Under the pieces are notes generated by a model. That model saw nothing but the letters and a program-made list of their open reading frames with translations, did no database searches and was not told the DNA's origin. A program made the position numbers and the translations under genes. From Phycisphaerae bacterium (GTDB lineage Bacteria > Planctomycetota > Phycisphaerae > SM23-33), in the NCBI GenBank assembly GCA_016929245.1, contig JAFGJE010000042.1, positions 1-61,422 of the forward strand: 61,422 nucleotides of DNA, in the 5' to 3' direction. Positions 1 through 61,422 of the stretch are shown here, piece after piece. The stretch's first letter is position 1. The number at the start of each line of letters is the position of its first letter.

Positions 1-361
1 AGTTGTCCCGGGTTTAACGAGGCCACCGGGAACCTCGGCACGCGACCAACGCCTCACCCGTCCGGTCGAATCCAATTCGCCCCCGGAACAAACGTGCGTT
101 CTGTCTTTTTTGTCATCCTGAGCGAAGCACAGCGAAGTCGAAGGATCCTACGGGTAGCTACGCGTGAGGTCCTTCGACTTCGCTGCGCTTCGCTCAGGAT
201 GACAGCCTATAGTATATCGGAAAATCCCCCATCCGACAACGGCTTGACGAAAGATTCGCCTCCCCGACGCCGATTCATGTTTCAGCCTTGTCGAATCAGT
301 TCTTGCTTGCGTTTTGACGCCTGGGTTTGCATTCTATTAGGTCCTACAGGAACGGAGCACC
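1..361. other. Gene-free 5' edge of the window
   Basis: I see no convincing coding region here. The open frames are compositional shadows without a ribosome-binding site. The stretch holds one copy of the dispersed palindromic repeat (111-204) and, at its right end, the ribosome-binding site of metG (GGAG about 5 bases before the ATG at 362). The first 90 bases could be the 3' flank of a gene outside the window, but nothing identifies it. Confidence 0.5.
111..204. repeat. Palindromic dispersed repeat, copy A
   Basis: The element begins TGTCATCCTGAGC and ends with the reverse complement (GCTCAGGATGACA). The arms continue inward with a second inverted segment containing CGAAGTCGAAGG and CCTTCGACTTCG around a short variable centre. 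Related copies lie at 21912-22005, 53724-53817 and 56691-56790, and a divergent one at 45654-45728. The copies sit between genes. The size and perfect ends fit a REP- or MITE-like element without coding capacity. Confidence 0.85.
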
Positions 362-1939
362 ATGAGCGACACCTACTACGTAACGACGCCGATTTACTAC
401 GTCAACGACGTGCCGCATATCGGACACTCGTACACGACCATCGCCGCGGACGTGCTGGCGCGGTTTTTCCGCGCTGCCGGGCGGGACGTGCACTTCCTGA
501 CCGGCACGGACGAGCACGGGATCAAGATCGTCAAAGCCGCTACGGAAAAAGGCACGACCCCCCAGGCGCTGGCGGACGATGTCGTGACGCATTTCCGGCG
601 GCTTTGGGTGGACCTGAACATCTCCAACGACGATTTCATCCGCACCACCGAACCGCGCCACGAAAACCGCGTCCAGACGCTGATCCGCGAACTGGTCGCC
701 CGCGATGAGATTTACCTCGCCACCTACGAAGGCTGGTACGACGAAACCCAGGAGGAATACGTCACCGAATCGACCGCCCGCGCCAACGATTACAAAAGCG
801 AGATCAGCGGAAAACCCCTCGTCCGCTATAGCGAGGAGAACTGGTTCTTCCGCCTGAAAAAATGGGTTCCCAAACTCATCGAACACATCGAGAAGGTGAA
901 CCCGAAATTCGTGCAGCCGGACGCGCGCCGCAACGAAGTCCTCAGCAAACTCCGCATGGGAATGGAGAGCGGTGAACTGGCGGACCTGTGCATCTCCCGC
1001 AACAAGGAAAAGCTCCCCTGGGGCGTGGAAATGCCCAACGACCCCAACCACGTGGTCTACGTCTGGATCGACGCGCTGAGCAATTACTATTCCGCCCTGG
1101 GCCTGCCGGCGATCGGCGACGAATTCGACAACCGCGACGCGAAATACTGGCCGGCCGACGTGCACCTGATCGGAAAGGACATTCTCTGGTTCCACGCGGT
1201 GTACTGGCCTTGCTTCCTGATGGCGCTGGACATCCCCATGCCGAAGTGCGTTTTCGCGCACGGCTGGTGGACCAGCGAAGGGCAAAAGATGTCCAAAAGC
1301 CTCGGTAACTTCGTCAGCCGGGAGAAAATCGCCGAATATTGCGAAGAATATTCGCGCGACGTCTATCGCTATTACCTGCTGCGCGCGGTGACGTTCGGCT
1401 CGGACGGCGACTTCGCCCACGACATGGTGCAGCAGGTGTACAATTCCGACCTCGCCAACGGTGTGGGCAACCTGCTGAGTCGCACCTTGAAAATGATTTC
1501 AAAGTATTTTGACGGTGAAATACCCGCGCCGGAGGAGGACGTGGAAGACGTCCGCTGGGTGAAGACAGCCGCCGAGGCGCTGCACGACAACGCCGTCGGA
1601 TGGATGGACGCCTTCGCGTTCAGTAAGTATCTCGAAGCGATCAACGCGCTGATCGGCGCGACGAATAAGTTTATTGACGACACCGAGCCGTTCAAACTCG
1701 CCAAGGACGAAGCCCAGCGCAGCCGGCTGGCGACGGTGTTGTACACCTGCGCCGAAGCCGTGCGGATCGTGCTGCTGTACCTCGCGCCGGTCATGCCGGA
1801 CAAGACGACTGCCGGTCTGGAACGGCTGGGTTTGACGACAACGGATGAGAATCTTACCGACGCGGGACGTTGGGGCGGTTTACAGCCCGGCGGAAAAGTA
1901 ACCCCCGGCGATCCCCTGTTCCCGCGCGCCCAGAATTAG
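362..1939 (+). CDS. metG: Methionyl-tRNA synthetase
   Basis: This class I aminoacyl-tRNA synthetase charges tRNA-Met with methionine in the cytoplasm. The HIGH signature is exact (residues 19-22, after the strand YYVTTPIYYVND) and the KMSKS loop is exact (residues 309-313). At 525 residues it has the catalytic core and anticodon-binding helical domain but no C-terminal EMAP/Trbp111-like tRNA-binding extension, so it resembles the shorter bacterial forms. The ATG at 362 follows a GGAG box. No neighbouring gene shares an obvious pathway. The gene is followed directly by nested inverted repeats. Confidence 0.97.
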   Translation: MSDTYYVTTPIYYVNDVPHIGHSYTTIAADVLARFFRAAGRDVHFLTGTDEHGIKIVKAATEKGTTPQALADDVVTHFRRLWVDLNISNDDFIRTTEPRHENRVQTLIRELVARDEIYLATYEGWYDETQEEYVTESTARANDYKSEISGKPLVRYSEENWFFRLKKWVPKLIEHIEKVNPKFVQPDARRNEVLSKLRMGMESGELADLCISRNKEKLPWGVEMPNDPNHVVYVWIDALSNYYSALGLPAIGDEFDNRDAKYWPADVHLIGKDILWFHAVYWPCFLMALDIPMPKCVFAHGWWTSEGQKMSKSLGNFVSREKIAEYCEEYSRDVYRYYLLRAVTFGSDGDFAHDMVQQVYNSDLANGVGNLLSRTLKMISKYFDGEIPAPEEDVEDVRWVKTAAEALHDNAVGWMDAFAFSKYLEAINALIGATNKFIDDTEPFKLAKDEAQRSRLATVLYTCAEAVRIVLLYLAPVMPDKTTAGLERLGLTTTDENLTDAGRWGGLQPGGKVTPGDPLFPRAQN

Positions 1940-1940
1940 T

Positions 1941-2097
1941 CCACGAATTTCACGAATTTCACGAAAAGATTTTTTGACCACAGAGACACAGAGAACTCAG
2001 AGAAAGAGTAATATTTTAACTCTGTGCCCTCTGTGCCTCTGTGGTAAATATTTTTGTTATGTTTATTTCTATTCGTGATATTCGTGCAATTCGTGGA
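1941..2097. repeat. Nested inverted repeats after metG
   Basis: The outer arms are iterations of CACGAATTT/TTCGTG words (1941-1966 and about 2071-2097). The inner arms are CACAGAGACACAGAG-type words (about 1977-2010) and their complement CTCTGTGCC...CTGTGG (about 2020-2046). The whole block can fold on itself between metG and the next gene. A related outer arm pair occurs at 43088-43166. It is probably a non-coding dispersed element. It may act as a transcript-end structure, but no terminal T-run is visible. Confidence 0.75.
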
Positions 2098-2110
2098 TAA
2101 GAGACGTTGT

Positions 2111-2512
2111 ATGGACAAGAGCGAAGAACAACCCGCAAAGACGATTGAAGAAGTGATCGTCGAGGATGGGCGGTATCGTGTGGAAGGATTCGGTTTTCTA
2201 CACGAAGGCCTGTCCCGTGCCGTCAAGGACGTGTATGAAGAGCCCGAAGGGCCCGGCCATCACGTCACCGGACAGCAGCTTTGCCAATCCCTGCGCGACC
2301 TGGCGCTGGAACGCTACGGCCTGATGGCCCCGGCGGTGCTGCGGTCGTGGGGCGTGCGCGAGAGCATCGACTTCGGGAACATGGTCTACCTGCTGATCGA
2401 ACACGGCATGATGCGAAAGACGGAGGAGGATTCCGTCGAGGATTTCCGTGACGTGTTCAACCTGGAGCGGGATTTCGACGCCTCCGATTCGATTCGGTTG
2501 AAAAAAGAATGA
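2111..2512 (+). CDS. Conserved hypothetical protein (resembles Minf_1886-type family)
   Basis: This is a 133-residue soluble, acidic protein without signal peptide or membrane segment. It contains a compact alpha/beta region with the segments FGFLHEGLSRAV, HVTGQQLCQSLRDLAL and MVYLLIEHGMM. This resembles a small uncharacterised family found in Planctomycetota and Verrucomicrobiota; I recall it only as Minf_1886-like, and its function is unknown. The ATG at 2111 is preferred over an upstream ATG at 2054 because the region before it is repeat sequence. Its stop overlaps the start of the next gene in an ATGA arrangement, so the two are probably translated together. Confidence 0.75.
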   Translation: MDKSEEQPAKTIEEVIVEDGRYRVEGFGFLHEGLSRAVKDVYEEPEGPGHHVTGQQLCQSLRDLALERYGLMAPAVLRSWGVRESIDFGNMVYLLIEHGMMRKTEEDSVEDFRDVFNLERDFDASDSIRLKKE

Positions 2513-2709
2513 AAAAGAACCCCCCAAAACCCGCCGCCGCGAAATCGGCCGACAAAAAAACGCCCCCGCCGCCGCAACCCGTCAACGTCGTGGACGGCGT
2601 GCCCGACGCCGCGGAGAATCCCTCCCGTTGGCGCCTGCCGCTGATACTGGCGATTTTCGCCGGGTGGGCGGCGTTCCTGATCTACTGCCTCCTGGCGGCG
2701 CGAGCCTGA
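2509..2709 (+). CDS. Small single-pass membrane protein
   Basis: This 66-residue protein has a Lys/Pro/Ala-rich cytoplasmic N-terminus (residues 1-40) and one C-terminal transmembrane helix (about residues 42-63, LPLILAIFAGWAAFLIYCLL). Its ATG overlaps the stop of the preceding gene by four bases, and the amidase gene begins six bases after its stop, which suggests one transcription unit with a cell-envelope theme. I do not recognise a family. The overlap and the clear helix support it as a real gene. Confidence 0.7.
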   Translation: MKKNPPKPAAAKSADKKTPPPPQPVNVVDGVPDAAENPSRWRLPLILAIFAGWAAFLIYCLLAARA

Positions 2710-2715
2710 CGCATC

Positions 2716-3681
2716 ATGTTGCATCGAAGCCCGTTCATTCCGATGGCGTTTCTTCTGTTCGGCGCGCTCGTCGCCGGCTGCCAGCAGCAGGAAGCCAAGA
2801 CCGCGCAGTATACGGTTTCCTCCGACGACGAAGTGATCCGGGCCGCCGTGATGGCCGAGTCGCTGGGGTTGCGCCTCGACCGCACCGGCGGGGGAATGTC
2901 ACGGCTGAGCAATTCCTCGAACACCGTCCTGCTGTTCCCCGCGGCTGGGGGGGCGTACGTCAACGGAACCAAAGTCGGCAACCCCGAAGAGGTGATGGTC
3001 TTCACGGGTGAAACCTACGTCACCCGACGCCTGGCGAAGCAGATTCGCGACGAGTTGCGCCCCGCCAAACCGCCGACATCTCCGCCGACGGTCTCTCGTC
3101 AAAACGATTCTCCCCCGCCCCCGGAGGCGAAACTGGGCGTGGTGCTCCTGGACGCCGGGCACGGCGGGGACGACCCCGGCGCGATTGCCCGGACGGGCCG
3201 GCGGGAAAAGGATCTCGTGCTGGCCGTCACGCTGGAATCGGCCCGGCGACTTGCCTCCCGGGGCGTGGACGTGAAATTCACGCGATCTTCGGACGTGTTC
3301 GTCCCGCTGGACGACCGCGTCGCGAAGGCCAATCAACTCCAGCCGGACCTGTTCCTGAGCATCCACGCCGACGCCAGCCCGAACCGCTCCGCGCGCGGTT
3401 CGACGGTATTCGTCCCGCGACGCGAACGGCGAACGTCCCGCTCCCACCAGGCCGGGCGGGCCATCGTCCAGGCGCTGTCGAGTCTGCAAACCCACAGCCG
3501 GGGGTTGCGCACGCATGAAAAAAATCTTCGCGTACTGGAGAACACCACCTGCCCAGCCGTCCTGGTGGAACTGGGATTCCTGACCCATCCCGCCGAAGAA
3601 CAACTCCTCGCCTCCCCCGACTACCAACAACGCCTCGCCGAAGCCATCAGCCAAGCCGTCCTGCAATATCTGCAGAAATAA
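2716..3681 (+). CDS. N-acetylmuramoyl-L-alanine amidase, lipoprotein
   Basis: This is a predicted Amidase_3-type zinc amidase that cleaves the bond between N-acetylmuramic acid and the stem peptide during wall turnover or cell separation. A lipoprotein signal peptide ends in LVAGC, with Cys22 as the lipid anchor. The catalytic domain spans about residues 140-320: zinc ligands His149 (DAGHGG), Glu164 and His217 (SIHAD), and catalytic Glu286 (LVELGFL). Residues 30-135 form a linker or small N-terminal domain ending in a Pro/Ser-rich stretch. It closes a tight three-gene group that starts at 2111. Confidence 0.93.
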   Translation: MLHRSPFIPMAFLLFGALVAGCQQQEAKTAQYTVSSDDEVIRAAVMAESLGLRLDRTGGGMSRLSNSSNTVLLFPAAGGAYVNGTKVGNPEEVMVFTGETYVTRRLAKQIRDELRPAKPPTSPPTVSRQNDSPPPPEAKLGVVLLDAGHGGDDPGAIARTGRREKDLVLAVTLESARRLASRGVDVKFTRSSDVFVPLDDRVAKANQLQPDLFLSIHADASPNRSARGSTVFVPRRERRTSRSHQAGRAIVQALSSLQTHSRGLRTHEKNLRVLENTTCPAVLVELGFLTHPAEEQLLASPDYQQRLAEAISQAVLQYLQK

Positions 3682-3772
3682 CGCTGCATAGGATCGTGGT
3701 TGAAACTTTTCCGGATTTGGGGATAATCTTGGTGGAGATGTTGTTGTTCCATCTCCCCAAAGGAGAATTCGC

Positions 3773-4834
3773 ATGAAAACGTATTGGATGATCCTGGCTG
3801 TGACGGCCTGTTGCATAGGATCGATCGCCGGCTGCAATAAAAAATCCCCCCAGCCGCATGAACCTTCGGATTCGGACGGCCTGCCGGTGATCCACGATAT
3901 CCTGGCGGTGGACGTGGAGGAAAAAATCGCTCCCCCGCCGAGCGACGTTAAACCGGCGCCGCCGCTATCGACCGCCGAACCCGCGAAGAAGGATGCTCCC
4001 CCCGCGGCGCCCCAGCCGGCGGCCAATCCCGCGCCGCGGCCCGAACCGAAAACCGTCGCCACCGCCAAACCCAATCCGCTCAAGGCGGCTTTCAACAAAA
4101 AGGACGTGCTCGCCGTCGCCGAAGACACCCCGCGTCGTCCGGCGCCGAAAACCGGCCCAACCACCCCCAAACCCGCCGACAAACCGAAGGACACTTCGCC
4201 CTCGAAAGAAACGGCCGCCAAAACTCAAAAAACCGCCGGCGCTTCCGACGACAAAAACGCCGATCCCGAACTTAAAGCGGCTCAGGAGGTTGTGGTGGCG
4301 TTGTATCAGGCCGTGGAAACCGCCAATCCCAAGGCATACGAGGCGAATCTCACTTTCAGCAACGCCGACAAGCCGATGGTCGGTATTATGTGGTCGCTGG
4401 TGAAGGAGATGAATGGTTTCGAAAAAGACATGAAAAAAACCTACGGACAGGCCGGTGTCGATGCGGTGAAAAAAAGTCAACTCGCCAGAATGGGAATGGC
4501 GCCGCCGTCCCTGGACGATATTAAAAGCAAGATGGCTGTCAAGATTACCGGAAATAAAGCCAAAGCCACCCTCCCCGGACAATCCCAACCGATACCGCTG
4601 GTGAAAGTGAACGGGAAGTGGAAAGTGCAGCTGGCTATGCCGGACCTGATGCGAACTCCACAGGGGCAAATGGTCGCCAAATCCATTGTGAACGGTGTGA
4701 AAAACGCGCGAAAAAATATCGGCAAACCCGGATACACCCCCCAAAAAATCATGGCAATGGTCAATTCCTCCCTGATGCCCGGACCGGGCGCGATTCCCGC
4801 CAATATGAAATTGCCCAAAGGCGGCAAGCGATAA
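3773..4834 (+). CDS. Putative lipoprotein with Pro/Ala/Lys-rich linker
   Basis: The protein has 353 residues. A lipoprotein signal ends in IAGC (Cys21). Residues about 30-165 are a low-complexity Pro/Ala/Lys linker, likely a flexible spacer. The C-terminal globular domain (about residues 168-300) starts with a helix (AAQEVVVALYQAVETANP) and ends with a strand pattern (PLVKVNGKWKVQL) reminiscent of NTF2-like or DUF4878-type folds; this is tentative. A strong AAAGGAGAA box precedes the ATG. The function is unknown. The layout suggests an anchored domain held away from the membrane. Confidence 0.8.
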   Translation: MKTYWMILAVTACCIGSIAGCNKKSPQPHEPSDSDGLPVIHDILAVDVEEKIAPPPSDVKPAPPLSTAEPAKKDAPPAAPQPAANPAPRPEPKTVATAKPNPLKAAFNKKDVLAVAEDTPRRPAPKTGPTTPKPADKPKDTSPSKETAAKTQKTAGASDDKNADPELKAAQEVVVALYQAVETANPKAYEANLTFSNADKPMVGIMWSLVKEMNGFEKDMKKTYGQAGVDAVKKSQLARMGMAPPSLDDIKSKMAVKITGNKAKATLPGQSQPIPLVKVNGKWKVQLAMPDLMRTPQGQMVAKSIVNGVKNARKNIGKPGYTPQKIMAMVNSSLMPGPGAIPANMKLPKGGKR

Positions 4835-4852
4835 CGTTATAAAGACATTCCG

Positions 4853-6226
4853 ATGCTGAATCCCGACATTAAAGCGTACCTGAAAGACCACCGCGAAGAG
4901 CACCTTTCCACGTTGTGCGAAATGCTGCGATTCGCTTCGATTTCAGCGGTGAACGATCCCGACGGATGCCGGCCTTGCGCGGAATGGATCGCCGAACATC
5001 TCCGCCGCCTGGGTCTGACAGCCGAGGTGCTGCCCACCGACGGGCAGCCTTGCGTCTTCGGCGAGTTGCACGTCTCCGACGACGCGCCGACGCTGCTGAT
5101 CTACTGTCATTACGACGTGCAGCCGCCCGATCCGCTGGACGAATGGATCACCCCGCCGTTCGACCCGCGGGTGCGAGACGGCTGGTTGTACGCCCGCGGC
5201 GCCAGCGACGACAAGGGGCAGCTCATGATGCACCTGGCGGCCATCGACGCCTACCGGAAAACCGGCGGCGGCGTGCCGATCAATCTCAAGCTGCTCGTTG
5301 AGGGCGAGGAGGAAGTCGGTTCGCCGAACATCGAGCCGTTCCTCGTGAAACACAAGGATCGCCTGCAGGCCGACGCGCTGGTCATCAGCGACGTGGGTTT
5401 TTTCGCGGACGGCTGTCCGTCGATCATGTACGCCCTGCGAGGCTTATGCGCGTTCGACGTGACGTACCACGGCCCGAATCGCGACGTGCACAGCGGCCTG
5501 GAGGGTGGCGTGATTACCAACCCCTTAAACGCCCTGGCGCGACTGACGGCGGCGTTTCACAACGACGACGGCTCGGTGGCGATTCCCGGTTTTTACGACG
5601 ACGTGATCCCCGTCAGCGAAGCGGAACGCGAAAGCTGGAACTCCCTCCCGCACGACGACGAAGCCCGCGCGAAATCCCTCGGCCTGGAGCACCTCGCCGG
5701 GGGCGAGCGGGGATACCACACGCTCGAGCGCAACTGGGTGCGCCCGACGCTGGAATGCAACGGCCTGTCGGGCGGATACGCGGGACCGGGCGCTAAAACC
5801 GTCATCCCCGCCAAGGCGACGGGAAAATTCTCGCTACGCCTGGTCGCCAACCAGGATCCCGACAAAATCCAGGCCGCCATCGATACATTCATTCACGAAC
5901 GAACCCCCAAGGGTATCCGCGCGGAAATCACGGTCCACGCCTCCAACCGCCCGGTCCGCCTGCCGACCGACACCCCCGCGATGCGGGCGGGCAAGGCAGC
6001 GATGGCAGAAGCCTTCGGCGCGGAACCGAAACTCATCTGCTGCGGCGCGTCGATCCCGATCACGGAAATCCTCCAGCGCTTGTTAGGCCTGGACGCCGTG
6101 ATGCTCGGAATCACCCTGCCCGAAGACAACCTCCACTCCCCCAACGAACGATTAAAACTCACCCAGCTTTACCAGGGAGCGGAAATGGCAGCCAGTTTCT
6201 ACGACAATCTTCGAGTGTTGAAGTAG
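4853..6226 (+). CDS. M20-family dipeptidase / metallopeptidase
   Basis: This is a predicted cytoplasmic di-zinc peptidase of the carnosinase-like M20 group, releasing amino acids from short peptides. Key residues are visible: His86 and Asp88 (IYCHYDVQP), bridging Asp119 (GASDDKGQ) and the Glu152-154 cluster (EGEEEVGSPN), followed by a dimerisation lid domain (about residues 200-320) and a C-terminal His in the PEDNLHSPNE segment. Its 457 residues match the family length. It lies 18 bases after the lipoprotein gene on the same strand. The exact substrate cannot be told from sequence, and a deacetylase or DapE-like role is less likely. Confidence 0.92.
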   Translation: MLNPDIKAYLKDHREEHLSTLCEMLRFASISAVNDPDGCRPCAEWIAEHLRRLGLTAEVLPTDGQPCVFGELHVSDDAPTLLIYCHYDVQPPDPLDEWITPPFDPRVRDGWLYARGASDDKGQLMMHLAAIDAYRKTGGGVPINLKLLVEGEEEVGSPNIEPFLVKHKDRLQADALVISDVGFFADGCPSIMYALRGLCAFDVTYHGPNRDVHSGLEGGVITNPLNALARLTAAFHNDDGSVAIPGFYDDVIPVSEAERESWNSLPHDDEARAKSLGLEHLAGGERGYHTLERNWVRPTLECNGLSGGYAGPGAKTVIPAKATGKFSLRLVANQDPDKIQAAIDTFIHERTPKGIRAEITVHASNRPVRLPTDTPAMRAGKAAMAEAFGAEPKLICCGASIPITEILQRLLGLDAVMLGITLPEDNLHSPNERLKLTQLYQGAEMAASFYDNLRVLK

Positions 6227-6229
6227 ACA

Positions 6230-6288
6230 GTAGTCGGTAGTCAGGAGGAAGAAAAAACTAGTTGTTTTTCCTCCTGACTACCGACTAC
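6230..6288. repeat. Long palindrome with repeated TAGTCGGTAGTC words
   Basis: A 19-bp perfect inverted repeat (6230-6248 with 6270-6288) contains GTAGTCGGTAGTCAGGAGG. The centre can also pair through an A-run and T-run, and more GACTACTGACTACTGAC iterations follow to 6301. It starts four bases after the M20 peptidase stop. It may serve as a transcript-end structure or be a copy of another dispersed repeat class. It does not match the TGTCATCC family. Confidence 0.75.
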
Positions 6289-6364
6289 TGACTACTGACT
6301 ACAACCGTCCCACTTCCCCCCTCCCTGCCCTCACCCCCGGTTTGTTACTTGGCAGCAAGTCAAA

Positions 6365-7282
6365 TCACGTCCAAAGAACATGGTTATGCCAATCCTGCGT
6401 TAACCCCATTTGCTGAAAAGCATTGGTTGTCGATGGAGGATTTGCAAAAAGTGCCTGAACTCGTGTGCGCCATTCCGCCGCGTATGATGTGATGGTTGGG
6501 CAACGAACCATCAGGTAATTCAAAATCAACAGCGTGACATAAAGCCGATGATTTCCGGGCAGATGAGGCGGTTTCCAGACTTTCGCGGCGGGAAGTTGTG
6601 GTTTTATAGACCAGATGCGATCCCAAAGCCGTGAGTGATGCGCACATAAATTACGCACATACGTTAAATGATGCAGCCAGGATACCCAATCACAAGGTTG
6701 TAATCCATATTTACGCGCGATTGCTTTTTGATCCCCCTTCAGCATCCCCGCTCCCATGAAGGACAACGCGCCAAACGACATGATCTCCATAATCACCCAT
6801 ACGGGCAAATCGGGAAACTCCCTGTAGGTGATTTTAAAATGAGAAACGAATATCTCACTGGAACGTTTTGCTTCCGTATGTAGTTTTTCCAACCAATGTT
6901 TATGATCGAATTTGTGAAAGAAGTTGTTTCGATTCGTGTGGGCAAAAGCGCCGTATCGTTCCCCGAAGTGATAGGCAATAGCGGCCCGGAAATCCAATTC
7001 CACGATTTCCAGCGCCTCGGTGAGAAGGTCTCGTAAGGAACGATCAAACAGATACGCATCCTGTATCTGCTGAAACGAAACACCCGCGGAAAATTGGTGG
7101 CGGGACGATTCAAACGCCAAACAATATCCGCTGAATCGGTAATAATTGACATGTTGCAGAAATTCAACGGCTTTTTGAACGTCGTCAATGATTACGCCGC
7201 GCGATTGAAGAAGGGAAACCTGATCCTGATACGATAGCCAAGGTTTCCGGTAGGAAGGCCTTTGGGATGTTCTTTTACCCAT
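6365..7282 (-). CDS. Abi-family (AbiD/AbiF-like) abortive-infection protein
   Basis: This 305-residue protein shows the Abi_2 family pattern: an N-terminal segment with NYYRFSGYC (residues 46-54), LFDRSLRDLL (78-87) and the C-terminal signature YVRNLCAHHSRLW (208-220). Arg210 and His215 form an R-x4-H motif like the catalytic motif of HEPN ribonucleases. Known members stop phage growth by shutting down the infected cell, so an RNase toxin role is inferred. The gene is alone, is visibly more AT-rich than its neighbours, and sits opposite in strand between housekeeping genes, which suggests recent transfer. No partner antitoxin gene is evident. Confidence 0.85.
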   Translation of the reverse strand: MGKRTSQRPSYRKPWLSYQDQVSLLQSRGVIIDDVQKAVEFLQHVNYYRFSGYCLAFESSRHQFSAGVSFQQIQDAYLFDRSLRDLLTEALEIVELDFRAAIAYHFGERYGAFAHTNRNNFFHKFDHKHWLEKLHTEAKRSSEIFVSHFKITYREFPDLPVWVIMEIMSFGALSFMGAGMLKGDQKAIARKYGLQPCDWVSWLHHLTYVRNLCAHHSRLWDRIWSIKPQLPAAKVWKPPHLPGNHRLYVTLLILNYLMVRCPTITSYAAEWRTRVQALFANPPSTTNAFQQMGLTQDWHNHVLWT

Positions 7283-7536
7283 ATATCACCCCATGGAATC
7301 GCGCAAAAAAAAACCTGCCCTTGATGCGCGTCACCCTAACGGGAGAGAGGCGCGGCAGGTATGTTAATTAATTATATACATTAATGAAAGGGCAAAAACA
7401 ACAGAAAAATTTAAATAAACATCCTTATCTCCCTCCTCTATCCTCCCTCCTTTGGAGAGGAGTTTGTTGCTTGACAGTCTCCCGCCGGACGCCTAGCTTA
7501 TTGGGGTCGTCTTTGACGGCCTTTGGGAGGTTGGTT

Positions 7537-8055
7537 ATGGCGAAATTGTTGAGCGATTCTACGTATGCCGTGCGCGGCCGGCTTGTGGCGGTTGACAATT
7601 CCGGACTTGTCGGGCCCATGTTCACGCTTCGCCTGCCGCCCAACACCGCCGACCTGAACCGCCCGGGCAGCTACATGGACTTAACGCTCCTGGACGTCGG
7701 CAGAAAAACGCTCCAGAAGCGCATCGGCCTGGACGATGAACTGGAGGTCATCCTCCTGGCTGCCACCAGCAAAATCGACGCCGGGACGCGCAACGAGCAG
7801 ACGTTCCAGACCTTCCCCCGCAATCAGTGTCAGCGCGTCAGCCACGCGCGGCGGTCCTTCGAGGGCCTGACGCCCATCAACGGAAAGGTCCTCGCCAACG
7901 ACGAGCGCAACACCCTCGTCGTGGACGCCGGGTGTCCCGTCGGCGTGACGCTGCTGGACCACAAACCCACGCAGACGAAGCTCGTGAAGATCAATTCCTG
8001 GGTCGCCTTCTGGCCGGTCCCGCCGACGCACGGTATTATCCTGGGGAAGGTGTAA
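7537..8055 (+). CDS. Hypothetical protein, beta-rich
   Basis: The protein has 172 residues and no signal peptide or membrane helix. I chose the ATG at 7537 because a GGGAGG box precedes it. The in-frame upstream extension to 7384 is low-quality and AT-rich. The body alternates strands and turns (YAVRGRLVAVDNSG, MFTLRLPP, SYMDLTLLDVGRK). Near the end VNGK- and GIILGK-type segments suggest a small barrel, but I cannot assign a family. It lies eight bases before the AEC transporter gene, so co-expression is likely. Confidence 0.65.
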   Translation: MAKLLSDSTYAVRGRLVAVDNSGLVGPMFTLRLPPNTADLNRPGSYMDLTLLDVGRKTLQKRIGLDDELEVILLAATSKIDAGTRNEQTFQTFPRNQCQRVSHARRSFEGLTPINGKVLANDERNTLVVDAGCPVGVTLLDHKPTQTKLVKINSWVAFWPVPPTHGIILGKV

Positions 8056-8063
8056 ACTCCCGA

Positions 8064-9026
8064 ATGGCTGTCCAACTCAAATTCGCCGTCACCGTCGGCG
8101 TGATTATCCTCTCCACGCTGGCGGGGTATCTCTTTCGCCGTCGGGGCTTGCTCGCGGAAACCGCGGCCCGGCCGATCATGACCGTCGTGACGCTGGCGGG
8201 GTATCCGGTGGTGGGGTTCCTGGCGATCTGGGAGATTCATCTCCACCCCGCCGACGCCTGGCTGCCTGTGCTGGGATTCATCCAGGCGGGGATACTGGCG
8301 GTCGTCGCGCTGATGTTGGCGCGGGCGGTGAAACTCGCTCCTCTCGACCGCGGCTTGTTCAGTCTTTCCTGCACGGGCGGGAATCACGGGATCACGATGG
8401 CGGGGTTCGTCATCTTCCTGCTGTACGGCGAGGAAGGGCTGGGGCATTCGACGGTTCTGGCGATGTACACCTTCCTCGGCCTGGTGCTGGTGATGTATCC
8501 CATCGGCAAACACTACACCCCGGACGCGGTGAAGCGCCCTCTGCTGCGACTGCTCACGTCGAGCCTGTTCGATTACCGCTCCATCGGCCTGTTCACCTGC
8601 GGCGCGGCGCTGGTGCTGAACCTGTGGGGCGTGAAGCGCCCGGTGATCGTCTCCGACTGGAACCTGGTGGAAATCTGGGTATACGCGCTGATCGTGGCGG
8701 CTTACGTGTCGATCGGCCTGCGGCTGCATATGGGGGACGTGTGGCGACTGGGGCGAATGATCGTCAGCGTGCTGGCGGTGCGACACCTTCTGGCGCCGCT
8801 GCTCGGTGTGAGTTTATTGTTGCTGACGCGGCTGACCCCCTGGCCGATGCGGGATCAGATCGCCAACATCTTTCTGATCCAGTCATCCGTATCCGTGGCG
8901 GTGATGTGCCCGATCGTGGCGAACATGTTTCACATACGGCCTCGCGAAGCGTCGGTGATTTTCGTCGTCAGTTCCGCGTTTTACCTGGCGGTCCTCCTGC
9001 CGTTGGTGTGCTGGATTTTCGGATAA
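8064..9026 (+). CDS. AEC-family (auxin efflux carrier-like) transporter
   Basis: This is a 320-residue integral membrane protein with about ten hydrophobic helices in two halves, typical of the AEC/BART superfamily. Members move organic acids such as malate or other small anions in bacteria. The N-terminal helix (AVTVGVIILSTLAGYLFRRRGLL) with following basic residues and the segment TGGNHGITMAGFVIF, which resembles the conserved first-repeat motif, support the call. It begins directly after the hypothetical gene at 7537. The substrate is unknown. A bile-acid/sodium symporter-type relative is a less likely alternative. Confidence 0.8.
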   Translation: MAVQLKFAVTVGVIILSTLAGYLFRRRGLLAETAARPIMTVVTLAGYPVVGFLAIWEIHLHPADAWLPVLGFIQAGILAVVALMLARAVKLAPLDRGLFSLSCTGGNHGITMAGFVIFLLYGEEGLGHSTVLAMYTFLGLVLVMYPIGKHYTPDAVKRPLLRLLTSSLFDYRSIGLFTCGAALVLNLWGVKRPVIVSDWNLVEIWVYALIVAAYVSIGLRLHMGDVWRLGRMIVSVLAVRHLLAPLLGVSLLLLTRLTPWPMRDQIANIFLIQSSVSVAVMCPIVANMFHIRPREASVIFVVSSAFYLAVLLPLVCWIFG

Positions 9027-9258
9027 AACCAATTCAACTCAATAATGGCCGATACGATTTCTTGTCATTTCTTTGTTAGTAGCCACGGGCGCAAGCCCCC
9101 ACCTTTGCCCACATTTTCTAAAAAGAAATTCACGGTTTTTGCTGATATGGAAGAAACCATCGTATTTGTTTCTATCGCCTGAAAGGCGATGATATACCAG
9201 CCCGTTGGGCTCAAGAAAGGACGAAATCCCCTCCCTACCCTCCCCCGGTGGGGGAGGG
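9027..9258. repeat. Cluster of short hairpins between convergent genes
   Basis: Between the AEC gene and fur are several short perfect hairpins: ATCGCCT/AGGCGAT (9174-9190), AGCCC/GGGCT (9199-9211) and CCCTCCCCC/GGGGGAGGG with a three-base loop (9238-9258). The segment near 9085-9107 (CACGGGCGCAAGCCC) resembles other small repeat words seen in such genomes. The last hairpin overlaps the final codons of fur on the minus strand. The cluster probably combines dispersed repeats with a bidirectional transcript-end structure. No gene is seen here. Confidence 0.55.
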
Positions 9259-9729
9259 ATTCCCAGTTCCCCGTTTTTCGGCGCACTTCTCGCACAGGCC
9301 GAAGATCACGATCCGGTGCGTTCGCTGGTGGAAGTTGTGCTTGCGGCAGGCGTGGTCGAGTTGTTCGGCGATGTCGGCGTCGGAAAATTCGATGAACCTT
9401 CCGCACCGGTCGCAGACCATGTGTTCGTGATGCTCCCTTCCGACGGTGACTTCGTAGTGCACGTGCACGTCACCGTCGCGGATTTCCCGCAGCAGCCCCG
9501 CTTCCACGAGCAGCCCCAGCGTCCGGTAGACCGTCCCCCGGCTGACGGGACGATCGGCCTGGGCGAGAGCGGCGGCCAGTTCTTCGGCGCGGAAATGATC
9601 CCTGCATTGCAAGGCGCGTTGGAGGATGATGCGTCGCGGCTGGGTGATCCGCTCCCCGCGCCGGCGGAGAAATTGCTGGAATTCCACCCAGGCGTCATGG
9701 TCGTCCGTCGCGTCAGGCAGAGGGTTCAT
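9235..9729 (-). CDS. Fur-family metal-responsive transcriptional regulator
   Basis: This 164-residue protein has an N-terminal winged helix (residues about 12-80, with ERITQPRRIIL and SRGTVYRTLGLL) and a C-terminal dimerisation and metal-binding domain. Metal-binding residues visible are HHEHMVCDRCG (Cys96 and Cys99) and a second pair CEKC (146-149), a structural zinc site. It most likely represses metal uptake or peroxide genes, as Fur, Zur or PerR. Sequence alone does not settle which. The start at 9729 follows a GGAG box; upstream in-frame codons lack one. The last dozen residues (ending PSPTGGG) are encoded by a repeat hairpin. The ferredoxin gene is divergent from it. Confidence 0.9.
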   Translation of the reverse strand: MNPLPDATDDHDAWVEFQQFLRRRGERITQPRRIILQRALQCRDHFRAEELAAALAQADRPVSRGTVYRTLGLLVEAGLLREIRDGDVHVHYEVTVGREHHEHMVCDRCGRFIEFSDADIAEQLDHACRKHNFHQRTHRIVIFGLCEKCAEKRGTGNPSPTGGG

Positions 9730-9949
9730 GGTTTTCGTCTCCGAAAAAGGAAAAAAACCATTGAATCGCCCCCGCCGAAATTTGTATAAGATGGGCGCAT
9801 CGTGACTTTTTCCACGACAGTAGCATAACCAAGCCGCCCGGCGGCTACAATGGATTAGGCTCTGGAAAAACACAGTTGTTGGGAATATCAGATATTCCGT
9901 CAATATAACCAGGCCGTTTCAACGGCCGCAGCATAAAGGATAGAAGACT

Positions 9950-10123
9950 ATGGCGTATGTGATTACCGATGCCTGCACCATGTGCGGTTCGTGCAAGGAT
10001 GTCTGCCCCGTCGAGGCGATCAAGGAAGGCGACCCGCAATACACGATCGATGCCGACGAATGCATCGACTGCGGCGCCTGCGTGGGCGAGTGCCCCGTGG
10101 AAGCCATCAAGGAAGGCGACTGA
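9950..10123 (+). CDS. Two-cluster [4Fe-4S] ferredoxin
   Basis: This 57-residue ferredoxin carries two complete cluster motifs, C-x2-C-x2-C-x3-CP (Cys9, 12, 15 and 19, and Cys38, 41, 44 and 48), each followed by VEAIKEGD. The two halves are a clear internal duplication. It is a low-potential electron carrier for anaerobic or fermentative redox enzymes. An AAAGGA box lies before the ATG, and a hairpin (GGCCGT/ACGGCC, about 9913-9928) sits in its leader. A strong intrinsic terminator follows at 10241-10282. Its partner enzyme is not in this window. Confidence 0.95.
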   Translation: MAYVITDACTMCGSCKDVCPVEAIKEGDPQYTIDADECIDCGACVGECPVEAIKEGD

Positions 10124-10240
10124 TCGCTCCCGGGTTCCCCGCCGGGGAACGTATCAATACGATTGTCGCGCAACAACCGTTTCGGCGACGTAGTTTCGCA
10201 CGAAACCGATGCAAGCGAAGACAACTCGTATGCAGATGAT

Positions 10241-10282
10241 AAAAACTCCGCTTCGCGTTTTGTGACGTGAAGCGGAGTTTTT
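10241..10282 (+). terminator. Intrinsic terminator after ferredoxin
   Basis: A perfect 14-bp stem pairs AAAAACTCCGCTTC (10241-10254) with GAAGCGGAGTTTTT (10269-10282), giving a GC-rich core and a terminal T-run on the plus strand. Because the arm also has an A-run at its 5' side, it could work in both directions. Confidence 0.88.
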
Positions 10283-10539
10283 GTATGCTTCCCGCCGCTG
10301 GAATAGTCTGAAACTGTTCAAAAACGCCTCAAAACAATTCCCCGCGTGAATTGACTCGGCTAATCCAAACTCATGGACATTTCGTCAGAAAATCCGCACT
10401 ACCATATGTACATTGGGAATTTTGTAATTGACTTAAATAAAAGCGGTTATCGTTTTTCCTCGCGGAGGAGTTTTCTTTGGCAGGCATGGTTTTTCATAGA
10501 AAAAACCCGAAATGGAGGAGGAAAAATGCAATTAATCGC

Positions 10540-10567
10540 TGGACATCGCGTTAAGATGTATTATAAT
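10540..10567 (+). promoter_or_regulatory. Predicted sigma-70-type promoter upstream of the pseudopilin leader
   Basis: A -35-like TGGACA (10540-10545) is separated by 16 bases from an exact TATAAT (10562-10567). Transcription would start near 10574, giving a leader of about 240 bases before the pseudopilin ATG at 10812. The rest of 10283-10539 is AT-rich with only weak open frames, and I see no gene there. An 81-codon open frame (10373-10618) covers this promoter but looks non-coding. Confidence 0.5.
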
Positions 10568-10639
10568 ATTACAATAAGGAACCCGCAGGCAAAATATAGG
10601 TTATCGTGGAGATTATAGATTATCGGATCGGATTATAGA

Positions 10640-10805
10640 GACAATCCCATCCCCCAAACTGACGCCACGAAACGTGGATGCGGGTGGTATATATAGCCGG
10701 GGATGGGACGGTCAAAGGTTTGCTTCCGGGCTTTGGGTTGAGAACGCATCGCTTTCCAACGATAATGGAACGCACCGTCCCCGCCATACATTGTAACATC
10801 AGGAG
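10640..10805 (+). promoter_or_regulatory. Structured, switch-like 5' leader of the pseudopilin gene
   Basis: Two stems compete for the same bases. Stem A pairs CCCATCCCC (10646-10654) with GGGGATGGG (10699-10707) and encloses a small hairpin CCACG-AAA-CGTGG (10665-10677). Stem B pairs GGGACGGT (10705-10712) with ACCGTCCC (10774-10781). They share GGG at 10705-10707, so both cannot form fully. Stem B ends 20 bases before the AGGAG ribosome-binding site (10801-10805). This is the geometry of a cis-regulatory RNA. I do not recognise a known riboswitch class. Confidence 0.45.
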
Positions 10806-10811
10806 AAGATC

Positions 10812-11579
10812 ATGATTCTCCAAAATCGAAGCAACCATAAACGACAAAACACAGCCTTTACGCTGATCGAGCTGTTAGTCGTCATCGCCATCATATCACT
10901 GTTGGTAGCCATTCTCCTGCCGAGTCTTCAAAAGGCCAAGGATCTGGCGAAGTCGTCGGTTTGCACGACACAGTTACACGCTCAGCACCTTGCCTTTATG
11001 TTTTATGGCGATGATAACGCGGAGAAAATTTTTGACGGATACAGGCAAAATGAAAGTCCTTACAATTATGACGGCGACTGGCCAAGGTATTTGGCTAAAT
11101 ATTTTGATTTGCCGCCGAGAGACTATAACGCGCCTGATGCGCCTTCCTGGGGTTCGACGTGGACAAGAACATCAACGTACAGCGCCTTTACCTGTCCAGG
11201 GGTGGATAATCCGGCGAAATCAACCAGTTATTCCATCAATTACAATCTTCTTGGCAACTACAGCGGCGTCGACTATGACACCTGGCGCAGGCTGTATTGG
11301 CATATGCTGAATGATGAAGGCGCCCACAGCAGTCAAACCCTGCGAATGGGAGATACGGGCGACTTTGTCTATATCGACGTGGGCCTTTGCCGATACTACA
11401 ATTCTTCCGATCAGGAACATGCGTACAAAATGATGAGCAGGCGCCATATGGACGGCGGAAATTATCTTTTCTGTGACGGCCACATCGAGTTGGTGTCCGG
11501 AGAATGGGGGAATTGGATATGGACATGGACGAATTCAAACAACAGCCTCTCCCTCGATTCCACGAAGTGGAATAACTGA
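10812..11579 (+). CDS. Pseudopilin-like secreted protein with H-X9-DG signature
   Basis: This 255-residue protein has a type IV pilin/type II secretion N-terminus: a short basic leader, then FTLIELLVVIAIISLLVAI (about residues 17-35), cleaved before Phe by a prepilin peptidase. Near the C-terminus RHMDGGNYLFCDGHIE contains His, nine residues, then Asp-Gly, the H-X9-DG signature of a family expanded in planctomycetes and relatives. The role of such proteins is unclear; they may be minor pseudopilins or surface proteins. An AGGAG box precedes the ATG, and the leader upstream is strongly structured. Confidence 0.88.
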   Translation: MILQNRSNHKRQNTAFTLIELLVVIAIISLLVAILLPSLQKAKDLAKSSVCTTQLHAQHLAFMFYGDDNAEKIFDGYRQNESPYNYDGDWPRYLAKYFDLPPRDYNAPDAPSWGSTWTRTSTYSAFTCPGVDNPAKSTSYSINYNLLGNYSGVDYDTWRRLYWHMLNDEGAHSSQTLRMGDTGDFVYIDVGLCRYYNSSDQEHAYKMMSRRHMDGGNYLFCDGHIELVSGEWGNWIWTWTNSNNSLSLDSTKWNN

Positions 11580-11876
11580 TCCAACCGCATGACATTCATT
11601 TTATCATGACGGATAAGACATTCAATTGGATAACTTTATTATTCCTGCGCGGTATCGAGTGTATTTGATTTACATTTTTTAATTCAATGAAATATTTTCA
11701 TATTATATGCGTATTACATAATATGAATTATAATCTATACCCGGAAAGATAATGTAATTGAAATGAATGCATAATACGACGAATTATAAATTTCCATAAC
11801 TATTATCATATTATGCGATTGTTTGGATGATTCATAAATATTCACCTGATGAAATATAATGATATTGGAGTCGGAT
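11580..11876. promoter_or_regulatory. AT-rich control region before the plus-strand glycan genes
   Basis: About 300 bases of AT-rich sequence contain many TATAAT-like words and no credible gene. An 8-bp inverted repeat CATATTAT/ATAATATG (11699-11706 with 11718-11725) could be an operator or a weak transcript-end hairpin. The GGAG ribosome-binding site of the next gene lies just before 11877. Confidence 0.4.
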
Positions 11877-14800
11877 ATGAGTAAATACATATATATCATT
11901 CCCGCGTTTTTCCCTTTTCTGTTTTGCTTTGCCTCGCGGGCAACCGAGCAGGTTCCGGCGGATGTTCTGGGATTGAGTGTATCGCTTCGAGCGAAAGAAT
12001 CCCCGGAACATAAACCGCGCGTGTTGCCGAAGGGACAGGCCGTCGCGTTTTCGTTGAAGGATACCCCGGCGGGAGCGTATCGGCTGGCTGTCGAGGTTCT
12101 CTCGGCGGATGAGACCGGCGAAGACGGGAAACATATTCTCGGCGGGTTCAATTATCTGCTTCCCAGGCCGTCGTATACGATGTCGCTCAACGGTAAGGAC
12201 ATCCCGATGAATCTGAGCTGCCGTTCACCGATACGACTCGAAGACGACCCGCGCACGAAAAAGCCCGTGTACGTCGGATGGATGATTTCCAGGGGTTTTT
12301 TAGACCTTAAGCCCGGCAGCCGTCTTACGATTCAATGCAAAAAACACGGTGGATTCGTCCGGCGCATCACGCTGCTGGATGACACGATGTGGGAGGCGGA
12401 GAAGATTCGCTCCTCGGACCTCCCGCCGGCGCGCAGTGACATGGGTTGGGGGCCGACGTTGTTCACCCGCCCGCCTTATACCCGCTGGTACGAAATTAAA
12501 CGCCTCGACGACACGATCAAAGCGATGGAGTATTTCTCCGACGGTTTCGCCAAACCCTACCTGAAGGAGAATCCCTACGCGTCGCTCATCGAGGAAGGAA
12601 AAACGTTCCGCGGGAAAGTCCAGACCTACCGCGACGCCTCCGCCAATAAAGCCTTCGCCATCGACGAGGGCGCGAACCTGGCGAAGCAATGGCAGGATTA
12701 TTATGCGAATGTCAATAAGACGCTTCATAAGACAATCCCGCCGGTTCTTGAGAGTCTTCGTACAAAGTTAGATTTCGAAAAGAGCGGCATCAAATTAAAC
12801 GAATCCTGCTGGCCGGGCCGCGAGGCGATGTACAGCCGCGACGTGGCACGGGAATATATCAACGGCGCGGAGAAGGAACTCCAGCAACTCAACGATCCGA
12901 ACGACCACCGCAAACGGCACATCCTCAACCTGATCACCTTCACGGACAACGCGGCCGAGTTCGCCGAAAATGCTCTTGGAGAAGCATCCAAACCGCAAAC
13001 GACCGTCGAGTTCCCGGATTATTTCGTGGCGGCCCAGAAGGATGATCCCACCCCCATCCTGCCGGCGACGAAGGCGCCGCGCGGTGAAATCTGCCTCAAC
13101 GGCGTGTGGGATTTCGCGATCAACAAAGGTCCGGACAACCCTCCCAAGCCCAACGAATGGCCTCGCGAACAACAGGTTCCGCACGGCGAGTGGGGATTCT
13201 CCATCAACAAAGCCGGCATCCCCGTCGAGAAATGGCTGAAGCAATCCCGCGCCTACTGGGAATGGTATGAAACCAACGTGTGGTATCACACGGAGTTCGA
13301 CGTCCCGTCCGACTGGACGGAACGACGAATGGTCATCGCCTTCGAGGAGGTCGTCTCCTATATTGAAATCTTCGTCAACGGCAGGTACGCCGGCCTGCAT
13401 CGCACGGGATTGATTCCCTTCGAGATCGACGTGACGAAACACCTCGTTCCCGGCGCGAGGAACAACATCCTCGTCTATGTCGTCAACGACACCAAGACAG
13501 CCCGTCCCGGTTCGCACTATCGATACCAGACGCGTCCCAATCTCCATCCCACGCGAACGGAGGAGGGATACTTCGGCGGCATCAACGGCGACGTGTACCT
13601 TCGCGCCACCCCCAAAACGCGCATCGCCGAGACGTACGTGCGCACCTGGGCGGACAAGCGCATTCGCGTCGAAACGACGGTCAGAAACGACACGGACAAA
13701 CCGGTGGACTCATCGGTGACGAACGTCATTCGCCAAGCCGGCAAGGATCTCTTTTCCCTGCCGCCGCAAAAGATTCACCTCCAGCCGGGCGAGGAAAAAA
13801 CCGTCGTCACGGAGGCGACCTGGCCCGAGGCGAAACTCTGGGGCGTCGGCGGTCAATTTGGGAGCCCGGAGAATCTCTATTATCTTGTTTCCCGGATCGG
13901 GGAGATTGACACATCTTACACGGAATTCGGATTCCGTGAATTAACCATTCAAGAACCGAACTTTTATCTCAATGGAATACGGTTTCCGCTCCAGGGGGAC
14001 AATTTCACGGCTGTCAAACGATATCCCGAACGCCGATGCCATTGGTACATCTATCAGTTATTCCGATTGAATCGCGAAGCGAACATCAATTTCACCCGCG
14101 CCCATCAAAGCTGCGTGTTTCCGGATCACGCGGAAATCGCCAATCGAATCGGCATTCTGTTGGAACCGGAAGGCCCATGGTGGACGCTGAATCCACCCAG
14201 CGACATCATCGATCAGCGTAACACGGCCGAAAGACCCCATGGACAATGGTCGCCATATGAAAACCGCTCCTATGACGATCCCGTCTGGCGGAAGAATTGT
14301 CGCGCGTATTATCGGGAGATCGTCAAACGATATCGGAACAATCCGAGCGTCGCCATTTTCTCCACGGAAAACGAGTGTCTGGCCGGCGAAAACGCGGACA
14401 CGATTTACCAATTCAATCAATGGATCAAGCAAGTCGCTCCGCACCTGATCGTCGATTGTCATTCCAATTGCTCCGTCTGGGACGACCGGTTCGAGATCGC
14501 CAATTTCCACGACTATGACGTGTACGTCGCGCGAATGCTGGAATGGGCGGAGGCGTCCGGGCCGAACCACAAACCCGTCATCATCGGCGAATTCTATAAT
14601 TACTCTCTGCCCAAAGTCGTCTTTCACAGTCCCCCCGGCCAGGCGAAGGCGGCCGAATGGGCAATGGCCAAGTGGGTTGAACGACGGTTCGCCGAATACA
14701 TCGAGAAACTCAACGCCGGTCCGATGTATTTCACCTTCGAGGACAATTCCGGCGCGCTGTGGTGCAACGCCTCCCCCGAAACGGACGGTCCCTGGGCGGA

Positions 14801-16691
14801 TCGGGACGGCACGAAAGACTACAACGGCGTGATCTACCCCGATTGGCCCAGCACGTCAGGCCGGGGAGGTTTCAAAGTCGAGCGATTTCTCACGTCGCCG
14901 AACGTCACGGCGATCAATTTCTGCGATCCCGCGCGGATCGCGGCGACGACCACGAAAGTCTTCGACGCCTTCCAAAAGGCGTACAAGGAAATCCCCGGCT
15001 GGTCGAACCGACGCCAGCCGGAACTGATCGTGACGGTTCTTCAAAGCGGTAAACCCGTCCCCGGCGTGAACGTGTTCCTCGTTCCAAAAGACAACCAGGC
15101 GACGGAGCCTGTCGGCGTGGAAGCCGACGCCGAGGGAAAGGCGTGGTTCATCGCGCGCGAGTCGGGCAAATACGCCGTGCAGGTCGGCTACAACGGTAAA
15201 GTGGCCGACAATGAAGTGACGCTCGATACGACGGAGATCGAGAATCGCGGCGGATTCGACTACATCCCCCGCGCGACGATCGACCTGGATCATCCCGATA
15301 AAATGACGGTCGCCTTGCCGGAGAATACTCCGCTGATTCGCCCGAAAGCGTCCCAGGCGGCGAAGAGTCTCCCGCCGGTTCCGAATCTGCAACAGGGAAC
15401 CGAATCCGTCAGCGCCGAAGGATTCATCCGCGACTGGCTGGTGTGCGGGCCCTTTCCCGGCGGCGGCAGGGACGTGGAAGATCAAACCCTCGGATGGAAC
15501 GTGGATTCTCTCGCCCCCACCGGCGGTGAACTCCAAACGACTCCGAAACCCGGAACGACATATCCCGCGGAGTTCCAGGAAACCCAATACGCCTACTGGG
15601 AGCCGGCCAAAATCGACGTCGCCTGGCGGCGGTACGTCTCGCCCGAAGATTTCGTCGATCTGGGAAAGGTGTTTCAGCGGAACGACGTGAAGGGGCTGGA
15701 TTTCGCGCCCGTGCAGTTCGTCGTCGGATACGCCGCCTGCACGATCGACAGCCCGACGGAACGAGACGCGATCATTTCCCTCGGAAGCGACGACGGATAC
15801 AAGCTGTACCTGAATCACGAGCGGATCAAGGCCGATCGCGTCTACCGCGGCGCGAAAAAGGACGAGGATAAAATTCCCGTCCACCTGAAAAAGGGAAAAA
15901 ACCTCCTGATGCTCAAGGTGGAACAGGACGTCGGCGGATACGGTTTTTTTCTGCGCCTGCTGGAGGATCAACCGCTTCGTCTTCCGATCGTCCATGAAAC
16001 GTCGCGTACGAAACTACAAAAGGACGGCTGGATTCGTGACTGGCTGCTCTGCGGACCTTTCGCCAATCCGGGACGGGGGTTGAACGAGAAAACCTGGGCG
16101 TTCGATTACCTCGCCTCCGACGGCGGGGAAGCGAAAATCCAACCCGCGGCGGGGATGAAGTACGTCGCGGAATTCGCCGAGGATTCGACCGTCAGTTGGA
16201 CGCCGGGCAAGGCCGACATCTCCTGGCGCGAGGCGGAAGCGCGGAAGGATGGATTCGTCAATCTCTCCGAAGAATTCGTGACGAAGCAAATCCAGGGACT
16301 CGACTTCCCGCCCGTGGAAAACGTCCTGGGATACGCCGCCGTGTACGTGTATTGCGATCAACCGACGCGGGGACGCCTCGAAATCGACACGGACAACGGT
16401 GTGAAGGTCCGGCTGAATCAAAAACAAATCTTCGACAAGCACGTGCATCGATACAACACCGACCCGGCTTCCCCGAACAAAATGATTTTCGAGGAAGGAA
16501 ATTATTATCAGAACGTCGAGTTGAAACAGGGCGTGAACGTTCTGCTGCTGAAGCTCGACGTCGCCGGCGGGCCGTTCCGGTTCCGCTGCCGATTCATCGA
16601 CGAAAAAGGCGAGTCGATCCCGAATCTGCATGTCGGTACGGAGGCGCCTGAAAACCGAACTCCTGAGGGAATAAAAAACGAAAAATCATAA
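11877..16691 (+). CDS. Large secreted GH2-like glycoside hydrolase with tandem C-terminal domains
   Basis: This 1604-residue exported enzyme has a signal peptide (residues 1-22). A GH2-type sugar-binding jelly roll lies at about 405-560 (starts LNGVWDFAINKG), then an Ig-like domain and a TIM barrel. The likely acid/base is Glu833 in STENECL, after the typical Asn, and the nucleophile is Glu905 in VIIGEFYNY. Beyond a short Ig-like insert, the C-terminus holds two homologous copies (about 1182-1375 and 1384-1595), each starting G-[FW]-IRDWL-[VL]-CGPF and ending in a PA14-like jelly roll. Exo-acting beta-galactosidase, glucuronidase or mannosidase activity is inferred. ATG 11877 follows GGAG; an in-frame ATG at 11859 is possible. 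Confidence 0.85.
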   Translation: MSKYIYIIPAFFPFLFCFASRATEQVPADVLGLSVSLRAKESPEHKPRVLPKGQAVAFSLKDTPAGAYRLAVEVLSADETGEDGKHILGGFNYLLPRPSYTMSLNGKDIPMNLSCRSPIRLEDDPRTKKPVYVGWMISRGFLDLKPGSRLTIQCKKHGGFVRRITLLDDTMWEAEKIRSSDLPPARSDMGWGPTLFTRPPYTRWYEIKRLDDTIKAMEYFSDGFAKPYLKENPYASLIEEGKTFRGKVQTYRDASANKAFAIDEGANLAKQWQDYYANVNKTLHKTIPPVLESLRTKLDFEKSGIKLNESCWPGREAMYSRDVAREYINGAEKELQQLNDPNDHRKRHILNLITFTDNAAEFAENALGEASKPQTTVEFPDYFVAAQKDDPTPILPATKAPRGEICLNGVWDFAINKGPDNPPKPNEWPREQQVPHGEWGFSINKAGIPVEKWLKQSRAYWEWYETNVWYHTEFDVPSDWTERRMVIAFEEVVSYIEIFVNGRYAGLHRTGLIPFEIDVTKHLVPGARNNILVYVVNDTKTARPGSHYRYQTRPNLHPTRTEEGYFGGINGDVYLRATPKTRIAETYVRTWADKRIRVETTVRNDTDKPVDSSVTNVIRQAGKDLFSLPPQKIHLQPGEEKTVVTEATWPEAKLWGVGGQFGSPENLYYLVSRIGEIDTSYTEFGFRELTIQEPNFYLNGIRFPLQGDNFTAVKRYPERRCHWYIYQLFRLNREANINFTRAHQSCVFPDHAEIANRIGILLEPEGPWWTLNPPSDIIDQRNTAERPHGQWSPYENRSYDDPVWRKNCRAYYREIVKRYRNNPSVAIFSTENECLAGENADTIYQFNQWIKQVAPHLIVDCHSNCSVWDDRFEIANFHDYDVYVARMLEWAEASGPNHKPVIIGEFYNYSLPKVVFHSPPGQAKAAEWAMAKWVERRFAEYIEKLNAGPMYFTFEDNSGALWCNASPETDGPWADRDGTKDYNGVIYPDWPSTSGRGGFKVERFLTSPNVTAINFCDPARIAATTTKVFDAFQKAYKEIPGWSNRRQPELIVTVLQSGKPVPGVNVFLVPKDNQATEPVGVEADAEGKAWFIARESGKYAVQVGYNGKVADNEVTLDTTEIENRGGFDYIPRATIDLDHPDKMTVALPENTPLIRPKASQAAKSLPPVPNLQQGTESVSAEGFIRDWLVCGPFPGGGRDVEDQTLGWNVDSLAPTGGELQTTPKPGTTYPAEFQETQYAYWEPAKIDVAWRRYVSPEDFVDLGKVFQRNDVKGLDFAPVQFVVGYAACTIDSPTERDAIISLGSDDGYKLYLNHERIKADRVYRGAKKDEDKIPVHLKKGKNLLMLKVEQDVGGYGFFLRLLEDQPLRLPIVHETSRTKLQKDGWIRDWLLCGPFANPGRGLNEKTWAFDYLASDGGEAKIQPAAGMKYVAEFAEDSTVSWTPGKADISWREAEARKDGFVNLSEEFVTKQIQGLDFPPVENVLGYAAVYVYCDQPTRGRLEIDTDNGVKVRLNQKQIFDKHVHRYNTDPASPNKMIFEEGNYYQNVELKQGVNVLLLKLDVAGGPFRFRCRFIDEKGESIPNLHVGTEAPENRTPEGIKNEKS

Positions 16692-16879
16692 TCGCCTTTA
16701 TTACAATTGGTTGCGTCACGAAAACGCTTCCAAAAACTGATCTTTTCCGTTTTACTATGGTTTAGGTTTGCAATAGGATGACTCCTCCGGCGTTTTCAAT
16801 ACAACTTCAGAAAGGAAAATGGGCAAGCTTGGTTTCTGCGCCCGTGAAGGCATGGATTGGTTTGGAAAGGAACGCGAGC

Positions 16880-19867
16880 GTGAAAACACGCGGACATGTG
16901 AAAACGGTTTGGTTCATTTCTTTCTGGGTTGTTTGTGGATGGTGCCTCTCGGCGTCGGCTGCCGACGCGGGTCGGGAATCGTCCACTTCTCCGGTGACGC
17001 TTCGGTTGTGGAACATCCCGTTGAAGGGTTCCACCAATCCGTTGCAACTGGCGACGCGGCGCGTGTTCGAGGCCTTCTGCCGCAAGAATCCCGACATTCA
17101 CGTCAAGGCGCTCATCCCGCTGAAGATTGAAGGCCAAGCCGACGAGGGTCGGGAATTTCTCGCCATCGCCGGCGGGGTCGCGCCGGACGTGTTTTACCTG
17201 TACGGCAGGAAGATCGGCGATTATTACGACCAGGGATTCCTCGAACCGCTGGATTCGTACCTGGAGGCGTACAAGAAGCATAACGGTCGGTCGTATCAGG
17301 GAATCAACGCGCCGTCGAAAGTCTGGGAGCTTTGCCAGATCGACGGGCGGATTTACTGCGTCCCGACGCTGTATTATTCCATGGCGTTGATGTGTCGGCG
17401 GGACTTGTTCGCCCGGGCCGGCCTGCCGATGCGCAGTCCGAAGGACTGGGACGAATTTTATCATTTCGCGCGTCGTCTGACGTGGAATCCTTCCAAGGAA
17501 CCCGACGCGAGACCCGGCGATCCGAACATTTACGGCCTGCAGATGACGACGGGCGTTTCGGCGGGGTGGCACTTTCTGCAATATACCTGGAGCGCCGGGG
17601 GGGAGATTGTGCGCTCCTTTTATCCCAAACCCGGGGACGAAAGCACCGAGCTGATCGAAGTGCCCCCGCCGCCGGTGGATTATCGCGAGCATCACGTGAA
17701 CATCAGCGACGCGGATCGATATTACCCCCGGCTGGAGGAAACTCGAAAATCGCTTCAGGAGAAAGGGATTCCCTCCCAGTATAGCATGACCGACCTGAAA
17801 TGGCGGCTGGTGGTCAACCAGGCCGGGGGAGTGGAGGCGTTGGAGTTTTATCGTCGCCTGATTCACCAAGCCTGGGTTCGCTGTCCGAAGAAGCACGAGA
17901 ACCGCGAATTCGACCTGACTCCGGAGGACCTGAAGCGCGGCTGGGTGAAATGTCCCGTCTGCGGGGAGAAAATCAACCTGTCGTCCCGCGAAGGAAAAAA
18001 GCGGATTTACCGCGGCGTCGTGCAGGCCGGGCAACCGACGGACCGGCAGACGCGGACGGTCTACGCGATGCAGATCGGCACGCTGCAGGAAATCCCGTCG
18101 AATTCGGACATGAAAGTCCTCGTGACCGTGCCGTTCCCCAGCATGCGGGAGGACATCCCCGCGGTGGCGTTCATCGCGGGACATTACCTGGCGATCAACG
18201 CCACCCAGAAGGACCCCCGCGTTCGCGAAGCCGCGTGGAAATACATTCAATTCGTCACCGGACCGGAGGCCCAGGCGATCCGCGTGCGAACGTACATCGA
18301 GAACGGCCTGGCGGAATATATCCGCCCCGCCACGCTCCAGGCGCTGGGATACGAACTGGAGCTGTCGCGCATTCCGCCCGAACGGCGGGAATTGTGGAAG
18401 CGTCTGCGGGAGAATCCGAAAGTCGAACCGTACTGCAAGGGTTTTCAGCACGTGATGACGCGGCAGTTGTCCATGCCCATCGAGGCGATCATCCTCGACC
18501 CGCCGGATGAAGACGGGCGATATCAGCGCGACCCGCGACAACTTCTCGACGCGATCGCGCACGACGCCAACACGCTGAAACTCGACAAACCTCCCGCGGA
18601 AGTGATGGCCAGGCGGGAACGCATCGGATGGATCATCGGCGTTCTCGTCGTGGGATTCCTGATCTTCGCGGTGTGGTTCACGATCCGCTTCGCGGTGCAG
18701 ATGGCCCGGAAGGCCGCCGACCTGGAAGGCTTCGGCGTGCAGGGAACCACGATGCGTCGGTTGTTTATCGTCGTGCTGTTTCTGCTGCCCGCGGTCGGGT
18801 CGGTGCTGCTGTGGGGATACTATCCCCTGGCGCGCGGGACGATCATGGCGTTCCAGGATTACAAGATCATGACCGGATCGAAATGGGTCGGGCTGGAGAA
18901 CTTCATCCTGACCGCCGGTTCGGTGGATTTCTGGCGCTACGTGCTCCAGACGTTCCAATACATGCTGATGAGCCTGGCGATGGGATTTTTCGCGCCGATC
19001 CTCCTGGCGATCCTCCTGACGGAAGTTCCCAAGGGCAAGGTGCTGTATCGCACGCTGTATTACCTGCCGGCCGTCACGACGGGCCTGGTCGTCATGTTCA
19101 TGTGGAAAAACCTCCTGTACGATTCGTCGGACACGGGGCTGATCAACCAGATGATCCTGACGTTCAACGATCGTCCGCCCGGTACGATGATCCTGCTGAA
19201 ACTGCTTCTGGTGGGTATTTTGTCCCTGACGATGTACCTTCTCGTCCGGGCGGTGTTCAGTCCCGGCACGACGAAGCTGGGCCGCCTGATCCCCATGATC
19301 CTCGCCGTGCCGCTGGCGGTCTATCTCGCGGCGCAATTGTGGACCATCGTCACCGGTCCGGGATTGTTCGCCTGGTTCCAGGAACCCTGGGAATTTCAGC
19401 CGCAGAAATTTTTGGGCGATCCGAACCTGGCGATGTTCTGGATCATTGTTCCGGGACTCTGGGCCGGGGTCGGTCCGGGCTGCCTGATTTACCTGGCCGC
19501 GTTGAAGGGCGTACCCCACGAGCAGTACGAAGCGGCGGACCTGGACGGCGCGGGAATCTGGTCGAAGGTCGTCAACGTCACCTTCCCCAATCTGTCGGCC
19601 TTGATGATTATCAACCTTGTCGGCGCGGTCGTCGGGGCGATGAAGGCTTCGCAGCAAATCTTCGTCATGACCGGCGGTGGACCCGAGGATGTCACCATGA
19701 CCGTGGGTTTGAATATCTGGTTTAACGCGTTCATGTTCCTGAATTTCGGCCTGGCGACGTCGCAGGCGTGGATCTTAGGAGCGATGCTGATCGGATTTAC
19801 CCTCTATCAGCTCCGACTGATGAACAAGATGCAGTTCTCCACCGCCTCGGCGAAAGGAGGGAAATAA
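16880..19867 (+). CDS. ABC sugar importer: binding protein fused to MalF-like permease
   Basis: This 995-residue fusion starts with a signal peptide ending near SASAADA. A family-1 extracellular solute-binding domain (about 30-560) follows; it carries a zinc-ribbon-like insertion (Cys335, His339, Cys358, Cys361, the last pair CPVC). A first membrane helix (about 580-608) then leads into a MalF-type permease (625-995) with the cytoplasmic EAA loop QYEAADLDGAGIWSKV. Normally these are two proteins. The GTG start at 16880 is chosen because AAAGGAA precedes it and it gives a clean signal peptide. An ATG at 16778 adds 34 poor residues. The partner permease starts two bases after its stop. Confidence 0.87.
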   Translation: MKTRGHVKTVWFISFWVVCGWCLSASAADAGRESSTSPVTLRLWNIPLKGSTNPLQLATRRVFEAFCRKNPDIHVKALIPLKIEGQADEGREFLAIAGGVAPDVFYLYGRKIGDYYDQGFLEPLDSYLEAYKKHNGRSYQGINAPSKVWELCQIDGRIYCVPTLYYSMALMCRRDLFARAGLPMRSPKDWDEFYHFARRLTWNPSKEPDARPGDPNIYGLQMTTGVSAGWHFLQYTWSAGGEIVRSFYPKPGDESTELIEVPPPPVDYREHHVNISDADRYYPRLEETRKSLQEKGIPSQYSMTDLKWRLVVNQAGGVEALEFYRRLIHQAWVRCPKKHENREFDLTPEDLKRGWVKCPVCGEKINLSSREGKKRIYRGVVQAGQPTDRQTRTVYAMQIGTLQEIPSNSDMKVLVTVPFPSMREDIPAVAFIAGHYLAINATQKDPRVREAAWKYIQFVTGPEAQAIRVRTYIENGLAEYIRPATLQALGYELELSRIPPERRELWKRLRENPKVEPYCKGFQHVMTRQLSMPIEAIILDPPDEDGRYQRDPRQLLDAIAHDANTLKLDKPPAEVMARRERIGWIIGVLVVGFLIFAVWFTIRFAVQMARKAADLEGFGVQGTTMRRLFIVVLFLLPAVGSVLLWGYYPLARGTIMAFQDYKIMTGSKWVGLENFILTAGSVDFWRYVLQTFQYMLMSLAMGFFAPILLAILLTEVPKGKVLYRTLYYLPAVTTGLVVMFMWKNLLYDSSDTGLINQMILTFNDRPPGTMILLKLLLVGILSLTMYLLVRAVFSPGTTKLGRLIPMILAVPLAVYLAAQLWTIVTGPGLFAWFQEPWEFQPQKFLGDPNLAMFWIIVPGLWAGVGPGCLIYLAALKGVPHEQYEAADLDGAGIWSKVVNVTFPNLSALMIINLVGAVVGAMKASQQIFVMTGGGPEDVTMTVGLNIWFNAFMFLNFGLATSQAWILGAMLIGFTLYQLRLMNKMQFSTASAKGGK

Positions 19868-19869
19868 TC

Positions 19870-21882
19870 ATGCCGATTATCCCCACCGTCGGACGAAAAT
19901 CCCCTACCATTCGCGCGCTGATCTTCCTGCTGTTCCTGGTCCTGACCCTCGGGGCGGTGACCATGGTCTATCCGTTCGCGCTGATGCTCTCGACCGCCAC
20001 CACCGGAAACGCCGACTGGCAGGAATTTAACCTGATCCCGCGCTATTGGCACGACGACCAGGAACTGTTCCGTAAGTACATCTACGACAAAGCGGACCTT
20101 TCGACCCTCGCGTTCGAGTACGGCCGGGAGAACTGGTACGCCGTGCAGGACATTCGCCCGGAAGACTTCGACGAACTGACGCGAGTTCCGAAGGACGCGC
20201 TCGCGAGAATCGACGAAGACTGGCGGGAATTCCTCGCCGCGGCGCCGGACGACGTGAAACAACTGCACTTCCTGGCGCACGGGGATTCCGACTACACGAC
20301 TCTGGGATTGCAGCCGGCGTATTTTGAATGGCTTCGGGGAAAATACCAGGACGATATCAACAAGGTTAACCGCCTGTATGACGACACCGCCGAGGAATGG
20401 AAGGAATTCGGACTGCCGCGCGGTTCCGGGGGCGGGCTGGAACTGGAACCCCAAAACCCCCGGCACCGGGACTGGCGCGAGTTCGTTCTCTCCCGGCCGC
20501 ACTCTCGTCAACGCGTCATCTCGCTGGATCAAATCACGCTGGGTGAATTGCGGAACCTGTTCGGCACCGTCGAGGGACTGAACAGGCAAAAGGGAACGTC
20601 CTACGGGAGTCTTCTGGACGTGACGTGGGGGGAACTGTCCAAAACCGACTGGGGCCGGGATATTCAGGACAAACTCCTCCGCACGGATTGGCCGATCGAA
20701 CAGCTTCGCCTGACGGACGCCGCGAAAGAACCGTTTGAAACCTTCGCCGCGGAATGGAAAACGCCCTTTCACGGCGCCCCGCCGACCGAAACCATAACAC
20801 GCGGCGTCTGGGTGCAGTTCCTGCGCTCCGGGGATTGCAAGCTGGAATACCTTGAACCCCTCGATCCGCTGACGATGTGGCGGGCGTTTCTGGAGAAGAA
20901 ATACGGCACGCCGGAACGGCTGAATGAAGCCCACGACATGCACTACGACTCGTTCGTCGATGTCCCCCTGCCGAATCGATACGTGGATTATCACACGTTC
21001 CTGCAGCAGAAACGTTCCCTGCGATGGAAATATCTCCTGGGCAACTTCGGCATGGTGCTGGACTTCATCGTTCTGCACGGCGATTCGCTGATCAACACGC
21101 TGATCCTGATCGTTTGCACGGTCGCGACGGCGCTGACGTTCAATCCGATGGCGGCCTACGTGCTGAGCCGCTTCCGCCTGCGCTACGCGCATCACATCCT
21201 GATCTTCCTGCTGGTGACGATGGCGTTTCCCGCGGAAGTGTGCATGATCCCGGGATTTTTGCTGGTCAAGAGTTTCCCCATCGGCGCGATCTGCGTCGGC
21301 GCCGCGGTGCTGCTGTTTTATGTCCTGACGCGCATGTTCATCGTCAAGGTGCGCCTGCCGATGTTCCTGAACATCACGCTGGCCGCCGTCGTGACGGGCC
21401 TGGCGGCCTACTACCTGCCGCCCTTACTCGCCCGCGCGATGGGCAGGGAAGACCTGAACGTCACGCTGATGAACACGTTCTTCGCCCTGGTCTTACCGGG
21501 GATCGCCAACGGATTTTCGATCTTCCTGCTGAAGGGATTTTTCGACTCCCTCCCGCCGGAACTCTACGAAGCCGCGATGCTCGACGGCGCCGGCGAGGTG
21601 CGCATCTTCCTGCGCATCACCATGCCGTTGTGCAAACCCGTGCTGGCGGTCATCGCCCTGGGCGCGTACACCTCCGCGTACGGCACGTTCATGTTCGCGT
21701 TCCTGACCTGCCAGGATCCAAGCATGTGGACGCTGATGGTCTTCCTGTACCAGTTCCAGCAGACGTATTCGATTCCGCTGGTGATGGCGTCGCTGGTGAT
21801 CACCGCGATCCCCACGCTGCTGGTGTTTATTTTCTGTCAGGGAATCATCCTGCGCGGTATCGTGATACCGACGTTTAAATAA
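19870..21882 (+). CDS. ABC sugar importer MalG-like permease with large extracytoplasmic insert
   Basis: This 670-residue protein is more than twice the usual length. Helix 1 (about residues 17-41) is followed by about 340 residues outside the membrane, then the remaining helices and the EAA loop (LYEAAMLDGAGEVRIF), which contacts the ATPase. Within the insert a motif W-x-L/F-L-x-KY-x4-LN-x-SF/EF-x-LP-like occurs twice (about 151-183 and 336-368). It resembles a segment common in GH42-like glycosidases. An AAAGGAGGG box lies before the ATG. No ATPase gene is adjacent, so a shared MsmX/UgpC-type ATPase is assumed. An earlier in-frame start would overlap the upstream gene. Confidence 0.85.
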   Translation: MPIIPTVGRKSPTIRALIFLLFLVLTLGAVTMVYPFALMLSTATTGNADWQEFNLIPRYWHDDQELFRKYIYDKADLSTLAFEYGRENWYAVQDIRPEDFDELTRVPKDALARIDEDWREFLAAAPDDVKQLHFLAHGDSDYTTLGLQPAYFEWLRGKYQDDINKVNRLYDDTAEEWKEFGLPRGSGGGLELEPQNPRHRDWREFVLSRPHSRQRVISLDQITLGELRNLFGTVEGLNRQKGTSYGSLLDVTWGELSKTDWGRDIQDKLLRTDWPIEQLRLTDAAKEPFETFAAEWKTPFHGAPPTETITRGVWVQFLRSGDCKLEYLEPLDPLTMWRAFLEKKYGTPERLNEAHDMHYDSFVDVPLPNRYVDYHTFLQQKRSLRWKYLLGNFGMVLDFIVLHGDSLINTLILIVCTVATALTFNPMAAYVLSRFRLRYAHHILIFLLVTMAFPAEVCMIPGFLLVKSFPIGAICVGAAVLLFYVLTRMFIVKVRLPMFLNITLAAVVTGLAAYYLPPLLARAMGREDLNVTLMNTFFALVLPGIANGFSIFLLKGFFDSLPPELYEAAMLDGAGEVRIFLRITMPLCKPVLAVIALGAYTSAYGTFMFAFLTCQDPSMWTLMVFLYQFQQTYSIPLVMASLVITAIPTLLVFIFCQGIILRGIVIPTFK

Positions 21883-21911
21883 TACTCCGTAACGGGAAAA
21901 AATATGATCGT

Positions 21912-22005
21912 TGTCATCCTGAGCGGAGCGCAGCGAAGTCGAAGGACCTTCCGGGTTTGATGGCGTAAGGTCCTTCGACTTCGCTGCGCTCCGCTCAGGA
22001 TGACA
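21912..22005. repeat. Palindromic dispersed repeat, copy B
   Basis: The element has TGTCATCCTGAGCGGAGCG and its exact complement at the two ends and a short variable centre (TTCCGGGTTTGATGGCGTAA region). It sits between the ABC permease and the GH95 gene on the same strand. Because the arms pair, it could attenuate read-through within the operon. The sequence closely matches copies at 53724-53817 and 111-204. Confidence 0.88.
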
Positions 22006-22049
22006 GAATCCAACACCATCGTTACAGAATAGTATTTAAGGAACACCCT

Positions 22050-24482
22050 TTGACGCCCGGACGACATTGCATCTGGTCGGCGTCGCCGACGACGGAATGG
22101 AACGAGGGATATCCCATCGGCAACGGCCGACTGGGGGCGATGATCCTGGGCGATCCGCTCGCCGAGCGCGTCGCGCTGAATCACGATCGTCTCTGGCGGC
22201 GATTCTGGAACTATCAGCCGCCGGACACTCTCAAGGATCTGCCCGAACTGCGACGGCTGTACCGCCAGGGGCGCTGGGACGAGGCGCTCGAGCTGCTGCA
22301 CCGGACCATTCCCGTCAGTGGCCGAACGCTGTACGTCAATCCCTTCGTGCCCGTCGGCGATCTGTGTATATTTCCCGCCCACAACGAAACCATCGAAAAC
22401 TACCGACGCCGCCTCGATATGGACACGGGCATCGTAACCGTTTCCTATCGCGTAGACGGCGTCGACTTCCGGCGCGAATATTTCTCCTCCTGGCCGGCGG
22501 GGGTTATGGCGGTTCGACTGTCGGCGTCGCGGGAAGCGAGTCTGTCCGGGGAGGTGAGTCTTTCGCGCCTTCTCGATCCCGATTGCGTCGTGACGGGAAG
22601 CGCCCAGCCGGGTGAAGTCGTCCTGGAAGGTCGATTCGAGGAAGGCGTGCGATTCGCCGCCGTCGTGAAGGTGCATTCGCGCGGCGGCTGCCTGACCGAA
22701 GGCCGACGGGAATACGTCCCCTTGCCCGGCGACATCCCCCCCAAAGATGAAAACGTCATAACGTTCGCTTTCCGAAAGGAGGAAGTGATTCCCGGTAACG
22801 TCGGAGTTTCGACGTGTTACGAATCCGCCGACGAGGTGCTGCTGCTGGTCGCCGTCGCGACGGAGGATGAATCGGCCGATCCCGTTTGCTGGTGCCGGGA
22901 AAAACTCGCCGCCGTACCGACGAATTTTGAAGCGCTTCGCGCGGAGCATGTGGAGGATCATCAGCGGTTTTACCGTCGCGTGTCGCTTTCCCTGACGAAC
23001 GCTTCCAAGAATCCTCCCGCCGAGGAATTGATCCCCCGATGTTCCGCGGAATTATACGAAAAGCAGTTCAACCTGGGGCGTTACCTGGCGATCACGAGCG
23101 GGCGACCCGCGCCGGCCGGCGAACCGGCCGGCGCGCCGATCAATCTGCAAGGCCTATGGAACCAGGACCGCCGTCCCGCGTGGGACTGCGATTATCACCT
23201 CGACCTGAACCTCCAGATGTGCTACTGGCCCTTACCGATGGTGAACCTGCCCGAACTGACGGCGCCGGTGATGGACTGGCTGGATTCTCTCCTGCCGCGG
23301 GCCCGACAACTGGCGAAAGATTTGTTCGGTGCGCGGGGAATCCTGCTCAGCGGTTCCTGCGACCTTCGCGACCTCGGCACGATCGACGATCTCGGATTCG
23401 GCTGGCCGGGGGCGGCCGCCTGGGTGGCGCAGTTTTTGTGGCATCACTGGGAGTACACGCGCGACGAAGCGTTCCTGCGCGACCGGCTGTACCCGCTGCT
23501 CAGGGAAATCGCCTTGTTCCTGAAGGACATGCTCATCGAGGACCGGCAGGGACGATGGGTTTTCCTCCCCGGTATTTCGCCCGAGATGCGAATCAAAACC
23601 CCCAAAGGCATAAGTTCCCAGGCGACGATGTCTTCGATGGATATGGAATTGACGCGCGAAGTGTTTTCGCGTCTGCTGGAAGCCTCCGAGCGTTTCGGTA
23701 TCGACGCCGATCAGCGGGACGGCTGGCGCGAGATTCTCCACCGCGTCCCCCTGCCGACCATCGACGAGAACGGCGTGCTCCAGGAATGGCTGGAACCGCA
23801 CGAACCGGACGATATCGGCCATCGCCATCGCTCGCCGTTCGTGGGCTTCAGTCCGGGCGACCGCGTCACGCGGGAGGAAACGCCCGAATACGCCGCCGCG
23901 ACCCGCAAGCTGCTGGCGGTGCGTCAATCGACCGGCGGGAAAACCAGTTCCGCGTTCGCGATGATTCTCGACGCCCAGATGCACGCGCGATTCTTCGAGG
24001 GCGACGCGGCGCTGGCGTGTCTGGATTTCGTCGCGGAAAACTGGATGATGTGCAACCTGCTGCTCTCGCATATCGACTGGAGGCCGGAACGGAAAACCTT
24101 AAGCTGGTTCCCCGGGCAAAAGATTTTCCAGATCGAAGCCTGTATCGGCGTGGTAGCCGCCGTCTCGGAGATGCTGCTCCAGGACCGCCGCGGGTTGATC
24201 ACTCTCCTGCCGGCGCTGCCCGGCGCCTGGCCCGACGGAACCGTAACGGGTCTGCGCACCCGCGGCGGATTTGAAGTGGACGTCACGTGGAAAAATGGAT
24301 CCTTGCAGGAAGCCCGGATCACGTCGATTCGCGGAGAAACCTGTCGCTTACGGCTAATGGAAAAGGGATTCCCGATTACGATTCATACCGAAGGCCGGAA
24401 TTCCGCCGTCGTGCAAGGCGAAGGGATTTTGGAATTTCCGACCCAGGCGGGAGAAACCTATATCATCCACCCGCGAGGATGA
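22050..24482 (+). CDS. GH95-type alpha-L-fucosidase-like enzyme
   Basis: This 810-residue protein has the GH95 layout: an N-terminal beta domain starting PTTEWNEGYPIGNGRLGAM, an alpha/alpha toroid catalytic domain and a C-terminal beta domain. GH95 removes alpha-1,2-linked L-fucose, or alpha-L-galactose, by inversion. Probable general acid Glu512 (GISPEM) and Asn387 (DLNLQMCYW) are present. The usual Asn two residues before Asn387 is Asp385, and the FQIDGNFG-type motif reads FQIEACIG, so the active-site Asp is Glu696. It has no signal peptide, so it is probably cytoplasmic. The start is TTG after an AAGGA box. Its 3' end overlaps the convergent gene by 20 bases. Confidence 0.85.
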   Translation: MTPGRHCIWSASPTTEWNEGYPIGNGRLGAMILGDPLAERVALNHDRLWRRFWNYQPPDTLKDLPELRRLYRQGRWDEALELLHRTIPVSGRTLYVNPFVPVGDLCIFPAHNETIENYRRRLDMDTGIVTVSYRVDGVDFRREYFSSWPAGVMAVRLSASREASLSGEVSLSRLLDPDCVVTGSAQPGEVVLEGRFEEGVRFAAVVKVHSRGGCLTEGRREYVPLPGDIPPKDENVITFAFRKEEVIPGNVGVSTCYESADEVLLLVAVATEDESADPVCWCREKLAAVPTNFEALRAEHVEDHQRFYRRVSLSLTNASKNPPAEELIPRCSAELYEKQFNLGRYLAITSGRPAPAGEPAGAPINLQGLWNQDRRPAWDCDYHLDLNLQMCYWPLPMVNLPELTAPVMDWLDSLLPRARQLAKDLFGARGILLSGSCDLRDLGTIDDLGFGWPGAAAWVAQFLWHHWEYTRDEAFLRDRLYPLLREIALFLKDMLIEDRQGRWVFLPGISPEMRIKTPKGISSQATMSSMDMELTREVFSRLLEASERFGIDADQRDGWREILHRVPLPTIDENGVLQEWLEPHEPDDIGHRHRSPFVGFSPGDRVTREETPEYAAATRKLLAVRQSTGGKTSSAFAMILDAQMHARFFEGDAALACLDFVAENWMMCNLLLSHIDWRPERKTLSWFPGQKIFQIEACIGVVAAVSEMLLQDRRGLITLLPALPGAWPDGTVTGLRTRGGFEVDVTWKNGSLQEARITSIRGETCRLRLMEKGFPITIHTEGRNSAVVQGEGILEFPTQAGETYIIHPRG

Positions 24483-26451
24483 CTTCAAACGTGAACGGTT
24501 TGAAGTTCCTCAGCGTCACTCGCATTCCCCGCTCGCCCGGCTGGGTTGGGAGGAATTCCCGTCGGTTGTCCATCGAAATTTTTTTGAATGTTTTCGCGTT
24601 GGAGCGGATGCTGATGTCCACCTGCTCGTAGGTGTCGCTGCTCCAGTTCATTAAACCGATGACAAACTCTCCGCTCTTTCGGCGTCGCACCCACGAGGCG
24701 ATCCGGGCCATGGTGTGAATCGTCAGCGGCATGTGGTTGTCGCTGAGCGCATCACAGATCGCCTGGATTTGATAGCGTTTTTCGGATCCCTGGTTGAGCG
24801 TCCAGGGATAATAGCTCATCACCGCGACGCGCCCGCCCAGTTGATTTTTGTGCAGCGTGGTCGAGGCGCCGCGATCCCGGCCTTGATAGTCCTGCAACCG
24901 CGACAAGACCGCGACGGTTTCATCGGCGGGGATCAATTCCCGCGCGGGGATCGTCCAGAACGTGAACGACTGCCGGCAGTCGCGGATCGTTCCCGTCATC
25001 GGGCCGTTGAGGGGATGATCGGTGATCCGCTCGACGGTGTCCTGTTCGTACGTCGCGCCGAGGGATACGCCCGTCAATTCGCCGAGTCCCATTTCGTGAA
25101 GCGTTTCGGCCGCTTCGGCGTCCAGCAACACACCGCCGGCGAGGAGTTGTTCCATGCGTTGTTTTCCCAACGCGCGCGGCATCACGCCGGAAAGAACCGT
25201 CACCATGGCGCCGTTGGGATGAAAACATACGGGAATCCCCAGGTCGCCCGGCGAATACGGCTGATGCATGTCCCGGCTGACGTCGTTGAAAAAATGATCG
25301 ACTTGTCCCGCGCGCCCGGCGGCGATCTGCATTCCGTCCCACGCGGGCCAAACACCGGTCAGTTGACTGTCGCGCAACAACTCCTTGAGATCATTCCAGA
25401 ACGACACGAAGCGTTTCAGATACTCGTGCAACGGTTGGTGTTCTTCCAGGCGGCGTGGATCCTGGCCTAGGGTGTTCCAGGCGCTTCCCGAACAGCCGCT
25501 GAAGAGATACGCCGTCGCCTCCAGCGCGTTGGACCGGGCGGATTTCCGCAACGGCTGATAGGGGAAATTTTCGATTTCGCTCTGAACGACCGTGACGAAT
25601 TCCGGTAGCACCGCCGCCTGCCTGCCGATGTCGCAGGCCTTGCCGTACAGGTCGCGCGGGCGCTCGTCGGTGTAAAATCCCCCGCCAGGCCGCCAGCGAA
25701 CGGGCAGGTTCGTCTCGCCGCGCAGCGCCTCGGCCCATTGCGCGAAACCGTATCCTTCCCAGAACCGGTCGCCCGTCATGAAGCCAAGTTCCGTTTGCGG
25801 ACTGATTTCATGGACGGTTTTTTCGATCCGCGAAAGGAGATTGCGGATCACGTCGGTGTTTCGCTCCATGAACGCCCGGCGTACCGCGGCGCGACGGTTA
25901 ACGTCGGGATCGTCGAAAGCCGCCACCAGACTGGCGTGGCTGAATGTTTCTCCGAACCGGCACGAGAAATCCTCGATGCAAGATTCGCACAGGCAACAGC
26001 CGCGCGTCGGCAAATGTCCGCCGAGGCGCACGTCGTCATCCACCCAGAGAATATCCGCCTTCAAGGCCGCCAGAATTTTGTAGCACCGTCGGACATATTC
26101 CAGCACCTCCGGATCGGCGGGACACGGCGCCCCGCGGCACACCTTCCCGTCCAGTCCCACCTGGCGGCGCAGGTTCGCGTCGGCCATCGCTTCGAGATTC
26201 TCCTCGTGATGCCCCGTCGTCGTGAGATGATTCACGCCCACGCGATATCCCGCCGCCCGGAGTTTCGGCATGACACGGGCGATCTTCTCCGCCACCCGCG
26301 TCAGGTCCTCTTCCCGGCCGGCGCAATGGTACTGGCTGGTGAAGAAGACGATTTCCTCCACCAACCGCGGCGAGGAATCGAGCATCCGCAGAAGCGCATC
26401 GAGATATTCCTCCCGATCCAAAAACGCGTGTCCGACGCGAACGCAGTCCAT
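24463..26451 (-). CDS. Unassigned glycoside-hydrolase-like protein with Cys cluster
   Basis: This 662-residue cytoplasmic protein starts MDCVRVGHAF after a GGAAGGA box. The longer frame upstream would run into the previous gene. It has a TIM-barrel-like first half (VFFTSQYHCA, VGVNHLTTTGHHEEN, LWVDDDVRLGG), a Cys cluster CCLCESC (152-158) as found in some GH42-like proteins, a middle segment with GVLLDAEAAETL resembling the trimerisation domain of such enzymes, and a C-terminal beta domain. I infer a beta-galactosidase-like or related hydrolase without naming a substrate. It is the last gene of the long minus-strand cluster. A catalytic pair is not identified with certainty. Confidence 0.65.
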   Translation of the reverse strand: MDCVRVGHAFLDREEYLDALLRMLDSSPRLVEEIVFFTSQYHCAGREEDLTRVAEKIARVMPKLRAAGYRVGVNHLTTTGHHEENLEAMADANLRRQVGLDGKVCRGAPCPADPEVLEYVRRCYKILAALKADILWVDDDVRLGGHLPTRGCCLCESCIEDFSCRFGETFSHASLVAAFDDPDVNRRAAVRRAFMERNTDVIRNLLSRIEKTVHEISPQTELGFMTGDRFWEGYGFAQWAEALRGETNLPVRWRPGGGFYTDERPRDLYGKACDIGRQAAVLPEFVTVVQSEIENFPYQPLRKSARSNALEATAYLFSGCSGSAWNTLGQDPRRLEEHQPLHEYLKRFVSFWNDLKELLRDSQLTGVWPAWDGMQIAAGRAGQVDHFFNDVSRDMHQPYSPGDLGIPVCFHPNGAMVTVLSGVMPRALGKQRMEQLLAGGVLLDAEAAETLHEMGLGELTGVSLGATYEQDTVERITDHPLNGPMTGTIRDCRQSFTFWTIPARELIPADETVAVLSRLQDYQGRDRGASTTLHKNQLGGRVAVMSYYPWTLNQGSEKRYQIQAICDALSDNHMPLTIHTMARIASWVRRRKSGEFVIGLMNWSSDTYEQVDISIRSNAKTFKKISMDNRREFLPTQPGERGMRVTLRNFKPFTFEVILAGG

Positions 26452-26471
26452 GATGAATCCTTCCGATACAA

Positions 26472-29099
26472 TCAAAACATCCGAATTTTTCCCAGGCGAA
26501 CGGGCCCGAGTTCTTTGGGTTGCCGATTCGGCGGCGGCGTCAGGTGCACTTCGTCCCATTGTTCCACAAGGTCAACCGACGGACCGATGAGATAACTTTC
26601 ACCGGCTTTCGTATCCATCCGCACACATCCGTCCGCATCCACGTGTATACTTTCCGTTGGCGTTTTGGTCGGCGGTTGATCCTTCTCCACACGCCGAACG
26701 TACAGTTCCTTCGCGTCGGACCAAGGGGACTCCAGCACCAGTTCTTCGCCGAATTCGCTTTCGATCCACACCCATCCGATGTATCCTTCGCGCTGTTCGG
26801 CGCTGATGAGAAATCCACCTCTTGCCTTGAGCGTAAAAGCAGCCTCCACGCTTTCGTGCAGCGCCGGCGCGACTCGGATCACGCCTTCGTGACTCTGAAG
26901 CAGCATTTCGTTGATCCCCGTCGCGACGATAGGCATGGCTTCATTCGAGAAGTGTCGAAAACCCCATGCCGGAAAGTGGAATTTGTCTTCCTCATTCTCC
27001 GCGTTGCGCACCAGGTTGTAACTGTGGTATCGGTCGCGGTCCCTCGTGAAGACGCTGTACGGGCCGTAGTGGCCGAATCCCTGCGGGTAGAATTGCCAGA
27101 GCTTCACGTGGTTCCGGAGCATCGTGAGGGTTTCCTCCTTCAGGCCCAGCCGCGCGCAGACGACGGCGATGGGACACCAACCCATGCACACGTCCTGCTC
27201 GCCTTCGCCGGTCATCGTCGATTCGTCCTTGACCTTCACGTCGTCCCCAAGGGGATGAAACCGCGCGATCGTCGCGATACCGTTATACATCTTACCGCCG
27301 CGATCCTTCAATCCGACCGCGCCGGAAGGGAACACCATCTGGAGTTCCACATCGGGCATGCCGTAATACTCCGGCACGGGCTGACATCCGAGGCGCGTGC
27401 GGAGATTCCGGTTCTTTTCCGGCCAATATCCCGCGATCGGCACGTCACGCGACAGAAGCTCCCTGCCTTCTCCCGTGCCCGGACCATGCACCGCTCCGCC
27501 GTTTTCAATGCGGTATTCCGATTCGTCCAGCTGCACCCAGGTCGGTTCGGTGAGGCGTTGCACGATGTCAAGCAACCGGGCGGCGTCCAGGTCGTCGGCG
27601 CGGAGAATCTCCATCGCCTCGACGACCGCGGGGAACAGCACGCGGATCATCGCCAGGTCGCTGATGACGTCCGGGCAGAGTCCCGATCCTTCCAGCGGCG
27701 AGCCGGGTTCGACGTGGTATTTTCCATCCTCGCCGAGGGAAATGAGGCTCAGGAGAAAACGCGTGACTTCCCGCATGACGGGGTAGGCTTTGGCTCGCAG
27801 GAATGTCTCGTCGCGAGTGAACTGCCAGTGTCGCCAGAAGTCCATCGCGATCTGCGCCGACGGGGTGTGGTTCTCGTTGACCTTCTGGTCCTGCCAGCCG
27901 CGTCGCTCGGACACGTCGGCGTAGAACGCGCCGGGACGTCCCAGCACGCGGGCGTAGTCCATCGCCAGCGGTAATTGCCCGGCGCGGAATTTCAGATACG
28001 GCAGCGCCAGCTCCGCGTGATTCGCCGCGTGCAGCGGCCAGGCGTGCCATTGCATATTCCAGTGGAAATAAAAGGTCCAGGGGACGAAATCATGGTTCCA
28101 TCCCCAGATGCCGTTGCAGAAGTGCGGCGGGTACGCGCCGCGACACGAGGAGCCGGCGAAGTACAGAACCACGTGCCAGAGGTTCGCGAGGTAATCTTCC
28201 GACAGGTGCACCGTCGAACGCGACCAGAACTCGCGCCAATCCTTGGCGTGGTCGGCCGCGATGGCTTTTTCGCCCTTTTTCGTCGCGTCGGAAAGACGGC
28301 GGAGGACTTTCGCCCGCGGATCCGGATGGTTTTCGCTCGTGACAGCCGCGATGTAGATCGTGTAACCGAGCTTCGCTGACGGCGAAACGTTCGCCCGTCC
28401 CGCGCGGCTGTGCAGGCGCTCGACGGCCGATGCGTTGCCGGCGTCGGGCACGAGCTTCATACCAACGACGAGATTCAGCGTGCGGAATTTCTGGTGGATG
28501 ACCACGCAATCATCTTCCATGCTCATTTCCGTACCGTCGATATGCAGCGTCGGATCGCGCCGCACGAGGCTGTACCAGTGTCCGAACTCCCGGCTGCCGA
28601 ATCGGGCGAACTCCGCGGACTGCGCGACCGGTTCCGTCGCTTCGGTTTCCACGCGCAGAACCATCGCCTGGTCTGGGTGACTGGCGTACGCGCGAATCGA
28701 AACGCCGCCGAAAACGCTGTCGGCTTGCAGGTACGCGGTCGCGTCGGCGAGGCTCACGCGGCCCTGGAAATCCTTCAGATAGATCGTCTCCATCAGCGGC
28801 AAACCAAGGTCCACCGTCAGCCGCCCGCAACTGCGCAGTGCGGTCTGAAGGTCTTCTTCCTTCGCGCCCCAGTTGCGGACATGACCGTCCGGGCCGTCGT
28901 CCCAGGCGTCCACCTTATTCACCGACAGGCACAGCCGGTTGTTTTCCACCCACAGCAAGCCGCCCAAGTCGCCGTTGCCGATGGGCAAACCTTCCATCGG
29001 GTCGTTCGGCGGCGAAAGATAAACGATGTCATGCCGCGAAACACGTTGCGGGAAGGGAAGATTCCAGCGACGCTCCTTCAAATTCCATGCACTTTTCAT
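26472..29099 (-). CDS. GH95-like glycoside hydrolase (DUF5703-type N-terminus)
   Basis: This 875-residue protein begins near the Pfam DUF5703/GH95 pattern with EGLPIGNGDLGGLLW and continues with an alpha/alpha barrel (FHWNMQWHAWP, GFRHFSNEAMP, GINEMLLQS) and a C-terminal beta domain (FTLKARGGFLISAE). The Asn-x-Asn pair of fucosidases is reduced to His-x-Asn here, and the FQIDGNFG motif is not conserved, so activity may differ from fucose release. I use the ATG at 29099 after GGAG; a TTG two codons upstream is possible. No signal peptide is seen. It lies 67 bases after the GH36 gene and 20 bases before the next. Confidence 0.75.
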   Translation of the reverse strand: MKSAWNLKERRWNLPFPQRVSRHDIVYLSPPNDPMEGLPIGNGDLGGLLWVENNRLCLSVNKVDAWDDGPDGHVRNWGAKEEDLQTALRSCGRLTVDLGLPLMETIYLKDFQGRVSLADATAYLQADSVFGGVSIRAYASHPDQAMVLRVETEATEPVAQSAEFARFGSREFGHWYSLVRRDPTLHIDGTEMSMEDDCVVIHQKFRTLNLVVGMKLVPDAGNASAVERLHSRAGRANVSPSAKLGYTIYIAAVTSENHPDPRAKVLRRLSDATKKGEKAIAADHAKDWREFWSRSTVHLSEDYLANLWHVVLYFAGSSCRGAYPPHFCNGIWGWNHDFVPWTFYFHWNMQWHAWPLHAANHAELALPYLKFRAGQLPLAMDYARVLGRPGAFYADVSERRGWQDQKVNENHTPSAQIAMDFWRHWQFTRDETFLRAKAYPVMREVTRFLLSLISLGEDGKYHVEPGSPLEGSGLCPDVISDLAMIRVLFPAVVEAMEILRADDLDAARLLDIVQRLTEPTWVQLDESEYRIENGGAVHGPGTGEGRELLSRDVPIAGYWPEKNRNLRTRLGCQPVPEYYGMPDVELQMVFPSGAVGLKDRGGKMYNGIATIARFHPLGDDVKVKDESTMTGEGEQDVCMGWCPIAVVCARLGLKEETLTMLRNHVKLWQFYPQGFGHYGPYSVFTRDRDRYHSYNLVRNAENEEDKFHFPAWGFRHFSNEAMPIVATGINEMLLQSHEGVIRVAPALHESVEAAFTLKARGGFLISAEQREGYIGWVWIESEFGEELVLESPWSDAKELYVRRVEKDQPPTKTPTESIHVDADGCVRMDTKAGESYLIGPSVDLVEQWDEVHLTPPPNRQPKELGPVRLGKIRMF

Positions 29100-29166
29100 A
29101 GACAAAACGTCTCCATCGCATCAGGCTATTTTGAACTCCCCGTAGGGGGATTGTTTGCGTTACTAT

Positions 29167-31599
29167 TTATACCATTTCATACCAATAAAAGGCCGCCGAG
29201 CGCGCTTCAGGCAGATTCACGCGCAGGCCTTTTACCCGCATGTCCTTTCCGGACGGATTCAGGCGTAGCTTCCCATTCGAGGAGCGAATCTTATATCGCG
29301 CGTTGTCCCGCAGATCAAAAAGTTTCAGATCCGCGAAGGGATACGGGCATCGCTCGCGGCGATAGACCACGACCGCGCCGCGGTTTTCCTTCGGCAGGTG
29401 AAGCTGATAGGCCATGTATACGTCTTCCGCGAGGCTGTGACTGGTTAAGGGATAGAAATCGCCGTAATGGTAAGGGCGCAGGTCGAACGCTTCCCGCATC
29501 CGGTCGCGCAGCCATTCGATGGGGAACGTTTTTCCCTCCACGCCGTTGTGGCTGGAGACGAATCCGCTCGCGACGGCGCTTTGCGCGTCGTAAGTGTCGC
29601 CGCCCTTGATCGCGCCGGTGCTGTGCAGCGGAATCCACCGCGACAATCCCAGGTGCTGCGCCTGCGTGCCGACGGGATCGTACGCCGGACTGCACTGCAG
29701 GTCGCTCTGCCAGAGCGGAACGCTCCGTAAGGTCGTTTCCAGGTCGATTCGCCTGCCGCCGCTGCAGCAGTTGTCGATGATCAATCCCGGATGCCGCCGG
29801 AGCAATTCGTCCCAGAACGCGTACAGGCCTTCAATGTGGCGGATTTCCGACATGCCGACGCGGTCGGGTTTGTCCACCTTCCGCCAGTAGGGCAGCGGGT
29901 CGATGTTCGAGTCGTGCCGGTACAGGTCGATCCCTTCCTCGGCGATCATGTTCGAGATCGTGTCGGTGACCCACCGGCGGGCGCGGGGATTTCCGAAGTC
30001 CACCAGCCGGGTGTCATTTCCGCCCAGGCGAATCTGCCAGCCGGGATGCGCGCGATCCAGATCGCTTCCGCGGATCGACCGTTCCGGATCGAACCACAGC
30101 AGCAGTTTCTTGCCCAGCGTGTGCAGATGATCCCTCAGCGGACGCAGGCCGTTGGGATACAGTTTGCGGTTCAAACGCCAGTTGCCGGCCTCCTTCACCC
30201 AGTCGCTCATTTCCACGCAGTCGCCGTACCAGCCGGCGTCGATCCAGAAATAATCATACGGAACCTTGTATTTCCGGAGTCGTTCGATTTTTTTGAAATG
30301 CACCTCCTCCGCGACCATTCCCCAGTTGCCGACGGAAATGGGCGAAAGGAGTTGCTTTCCGTTCGGACACGGCGTGTAGTGCTTCAGGATCAACCGACGC
30401 AATAGATTCTGCGCCCGCGTGCGCTCGCCGCGCCAGAACATCATCAGAATGCGCGGCGTGCGGATCGATTCTCCGGGGTGCAGGCGCAGGCGCGTTGTTT
30501 CCATCCCCGCCGTGACGCGCACAGAGGTTTTTTCGTCCCTCCGGAACGTCGCCGCCCATTGTCCGCTCCAGCCGACGGCGAGGATCACGCCGCTTTCCTG
30601 GGCTTGCAGGTTCATAAAGGGAAGGCTTCGCGTGGACGATCTTCCTTGCGTGCCGGAGAGTTGAAATTGCCGATTCGGCGAAAGCGGCGTTTCGAGGGGA
30701 GCGAAATCGTCCACCGCGCAGTCGCTGCCCCTGGCGTGAAAGAGGGTGAATTCCTCCTCCCTGCCCGCCCGGGCGAAGGCGGCGTCCAGCGCCTGGATCT
30801 GCCGAAGGAGGGGCGTGTCCTTTTTACCGCGATTCTCGAAATGCAGCATCCACTCGACGGCGGGGAAATCGTTGTAGACGATCGCGTCGCACCGGATATG
30901 CAGGCGCGTTTTGGGATCGTCGAACGTCAGCGTGCAGGCGGTTCGATGTTTGTCGAGTGTTTTTCGCGTACAACGTCGTTTCCAGCCGCGAAGGAACGAA
31001 TCGCTTGTGGCGTTTCCATAGACGAAGGAAAACGGCGGGGAGGATTGTTTCCCGATGTGCAACCCGGACGCGGGCAGCGTGTCCAGCCGGACGCATCGGC
31101 CGTCCCGGAGCACCGCGCGGGCGTCGGCCCAGTCGGCGTGGCTGAAATCGGGGGAACCGACGACTTCCAAAATAAAATTTGCGGCGCCGTGCAAGGGAAC
31201 GCGAATTTCACGCGGTTCTTCCCCTCCGTGGAACGGTCCGAAGCGCCGGTCTTTCCGGCCGTTCACTTTGACGATAAAGGTCATGTCCGTCCGCTGGTTG
31301 GCGACGGCGGGGTTCTGGTCCCGCCCGATCCGGGCGAGAAATTGTTTTCCCGGCGCGGGTAGCGTCACCGTCATGCGGAACGGCGCATGCACCGCCAGCC
31401 CGCGGCGAAAGGTGCGCCGGCCGATCGTCATGGGGCCGTTTTCGATGGACGCGTTCCGCGTCAACCTGCCCCAGCCGTGCCGTTGCACCTCCAGGCTGCC
31501 GATCGCGGAATCACCTTGAGAATGTTGATTCGATATGCCGAAGGCTTTTTTCAACCAGTCGGCCCGGAAAGCAAATTCTTCGCGCGTGGGTTTGTTCAT
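29167..31599 (-). CDS. GH36-like alpha-galactosidase with NPCBM domain
   Basis: This 810-residue enzyme starts with an NPCBM-type carbohydrate-binding domain (about residues 30-165, with RRTFRRGLAVHAPFRM). A linker beta domain and a GH36/clan-D TIM barrel follow. WIDAGWYGDC marks an early strand, Asp563 in YRHDSN is the likely nucleophile and Asp633 in PLWQSDLQ the likely acid/base. IIDNCCSGGRRID is typical of the family. The reaction is retaining removal of terminal alpha-galactose or a similar sugar. No signal peptide is visible. It starts ten bases after the GH2 stop, so the two are co-translated. Confidence 0.86.
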   Translation of the reverse strand: MNKPTREEFAFRADWLKKAFGISNQHSQGDSAIGSLEVQRHGWGRLTRNASIENGPMTIGRRTFRRGLAVHAPFRMTVTLPAPGKQFLARIGRDQNPAVANQRTDMTFIVKVNGRKDRRFGPFHGGEEPREIRVPLHGAANFILEVVGSPDFSHADWADARAVLRDGRCVRLDTLPASGLHIGKQSSPPFSFVYGNATSDSFLRGWKRRCTRKTLDKHRTACTLTFDDPKTRLHIRCDAIVYNDFPAVEWMLHFENRGKKDTPLLRQIQALDAAFARAGREEEFTLFHARGSDCAVDDFAPLETPLSPNRQFQLSGTQGRSSTRSLPFMNLQAQESGVILAVGWSGQWAATFRRDEKTSVRVTAGMETTRLRLHPGESIRTPRILMMFWRGERTRAQNLLRRLILKHYTPCPNGKQLLSPISVGNWGMVAEEVHFKKIERLRKYKVPYDYFWIDAGWYGDCVEMSDWVKEAGNWRLNRKLYPNGLRPLRDHLHTLGKKLLLWFDPERSIRGSDLDRAHPGWQIRLGGNDTRLVDFGNPRARRWVTDTISNMIAEEGIDLYRHDSNIDPLPYWRKVDKPDRVGMSEIRHIEGLYAFWDELLRRHPGLIIDNCCSGGRRIDLETTLRSVPLWQSDLQCSPAYDPVGTQAQHLGLSRWIPLHSTGAIKGGDTYDAQSAVASGFVSSHNGVEGKTFPIEWLRDRMREAFDLRPYHYGDFYPLTSHSLAEDVYMAYQLHLPKENRGAVVVYRRERCPYPFADLKLFDLRDNARYKIRSSNGKLRLNPSGKDMRVKGLRVNLPEARSAAFYWYEMV

Positions 31600-31609
31600 G
31601 TCCGTTCTC

Positions 31610-34600
31610 TCAACTCACATAGTCTATCTTCTTCAACATCGTGTTGAATTTCTTCGGAAGCGGTTTAACCGGTCCTTTGGCGAGTCTCGCGGCGTAGTTG
31701 ATCATATTCAGCAGCAGCCGGTCGGCGGCTGGGTGCGCATCGACGTTTTCCAGGATGTTCAGCGAATTCGTGATGAATTTTCCCTTCCCGAAGGGGTATT
31801 GAGCCATCATCACGCCCGATGCGTATCCACCAGGACAGCAGTAACCGGTGGCGAAGGCGGCGACGATCACGTCTTCGGGTTCGTCCTGCTTCTCGAACAG
31901 CGCGCGGGAAATGACCGGACCGTAGTACTCCCAATCCATGATTCCCTTCGCCTGCAGGCCTTCAAAAATCGGATGGGCTTTCGCGACGCATTCCTTGTGA
32001 TACAACCAGTCGCCGAACTGGTAGACGCGTCCTTTGTTTTCCAGCGGCAGCCAACCCAGCGCCTGCCGGCCGGCCTTCAGGGCGGTGTCCTCCAGGACGA
32101 CGTTTCCCTTCGCGTCGAATATTCGCACGCGGCTGACGGAAGGCGCGTTGATTTTCCCGAAGCAGAAACGGATGTCGATCTTTCCCTTCGATGCGGAAAC
32201 GTTGAATGTCTTCAGGACGGCTCGATGAGGCCCGCCGGCTTCGGCGAGAATGTCGAAATCCCGCAGGACGTGCCGGTCGTTGATCTTCACGTCAAACAAT
32301 CGCTGGTCTTTGGCGTTGCAGAAACCTTCGCACATGCCCAGTTCGACTTCGTACTCTCCCCGCGGCAGGTCGGACAAGGCGTAATGAATGCTGCCGTAGA
32401 ATTCCTTGGAGAAGACAGCCTCTTCTTCTTTCGGCACGTTCGGCACGTCGAATTCCCGCCAGGAGACACCGTAATTTCCCCACAATCCACCGCCGCTTTT
32501 TCGCTCGAAGGTTCCGAGTTTCGCCTGGGCGGACGTGTTGGTGAACGCCCTGGGCGATAAAAAGACCGCGACGCTTCCCCGGGCGAGCTTCTCCGCCAGC
32601 ACGCGCCAACCATCCGTGTCCTTGTTCAGGGCGATGGAATCGCCGACGAGAATCACTTCACGGTTCTTCGATTTCGTCCTGCCGAACGGCTTGCGCTTGA
32701 CGCCTTGTTTCGTGAGCCATTTCTCAATATTGGAATCCAGGCCCCAGATCGCAATCGCGAATTTCACCTTCGGAAGGTCGGCCGGGTCGGCGATGTGGAA
32801 TTTCAGCTTACCGCCGAACGGCGCTCCGCCGCGTTCCATGTACGCGCCGAACTCATACTCACCCGCCGGACCGCTCAGCTTCACCTCGCCGCAAAAGACG
32901 CTTACCGCCAGCGGCCCGTCCCGGCCGTCGGAAACGGCGGGGATATTCGCGGTGACTTTCTTCTCCCAGATCGTTCCGGATTTCCCGCTGACGCGCAGCG
33001 TCACGGGATATTCGCCCGGCGGGAGCGCGTCTTCATTGGCGAGGACGGCTTCGAGCTTGAATTTCCGTCCGGAATATCCGTGCGTCGGATCGACGAACAG
33101 GCACCATCGCAGCGGCGCCCAGCCGTCACACAGCGCTTCGGCGGCGCCGGGTTTCCATTCCCGGAAAAACGTCCATAAGCCTTCGCCCGTAATCGCGTGA
33201 TCGAGCATACCCGTCAAGTTGAATCCGCAGATCTTCGGATTCGAGCGGATCAGGTCGAAACCCAACAACCGCCGGCGGATGTGCAGCCGTTGACTGTCCT
33301 GCAGCATGTCTTGCAGGAAGGGATAAACGCCGTCAAATCCCCAGCGTTTCCAGTCCGCCTGGAGTTTTTCCGCTATGGAACGAAACAGCTTCACGTCGGA
33401 CAAGTCCTCTCGCGCGTGCATCTGCTCGTACCAGCGACAGCCGCGAACCACGTCCAGCAGGCTGCCCACGCCGTATTCCGAGAGGAACACCGGCTTGGTG
33501 TCCCTGCCGAGGTTCCGCAGGAAATCGATCGTCATCGGCGGATGCGGCGTGCCGGGGTAGACATGCACGTCGCCGGCGTATTTGAAGTATCCGCCGTGAT
33601 TGGCGTCGCCGGCGTTGGGTTCGCCCACCGTGTCGGGAGCGTCCTGGCCCCATTCGTATTCCCACGTGTCGCCGCCGGGATTGCTCAACGAGCCGATTTC
33701 AGGATGGCAGTCCCATCGCCCGCTCGACAGCAGCACCAGGCGCGTGTCGTCCAGCTCGCGCACCATCGTCAGCGCGTCGACCGCCCGGCGGAAGACCGGG
33801 CCGTCGGACGTTTCGTTCAGCAGGCCCCAAATCGTGATCGAGGGATGATTGCGGTCGCGCAGGATCATCTCGCGGATCGAACGGTCGAACCTTTCCGCCA
33901 TGCAGGGCGAATCCGCGAGACACCAGCCGGCGAAACATTCTTCGTAGACCATCAAGCCGATTTCATCGCAGAAATCCATCTGCTCCGAATAGCCCATCCC
34001 CGCGATGAAGCGCACGCAGTTGTACCCGGAAGCCTTGGTCATCAGCAGGTCGCGGCGTATCAGATCCGGATCCACCGGCACGAGCTGGCCGACGGGCATG
34101 TGGTTTCCGGTGTGCGTCGAACGCAGAAGGATCCGCCTGCCGTTCAGCCGGAAGTATCCCCGCTCCACGCGAAAATCGCGGAATCCGCAACGGACCATGT
34201 GCTCGTGGGAACCTTTTCCCGTTTCCAGTTTCGCGATCACGCGATAGAGATACGGATCGTCCAGGTTCCACAGGTGCGGCGGATCAACCTTCAGGACATG
34301 TTCATATATGCTTTGGCCGACTGGAAAATCCGATTCGACGCGCAGGGATTTTAGGATATCCCCACCGTTTGCCGGTCCGATGGAAACCGCGAGGCTTCCT
34401 CGAACCGACTCGTTCGTATCGTTTCGCGCCGTCACGGAAATGCGCACGTCCCCCGTTGTAGCGCAAGGCCGGACGAAGACATCCGAAATGCGCACCGCCG
34501 GGACGACGTGCAGCGTGACGTGGGTCGGAATTCCGCCGGCGTTGTACGATCGGCCGGGCTGATACTCTCTCGCTTCTTTGTTGCGGTGCGGGATTTCCGT

Positions 34601-34993
34601 CAGCTTGAACCCGTCGATCGGTTCATCCGTCGGATTCAGCACGCGAACCGCCAGCAGGTTGTCGCCCGACTTGACCGCCGAGGTGATATCCAGCGTGAAA
34701 GGCGTCTCCCCGCCTTCGTGCCCGCCGACGTGCCGGCCGTTGACCCACACGTCGGCAAGGTAATCGACCATGCCGAACGTCAGCAGACACCGTTGCTCCA
34801 CGCCGGCGATTTCCGCGGGACGAAACGTCCGCCAGTACCACGCGACCCCGAAATAATCAGGATACACCTGCTGAATGATCCCCGGCACGGGAGCGCCCCG
34901 GGCGTCGAGGTGAATGGTTCGCTCCCAATGTTCCTCCCGGCCTATATTTTTTGCGTCACGCGCGATACGCCAGGTTCCGTTCAGACATTGCAT
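31610..34993 (-). CDS. GH2-family beta-galactosidase/glucuronidase-like enzyme
   Basis: This 1127-residue protein has the GH2 order: sugar-binding jelly roll (residues 1-165, LNGTWRIARD, DVWVNGRHVGGHEGG), Ig-like domain, and TIM barrel with acid/base Glu394 (WGLLNE, after Asn393) and nucleophile Glu506 (FLSEYG). The C-terminal half (about 620-1127) is long, with Ig-like and other beta domains. There is no signal peptide. Beta-galactosidase, beta-glucuronidase or beta-mannosidase activity cannot be separated by eye. It lies 76 bases after the KDG kinase gene in the same direction. Confidence 0.9.
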   Translation of the reverse strand: MQCLNGTWRIARDAKNIGREEHWERTIHLDARGAPVPGIIQQVYPDYFGVAWYWRTFRPAEIAGVEQRCLLTFGMVDYLADVWVNGRHVGGHEGGETPFTLDITSAVKSGDNLLAVRVLNPTDEPIDGFKLTEIPHRNKEAREYQPGRSYNAGGIPTHVTLHVVPAVRISDVFVRPCATTGDVRISVTARNDTNESVRGSLAVSIGPANGGDILKSLRVESDFPVGQSIYEHVLKVDPPHLWNLDDPYLYRVIAKLETGKGSHEHMVRCGFRDFRVERGYFRLNGRRILLRSTHTGNHMPVGQLVPVDPDLIRRDLLMTKASGYNCVRFIAGMGYSEQMDFCDEIGLMVYEECFAGWCLADSPCMAERFDRSIREMILRDRNHPSITIWGLLNETSDGPVFRRAVDALTMVRELDDTRLVLLSSGRWDCHPEIGSLSNPGGDTWEYEWGQDAPDTVGEPNAGDANHGGYFKYAGDVHVYPGTPHPPMTIDFLRNLGRDTKPVFLSEYGVGSLLDVVRGCRWYEQMHAREDLSDVKLFRSIAEKLQADWKRWGFDGVYPFLQDMLQDSQRLHIRRRLLGFDLIRSNPKICGFNLTGMLDHAITGEGLWTFFREWKPGAAEALCDGWAPLRWCLFVDPTHGYSGRKFKLEAVLANEDALPPGEYPVTLRVSGKSGTIWEKKVTANIPAVSDGRDGPLAVSVFCGEVKLSGPAGEYEFGAYMERGGAPFGGKLKFHIADPADLPKVKFAIAIWGLDSNIEKWLTKQGVKRKPFGRTKSKNREVILVGDSIALNKDTDGWRVLAEKLARGSVAVFLSPRAFTNTSAQAKLGTFERKSGGGLWGNYGVSWREFDVPNVPKEEEAVFSKEFYGSIHYALSDLPRGEYEVELGMCEGFCNAKDQRLFDVKINDRHVLRDFDILAEAGGPHRAVLKTFNVSASKGKIDIRFCFGKINAPSVSRVRIFDAKGNVVLEDTALKAGRQALGWLPLENKGRVYQFGDWLYHKECVAKAHPIFEGLQAKGIMDWEYYGPVISRALFEKQDEPEDVIVAAFATGYCCPGGYASGVMMAQYPFGKGKFITNSLNILENVDAHPAADRLLLNMINYAARLAKGPVKPLPKKFNTMLKKIDYVS

Positions 34994-35069
34994 ACATGTC
35001 TCCGATTCGAAAGATTTCCTTGCACGTTTTTTTGCACGTGTTACTTAAAGGCATGATGGTTTCGACATG

Positions 35070-36128
35070 TTATCGCCGCACGCGTCCGCCGCCGGCGCCC
35101 TGAACAAGAGTCTGGACTTCCGCTTCGGAAACCAGCGCGAAATCGCCGGGGATCGTGTGTTTCAGGCAGGCGCAGGCGGCCGCGAATTCCACGCCTTCGC
35201 TGACGGGCATGTTTTTTTGAAACGCGTAAATCAATCCTGCCGTCAGGGCGTCCCCGCCGCCGACGCGGTCCACCACGTGAATCGTATACTCCCGGCTGAT
35301 GCAACAGGTTTCACCGTCGAAAAGCATCGCGGCGATGGTCGTTTCCGAGGCGCTGTCGCCGGAGCGCAACGTGACGGCCACCTGCTTCAGGTTGTAACGG
35401 CGATGCAGGTCCCGTGCGACCGCTTCGGCGCGGGCTGGTTCCGATGCGCCTTGCTCCGGTTCCGCGGCGCCGAGGATCAAACGGCCATGCTCTTCGTTGG
35501 CGATTAACACGTCCACGGAATCCATCAGCGGACAGAGCACTTCCCGCGCCCGTGCGACAGGCCACATTTGGCTTCGATAATTCACGTCGCAACTGACGGT
35601 CAAGCCGAAATCCTTGGCGGCGGCGCAGGCTTCGCGGACGACGGCCGGGAGGTGCTCGCCCAGCGCGGGCGCCGTTCCACATACGTGAAACCAACTCTTT
35701 CCGGGGAGAATTCTCTTCCAGTCGATATCGCCGGGACGCAGTTCGGCGAACGAACTACCCGCCCGATCATACACAACCTTGGAGGATCGCTGCGACGCGC
35801 CGGTTTCGACATACAAAAGCCCCAACCGATTGCCCCGGCGAAGTACATAATCCGTATTCGGCCCGAACTGGCGAATAAATCCAAGGCACGCCAGGCCGAT
35901 CTCGTGATCCGGTACAGCCGAGACCACGTGCGTCGGAACCCCCAGGCCCGACAAACAAACCGCGACGTTCGCTTCCGCGCCGGTATACCCCGCGACGTAC
36001 TCGCGCGCCTGGACGAATCGCTCGTGTCGCTTCGTGTCCAGCCGAAGCAGCAATTCCCCGAAGCAAACCACGCCGCCGTTTTTCCGACTGACCTTTGGTT
36101 TGTTCGATGTCGTTCGTTTTGCCATCAT
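35070..36128 (-). CDS. kdgK: PfkB-family kinase, probable 2-keto-3-deoxygluconate kinase
   Basis: This is a predicted ribokinase-fold sugar kinase that would phosphorylate 2-keto-3-deoxygluconate to KDPG. The N-terminal FGELLLRLD and GAEANVA segments are typical of the KDG-kinase branch. The C-terminal anion hole reads VGGGDALTAG, with catalytic base Asp293. It contains 352 residues, with a charged N-terminal tail. Directly upstream in the operon is KDPG aldolase, which would use the product, so the assignment rests on both sequence and context. A fructokinase is the main alternative. Confidence 0.87.
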   Translation of the reverse strand: MMAKRTTSNKPKVSRKNGGVVCFGELLLRLDTKRHERFVQAREYVAGYTGAEANVAVCLSGLGVPTHVVSAVPDHEIGLACLGFIRQFGPNTDYVLRRGNRLGLLYVETGASQRSSKVVYDRAGSSFAELRPGDIDWKRILPGKSWFHVCGTAPALGEHLPAVVREACAAAKDFGLTVSCDVNYRSQMWPVARAREVLCPLMDSVDVLIANEEHGRLILGAAEPEQGASEPARAEAVARDLHRRYNLKQVAVTLRSGDSASETTIAAMLFDGETCCISREYTIHVVDRVGGGDALTAGLIYAFQKNMPVSEGVEFAAACACLKHTIPGDFALVSEAEVQTLVQGAGGGRVRR

Positions 36129-36152
36129 GAAACACTCCCGGATCGGTTGAGT

Positions 36153-36800
36153 TTATGTCCCGCGGAAATCCCGGACGGCTTGGACGTACTGTTTCGCGAT
36201 CTTCGTGATCCCCTCGAACCTGCCCCTCGCGAAGCCTTCGGCGTCCATGTTCTGCCCCGCGAGAGTGACGACCTTCGCGCCGGCGGTGAAATACTCTTTC
36301 ATCACGTCGGTCGTGATCCCGCCGCACGCGGCGAGGAATTTCACCCGCGGGAACGGCGCGATAAGGTCCGCGAAGTAGGCCATGTTCACATTGGACGGGA
36401 AAACCTTGATCAAGTCCACGCCGAATCGCAGCGCCTCCATGATTTCCGTGGGCGTCACCGCGCCGGGCACGACCGGCACGCCGTAGCGATGTCCGACTTC
36501 GATGACCTCCGTCGCCAGGCCGGGCGAGACGAGAAACTGCGCGCCGGCGAGAATCGCCGCCCGCGCCGTTTCGGCGTCGAGCACGGTTCCCGCGCCCAGC
36601 AGCGCCTCGGCAGGCAGTTCCGCGCGTCCTTTTTCGATCAGCTTCAGCGCCCCGGGCATGGTCATGGTGTATTCCACCACGTCCAGGCCGCCTTCGATCA
36701 ACGCCAGACTCGCGGGAATCAGGTTCTCCACCAGGTCCGTCCGGAACACCGGCAGCACGCCGCGGTCGATCACACGTTGCACGATTTGATTTTTTTCCAT
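36153..36800 (-). CDS. eda: KDPG (2-dehydro-3-deoxyphosphogluconate) aldolase
   Basis: This class I aldolase splits KDPG into pyruvate and glyceraldehyde 3-phosphate. It has 215 residues, the family length. The Schiff-base lysine is Lys132 (DLIKVFPS), with the general acid/base Glu43 (VVEYTM) and the phosphate loop AACGGIT. It is 24 bases before KDG kinase and 27 bases after the Ldh-family gene, so an operon is likely. Side activity on other 2-keto-3-deoxy acid phosphates is possible. Confidence 0.93.
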   Translation of the reverse strand: MEKNQIVQRVIDRGVLPVFRTDLVENLIPASLALIEGGLDVVEYTMTMPGALKLIEKGRAELPAEALLGAGTVLDAETARAAILAGAQFLVSPGLATEVIEVGHRYGVPVVPGAVTPTEIMEALRFGVDLIKVFPSNVNMAYFADLIAPFPRVKFLAACGGITTDVMKEYFTAGAKVVTLAGQNMDAEGFARGRFEGITKIAKQYVQAVRDFRGT

Positions 36801-36827
36801 GATTCTCTCGATTCAACGCCGAAAATG

Positions 36828-37919
36828 TTACCGATTCGCCAATTCGGAATTCACTTCCCCCAAATCCAGTCCGTACGTCTCCGCGATCTCGGTGAGACTC
36901 TTGATGATGTCCTCCGTCAGCGGAATGCCGTTGGCTTCGTAATCTACCCGCTTGTCCCATTCCATTTCCCCGGGCAGGTAAATCCGCTCGGATCCCTTGG
37001 CCTTGGGCGCCCGACGAATGGAGCGGATCATGTCGTCCGCGCGACGGCGATACACGTCCATCGGTGCGATCACGCCGACGTTGATTGCGATAAACGCATG
37101 TCCATGCCCGGTGGGCCGTTCGGTTTTATCGAACAGCCAACTGCCGACTTCCGTCAGACAATTCGCACCGCTGACCAGCGCAGAGAGCGTTTCAATCATC
37201 AGCGCCAAACCGTATCCCTTATGTCCCGCCATCGGCAGCAGCGACGCGGAGTGCGGATACACGCTCGTGTCGGTCGTCGGAATCCCCTCACCGTCCACGA
37301 TCCAGTTGTCGGGAATGCCCTTGCCCCGCGCCAAGGCCTGGTAAATTTTACTTCCCGCGACGGTGCTCATCGCGACGTCCAGGAGGATCGGTTTTTCCTC
37401 GCCGGCGGGAATCGCCACCGCCAGCGGATTCGTGCCCGTGATGTGACTCCGCGCGCCCGGGGCGGTCATGCTCGGAATGTCGTTGCTCATCGACAGGCCG
37501 ATCATGCCTTCCTCGGCCGCCATCAGGGCGTAGAATCCCGCGGCCCCGAAGTGGCAACTGTTCCGCGCACCCGCGTAAGCAATGCCGACCTGCCCGGCTT
37601 TGTCGATGGCGGTTTGCATCGCCAGATACGCCGACGGCATGGCCATTCCGTTGTGCCCGTCCACAATCGCCCAGCCCGGACCTTCCGAAACGATTTCCGG
37701 CCTGGCGTGGGGATCGAGTCCTTTCGTCGCGATGCGTTTGAGATAGTTGTGCAGGTTTCGCACGCCGTGCGTGGAGACGCCCATCAGATCGGTCGTCACC
37801 AGAACCTTCGTCGTGATTTCGGCCGCGTCTCGCCCCATACCCGCTTCCATGAGGGCCTGGACGCAAAATGCCGATAAATCACTCGCCGAAACGCGAATCG
37901 GATTTTTCTGTTCCGCCAT
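36828..37919 (-). CDS. Ldh-family (malate/L-lactate/ureidoglycolate type) dehydrogenase
   Basis: This 363-residue NAD(P)-dependent dehydrogenase of the YlbC/MDH2 fold oxidises a 2-hydroxyacid or reduces a 2-ketoacid. Diagnostic stretches are GVSTHGVRNL, the segment ISNDIPSMT, TNPLAVAIP and GHKGYGLALMIE. I take the ATG at 37919 because the family usually starts just before VSASDLSAF. A GTG at 37997 would overlap the upstream stop as GTGA and cannot be excluded. In this operon it may act on lactate or a related sugar acid. The substrate is not determined by sequence. Confidence 0.85.
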   Translation of the reverse strand: MAEQKNPIRVSASDLSAFCVQALMEAGMGRDAAEITTKVLVTTDLMGVSTHGVRNLHNYLKRIATKGLDPHARPEIVSEGPGWAIVDGHNGMAMPSAYLAMQTAIDKAGQVGIAYAGARNSCHFGAAGFYALMAAEEGMIGLSMSNDIPSMTAPGARSHITGTNPLAVAIPAGEEKPILLDVAMSTVAGSKIYQALARGKGIPDNWIVDGEGIPTTDTSVYPHSASLLPMAGHKGYGLALMIETLSALVSGANCLTEVGSWLFDKTERPTGHGHAFIAINVGVIAPMDVYRRRADDMIRSIRRAPKAKGSERIYLPGEMEWDKRVDYEANGIPLTEDIIKSLTEIAETYGLDLGEVNSELANR

Positions 37920-37993
37920 GTGTGTGTCTTTCTGATCTGTGGACGCGATATACGTCGCCAAGGTTGGTCTCTCTGTCCGGATGGGAATCGTTG

Positions 37994-40375
37994 TCACGAT
38001 TTTGGTTTGATTCGCCCCAGCGTCTCGCCCAGCGCGACGACGGTGTCCACCCCGGCGGTGATTTCCACCAGCGTGCCGTCGCGCGGGGCTTCCACCTCCA
38101 GAACTGCTTTGTCGGTTTCCACCTCCACCACGCAGTCGCCCTTCACGAAACTCTCGCCCACCCGCCTGACCCAGCGGACGACTTTCGCCTCGGTGATCGT
38201 CAAATCCACGTTGGGCATCAGCAACGGAATCGTGCCGTTCGTGGGGGCGGGTTTTGGCGTCGTGGATATCACAGCCGTGGATTTGGTTGTCGGCGGGGGC
38301 GTCGTAGGAACGGCGGTGATCGGTGAAACCGATGTCGCAGTTTGGCCGGTGACTTTGATTCGATACGGTACAGGAGCGATGCCGGTGATGACGTTCTCCA
38401 CACCGGCGATGATTTTGTTCGCGTCGACGCGCATGGCGTCTTCCAGAACCGTGGCGAAGGGATACGGCACGGGCTCGAAGTTCAGCCGCCCGATCGGCGC
38501 GTCGAGTTCGTCGAACGCCAGTTCCATCATGGCGGCTGTCAGCTCCGCGCCCACGCCGAACGGCGCCCAGTCCTCGTCCACGATCAACAGGCGATGCGTT
38601 TTGGCGAGACTCGCGGCGACCGTGTCCACATCGAGCGGCATGATGGTTCGCAGGTCGATCACTTCACAGGAGATGCATCGCCCCTGAAGCAGTTCCGCGG
38701 CCTCCAGGCAGCGATGCACCATCAGGCTGCACGCGACCAGCGTCATGTCAGCGCCTTCGCGTACAATTCTCGCTTTTCCAAAAGGTACGAGGGCGTCGCC
38801 ATCGGGCACGTCGCCTTTGGTCGAAAAGAGCACCTTGTGCTCCATGAACAGCACGGGATCGGACGCGCGAAGGGCGTTTTTCATCATGCCCTTGGCGTCG
38901 GCGGGGGTGGAGGGAACCGCGACGATCAGGCCCGGAACATGGCTCCACATCGAGTAATACGCGCCGCTGTGATGCGCCCCGGAATTTTTCACCACGCCGA
39001 TCGGCGCCCGCAGCACCATCGGAACGGACACTTTCCCGTTGCTGAGGTATCGCAGTTTCGTCGCCTGGTGGACGATCTGGCTGCCGGCCTCGAAAAGAAA
39101 ATCCGCGAACATCAAATCCGCGATCGCCCGGCAGCCGGTCGCCGACGCGCCGACGGACGCGCCGGTAAACGCCAGTTCGGAAATCGGCGTGTCGATCACC
39201 CTTTCGCCGCCGAATTCCTGCCAGAGGTTTTTCGTGTGCGCGAAACACCCGCCCCGCTCGCCCACGCCTTCGCCCAGGTAGACGATGTTCGGATCGCGGC
39301 GCATCTCCTCGGCGATCCCGTCGCGCACGGCTTCGATCCAGTTTTGTGTCTTCGTCGCCGACGTCGTGACCGCCGGTGTGGGGGGATTCAGCGGCGTCGC
39401 CAGCAGGTAATCGTGCAGCGTCGCGGGATCGGGATGTGGCGAGGCTTCGGCGAACTCGACCGCCTCCGCCACTTCCTTGCGAACGGATTCCTCGACGGCG
39501 TTGAGTTCCCCCGCGGTGGCGATTTTCTCTTTCAGCAGCAGGGATCGAAACGCCCGCACGGCGTCGCGCTTCCGCCAGGATTCCACTTCGTCCATCGTGC
39601 GATAGTGCCCGGCGATGGGTTCGCCCTCGCCGTGGCCGCAGAGACGGTAGGTTTTGAGCTCCAGAAAGGTCGGTCCTTCGCCGCGTCGTGCGCGATCCAC
39701 GGCGTCTTTGGCCGCCTGCCAGACGGCCAATACGTCATACCCTTCCACCGCCTGACCCGATACGCCCAGGCCTACCGCGCGTTGGTAGATATCCGTCTCA
39801 ACCGTCGCGACGGAAATCGGCGTGGACGTGGCGTAGAGATTGTTTTCGCAGACGAACACGACGGGCAGCTTCCGCGCCCCGGCGAAGTTGATGCTCTCCA
39901 GCACCGCGCCGTGATTGGACGCGCCGTCGCCGAAGAACGCGACGGCGACGTTGTCCGTGCCGCGGAGTTTGGCGCTCAAGGCCGCTCCCGTCGCCAACGG
40001 CGCGCCGGCGGCGACGATCCCGTTGGTGCCCAGCAAGCCCGCCTCCGGCGCGATGACATGCATACTCCCGCCCCGCCCGCCGCCGGGACCGTCCGCCCGA
40101 CCGTTCAGTTCCGCCAGCAGGTTCTTCGCGGGAACTCCCTTCGCCAGCGCGTGTCCGTCGCCGCGATGCGTCGAGGCGACCCAGTCGTCCCGCCGCAGAT
40201 GGGCGCACACGCCGACGGCGGAGGCTTCCTCGCCGACGTACATGTGCACGAACCCCGGCAAGCGGCTGTCGCGGTAGAGTTCCTGCACCGTCTCCTCGAA
40301 GCGTCGCACGAGATACAATTTCTCATACAACCCCAGGAGTCGCGGTTTGTCGAGTTCTTTCGGGATGCGGGACAT
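37994..40375 (-). CDS. 2-oxoacid dehydrogenase E1 fusion: alpha, beta and lipoyl domains
   Basis: This 793-residue polypeptide joins three parts. The E1-alpha region (about 1-320) has the thiamine diphosphate motif GDGASNHGAVLESINFA. The E1-beta region (about 345-680) has VYLGEGVGERGG, ADFLFEAGSQ and HHSGAYYS. After a Thr/Pro-rich linker, a C-terminal lipoyl domain (about 716-793) has the target lysine at about 756 in ETDKAVLE. It would decarboxylate a 2-oxoacid such as pyruvate and pass the acyl group to its own lipoyl arm. Most bacteria use separate E1 subunits and put the lipoyl domain on E2. No E2 core or E3 is nearby. The ATG at 40375 follows a TTG codon that could also be read as a start. 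Confidence 0.93.
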   Translation of the reverse strand: MSRIPKELDKPRLLGLYEKLYLVRRFEETVQELYRDSRLPGFVHMYVGEEASAVGVCAHLRRDDWVASTHRGDGHALAKGVPAKNLLAELNGRADGPGGGRGGSMHVIAPEAGLLGTNGIVAAGAPLATGAALSAKLRGTDNVAVAFFGDGASNHGAVLESINFAGARKLPVVFVCENNLYATSTPISVATVETDIYQRAVGLGVSGQAVEGYDVLAVWQAAKDAVDRARRGEGPTFLELKTYRLCGHGEGEPIAGHYRTMDEVESWRKRDAVRAFRSLLLKEKIATAGELNAVEESVRKEVAEAVEFAEASPHPDPATLHDYLLATPLNPPTPAVTTSATKTQNWIEAVRDGIAEEMRRDPNIVYLGEGVGERGGCFAHTKNLWQEFGGERVIDTPISELAFTGASVGASATGCRAIADLMFADFLFEAGSQIVHQATKLRYLSNGKVSVPMVLRAPIGVVKNSGAHHSGAYYSMWSHVPGLIVAVPSTPADAKGMMKNALRASDPVLFMEHKVLFSTKGDVPDGDALVPFGKARIVREGADMTLVACSLMVHRCLEAAELLQGRCISCEVIDLRTIMPLDVDTVAASLAKTHRLLIVDEDWAPFGVGAELTAAMMELAFDELDAPIGRLNFEPVPYPFATVLEDAMRVDANKIIAGVENVITGIAPVPYRIKVTGQTATSVSPITAVPTTPPPTTKSTAVISTTPKPAPTNGTIPLLMPNVDLTITEAKVVRWVRRVGESFVKGDCVVEVETDKAVLEVEAPRDGTLVEITAGVDTVVALGETLGRIKPKS

Positions 40376-40390
40376 CAAAATATTCTTCTC

Positions 40391-41356
40391 TCACGTCTTC
40401 ACGCCGTTGACGACATACGGCTGAACCTGCCCTTGCAGGCAACGGACGACCGTTTTGGCGGCGTCTTCCCGCAGTTTCTTCACCGCGCGAGGACTGGCGG
40501 AGGCGATATGGTTCGTGATGATCACGTTGTCCATCTTCAGCAGCGGGGAATCGGCGGGGATCGGTTCGGGATTCGTCACGTCCAGCGCCGCGCCGGCGAC
40601 CTTCCCGGCCCGCAACGCCGCCACGAGATCGTCGGTCTGAACCAGATCGCCGCGTGACAGATTCACGATCAGCACGCGATCCTTCATCTTCGCGATGGTT
40701 CCGGAGTTGATCATTCCCCGGGTTTGATCCGTGCTCGGACAATGCAGCGTGATTAAATCGCTTTGCGCGTAAATCTCCTCCAGCGTCGCGGGGGTCGCGC
40801 CGCGTTTCTGGATCTCGTCCGATTCGGCGACGGGATCGAACACGAGCACTTCAGGCCGAAACGCCGTCAGCCGCGCGACGACTTCCCGACCGATTCGCCC
40901 GAAACCGACCACGCCGATCGTCATGTCCTTCAGGGCCCAGAGACGATTCAGGTCGACGGGAACTTTCCACGTGCCCTCCTTCACATGACGAAGGATGAAA
41001 TACAGGTCGCGCGTCAACGCGAGAATCATCGCCAGCGTGTGGTCGGCTACCTCGTCGATGCAGTAGTCCGGAATGTTGCAGACGGGGATGCTTTTCTTCG
41101 CCGCCGCCCGCAGGTCCACGTTGTCCACGCCGATGCCGTAACGGACGATCACGCGGTTCTTTTCCATCGCGTCGATCACGTCGGCGTTGACGCGGGCGAA
41201 CTGCGTGATCACGCAATCGGCGTCCCGCGTGAGATCGATCAACTCCTCGGTCGTCCCGCACTGTCCCCCTTCCACGGCGCAGCCGAGGGGTTCGAGGATC
41301 CCCTTTTCAATCTCGATGTCCGAAAACGCGTAATCGGTAATGACAACTTTGGGCAT
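40391..41356 (-). CDS. D-isomer 2-hydroxyacid dehydrogenase (CtBP/SerA-like)
   Basis: This 321-residue NAD-dependent enzyme has a split substrate domain and a Rossmann domain (GVVGFGRIGREV). The catalytic set is visible: Arg in NLSRGDLV, Glu in NPEPIP and His in ITNHIASAS. It interconverts a 2-ketoacid and a D-2-hydroxyacid. The start at 41356 follows GGAG. It lies between an FAH hydrolase and the E1 fusion in the minus-strand cluster, consistent with handling a lactate-like product. SerA function is less likely because no regulatory domain is present. Confidence 0.88.
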   Translation of the reverse strand: MPKVVITDYAFSDIEIEKGILEPLGCAVEGGQCGTTEELIDLTRDADCVITQFARVNADVIDAMEKNRVIVRYGIGVDNVDLRAAAKKSIPVCNIPDYCIDEVADHTLAMILALTRDLYFILRHVKEGTWKVPVDLNRLWALKDMTIGVVGFGRIGREVVARLTAFRPEVLVFDPVAESDEIQKRGATPATLEEIYAQSDLITLHCPSTDQTRGMINSGTIAKMKDRVLIVNLSRGDLVQTDDLVAALRAGKVAGAALDVTNPEPIPADSPLLKMDNVIITNHIASASPRAVKKLREDAAKTVVRCLQGQVQPYVVNGVKT

Positions 41357-41434
41357 ATTCTCTACTCCGTATCCTTGTTTGGGCGCCGTGGTTCGCGAAG
41401 CGCGGCGCAGCAACCACATTCCTCGTATATTTTT

Positions 41435-42220
41435 TTATTCCTTCACAAACGAATTCCGCAGCGTCCCGATCCCTTCGATTTCCACCTCGTACGTGTCGCC
41501 GGGTTGCAGCCAGACCGGCGGTTCCTGCGCGAAACCGCATCCCGCGGGCGTGCCGGTAAATAAAACCGTACCCGGCAGGAGCGTCATCGAACGCGACAGG
41601 TAGCTGATGAGATACGGTACGGAGAAAATCAAAAGACTCGTGCGGGCCTGCTGCATCACCTTGCCGTTGAGTCTGCCGGTGATCCGGATGTCCGACGGAT
41701 CCAGGTCCGTCTCGATCCACGGGCCGATCGGCCCGAAGGTGTCGAACGATTTACCGCGCGCCCATTGACCGTCCCCGTTCTGGCAGTCGCGGGCGCTGAC
41801 GTCGTGCCCGCAGGTGTACCCCAGCACGTGCTGAAGCGCTTCGGTTTCGGAGACATGCCGGGCCGCCTTCTTGAGCACCACGACCAACTCGGCTTCGTAA
41901 TCCACCCGTTTCGGCGCGACCGCCGGGATCACGACCGGGTCTTCCGGATTCGCCAGGCAGCTGGTCGCCTTGATGAAGAGCAACGGTTTTTCCGGCAGGT
42001 CCGCGCCGCCTTCCTCCGCGTGGGCTTTGTAATTCCTGCCGATGCAGAGAATATTCGGCGGTTCGACGGGGGCAAGAAGTTTTACCTGCGCCGCGGGAAA
42101 GGAATTGCCTATTTCCTTCCACTGGCGTAAGATGTCGCCGGTAATCGGGAAAAACGATTCGTCCCGAAGACAGCCGTGGGTAATACTGCCGTCGGGCAGT
42201 TTTGCTCTGGCGATACGCAT
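41435..42220 (-). CDS. FAH-family hydrolase (possible 2,4-diketo-3-deoxy acid hydrolase)
   Basis: This 261-residue protein has the fumarylacetoacetate-hydrolase fold: ILCIGRNYKAHAEE, FIKATSCLANPEDP, the metal-binding VDYEAELVVVL, and SYLSRSMTLLPGTVLFTGTP. The family cleaves carbon-carbon bonds in diketo acids or hydrates unsaturated keto acids. It heads the minus-strand cluster, next to dehydrogenases and across from two SDR genes. This fits 2,4-diketo-3-deoxy-L-fuconate or L-rhamnonate hydrolase, giving pyruvate and lactate. That role is inference. The promoter should lie in 42221-42384. Confidence 0.85.
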   Translation of the reverse strand: MRIARAKLPDGSITHGCLRDESFFPITGDILRQWKEIGNSFPAAQVKLLAPVEPPNILCIGRNYKAHAEEGGADLPEKPLLFIKATSCLANPEDPVVIPAVAPKRVDYEAELVVVLKKAARHVSETEALQHVLGYTCGHDVSARDCQNGDGQWARGKSFDTFGPIGPWIETDLDPSDIRITGRLNGKVMQQARTSLLIFSVPYLISYLSRSMTLLPGTVLFTGTPAGCGFAQEPPVWLQPGDTYEVEIEGIGTLRNSFVKE

Positions 42221-42384
42221 GTGGGTTACTCCGTATTCGTCGAAAATGGCAGGTGGGAACCTGGGCTACGCATATATGTGTAAGTAATCGAAAGAATTAG
42301 CAATTCGATAAGCAGGTTGATGTATTCATTCGCCGTAAAAACAAGTTGTAAGTTTCTTGACTTTTGATAATATAATAATACAAT
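42221..42384. promoter_or_regulatory. Divergent promoter/operator region of the sugar-acid cluster
   Basis: This 164-base gap separates the minus-strand cluster from the GntR gene. Two possible operators are visible: an inverted repeat ATCGAA (42287-42292) and TTCGAT (42304-42309) with an 11-base spacer, and the odd palindrome ACAAGTTGT (42341-42349). TATAAT at 42371-42376, with TTGTAA at 42346-42351 as a possible -35, would start transcription only a few bases from the GntR ATG. Autorepression by the FCD regulator is a reasonable inference. Confidence 0.5.
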
Positions 42385-43068
42385 ATGAATGATAAAACTG
42401 TCAAGCGGAAAAATCTGAGTGAGGAAGTCGCTTCTCGGATCAAGAGTTACATCATCGAGAATTCGCTCCGTATGGGGGACCGTTTGCCCACGGAGTTTGA
42501 ATTCGCGGAGTTGTTCGGCGTCAGCCGGGTGATTATTCGAGAAGCGACCAAGGCGCTTGGGTTTTTAGGCATACTGAATTCCGCCCCGAAGCGAGGACTG
42601 ACCGTCGGGGAAGTGGACATGAAGCGTGTGACGCAGTACCTGGGATTCCACTTCGCCCTGAACGATTATCCCCGCGAGAAACTTCTCAAAACGCGGATGA
42701 TTCTGGAAGTCGGCGCGTTGGGCGAAGTGATCGAGAAAATGGCGCGGGATCCGGAGATTTATTCGCGCTTTCGCGGAATCATTTCCACCCTGGAAACCTC
42801 CCGTGACGCGGACGAGTTTATCCGTCACGATATGGAGTTTCACCGGGCGCTCATAGAAGCGAGTGACATTGATCCGCTGGTGGCGTTTAATGATTTACTG
42901 GACGTGTTTTTCCGTCGCTTCCGCGAGGAGATTCTGGAAGTGCAGGGCGACTGGAAGGTAAACGTTCAGGGACATCGGAACATTATCGACGCGCTGCGGG
43001 ACGGCAAGCTAACGGAAGCGCAGGAATTGATCCGCCTGCATCTGTCAAATTATAAGAAGGCTGACTAA
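42385..43068 (+). CDS. GntR-family regulator with FCD domain
   Basis: This 227-residue regulator has an N-terminal winged helix (about 8-72, LSEEVASRIKSYI, ELFGVSRVIIREATKAL) and an all-helical FCD ligand-binding domain (about 90-222). Metal or ligand-binding residues fit the family: HDMEFH, GHRNII and LHLSNY. It probably represses the divergent sugar-acid operon and perhaps its own downstream genes until a sugar acid binds. No ribosome-binding site is visible and a TATAAT lies only nine bases upstream, so a leaderless mRNA is possible. Confidence 0.92.
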   Translation: MNDKTVKRKNLSEEVASRIKSYIIENSLRMGDRLPTEFEFAELFGVSRVIIREATKALGFLGILNSAPKRGLTVGEVDMKRVTQYLGFHFALNDYPREKLLKTRMILEVGALGEVIEKMARDPEIYSRFRGIISTLETSRDADEFIRHDMEFHRALIEASDIDPLVAFNDLLDVFFRRFREEILEVQGDWKVNVQGHRNIIDALRDGKLTEAQELIRLHLSNYKKAD

Positions 43069-43087
43069 CCCAAACGGACCGGAATAC

Positions 43088-43166
43088 GTCCACGAATTAC
43101 ACGAATTTTTCGAAGGAGAAAATAATACGAAAAAGCCACTTCGTGTAATTCGTGAAATTCGTGGAC
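43088..43166. repeat. Inverted repeat of CACGAATT words
   Basis: The arms GTCCACGAATTACACGAA (from 43088) and its complement TTCGTGTAATTCGTG (to about 43155), followed by a further GTGGAC end, fold on each other around AATTTTTCGAAGGAG. The words match those at 1941-2097, so this is another copy of that repeat class. It lies between the GntR and SDR genes and may reduce read-through. Confidence 0.7.
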
Positions 43167-43195
43167 TCTTTTTGAATCAATAAGGATTTGTTTTC

Positions 43196-43981
43196 ATGAT
43201 GCAGGTGGATTTATCGGGCAAGGTCGCGTTGGTCACGGGGGCGGCGAGGAACATCGGCAAATCCATCGCGGATCTGTTCGCCGGCAGCGGCGCGACGGTG
43301 TATTACGCCGATCTCGACCTTCCGGCGCTCCAATCCGCCGCGGCGGGGCAGTCCAACGCGCGGGCCGTCGAAATGGACATCACCCGCCAGGATCAGATCG
43401 ACGCCGCCATCCGGACGATCCTTTCCGAATCGGGACGGCTGGATATTCTCGTGAACAACGCCGGGGTGAACACCGCCAAATATCGCGTACCCATCGACGA
43501 ATTTCCGAAGGAGGAATGGGATCGCCTCCTGGAGGTGGACTTGACGGGCCTGTACATGGTCTCCAAATCCGCCGCCCAGCCGATGCTTCGGCAGGGATCG
43601 GGACGGATCATCAATATCACCTCCGTCGTGGGACTGGTACCGCTTCGCCTGCAATGCGCCTTCGCCGCCGCCAAGGCCGGGGTGGTGAACCTCACCAAAG
43701 CGATGGCGCTGGAACTGGCGCCCCGCGGGGTGCTCGTCAACGCCATCGCGCCGGGATCGATCCTCACCGAAGGCACGAAATCGCTGTTTTACGGCCAAAA
43801 CGGGCAGTTCAACGACCGCATGCGGGAGATGCTCTCGCACATTCCCCTCGGGAAACCGGGTGAATCGAATGACATCGGGTACGCGGCCTTGTTCCTGGCG
43901 GCCCCGGAAAGCAAGTACATCAACGGCCACGTCCTGACCGTCGACGGCGGATGGACGGCTGGATATACGAGAGATTTTTAA
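43196..43981 (+). CDS. SDR-family oxidoreductase-like protein, catalytic Tyr replaced by Phe
   Basis: This 261-residue protein has a Rossmann fold with the classical SDR motifs TGAARNIGKSIA, NNAG (VNNAGVN) and a Ser in NITSVVG. At the position of the catalytic YxxxK it reads AFAAAK, so the tyrosine is Phe (codon TTC, about 43661). Family members oxidise sugars or 2-keto-3-deoxy sugar acids with NAD(P). With Phe the usual hydride-transfer mechanism should fail, so a scaffold or altered reaction is possible. It is encoded with a UlaG-like lactonase and another SDR. The start has two adjacent ATGs; the first follows AAGGA. Confidence 0.88.
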   Translation: MMQVDLSGKVALVTGAARNIGKSIADLFAGSGATVYYADLDLPALQSAAAGQSNARAVEMDITRQDQIDAAIRTILSESGRLDILVNNAGVNTAKYRVPIDEFPKEEWDRLLEVDLTGLYMVSKSAAQPMLRQGSGRIINITSVVGLVPLRLQCAFAAAKAGVVNLTKAMALELAPRGVLVNAIAPGSILTEGTKSLFYGQNGQFNDRMREMLSHIPLGKPGESNDIGYAALFLAAPESKYINGHVLTVDGGWTAGYTRDF

Positions 43982-43990
43982 GGTTCGCAC

Positions 43991-44794
43991 ATGCAACCCA
44001 TCCATCCTGACGATCTCAAGAACACCGTAGTTCCCGCCGGTGCGATTACCCTCTGGTGGCTGGGACAGGGAAGTTTCCTGTGTAAAAGTCCGGGTGGAAA
44101 GATTGTCGCCGTCGATCCGTATCTGAGCAATTCCTGCAAAGCCATCGGCGATAAGGCCGGGTACGACATGGACCGTCGGATTCCCCCGCCGCTGGCGCCG
44201 TCGGACCTCGCGGGGATCGACCTGTACGCGATCACGCACAGTCACCAGGATCATCTCGATCCTGAAACGCTGCAAGGTTATCGCGCCGCCGGCGGATCAG
44301 GCCCGTATCTCGCCCCCGCGGAGACGCGCGAAAAACTGCAATCCCTCGGTGTCCCAGCCGAACAAATCGTGATGACCTGGCCGAACCACGTGCATCGCGT
44401 CGGCGACGTTTCGCTGCGGGCGACGTTCGCCATTCCCCTCGGCGGCGACGACCTGACGCACGTGGGGTATCTGATCTCCATCGACAACGGGCCCACGATC
44501 TGGATTTCCGGGGACACGGGATATCATGAACTGATCGCCGCGACGGTCGCGGAACAACGGCCTGACGTTATTTTCCCGGTGATCAACGGCACGTTCCGCA
44601 ACATGACCCCCGCCGACGCGGCGAGGCTGACGGAGGTCATTCAGCCGAAGATCGTCATCCCCTGCCATTACGATTTATTCCCCGCCAACGCCGTGTCGCC
44701 GGAACTGCTGCGAAGCAACCTGCGCCTGCTGGGTTTGGCGGATCGATATCAAACGCTCGAACAGGGCGAACCGTTTACCTATCAACGCGCGTGA
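43991..44794 (+). CDS. UlaG-like metallo-beta-lactamase-fold lactonase
   Basis: This 267-residue MBL-fold hydrolase has the ligands of the family in THSHQDHLD (His83, His85, Asp87, His88) plus later SGDTGYHE and IPCHYD. UlaG opens L-ascorbate 6-phosphate lactone. The close similarity in layout suggests a lactonase for an aldonolactone made by an SDR. It lies nine bases after the first SDR and 12 before the second. The exact lactone is not known from sequence. Confidence 0.85.
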   Translation: MQPIHPDDLKNTVVPAGAITLWWLGQGSFLCKSPGGKIVAVDPYLSNSCKAIGDKAGYDMDRRIPPPLAPSDLAGIDLYAITHSHQDHLDPETLQGYRAAGGSGPYLAPAETREKLQSLGVPAEQIVMTWPNHVHRVGDVSLRATFAIPLGGDDLTHVGYLISIDNGPTIWISGDTGYHELIAATVAEQRPDVIFPVINGTFRNMTPADAARLTEVIQPKIVIPCHYDLFPANAVSPELLRSNLRLLGLADRYQTLEQGEPFTYQRA

Positions 44795-44806
44795 GGAGTT
44801 TCTTCT

Positions 44807-45634
44807 ATGTCGGATATGCGAATGCGGGACAAGCGGGTGTTGGTCGTCGGGTCGGGCACGGGCATCGGCAGGGGAATCGCCGATCGGTTCGTGCGGGAAG
44901 GCGCCGAGGTTGTATATCACTACGGCCGCAGCGCCGACGGCGCCAAGGCGTCCGTCGAAACCGCGCGGCAGGCGGGTCGGCGCGCCGAAGCCTTCCAGGC
45001 CGACCTGCGCGACGCACAACAGGCGAAAGACCTGGCCGCCAGGGCCCTCGATTTCCTCGGCGGGATGGACGTGCTGGTCTACAACGCCGGGATCACGATG
45101 AACCGCCCGTTCGAGAACGTCACCGTCGAACAGTTCGACGCGCTCTACGCCGTGAACGTCCGTAGCCCGTTTTTCGTCACGCAGGCGGTCGTGCCGACGA
45201 TGATCGCCCAGGGGACGGGGAGTATCATCAACATCACGTCGATTCACGCCCTGGCGGGTTTGCAGGAGCATTCCGTCTACGCAGGAACGCGCGGGGCGAT
45301 CGTGTCGTACACGCGGTCGCTGGCGATGGAGTTGGCGCCCAAGGGGGTTCGCGTCAACGCCGTCGCGCCGGGTTCCATCGCCGTGGAAAACTACGCCGTC
45401 GTCGTGCCGGATTTCGACCCCAAGGCCGCCGGGAAAAATATTCCCGTCGGCAGGATCGGATCCCCCGCGGACATCGCCGGGGCGGTGGTGTTCCTGGCGT
45501 CCGACGAAGCGAAGTTCATCGTCGGGCAGACGCTGGTCGTCGACGGTGGAACGACCTCCTTCATGGCCATCGGCCTGGGCGTCGGCGAACCCATGAACGC
45601 GGAGTTCGGAAAAGGATACGTACCGGGGGTGTAA
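44807..45634 (+). CDS. SDR-family oxidoreductase, catalytic Lys replaced by Arg
   Basis: This 275-residue SDR has GSGTGIGRGIA for cofactor binding, YNAG (VYNAGIT) in place of the usual NNAG, Ser in NITSIHA and the catalytic Tyr in SVYAGTRG. The fourth member of the catalytic set, Lys, is Arg (codon CGC, about 45290). The change is conservative but rare. It ends with VVDGGTT followed by a longer tail. Family members include sugar dehydrogenases and 2-keto-3-deoxy-L-fuconate dehydrogenases. An AGGAG box precedes the ATG. It is the last gene of the short plus-strand set. Confidence 0.88.
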   Translation: MSDMRMRDKRVLVVGSGTGIGRGIADRFVREGAEVVYHYGRSADGAKASVETARQAGRRAEAFQADLRDAQQAKDLAARALDFLGGMDVLVYNAGITMNRPFENVTVEQFDALYAVNVRSPFFVTQAVVPTMIAQGTGSIINITSIHALAGLQEHSVYAGTRGAIVSYTRSLAMELAPKGVRVNAVAPGSIAVENYAVVVPDFDPKAAGKNIPVGRIGSPADIAGAVVFLASDEAKFIVGQTLVVDGGTTSFMAIGLGVGEPMNAEFGKGYVPGV

Positions 45635-45653
45635 CTTTTGCACACCTACTATC

Positions 45654-45728
45654 TGTCATCCTGAGCCCCTAAAGGATAAACTTCGCTCGAAGACTCGCGA
45701 AGTTTATCCTTTAGGGGCTCAGGATGAC
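45654..45728. repeat. Palindromic dispersed repeat, divergent copy E
   Basis: The ends TGTCATCCTGAGC and GCTCAGGATGAC match the other copies. The interior is different: CCCTAAAGGATAAACTTCGC pairs with GCGAAGTTTATCCTTTAGGG around a short loop. So the same ends bracket an unrelated palindrome. It lies just after the second SDR. Confidence 0.8.
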
Positions 45729-45864
45729 GGTTATCAATCTCCCGCGCAGATCGAAAAGTATTGTTCTTGCATTGTTTTTCGGGTATATTAGTATATGGAG
45801 GAGCGTGTACGAGTCGTATGTGCGTGACTTGCCCGGCCAAGCGAGGCCAACCGGAGTACCCGTC

Positions 45865-46503
45865 ATGACGACCCTCGGAACCAGCGCGTTGGACAGCCAT
45901 GTTCTGGTGCTGAACAAGCACTACGCGGCCGTCCGTGTCGTCGCGGCTCGCCGGGCGCTGACGCTGTTGTATCGGCAGATCGCCGAAATCGTTTCCGTGG
46001 AAGACGATTCGTGGCAAAGCTACGATTTCGAGTCCTGGCGGGAAATCAGCGAATTTCGCAGCCAATACGAGCGCGACCGCCATGAGTGGATTCGCTGCGT
46101 GCGTTTCGAGATCGCCGTGCCGCGCATCGTGCGGCTGCTGTTCTACGACCGCCTGCCCAAACGCCCCGTGAAATTCAACCGGCGCAACATTTTCGCCCGC
46201 GATCACAATCGATGCCAGTACTGCGGGAAAAAATACCCCGTTTCGGAACTCAGCCTCGACCACATTATTCCGCGCAGCCGGGGCGGACACGCCGACTGGG
46301 ACAACATCGTCTGCTGCTGCGTGACGTGCAACGTGAAAAAAGGCGGAAGAACCCCCTCCGAAGCGCACATGAAACTCATCACCCCGCCGCTTCGCCCGAA
46401 GCGATCTCCGCAGATCACGCTGCGACTGACCAGCGAGAAATACGCGTCCTGGCGGCAGTTCCTCGACGCGGCCTACTGGAACGTCGAGCTGCGCGATTCG
46501 TGA
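45865..46503 (+). CDS. HNH endonuclease family protein
   Basis: This 212-residue protein has an HNH nuclease domain in its second half: zinc Cys pair CQYC (117-120), catalytic LSLDHIIPRSRGG (Asp132-His133), and the second Cys pair CVTC (152-155) followed by NVKKGGRTP. The N-terminus (1-105) is a conserved helix-strand region starting LVLNKHYAAVRVV. Stand-alone HNH proteins of this type are common in planctomycetes and cyanobacteria and their role is mostly unknown. The ATG follows GGAG; a promoter-like TTGTTC (45761) and TATATT (45784) with 17-base spacing lies upstream. No methylase or defence partner is adjacent. Confidence 0.88.
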   Translation: MTTLGTSALDSHVLVLNKHYAAVRVVAARRALTLLYRQIAEIVSVEDDSWQSYDFESWREISEFRSQYERDRHEWIRCVRFEIAVPRIVRLLFYDRLPKRPVKFNRRNIFARDHNRCQYCGKKYPVSELSLDHIIPRSRGGHADWDNIVCCCVTCNVKKGGRTPSEAHMKLITPPLRPKRSPQITLRLTSEKYASWRQFLDAAYWNVELRDS

Positions 46504-46545
46504 AAGCCTTCCTCCTCTTTTTGAAAACAATCCTGCTCCGGGAAT

Positions 46546-48327
46546 TTATTCCGAAACGGACTGCGCCACGGAATTCGCTTGCCTCTGCCGGTCGGCGGAC
46601 AGGTATTTCCGGAGAATCCGGATCAATTGCTCCCGGTCAATGGGTTTCGGAAGAAACCCGCGGGCGCCGGCTTGGTAGCATTTCTCCGGATCCCCGACCA
46701 TCGCGTTGGCGGTCAGCGCGATGACGGGCATATCCGGTTTGACGTCCCGAATGCGTCGGGTGGCTTCGTACCCGTTCATCACCGGCATCTGGATATCCAT
46801 GAACACCAGGTCAAAATGACGGTCCCGCGCCGCGGCGAGCGCTTCCTGTCCGTTTTGCGTCAGGGTCACCCGCATTCCCATATGTTCGAGCAAAGCCTTG
46901 ATCAGCACCTGATTGGTCGGGCTGTCTTCCGCGACGAGAATGTCCGCGTCAAAGACCGAATTCGCCTCATTTTCTTTTGGATATTCCGTCAACTCGACCC
47001 GGCTGGGGGAGGAATCCGCTTGCGACGTTCCTTCGAAATCAACCGGCAGGAGGATGCTGAACGTCGAACCTTCCCCCGGCCGACTGGTCACGCTGATGGT
47101 CCCGCCGAGTAATCCGACCAGTTGCCGCGTGATCGCCAGTCCCAGACCCGTCCCTCCGAATTTCCGCGTCGTCTCCGCGTCGGCCTGGGCGAAGGCTTCG
47201 AAAATCCGTTCGAGTTTCTCCTGCTCGATCCCGATGCCCGTGTCTTCCACGTCAAAACGCACGCTCCGGGGGATTTCCGTATCGTCCTCGACCAGGGAGA
47301 TTTTTATGGTAATCCGTCCGGTTTCCGTGAATTTAATCGCGTTGTTCACCAGATTAATCAGGCATTGCCGGACACGAATCGGATCGGTTTGCATGGCTGC
47401 GGGAAGGTTGTCGGCGGTAATGACTTCAAACGTAATTCCCTTGCTTTGCGCCGACGGACGCAGGAGCAGGTTCAGATTCTCAATCATCTCCCGCATGGAA
47501 CATTCGACGATCTTCACGTGGAGTTTTCCGGCTTCGATCCGGGAGAAATCGAGAAGATCATCCATGATCGTCAGAAGATTTTTGCCGGCCATGCAAATGA
47601 TGTCCATGTACTGCTTTTGCGTCGGGGTGAACTCGGCTTCGGCGGAGAGCATTTCTCCAAACCCGATGATCGCGTTCATCGGCGTTCGGATTTCATGGCT
47701 CATATTCGCCAGGAATCGGCCTTTCGCTTCATTGGCGCTTCTGGCTTCTTCCAAAGCCTGTCGAAGTCGAAGGGTCTGTTTCTCGACGAGGGATTCCAAC
47801 TCTTCCTGTTTCATCCGCGCCCGCCGGGAAAGAGACCATTTTTCCGTGATGGCGATGGCGAGTTGATACACCTCGATCGCGTCGAAGGGTTTTTTGAGGA
47901 TCAGCAGTTTTTCCGTCTTCCCCAGCTTCTTTAATATCTCCTTTAAGGAATAGTCCGAATAGGCGGTGCAAATCACCATCTGAAGTTCGGGATCGACCTG
48001 CCAGATGCGCTGGATCGTTTCGATGCCGTCCCATCCGGGGGGCATGCGAACGTCCACGAACGCCATCGCGTAAGGCCTATGTTCCTTCAGCGCCCGTTGA
48101 ACCATTTCCAGCCCTTCCTGCCCCTGGAAGGCGAAATCCAGTTCAAAGGCTTCCTTGTATTCCACCGTCGGGGTTCTGCCCAGGATCACCGCCTCGGCCT
48201 GATCCAGCGCATCGGTATCCAGGAGCCTGGAATTCCCGTCGAGGACGGAACGAAAATCCTTGTGAATCATTTCCGTATCGTCAAGGATCAGGATGCGCCG
48301 ATTTTTTTCCTGTGGGAATGGAATCAT
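46546..48327 (-). CDS. Hybrid histidine kinase with receivers at both ends
   Basis: This 593-residue soluble sensor protein has a receiver-like domain (10-160, Asp92 as acceptor in FVDVRMPPGWDG), a coiled linker, a HisKA domain with His211 (NMSHEIRTPMN), an ATPase domain (N box NLVNNAIKF, DTGIGI, GGTGLGLA), and a C-terminal receiver with Asp511 (FMDIQMPVMNGYEA). It would relay phosphate within itself. No membrane helix is present. Its ATG overlaps the stop of the upstream kinase as ATGA, so the two proteins are made together and probably act in one pathway. No output regulator is encoded in this pair. Confidence 0.93.
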   Translation of the reverse strand: MIPFPQEKNRRILILDDTEMIHKDFRSVLDGNSRLLDTDALDQAEAVILGRTPTVEYKEAFELDFAFQGQEGLEMVQRALKEHRPYAMAFVDVRMPPGWDGIETIQRIWQVDPELQMVICTAYSDYSLKEILKKLGKTEKLLILKKPFDAIEVYQLAIAITEKWSLSRRARMKQEELESLVEKQTLRLRQALEEARSANEAKGRFLANMSHEIRTPMNAIIGFGEMLSAEAEFTPTQKQYMDIICMAGKNLLTIMDDLLDFSRIEAGKLHVKIVECSMREMIENLNLLLRPSAQSKGITFEVITADNLPAAMQTDPIRVRQCLINLVNNAIKFTETGRITIKISLVEDDTEIPRSVRFDVEDTGIGIEQEKLERIFEAFAQADAETTRKFGGTGLGLAITRQLVGLLGGTISVTSRPGEGSTFSILLPVDFEGTSQADSSPSRVELTEYPKENEANSVFDADILVAEDSPTNQVLIKALLEHMGMRVTLTQNGQEALAAARDRHFDLVFMDIQMPVMNGYEATRRIRDVKPDMPVIALTANAMVGDPEKCYQAGARGFLPKPIDREQLIRILRKYLSADRQRQANSVAQSVSE

Positions 48328-49967
48328 TGCAGAACCTTTTCGGCAAGAAAGGGGATTTCCAGGACAAACGTCGCGCCCCGTCCCGGACCGTCGCTGTGAA
48401 CACTCAGGGTTCCCCCCAGTTCCTTGGCGACCAGCGCTCCGCTATGCAGGCCGAATCCGTGGCCGTCTTCCCGCGTGGTAAAACCTCGCGTGAAGATTTT
48501 GGTCAGGTGTTCCCCGGGAATTCCGATCCCGTTGTCCGTCACTTCCATACACAATCGTTCTTCGTCCTTGGGGTAACACCGTAGGGTCAAATGCTTTTCC
48601 CGGTCGTGGTTTTCCACCATGGCCTGCTTGGCGTTGTTGATGAAATTCACGAGAATCTGCAGAATCCGCTGCCGATCGGAACAGATTTCCGGCAGATCCG
48701 CCAGATCAAGATGCACATTCACATGATGCCTTTCCAGCGCCTGCCTGCAGATTTCCACCGCGTCGCGGATGACATCCCGGATATCCATGGAAACCCTCAC
48801 GCCGCCGCTCTTGGCGTACACCTGCTGCGTTCGGACGATTTCCTTAATATGATTGATGCTCTTGGTTAAAAAATCGACTTCCCGCGTGACTTCTTCCCGT
48901 TCGGCGTCGATGCACCGGGCCGCTTCCGAGAGATACAGGGGGATTTTCATTCCCCTCTCGTCCCGGGTGATAAAATCTCCCAGGTCGTCAAGATGCTCTT
49001 CGACGATATCGGCCACCCGACGCAATCCCTGCGCCTTGGAATTCGAGGTGGTTTCCTTGATCCCGCCCAGGGAGATATTGATGCTGTTCAGGATGTTTCC
49101 GACATTATGGAGAATATCGGTCGCCACTTCCGCCATGCCCGCGCGACGCGAGGCGGCGATCAACTGCACGTGCAGATCGCGAAGCTCTTTTTCCTTCTGG
49201 ATTCGCTCCGTGACGTCCTGCCCGATGGACAGCAGTCCCGTGACGTTCCCGTCGTTATCCGTCAGCGTCTTATCATACCATTCAATATCAATCAGCCGGC
49301 CGTCCTTGGCGACGATCGGATTGATCGCGCCGTGCGTCTGCGTACCGCCGATCGCTTTTTCAAACAAATGGCGGATAGGGTCTCTGCTTCGGGAAGGTAG
49401 AAACAGGGAAAACCAATCCTGTCCCTTGACTTCTTCCAGGCAATATCCGGAGAGTTCTTCCATATAGGGATTGAAACTGACGATCTTTCCTTCGGAATCC
49501 AACACCAGCATGATCGCCTGGGCCGTCTCAATAATGCTCTGGGAAAAATTCCGCTCCTGCTTCAACTGATCCTCGGCCCTTTTCTTCTCCGTAAAATCCT
49601 CCACCATCTCGATAAATCCCGCCAGTTTTTTGTCCGGGCCGAAATACGGAACGGCGCGGTTTCGGGCGTTAAATCGAGAGCCGTCGTCGAGCACGCCTTC
49701 GGTTTCCACCTCCGCCATTCTGCCCGTTTCCATCGCCGGGATTCCCGGACAATGCGGACAGATCGCGTCCCGTTTTTCAAATTCATGATAGCAGGGAAGA
49801 CCGACGAACGATTCGACCGTCCGTTTGAACAGTCGGGCGAACGTCGCGTTGACGTGAATGATCCTGTGGTTCGTGTCCATCACGGCGATCCCCAGGGACG
49901 TATTTTCCATCAACGCCTCCAGCGCTTCATACGGCTTTTTCCGTTCGGACGTTTGTTCCGTGTCCAT
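48324..49967 (-). CDS. Double-PAS histidine kinase, soluble
   Basis: This 547-residue kinase has two PAS domains (about 15-125 and 140-258). The first contains a Cys set CYHEFEKRDAICPHCPG (Cys59, 70, 73) seen in some redox- or metal-sensing PAS domains. The phosphoacceptor is probably His287 in ATDILHNVGNIL, an H-box typical of the group lacking SHEIRTP. The ATPase domain has NFINNAKQAM and DNGIGIPG. No membrane helix is present. The ATG at 49967 follows GGAAGG. The stop overlaps the hybrid kinase start. The signal is unknown; redox sensing is an inference from the Cys set. Confidence 0.92.
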   Translation of the reverse strand: MDTEQTSERKKPYEALEALMENTSLGIAVMDTNHRIIHVNATFARLFKRTVESFVGLPCYHEFEKRDAICPHCPGIPAMETGRMAEVETEGVLDDGSRFNARNRAVPYFGPDKKLAGFIEMVEDFTEKKRAEDQLKQERNFSQSIIETAQAIMLVLDSEGKIVSFNPYMEELSGYCLEEVKGQDWFSLFLPSRSRDPIRHLFEKAIGGTQTHGAINPIVAKDGRLIDIEWYDKTLTDNDGNVTGLLSIGQDVTERIQKEKELRDLHVQLIAASRRAGMAEVATDILHNVGNILNSINISLGGIKETTSNSKAQGLRRVADIVEEHLDDLGDFITRDERGMKIPLYLSEAARCIDAEREEVTREVDFLTKSINHIKEIVRTQQVYAKSGGVRVSMDIRDVIRDAVEICRQALERHHVNVHLDLADLPEICSDRQRILQILVNFINNAKQAMVENHDREKHLTLRCYPKDEERLCMEVTDNGIGIPGEHLTKIFTRGFTTREDGHGFGLHSGALVAKELGGTLSVHSDGPGRGATFVLEIPFLAEKVLQ

Positions 49968-50316
49968 AACACATTCCTTCCCAGGAAAAAAGGATGGATT
50001 GTGGTACTGTACTTCCCGCACGGCAGGATCGACCCGAAAAAACCACACATAAACAAACCACCGTACATAACCTTATCGAACTTCGATATAAGATCGGAAC
50101 CTAATAAGGGTTACGCATCCTTCGGGTAATGATGCCGTATATATTGTATCCCAATGAAAGTGTCCCGCGACCCCGAGGATACACACCCGTAACGATTTAT
50201 CGGAAAAAGGAATAAGAATATTCAAATGCGAATTGGTGAAAACGCCTGTCCTGCAAGACGCATCGCCGAATGAGTATCCGGGTGGAGACAGATGGGGGAT
50301 TGGGAATCAGGAGAAA
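49968..50316. other. Intergenic region upstream of the kinase operon
   Basis: About 350 bases lie between the GAF-PP2C gene and the PAS kinase gene, both on the minus strand. The part near 50080-50230 is AT-richer and probably holds the kinase promoter, but no clear -35/-10 pair or operator stands out. No coding region, RNA gene or clear terminator is seen. Confidence 0.4.
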
Positions 50317-51582
50317 TTACGTCCTCTTGACGGCGATGGCGGTCAGGTCGTCCGCCTGCGGAAGACCGGCGGAAAAGCGGGTGACCGTGGCCTGGAGATC
50401 GTCGATCATGTCGCGCGTCGAGCGATCGCGGCCGGCGCGAATCGCTTCGAGCATCCTGTCGACGCCGAACATGTTTCGCTCTTCGTCCATCGCCTCGAAC
50501 ACCCCGTCGGTGGTGACCACCGCCATGTCCCCCGGGGAAAACCGGAACTGGAGGACGTCGTCAAACTCGGCCTCTTCCATCACGCCCAGCGGCAGGCCCG
50601 TCGCGGCGATCTGGTCGAACGCATCCTCGGCGCGACGATAAAACAGCAAAGGCCCGTGCCCCGCGGAGGCGTACGTCAGAATCCCAGCCGCGGGATCGAG
50701 TATGCCCAAAAAGCAGGTCACGAACGTCCCGCCGCCCAAGTCATGGGCCAGCAACTGGTTGGCGGTTCGCAAAATGCCCGCCACGCTGGTCGAGTCGGCC
50801 TGGGTCAGTTGCGCGCTGGCGCGGAGCATCGCGCGGGTTTCGGCGATGACCAGCGCCGGACCGATCCCGTGCCCCGTCGCGTCAGCCACCACAAACGCCC
50901 AATGCCCGTTGGGCAGCGGAATGAAGTCGAACGTGTCGCCGCCGGTTTCGTCGGCAGGTTCGCTTAATCCCGCCACGTCGAAACCGGGAATGTCCGGAGC
51001 TTTTTCAGGCAGCAGGCTTCGTTGAATGTCGCGGGCAATCTGCATCGCCCGTTCCATTTTCTGCTTCTGCAGGTAATGCTCGATCAGCCTCGCCCGCTGA
51101 AGAACCACCCCCGCCTGGGCGCCGAGCATCTCCGCGAGTTCCACGTCGTACAGCAGAAAATCACCCTTTCGCTTGTTGAGCACCTGCAAAACGCCGACGA
51201 GTTTCCCCTCATATCCCCGCAGCGGGACGGACATGATATTGCGCGTCCGGAATCCGGTGTCCTTGTCCACCTGCGGGTTGAATCGAGGATCGGCGTAGGC
51301 GTCGGGCACGAGGAGGGTCTGTCCCGTGCGGACCGTCTCGCCGCAGAATCCCTTGTCGGCAGGGACGCGCAGCTCCTTCACGCCCGTGGCGATCCGCGCG
51401 ACCAGCTCATTGCGGGTTTCCTCGTAGAGAAACAACGTCGCCCGCTCGACATCCAGCAGTTCCAGCGAGTGGTGGATAATCAGCGGCAGCAGGTCGTCCA
51501 GCTCGTGCGTGGCGACCATCGCCCGACTGATCTGGAGCACCTTCTGAAGGTCCCGCAGGGTTTTATCATTGGAATCGTTCAT
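50317..51582 (-). CDS. GAF-domain PP2C-type (SpoIIE/RsbU) phosphatase
   Basis: This 421-residue cytoplasmic protein has a GAF sensor domain (about 15-175), a short coiled stretch (YLQKQKMERAMQIARDIQ) and a SpoIIE-like PP2C phosphatase domain (about 210-421). Metal-binding motifs are visible: ADETGGDTFDF, VVADATGHGIGPAL and VVTTDGVFEA. Such proteins dephosphorylate anti-sigma-factor antagonists and so start a stress response. The start at 51582 is an ATG without a strong ribosome-binding site; a TTG at 51624 is an alternative. No antagonist gene is nearby. Confidence 0.9.
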   Translation of the reverse strand: MNDSNDKTLRDLQKVLQISRAMVATHELDDLLPLIIHHSLELLDVERATLFLYEETRNELVARIATGVKELRVPADKGFCGETVRTGQTLLVPDAYADPRFNPQVDKDTGFRTRNIMSVPLRGYEGKLVGVLQVLNKRKGDFLLYDVELAEMLGAQAGVVLQRARLIEHYLQKQKMERAMQIARDIQRSLLPEKAPDIPGFDVAGLSEPADETGGDTFDFIPLPNGHWAFVVADATGHGIGPALVIAETRAMLRASAQLTQADSTSVAGILRTANQLLAHDLGGGTFVTCFLGILDPAAGILTYASAGHGPLLFYRRAEDAFDQIAATGLPLGVMEEAEFDDVLQFRFSPGDMAVVTTDGVFEAMDEERNMFGVDRMLEAIRAGRDRSTRDMIDDLQATVTRFSAGLPQADDLTAIAVKRT

Positions 51583-51697
51583 GAATTTGTATGGGAAGCA
51601 CCCAAACGAACCTTTTCCTTTCAACGAATGGTTTCATACACCCACAAAGGCGAAGCTGTCAAGTCTCAGCACCAAAATACGTAACCGCGATGTTCCC

Positions 51698-51751
51698 AAC
51701 AGCGCCGAGCGGCAAGCCGACGCCCGTGTCGGCTTGCCGTTCGGCGCTGTT
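51698..51751. terminator. Long bidirectional hairpin downstream of surE
   Basis: A 24-bp stem (51698-51721 with 51728-51751) has one G-U wobble and a six-base loop. On the minus strand it lies about 30 bases after the surE stop and could end that transcript, though only the plus-strand side has a T-run (TTTT). It is in the gap before the GAF-PP2C gene and could instead be another palindromic repeat. Confidence 0.5.
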
Positions 51752-51780
51752 TTCCCAAATGCATATCACTCGCAAAACCG

Positions 51781-52560
51781 TCAGAAAGACGATAACCAGT
51801 CCGCGGGAAAATCGCGGAGTTTTTCTTGATCGGTCAGGCTGATCCGCAACGGCGTGACGGTGATGTATCCCTCGCGCAGCAGCACCACGTCGGAGGAATG
51901 GTGCGGTTCGTGGAAATCATACTCCTCGCCGATGCGATATCGATCCCCCGCCGGGGTGGATTCCTCCAGCACGTACCGATCCAGCACCTCGGCGTCCGAC
52001 TGCTCGCAGACGCGAACGCCGCGCGGGGCGCCGTCACGAAGCAAGGGGATATTCACGTTCACCAGTTCCCCCGGAGGCAACCCGCGCTGAAGCAACCCGT
52101 CGAGAACCCTACGACAATGTTTCGCCGCCTCCTGAAACGCCTCCGGGTTCCCCCGCCCGTTCTCCATCGCCAGGGAAAACGCCACCGACGGAATCCCGAA
52201 CATCGCTCCCTCGGCAGCCGCCGCGACGGTACCGGAATAAAACACGTTCACGCCCACGTTCGCGCCGGCGTTGATTCCGCTGAGCACCACGTCGGGTGTT
52301 TGGGGTAAGAGATTTCGCACCGCCAGGCGCACGCAGTCGGCGGGCCTGCCGTCGATCGCCATCCCCTCGATTCCGCCGACATTCATAAGAGCGACGCGCT
52401 TCACCGTCAACGGCTGATGCAGCGTGATCGAATGCGCCATCGCCGACTGCGGCGAATCCGGCGCCGCGATCGCGACATCGCCCAGATCACGCACCGCGCC
52501 CACCAACGCGGACAATCCCGGCGCGGTGATCCCGTCATCATTGCTCAACAAAAGAAACAT
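51781..52560 (-). CDS. surE: 5'/3'-nucleotidase SurE
   Basis: This 259-residue, metal-dependent nucleoside monophosphatase acts in stationary-phase survival. The N-terminus carries the diagnostic LLSNDDGITAPG with Asn7, Asp8 and Asp9 as metal ligands, then APDSPQSAMAHSITL and LSGINAGANVGVNVFYSGTV. The length is normal. The start at 52560 is set by the invariant N-terminal motif. The longer frame upstream has no support. It is followed by a long hairpin. The gene stands alone between the pseudopilin and PP2C genes. Confidence 0.95.
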   Translation of the reverse strand: MFLLLSNDDGITAPGLSALVGAVRDLGDVAIAAPDSPQSAMAHSITLHQPLTVKRVALMNVGGIEGMAIDGRPADCVRLAVRNLLPQTPDVVLSGINAGANVGVNVFYSGTVAAAAEGAMFGIPSVAFSLAMENGRGNPEAFQEAAKHCRRVLDGLLQRGLPPGELVNVNIPLLRDGAPRGVRVCEQSDAEVLDRYVLEESTPAGDRYRIGEEYDFHEPHHSSDVVLLREGYITVTPLRISLTDQEKLRDFPADWLSSF

Positions 52561-52679
52561 GTCTGAAAGTGTACCCGTAAAGGAATCCAGGAAAAAGAAG
52601 CAACTCGAATCCCCTAAAGAAGATCGTTCCTCTCTCCCATGAGGGGCTGTCACTTCCGTGACGGGCAATTCCTATCATC

Positions 52680-53603
52680 TCAATTCCCCCGATCCAGGAA
52701 TTCCCAAATCGCCTCCGCCTGATCGTAATACGGTGATTGCCCGTCGGGAGACGCTCCCTCCGCCGCGGCGAGATTCTGCATCGTACCGTCATCCTCCACC
52801 GTCTCCACACCGCCGTGCCCGAACAGGACGTTGTATTTATCACCGTGACAGAGGCGACGAATGACGCGCTTCGCGCCCGGGCCGACCGGGGACGCTTCGT
52901 AATCCCGCATCCAGAACGCGTCGGCCAGCAAAGCGCTTTGGGCGGGATCGAACACGCCCGAAGATGTGCGATACGTTCGTTCCGAATGCACGTAAGGAAC
53001 CATCTGCCGCGTCGCGCCCGCGCCGGTTCCCGTCGATACGTATTCCCAGTGTCCCCCGGCGGCGAAACGATAGATCGCCAGAACATGCGGGCCGCCTTTG
53101 ACGCCGGTGCGCAGTTGGCGCGCGTCACGGAACAGATCTTCACTGGGAGGAAACCGCAGGCAGTACGTGCTGAACTGATCGGAATAGGGGAAAAAACTCG
53201 CCGTCCCGTCGCGCAACGCCCCGTCGGCCCCCGGACAGATCAATCCCCCTGCCGGGATGTAGTTCGTGGAAACCAGCATCCCCAGGTTCACATGCGCCAT
53301 CTCATCGGGAAACCGTCCGAACAGATCGGGATCGGCGGGATTTCGCGATCCACCCCAATGACCCGACAAAAGCAGGTCGGGCTGGGCGACGCTGCTGAAG
53401 GAAAACGGCGGGAAACGACAATCGAAATCGGCCGCGTAAAACCAGATCGCGGCGCTGAGACTCTTGGCGCCGGCCTGGCAGACCGCCAAACGAGCGGCGC
53501 TTCGGGCGGATTGAACCGCCGGGACGAGAATGGACACCAGAAGACCGAGAATCGCGATGACGACCATCACTTCCAGTAAGGTGAATCCCCGTCCTCTACG
53601 CAT
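52680..53603 (-). CDS. Pseudopilin-like secreted protein
   Basis: This 307-residue protein has the prepilin N-terminus MRRGRGFTLLEVMVVIAI, cleaved before Phe7, followed by a hydrophobic helix. The C-terminal domain has a GDKYNVLFGHGG segment like the H-X9-DG variant of this large family, and four or more Cys. A GGGAGG box precedes the ATG at 53603. It is not near pilus or secretion genes. It may be one of the many orphan pseudopilins of this bacterial group. Confidence 0.88.
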   Translation of the reverse strand: MRRGRGFTLLEVMVVIAILGLLVSILVPAVQSARSAARLAVCQAGAKSLSAAIWFYAADFDCRFPPFSFSSVAQPDLLLSGHWGGSRNPADPDLFGRFPDEMAHVNLGMLVSTNYIPAGGLICPGADGALRDGTASFFPYSDQFSTYCLRFPPSEDLFRDARQLRTGVKGGPHVLAIYRFAAGGHWEYVSTGTGAGATRQMVPYVHSERTYRTSSGVFDPAQSALLADAFWMRDYEASPVGPGAKRVIRRLCHGDKYNVLFGHGGVETVEDDGTMQNLAAAEGASPDGQSPYYDQAEAIWEFLDRGN

Positions 53604-53723
53604 GTCTGCGACACCTCCCGACACCTTGATTTTCAAGGCGGAATCCCATTATCGGGGGATTGACGGTAAGTGTCAACTGTGTGGCACGGAAAGTTTTTCA
53701 ATTGCGCACGGTTTTCATGATAT

Positions 53724-53817
53724 TGTCATCCTGAGCGGAGCGCAGCGAAGTCGAAGGACCTCACGGGTAGCTAGACGTAAGGTCCTTCGACTTCGCTGCG
53801 CTCCGCTCAGGATGACA
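53724..53817. repeat. Palindromic dispersed repeat, copy C
   Basis: Ends and inner arms are the same as copy B. The centre (TCACGGGTAGCTAGACGTAA region) resembles copy A. It lies upstream of the pseudopilin and next to the stop of the 2-hydroxyacid dehydrogenase. Confidence 0.88.
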
Positions 53818-53821
53818 ACTT

Positions 53822-54829
53822 TTATCCGATCCGCGAAAGCATCTCCTTCGTGACGGGGTAGTGCAAATTTTCCCCCGCCGTGAAGGCTTCGATTTCGTCG
53901 GCGACGAACGTTCCGATCCTTCGGTAATTCTGGTTGAGAATCCCCGCCTCGTGCGGCGTCAGCCAGACGTTCGGGAGAGAGCGTAAGGGGTTGTCCAGCG
54001 TCGGCGGTTCGGTGGGATCGGTCACGTCGATGCAGGCAAGGAACCTTCCCTTGCGAAGTTCCTCGATCATCTCCTCTTCGTGGACGATCGCGGCCCGGGC
54101 GGTGTTGATGAACACACCCCCGTCGCGCAGAAGCTGAAAATGCCTACCTCGGATCATCCGGGCCGTCTCGGCTGTGCTCGGCGCGTGCAGGCTGACCACC
54201 AGCGACCGCTCGAAGAGTTCCTCCAGCGTTTCGACCTTCTGAACGCCGAGTTCCTCCGCCTGCTCCTTCGAGCAATATGGATCGTACAGAATCACGTCGC
54301 ACGTGAAATTCTTCAGCAACCGGATCACCTCCTTGCCGACGAAGCTCGCGCCGATCACGCCGATGGTTTCCCGGTAGATTTCCTGCGGGCCGCGACAGAA
54401 ACTCACGCCTTCCCGCCATTGGCCGTCGCGGATCGCCACGCCCGCCTGAAACACCCGCTTGGGCGCCAGCAGGATCAATCCGAGGGTGAATTCCGCCACT
54501 CCGAAGGAGATCGCCGCGGCGGAACTGGTCACGCGAACTCCCTTCGCCCACAGCGCGTCGGACACGACGGGCTTGACGCTCCCCGCCGCGTGCGTCACCA
54601 ACTTCAGTTTCCCCGCCGTCGTCATGACATTCGCGTCCAGGTTGGCGGTGCCCCAGGAGGTGATGACGATATCCGCCTGGCCGATGTGGGCTTTGAGAAA
54701 CTTCGCGTCCGCCTCGTCCGGCGTCGGCGCGTCGATGACGTTACAGACCGCCGCGATGCGGGCCGCGTCGGCTTCGTGAAAGATTTTGGATCGATACTGC
54801 CGCGCCGCGGCGTAGAACACGTTGTACAT
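53822..54829 (-). CDS. D-isomer 2-hydroxyacid dehydrogenase
   Basis: This 335-residue NAD-dependent enzyme has a Rossmann motif in a variant form (IGVIGASFVGKEV), Arg in NTARAAIVHE, Glu in DPTEPP and His in LTPHEAG. Family members act on D-2-hydroxyacids such as glycerate, lactate or phosphoglycerate. The start at 54829 follows AAAGGAA. It is 13 bases after the Gfo/Idh/MocA gene, and AraC is divergent, so the pair is probably an inducible catabolic operon. It is not a close copy of the enzyme at 40391. Confidence 0.88.
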   Translation of the reverse strand: MYNVFYAAARQYRSKIFHEADAARIAAVCNVIDAPTPDEADAKFLKAHIGQADIVITSWGTANLDANVMTTAGKLKLVTHAAGSVKPVVSDALWAKGVRVTSSAAAISFGVAEFTLGLILLAPKRVFQAGVAIRDGQWREGVSFCRGPQEIYRETIGVIGASFVGKEVIRLLKNFTCDVILYDPYCSKEQAEELGVQKVETLEELFERSLVVSLHAPSTAETARMIRGRHFQLLRDGGVFINTARAAIVHEEEMIEELRKGRFLACIDVTDPTEPPTLDNPLRSLPNVWLTPHEAGILNQNYRRIGTFVADEIEAFTAGENLHYPVTKEMLSRIG

Positions 54830-54842
54830 GGTGATATTTCCT

Positions 54843-55763
54843 TTACGGGCTTGGGTATTTCGATTCTCGATACGATCGGGCGAATTCCACCCCGTCGTGA
54901 CGAACATTCAGGGAAGGAAGTTCCGCGATATCGACGCGTCGGCCTTGCTGTTCCTGGGAACATTTCGCCGCCAGCGCCGCCTGTTCCACTTCCATCAGCA
55001 CGTTAAAGTCCGTCGGCGGCGAGGAGGATTTCCCCGCCAAATACGGCATAACCGCCTTTAGAAACGAGTGATAGATTTTCGTGTTATCCACGACAAACGA
55101 CTTGACGGTTTTTTCGGCGATTAACGTCGCGTGAAAAGGTAACCACGCCCCTGCTTGTCCGATGACGAGAATCGCCGCCTTGCCGTCGAACCATTCCAGG
55201 CGAATCTGCTTCTGCACGTTTTGGCCGAGGAATTGAACCGATGTCAACCCGCCGCCCAGCGCACCGCAAGCCAGCGCGTACGCATGCACGCCGTAATTGA
55301 AGTCGTCCACCGCACACCCGGCCAGGACGGTGTGCAGCGTTCCCGCTTCCCGCGGATCGGACGAGAGAAACTGCCTGACTTCCCCGCAATAATACAGCAA
55401 CGATCCACCGGTGATTCTCGCTCCCTGATGAATCCAACCGGCAAGGATTTGCAAATCCCGCCAACACCCCGCCATCGGTTTGTCGACCAGCACCGCCTTG
55501 TCGGCCTGCATGAAGATTTTCGCCATGGAAACGTGCTTGTCCCAATCGCAGCCGTGCAGGATTCCGCAATTCACGTCCCGCGCGAGCGAAACGGGATCGT
55601 CGTACCGTTTCAAATCAAACTTCGCCGCGAACTCCCGCACGTAAGAGTCCGGATGCACACCCCCCCCGTCAAACACACCCACGACATCATGCCCCATGTC
55701 CCGGAGAATCGGGATCCAGTTCTCCGGATGCGACGTGTCAATATCCACAATTCCAATACGCAT
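54843..55763 (-). CDS. Gfo/Idh/MocA-family oxidoreductase
   Basis: This 306-residue protein has an N-terminal Rossmann domain starting MRIGIVDIDTSHPENW and the signature VDKP (in AVLVDKPMAG, the EKP-type motif). The C-terminal alpha/beta domain contains VDDFNYGVHAYALACG, with a His in the usual active-site position. Members oxidise or reduce sugars and cyclitols with NAD(P). The substrate here is unknown. It is first in a two-gene unit with a 2-hydroxyacid dehydrogenase and is divergent from AraC. Confidence 0.85.
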   Translation of the reverse strand: MRIGIVDIDTSHPENWIPILRDMGHDVVGVFDGGGVHPDSYVREFAAKFDLKRYDDPVSLARDVNCGILHGCDWDKHVSMAKIFMQADKAVLVDKPMAGCWRDLQILAGWIHQGARITGGSLLYYCGEVRQFLSSDPREAGTLHTVLAGCAVDDFNYGVHAYALACGALGGGLTSVQFLGQNVQKQIRLEWFDGKAAILVIGQAGAWLPFHATLIAEKTVKSFVVDNTKIYHSFLKAVMPYLAGKSSSPPTDFNVLMEVEQAALAAKCSQEQQGRRVDIAELPSLNVRHDGVEFARSYRESKYPSP

Positions 55764-55900
55764 GATTCTCTTCGACTCTTTATATATTATCATAATCCTG
55801 TTTTTAATTTATAAAAATGACATAATCTATGATATATTTATCATTATCGTGGTATATGTTTTTTCGCTGAACCCGTCAGACCCGACAAAATAGGCGATGC
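55764..55900. promoter_or_regulatory. Divergent promoter region of the AraC/oxidoreductase units
   Basis: A very AT-rich 137-base gap with many overlapping TATAAT-like words (TATATATTATCATAATCC, ATCTATGATATATTTATC). It should hold the promoters of both units and an AraC operator. I cannot place single boxes with certainty. Confidence 0.5.
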
Positions 55901-56680
55901 ATGATCAAACCGGATGACAAGCTTTCCTACACCTGGCCGCTGGAGCAACGGGCGGTTTCCTGCCGCATGATCGCGCTGCTGGTGACGCGACGCACCGTGC
56001 AGAAAAACACCCCCTGGCACAGCCATACGCATTGGCAACTGGAAATCACCACTTCAGGAAAGATTCAATTTGAAACTCCCCGGCAGGAAGGTAGGCCGCA
56101 AAACGGCGAATTCATCCTGCTCCCGCCGAACTGCCAGCATCGTTTTGTCTATCCACACAAACAGGCCGGCTGGGTGTCGATCTGCTTCCAGGCGGAGGGA
56201 TTCACCGGCGTCCCGTCGGAGATGTTTTCCCCCTGCCGATTCAGCCGGCTTCTGGTTTCGACGGCGACGCGGAAAACCTTCGCTCCCCATCACAAAGCCG
56301 AAATGGAAGGACTGCTCTGCTCGCTCCTGGCGCATTGTTATCCGGATCGATTCGCCGCCGACAAATCCGCCCTTCTGCGCCGTATCGACGAGTTTCTCCT
56401 CACCCAGCCGGGCCGGTTCGCCACCGTCGAGGACGTCGCCGCCGCCGTCGGGTACAGCGCCAACCATCTCAGCACCCTTCTGCGACGACAGACGGGAGAG
56501 GGCCTGAAACGCTATATCGACCTCGCCCGTAACCGGCACGCGCGAGATCTCCTGCGATGCACCACCCTGCCGATCTCGCAAATCGCCAGGCAGGTCGGCT
56601 GCGAGAATATCCACGCCTTTTCGCGGTTCTTCCTGCGAATGAACCGGCAACGACCGAGACAATTCCGAAATGCACAGTAA
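55901..56680 (+). CDS. AraC-family transcriptional regulator
   Basis: This 259-residue regulator has an N-terminal cupin sensor (about 35-110, HSHTHWQLEITTSG, LLPPNCQHRFVYP) and a C-terminal pair of helix-turn-helix units (about 165-258, VEDVAAAVGYSANHLSTLLRR and ISQIARQVGCENIHAFSRFFLRM). It probably activates the divergent 2-hydroxyacid dehydrogenase and Gfo/Idh/MocA genes in response to a sugar-like compound. The start ATG has no strong ribosome-binding site, but the length is normal. Confidence 0.92.
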   Translation: MIKPDDKLSYTWPLEQRAVSCRMIALLVTRRTVQKNTPWHSHTHWQLEITTSGKIQFETPRQEGRPQNGEFILLPPNCQHRFVYPHKQAGWVSICFQAEGFTGVPSEMFSPCRFSRLLVSTATRKTFAPHHKAEMEGLLCSLLAHCYPDRFAADKSALLRRIDEFLLTQPGRFATVEDVAAAVGYSANHLSTLLRRQTGEGLKRYIDLARNRHARDLLRCTTLPISQIARQVGCENIHAFSRFFLRMNRQRPRQFRNAQ

Positions 56681-56690
56681 TCAAAAACGT

Positions 56691-56790
56691 TGTCATCCTG
56701 AGCGCAGGCCCGCAGGGCCGAAGTCGAAGGACCTTACGGGTGGCTAGGCGTGAGGTCCTTCGACTTCGCTGCGCTCCGCTCAGGATGACA
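56691..56790. repeat. Palindromic dispersed repeat, copy D
   Basis: It has the same ends as copies A to C, with six or seven extra bases in the left arm (GCAGGCCCGCAGGGCCG) that do not pair with the right arm. It lies between the convergent AraC and DAHP-synthase genes. Confidence 0.85.
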
Positions 56791-56801
56791 ATATGTGAAG
56801 G

Positions 56802-57821
56802 TTACATCTCCCTTCCGATCGCCTGGGCGATTTTCCGCAGTGAAGGCATCAGTTGCATCAAGGCCGCGGGGGTAATGGACTGCGCGCCGTCGCTCAAGGC
56901 GTGCTCCGGGTCGCAGTGACACTCGACGATCAACCCGTCCGCGCCGGCAGCCACCGACGCCCGGCACATCGCCGGCACGAGATGCGCATGGCCCGTCCCG
57001 TGAGAAGGGTCCACCAGCACCGGCAGGTGCGTTCGTTCGTGGAGTTCCGCGACAGCCGCCAGGGGCAGCGTGTTGCGCACGTATTCCTCGTAGGTCCGAA
57101 TCCCGCGTTCGCAGAGGATGACGTTGGGATTGCCCGCGTTGATGATGTACTCCGCCGCCAGCAGCCATTCGTCAAGCTGGCTGCTCAGGCCTCGCTTCAG
57201 CAGGACGGGCTTTTTCGCTTCCCCGACCGCCTCCAGGAGGGCGTAATGCTGCATGTTCCGCGCGCCGATCTGGAGCACGTCGGCGTGTTCGCAAACCTGC
57301 TCGACGGTCTCGACGCTGACGACTTCCGTGAACACCGCCAGGCCGGTTCGCTTGCGGGCTTCGCTGAGCAGTTTCAATCCTTCCTCGCGCAGGCCCTGGA
57401 AACTGTACGGACTGGTGCGGGGTTTGTACGCCCCGCCGCGCAGACCGATGCAGCCGGCCTGTCGGACCGCTTCGGCGGTGCGGAAAATCTGGTCGGCGTT
57501 TTCCACCGCGCAAGGACCGGCCACCACGCCCACCTTCCTCCCGCCGAGGGGGAATTTCTCCGGGCCGACCGCGATCCGCGAACGCTCCTGTTTGACTTCC
57601 GTGGACGCCATCTTGTACGGCGCGAGGATCGGCACGATTTTCTCGACCATCGGCGCGTTTTCAATCGCGCTTTTATCCACCGACCGTTTGTCGCCGATCG
57701 CGGCGATGACCGTGCGGTCCGTACCGTAAATCGGGTGCTCCTTCAGGCCGTACTCCCGAACGAGATCGATCACATGCTGAACCTGCTCCTTGGAGGCCCC
57801 GGGTTTCATAACGACAATCAT
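56802..57821 (-). CDS. aroF: DAHP synthase, type I-beta (AroF-like)
   Basis: This 339-residue enzyme catalyses the first step of the shikimate pathway, joining phosphoenolpyruvate and erythrose 4-phosphate. Residues 1-75 form an N-terminal ferredoxin-like (ACT-like) regulatory domain. The barrel contains the metal Cys104 (AGPCAVE), [21 protein letters not shown] and [17 protein letters not shown]. The length matches the Thermotoga/Bacillus-type enzymes with this N-terminal domain. Feedback inhibition by aromatic amino acids through that domain is expected. No other aro gene is adjacent. Confidence 0.95.
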
Positions 57822-57934
57822 GCAAATGCTCCTGCTGCGTGTAAAAAAACTCCACGAATTTTATGGTCCCTTGAAACGATTCCACGAAAAATCGGAACCA
57901 GCCTGCAATCTCCTGGAAACAGGCATTTCCTGCT

Positions 57935-58480
57935 TTATATATGAATCGTCTCGCCGGTGGTGCGGGATTTGTTTTCCTGGAGTTTGTCTTCCTGGGATTT
58001 GTCTTCTTTGGGTTTGTTCTCTTTGGGTTTTTCCTCTTCTTTGGGTTTGTCTTTTCGGGCGGGATCGATGGCCGGGCTTTGGATGTCCAGGGAGTGAATT
58101 TTCCACCCCCCGTTTTGCCAGACCAAACCCAGCCGCAGCGTTCCCTCGTCCTTCGCCCAGATCACCTTGTACAAATAGTCCCCTTCGGTGCGCCCTTCAA
58201 AAGTTCGAATTCGATATTGCACCAGGCTGTGCTTCTCCGGGGCGCCGAGATATTCGTGCAGTCCCTTGGCGAGCTTGGATACATCGTCCCGGCGATTGGC
58301 CTGCCGGAAGCTCTCGGTGGTGTAATTCTCATACAACGAATCCACCTGGCCGGCGTCGAGCAGCTTCAGCACGACATCCGTCGTCGCGTCGGCCTGCTGA
58401 TTTTTTCTCGACGTCGAACAGCCGCTCGCTACTCCCGCCGCGACGACGCCGATCACGATCCAACACCAGGTGCGTACCAT
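57935..58480 (-). CDS. Lipoprotein with DUF4019-like domain and charged tail
   Basis: This 181-residue protein has a lipoprotein signal ending VASGC (Cys21), a small alpha/beta domain (about 33-135, with VVLKLLDAGQVDSLYENYT and VWQNGGWKIHSLD) resembling the DUF3887/DUF4019 fold, and a tail (about 142-175) of degenerate KPKEEEKPKENK-type repeats. The tail probably stays extended. The function is unknown. It lies 113 bases after DAHP synthase in the same direction of transcription but may be separate. Confidence 0.8.
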   Translation of the reverse strand: MVRTWCWIVIGVVAAGVASGCSTSRKNQQADATTDVVLKLLDAGQVDSLYENYTTESFRQANRRDDVSKLAKGLHEYLGAPEKHSLVQYRIRTFEGRTEGDYLYKVIWAKDEGTLRLGLVWQNGGWKIHSLDIQSPAIDPARKDKPKEEEKPKENKPKEDKSQEDKLQENKSRTTGETIHI

Positions 58481-58870
58481 CGTTCCATCCTCAATAACCG
58501 GATTTTTGAATCAATCCCACAATCCAAAGCGTGTTATACAGGAAATACCAAAATTGCCATGCGGGTACAACAAAAACCACACGATCACATACACAAAAAA
58601 CCTTTGGAAGAAATCGAATTCCCTCACCAGGCGTTTCCACACAATCGGTTTTCTGCCATTGAATCCATCCGTGTGGATAATTTTGTCCACTTTTCATGGA
58701 TAATATTCTCCATTTTCTCCATGTTCCCTCCAAAGAGCAGCCACAATTCCAACAGAGTCGCCAAAAGCGAATGTTCTATATCATTTTATAAAAAAAGGAC
58801 TTATAGAATAAATTATTAATATTGACTCTTGGTTCATTGATGGCACACGGGTTGCAATATAGTAAACCAG
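58481..58870. other. AT-rich intergenic segment
   Basis: This AT-rich stretch separates the lipoprotein gene (minus strand) from the structured segment. It holds no credible gene. It should contain the lipoprotein promoter. On the plus strand a TTGATG (58837-58842) and TATAGT (58858-58863), with a 15-base spacing, are the best promoter-like pair for transcription into the structured segment. They are weak. Confidence 0.45.
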
Positions 58871-59455
58871 TGAGGACCGGCAAGGAGGCCGTGACAAGTT
58901 AGGAGCGACTACGAAGCCGGTTGTGGCTGGGAACAGTGGCTCCGGGCGAATCAGGCACTCCGACAAAGCCGCACGTCGGACCTGAGGGAACGTCGGTGAG
59001 GCAGGAGACCCCGCCGGTCTGGAAAAACCGTTTAGGGTTTTACGGGCCTTCTACGCGGTGGAACGGTTTCACCATCGGCCGACGCGAACAGGATTTTGTT
59101 CGAGTGCCTGAAACGGCAAGGCGATTCGCGAGCCTCCCACCGGTTCACCGGCGCCGACTCAACAATCCGCCGATCCCGCGCGTGAACATTATTTCATAAT
59201 GTAACACATTCGTCGGAGGCAGGGCCGAAAGAATGCCGCGCGAAATGGAGATCGCACACGCCCGGATGATAACGTTCCGGGGTTCCGGGAAATGGAGGGA
59301 CCGGAATCCCGGCCTAACGCCCAACCGCTCGGGGGGGTCGCTCCCGCCCTTCGCTTCGCCGAAGACGTGTGCAAAATGAATGTCGTGGGTTTACAACCGT
59401 TTCCCGTTCGTGCTCGGCGGGAAACGAAATGAACCCACGACAGGATTTTTGCCCG
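58871..59455 (+). ncRNA. Candidate large structured non-coding RNA
   Basis: About 585 bases without a gene hold closely packed stems. A seven-bp helix GACCGGC/GCCGGTC (58875-58881 with 59013-59019) closes a domain that contains two hairpins: GGAGC/GCTCC with AGCC/GGCT inside (58902-58943), and TCAGG plus TCCGAC with GTCGGA plus CCTGA (58951-58985). A second domain is closed by CGGTGG/CCACCG (59056-59142). Then come ACATTAT/ATAATGT, a 12-bp stem with one G-U pair (59277-59312), and an 11-plus-9-bp hairpin (59381-59442) followed by TTTTT. The G-U pairs favour the plus strand. No known family was recognised. Short open frames here are shadows. Confidence 0.6.
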
Positions 59456-59587
59456 TGGTCCTCCAGGACAACGTCAACCCAACGATACCGTCGCCATCTC
59501 GGGTAACCACTCGCCGGTCAACCACCGGCCTGGGCCCGGCGCGTCCAAAACGACCGCCGGGCCTGTCTCGTATCCGGGGAACCAACC

Positions 59588-59629
59588 AACAAAACGGGCC
59601 TCCGACGGATTCTGTCCGCCGGAGGCCCG
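59588..59629 (-). terminator. Intrinsic terminator of the PEP-CTERM gene
   Basis: On the minus strand a stem of CGGGCCTCCG and CGGAGGCCCG, with an inner CGGA/TCCG pair, closes over a short loop (59595-59629). It is followed by TTTTGTT. It lies about 25 bases after the stop of the gene at 59655. It would keep that transcript from running antisense through the structured segment. Confidence 0.85.
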
Positions 59630-59654
59630 GTACATTTCCGCCACAGGAAGGAAG

Positions 59655-60947
59655 TTATCGTCGCTTACGCAGGATCGCCAACGCGCCGACGCCCAGCAGG
59701 CTCAGCGTCGCCGGTTCGGGAACGGGGCCGCCCCCAGCCGTCGCGCCGTAATTGTTCGCCCAAAGGGTATAATCCGCGGGAGTCACCGAAGAATCCAGAT
59801 TGAAATCCCCTTCCTCCCATTCGTCACCCGTACCGTAATTATTGGCCCATACCGTATAATCCGCCGGAGAAACCGAACCATCGAGAGTCGCATCGCCTAC
59901 AAGCGACGGCAAATAGGTCAGCGTCAGTTCATCCGTCGCCCAGTATCCGTCGTCGGCAAGGATCATCAGGCCGACCGTATTGTCACCGAAGGCCAATCCC
60001 AGCGCCGCCAGCTCCGCTGCCGTCACCGACGCCGACGCGCCGGTCTTGTCGTCGTATTCGCCGTCGCCGTCCAGATCCCAGAGATAATCCGTGATCGTGT
60101 CGCTCTGCGGATCGTAGGAACCGGAGGCGTTCAGCGTTCCGTTGACGTACGAGCCGTGGACGGCCGTGTCCGAACCGGCGTCGGCATGCAGCTGCAACGT
60201 CGGCGAACCGGTCACGGTGGCGGTAATGTTGGAATCAAAATCCGTCGCCATCGTGTAATCACAGGTAATTCCGTACTCCTGCGAATACTCGTTCATATAG
60301 ATCGTCTGTTGCATCGCCTGATTTGTCGTCAACACCGGCGACATGCCCGAACCGCTCACCGAACCGGTCAGGTCGTTGGTCGGAGGAGGATCGTTATAAT
60401 CAGAAATATCCAATGTCAGCGGATTCAGGCCGGGAAGTCCAACCCAACCGAACAGTAAATAGTACTGGACATCCACATCCAGAGAACCATAGGCCAGCGC
60501 CTGGAAATCCTCAATCACATAGCTTCCTCCCGTAACGGGCGCCGAACCGGGAACATTGTTATCTTTCACATTCAGATCTCGTACTCTCGCCCGGGCGCGG
60601 GCGTCGCCCCAGACGGGAAGATCCATATAAAACCACTTGGAATATCCAATCGTGCTGTCACCGTAGATGTCCACGTCGTTCATCTGAATGTGACTATACG
60701 AATTCGAGGGGGTAACCCACAACGCCGCCGCCATCGTTCCACTAACACCGCTGCTGCCGGACCATGAGTCGATGTAATCTTCCGGATCCGTCGAATCACC
60801 TTCATATTGCGTCGCGGTGAAATACACCGACGAACCGGACTGGATCTGAAAATTGAACGCGTACGGATCATCCGCCGTCGCCATGGCGCTTACGAAAAGC
60901 AGGCAAACCGCCGCCCAGATACTCGCGCCGAATCGTAATCGATGCAT
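59655..60947 (-). CDS. PEP-CTERM exported protein with dockerin-like repeats
   Basis: This 430-residue exported protein has a signal peptide (residues 1-25, ending AMATAD), a long beta-rich domain, an Ig/PKD-like stretch (HADAGSDTAVHGSYVNGTL, then DYLWDLDGDGEYDD), and two dockerin-like calcium-binding repeats, GDATLDGSVSPADYTVWANN and GDFNLDSSVTPADYTLWANN. It ends in a PEP-CTERM anchor (VPEPATLSLLGVGALAILRKRR is the anchor region; the core is PEP, a hydrophobic helix, then RKRR). It would be sorted to the cell surface by an exosortase. An AGGAGAAAC box precedes the ATG at 60947. Function is unknown; a role in cohesin-like assembly is only inferred. Confidence 0.92.
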   Translation of the reverse strand: MHRLRFGASIWAAVCLLFVSAMATADDPYAFNFQIQSGSSVYFTATQYEGDSTDPEDYIDSWSGSSGVSGTMAAALWVTPSNSYSHIQMNDVDIYGDSTIGYSKWFYMDLPVWGDARARARVRDLNVKDNNVPGSAPVTGGSYVIEDFQALAYGSLDVDVQYYLLFGWVGLPGLNPLTLDISDYNDPPPTNDLTGSVSGSGMSPVLTTNQAMQQTIYMNEYSQEYGITCDYTMATDFDSNITATVTGSPTLQLHADAGSDTAVHGSYVNGTLNASGSYDPQSDTITDYLWDLDGDGEYDDKTGASASVTAAELAALGLAFGDNTVGLMILADDGYWATDELTLTYLPSLVGDATLDGSVSPADYTVWANNYGTGDEWEEGDFNLDSSVTPADYTLWANNYGATAGGGPVPEPATLSLLGVGALAILRKRR

Positions 60948-61422
60948 GATGTTTCTCCTTCCATTCACTTGGTTAACAAGGCCCTGCAACCCTTACACCG
61001 GGCGCTTACTTACGCGAAAAACAAGATATGTCTCGCGAAGATCCTTTTTTATCGACTAGAGAGCATACCGACACCCGCCGAAGGTCTTTCACGGTTCTTT
61101 CTAGGAAAGTGCCCGTCTGGAAGAATACCCCACAGGCCGAAAGAGAGAATTTTCGCTCCAGACCACATCCCTTTTTCGCATAGATATTCCCACTCTGCTT
61201 CACCCCGCGTAGCGGCTTCGCAGAGCAAAGAGCACGAATCGCAGAGCAGGATTCCCAAACCCCAGTGCCTCAAAAAAAAGGTTCATATCCCATTTGCGGT
61301 GAGTTTATTATGGTAATCACGAGTCTATACCTGTAGAAACAGGGATTCTATTATCTTCGTAGTCCCGGAGGGACGATAGCGTTTAGCCGGGGCGTGAGCG
61401 CCGCGAAGCCCCGGTGGATCGC
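60948..61422. other. Right edge of window: promoter region and a truncated repeat
   Basis: The first part should hold the promoter of the PEP-CTERM gene, but no clear boxes are seen. At the very end two short perfect hairpins lie in a row: GTCCC/GGGAC (61362-61374) and CCGGGGC/GCCCCGG (61387-61414). They are probably the start of another dispersed repeat cut by the window edge. Short open frames in this segment lack ribosome-binding sites, and I do not accept them as genes. Confidence 0.45.

Follow-up and report, generated by a model that had tools for sequence, protein, structure and literature searches.

Free-standing RNA genes with a sigma-54 promoter and an upstream activator, such as CrcZ/CrcY, Qrr1 and GlmY/GlmZ, are the closest described systems to the locus reported here. 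GlmY/GlmZ are linked to sigma-54, and all of these RNAs are roughly 100-400 nt long. The promoters PcrcZ and PcrcY are described as dependent on sigma-N and CbrB (PMC8871633), and Qrr1 as dependent on sigma-54, LuxO and SypG (PMC10162802). A study of the sigma-54 regulon across phyla reports chaperones as enriched among the Planctomycetota targets, with the terms sRNA and non-coding absent from its main text (PMC12316311). Among the matches listed from open-licence PMC titles and abstract starts, none described sigma-54-driven noncoding RNAs in Planctomycetota.

The 61,422-nt stretch of planctomycete DNA analysed here (the window) contains a locus that invites comparison with these systems. 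We lean towards reading 58841-59450 as a free-standing, sigma-54-dependent noncoding RNA gene of about 585 nt, switched by an activator and producing a regulator that acts in trans. Like CrcZ/CrcY with CbrB, Qrr1 with LuxO and SypG, and GlmY/GlmZ, the predicted RNA would be free-standing and have a sigma-54 promoter and an upstream activator; it differs from them in being longer and in having no Rfam match of weight. It would work in the manner of CrcZ or Qrr1, with no kinship in sequence. On this reading an enhancer-binding activator would bind two upstream dyads (58673-58713), RNA polymerase with sigma-54 would start near 58867, transcription would end near 59450, and the RNA would then act in trans, either by pairing with mRNAs or by holding an RNA-binding protein. 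The features on which this rests are collected in Table 1.

Table 1. Features of the predicted RNA gene and its surroundings (window positions), and of the C4-type RNAs found elsewhere
Feature	Position	Strand	Basis
First 18-bp dyad, GTGGATAATTTTGTCCAC, candidate activator (enhancer-binding protein) site	58673-58690		repeat search
Second 18-bp dyad, ATGGATAATATTCTCCAT, candidate activator site	58696-58713		repeat search
Sigma-54 -24/-12 consensus TGGCAC-N5-TTGCA, perfect match, TGGCACACGGGTTGCA	58841-58856	+	pattern scan
Predicted noncoding RNA, about 585 nt	58867-59450	+	start from -12 element, end from T-run
5' domain, 283 nt	58866-59148	+	z -3.58, 1/200 shuffles as good
CGAACAGGATTTTGTTCG: ACAGGA, could sit in a hairpin loop, possible CsrA site	59085-59102	+	motif match
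Middle part, 226 nt, folding like shuffled sequence	59149-59374	+	z -0.71, 49/200 shuffles as good
Terminator-like hairpin (59381-59442), then GGA and TTTTT	59381-59450	+	z -6.22
Terminator-like hairpin of neighbouring PEP-CTERM gene	59595-59629	-	terminator scan
C4-type copy	own genome, C4:31962-31430	-	model R1
C4-type copies	own genome, C6:6637-6699 and C57:23692-23753		model R1
Further C4-type loci	L053, L101, L152, L203, L089, L092-L095, L098, L104		model R1

The promoter is the first pillar of this reading. The 5' end of the predicted RNA is preceded by an element of the -24/-12 type (GG-N10-GC, consensus TGGCAC-N5-TTGCW) that stops 10 nt short of the inferred start. It is the sole sigma-54 match at up to one mismatch in the 61-kb window, for which a mean of 1.25 matches is expected by chance at one mismatch, and it is exact. 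The 4.16-Mb assembly has seven exact matches, this one included; at such a density, the odds that an exact plus-strand site falls in this AT-rich gap of 360 nt are about 3 in 10,000. The number of sites in the own genome proves nothing by itself, since the reversed control also gives seven; across the order (38 genomes), 212 occurrences of the consensus compare with 82 of the reversed control. The equality in the own genome counts against an RNA gene and in favour of a possible, if doubtful, alternative, namely that the segment is an ordinary intergenic spacer in which the sigma-54 match and the stems are due to chance, the 3' hairpin is isolated or a barrier to read-through, and nothing functional is made.

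The surroundings of other perfect sites bear on both readings. Besides the window site, the exact sites of the own genome lie before a Clp_N/AAA gene (L054), before FliK (L056), twice in the C4 region, before a short frame (C30) and within coding-like DNA (C77); those of the sister genome precede Clp_N/AAA (L052), FliK (L050) and Cpn60 (L051). To these we added 100 regions around perfect sites from 18 relatives, among the matches listed, with one G026 site and all G035-G037 sites left out, which together with the own- and sister-genome loci gave 117 perfect sites, distributed over 110 loci. A crude codon score places 20 of these sites in coding DNA; for 89 it shows a coding-like signal no more than 450 nt away, and for the other eight none (one of these, L116, being assessed over 274 nt only). 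A perfect site can thus be a chance occurrence, as C77 in the own genome, and 20 of the 117 sites overall, illustrate, and this again favours the spacer. The window site is one of the 89: a mixed coding-like signal starts at about +283, which weighs against a clean noncoding call.

The second pillar lies upstream. Tandem dyads 5' of a -24/-12 promoter are the layout of enhancer-binding-protein sites, and two similar dyads, 23 bp apart centre to centre, are found 128-168 bp upstream of the sigma-54 site, where they are candidate activator sites; RpoN is encoded in the same genome (E 9.2e-60). A score combining the identity of the two dyads with the palindromy of both, devised after the pair had been noticed, reaches 29, and 2000 dinucleotide shuffles of 58481-58840 give 26 at most. 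The pattern TGGATAATNTTNTCCA, which was built from the two dyads, matches exactly nowhere else in the 4.16-Mb assembly. At up to two mismatches it has 62 matches in the own genome on both strands. Of the 30 that were examined, in 24 loci, only those in L060 and L061, both of which represent the dyad site of the window itself, have a sigma-54 match at a distance of 500 bp or less. One further locus, L076, has a three-mismatch dyad site 180 bp from a sigma-54 match. The dyad match at C5:10355 was set aside as terminator-like, as it follows a gene end and is itself followed by T's. In a collection of genome contigs the tandem pattern has a single match, in Olivibacter, with no perfect sigma-54 site near it.

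Transcription would end at the 3' hairpin. The earlier note had described an 11-bp plus 9-bp hairpin followed by a T-run, and this element is real: its outer stem has 13 predicted pairs and its inner stem 10, and none of 200 shuffles of the last 78 nt folds as well. The T-run is short (T5) and is set off from the hairpin by the 3-nt spacer GGA, for which reason a strict terminator scan does not list it; both features weigh against an RNA gene. The same note had given the neighbouring minus-strand gene, which is of the PEP-CTERM kind, a terminator of its own, and a terminator-like hairpin is indeed present at 59629-59595.

The fold of the remaining RNA is less uniform than had been supposed. 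In the 5' domain, closing helices are predicted at 58874-58880/59140-59146, at 58884-58894/59126-59137 and, with 10 bp, at 58951-58960/59102-59111; mean pair probabilities are 0.82-0.99 for the closing helices and 0.21-1.0 for the other helices of the domain, the ends of which were picked from the fold itself. Among background stretches of 283 nt, 14 of 320 have a z of -3.5 or lower. For the whole segment z is -4.14 on the plus strand, and without the terminal hairpin it is -1.63 (-2.37 on the minus strand), against a background of mean -1.47 and standard deviation 2.31 over 40 places of the window on both strands. Better-than-shuffle folding is confined to the 5' 283 nt and the 3' hairpin. 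Outside the hairpin, helices of at least 7 bp with partners within 160 nt occur at shuffle level, only Watson-Crick helices of at least 6 bp exceed it to some extent (27 against 18.5, P 0.03), and most of the stems listed earlier are what chance gives at 60% GC. The long-range stems that had been named are exact reverse complements (58875-58881 GACCGGC with 59013-59019 GCCGGTC; 59056-59061 CGGTGG with 59137-59142 CCACCG) but are absent from the minimum-energy fold, in which 58874-58880 pairs with 59140-59146 and 59055-59058 with 59011-59014. The return of the fold to background once the terminal hairpin is removed, and the shuffle-like middle part, speak for the spacer.

The strongly folding places of the background include four that contain inverted repeats, and the window start. 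Long inverted repeats at 21912-22005, 45650-45733 and 56690-56791 have TGTCATCCTGAGC in common and apparently represent a dispersed palindromic element. At its start (1-84, minus strand) the contig begins within a gene for tmRNA, truncated on the 3' side (Rfam RF00023, 50.7 bits), and near its end (61361-61405, minus strand) a match to Acido-Lenti-1 RNA scores 27.9 bits (E 0.0016), short of the 37 bits required for gathering.

Folding does not tell the strand, because the two strands are equals in this respect (minus-strand z -4.04 for the whole segment and -3.54 for the 5' domain). The argument that G-U pairs point to the plus strand leaves no trace in the folding energies, and it is the promoter and the T-run that indicate this strand. 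The proposed plus-strand transcript of about 0.6 kb gains support from evidence that the earlier note did not cite, namely the promoter, the dyads, RpoN and the parallel with the C4-type RNAs described below.

Whether the segment is free of genes has a divided answer. Pfam gives no match at E 0.1 or better for any of five small ORFs that overlie the segment or its borders, which upholds the earlier description. The coding score is at shuffled level at 58820-58940 and at the upper edge of the shuffled range at 59000-59180 (-0.09 to 0.06; 90th and 99th percentiles of shuffles -0.08 and 0.04); at 59240-59300, on different strands, it rises to 0.18-0.23, the low range of genes (gene 10th percentile 0.18), and the 3' half is therefore not cleanly noncoding. 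A short protein of a new kind may be encoded there, the small frames having been compared with Pfam alone.

No homologue of the stretch emerged from the sampled genomes, an outcome that favours the spacer and counts against an RNA gene. Searches with blastn, over genome sets that overlap, returned self and three matches at E 0.10-0.19 in the own genome, two matches at E 0.009 in 100 relatives (self included), and self only in 38 genomes of the order; among the matches listed, with two candidates per genome scored, 397 class genomes gave one match besides self (E 9.6e-4) and 392 phylum genomes gave self only. The matches L002-L006 and L059 were rejected as homologues, all lying within frames of at least 200 codons. 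With nhmmer the best match among 201 loci had E 0.34, and phages and plasmids gave no match to the stretch. A single match of the promoter plus first bases in viral contigs, L207, was discarded as lying inside phage genes. In the sister genome a related lipoprotein gene adjoins another gene across a gap of about 590 nt, which contains no sigma-54 match at up to two mismatches and no match to the window RNA. The Rfam search found nothing at gathering score over the stretch; what it lists up to E 10 is weak and belongs to unrelated families. A new conserved class would be marked by homologues with covarying stems, and the sampled genomes gave no homologue.

These genomes do contain a noncoding RNA family of which some copies have a perfect sigma-54 site before them. 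The site at C4:31947-31962 (minus strand) of the own genome is one of the eight without a coding-like signal, and the stretch it precedes carries two GGAGATGAGCGCC hairpins, CTCCTCC hairpins and then GGGCGA...TCGCCC-T7, a hairpin that is likely the end of the RNA. Model R1, built from 13 module copies, finds this family at E up to 0.001 in 27 of the 397 class genomes; counting the own genome, 26 of these are from the window's family, and the remaining one is from the same order. The members have GGAGATGAGCGCC and CTCCTCC hairpin loops, in many cases arranged as two modules, followed by the GGGCGA/TCGCCC-T7 terminator. Over 25 distinct module copies 96.3% of the stem cells are paired and there are 36 double changes, which none of 500 shuffles reaches, and six of the seven module-stem pairs show a double change, which seven of 500 shuffles reach; these figures come from an alignment that had been fitted to the stem, with the kinship of the copies left in. 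Among 21 distinct loci a T-run end is present in 17, an exact sigma-54 site lies within 1300 nt before the first module in three (own C4, G014 and G036) and a one-mismatch site in two, and G024 has an exact site before its second copy. The family has no Rfam match of weight, and it is a better-proven new RNA class than the window RNA, although it lies outside this window.

The C4 copy and the window RNA are alike in having a perfect sigma-54 site and, as their predicted end, a hairpin and a T-run. The C4 stretch is without coding signal; the window RNA has a mixed coding score in its 3' half. The two share no sequence: a local alignment scores 16 against a shuffle mean of 19 (with a 409-nt C4 piece lacking the likely 3' end), nhmmer finds no match between the window RNA and L053, and R1 run over 57000-61422 of the window with filters off gives at best 5.3 bits (E 0.5) on the minus strand. 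The window RNA is thus not a member of the family.

Several further observations concern the neighbourhood of the C4-type RNAs. A reading frame of about 150 aa stands before the RNA in L053 (1894-2331, minus strand) and L092 (800-1276, plus strand), with no Pfam match above cut-off; in the own C4 it has an exact sigma-54 site of its own on its 5' side, as does the stretch before the RNA in G014 C54. The own C4 leader carries GAGGAGCC, partly complementary to the CTCC loops of the C4-type RNA. Downstream of a sigma-54 site in L148 (G014 C24:5853, minus strand), about 740 nt are free of coding signal and have GAGGAGCC and a hairpin with a T-run; R1 does not match this locus at E 0.01, and it is perhaps a further relative of the C4-type RNAs.

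Taken against the spacer, the elements of the window locus coincide: a promoter on the right strand, dyads at the distance of activator sites that none of the 2000 shuffles equals, a 5' part that folds above shuffles and a terminator-like end follow one another in order and at plausible spacing, in a genome that encodes RpoN and over a segment in which no protein family is recognised. It is this conjunction that makes us favour a free-standing RNA gene.

A narrower functional reading, highly unlikely in our view, is that the sigma-54-driven RNA titrates CsrA as a decoy in the manner of CsrB/RsmZ, through ACAGGA at 59088 and 59440 and further GGA sites. The motif within CGAACAGGATTTTGTTCG is one that we take to be a possible CsrA-binding site, and csrA is present in the genome (E 6.5e-24). 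The sequence ACAGGATTTT occurs twice on the plus strand of the window, at 59088 and 59440, and not at all on the minus strand; these are also the only plus-strand occurrences of ACAGGAT, of which the minus strand has five, and both fall in the RNA. Some longer motifs exceed their dinucleotide-shuffle expectation, with ten motifs counted and P values uncorrected: AGGA (6 against 2.5, P 0.03), CAGGA (3 against 0.6, P 0.02) and AGGAG (3 against 0.5, P 0.008). On the other hand, an excess of GGA in loops, as in RNAs of the CsrB/RsmZ type, is not seen: there are 19 GGA in all where dinucleotide shuffles give 16.4 (P 0.25), and five ANGGA where they give 3.6 (P 0.30); 12% of 585-nt stretches of the window have as many GGA. 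In the global fold, moreover, part of 59085-59102 pairs elsewhere, and the 59088 site is not presented in a loop.

The least probable reading is that of the earlier note, in which a large and ornate RNA, a ribozyme or RNP scaffold, would form a class by itself. In its favour are the length, a 5' domain that confidently predicted helices close and that folds at z -3.58, and the lack of an Rfam match of weight; against it are the lack of relatives in the sampled genomes for a kind of RNA that is recognised by conservation, a middle part of 226 nt at chance level and helices of at least 7 bp at shuffle level. With OLE, ROOL, GOLLD and HEARO, presumably all included in the Rfam library searched, the window RNA shares length and a multi-stem prediction, but it has no Rfam match of weight, no relatives in the sampled genomes and a fold mostly at chance outside the 5' 283 nt and the hairpin, so that kinship with any of them is unsupported; HEARO/omega-RNA was rejected for want of an Rfam match of weight over the stretch.

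Returning to the sigma-54-dependent RNA gene, its wider meaning can be sketched at two levels. More speculatively, and with low confidence, the window RNA could be the founding example of large RNAs of a new kind, switched by sigma-54 and evolving fast. In this bacterial family sigma-54 could then control long structured RNAs (this orphan and the C4-type family) beside genes for heat shock and flagella, so that the stress response would have an RNA arm. The C4-type family serves here as a control, showing that in these genomes a perfect sigma-54 site can indeed stand before a noncoding RNA, and the 585-nt orphan, whose sigma-54 control region is complete, offers a concrete gene to test. Provided that its transcript is real, sigma-54 in these bacteria would switch on long noncoding RNAs, besides chaperones and flagella.
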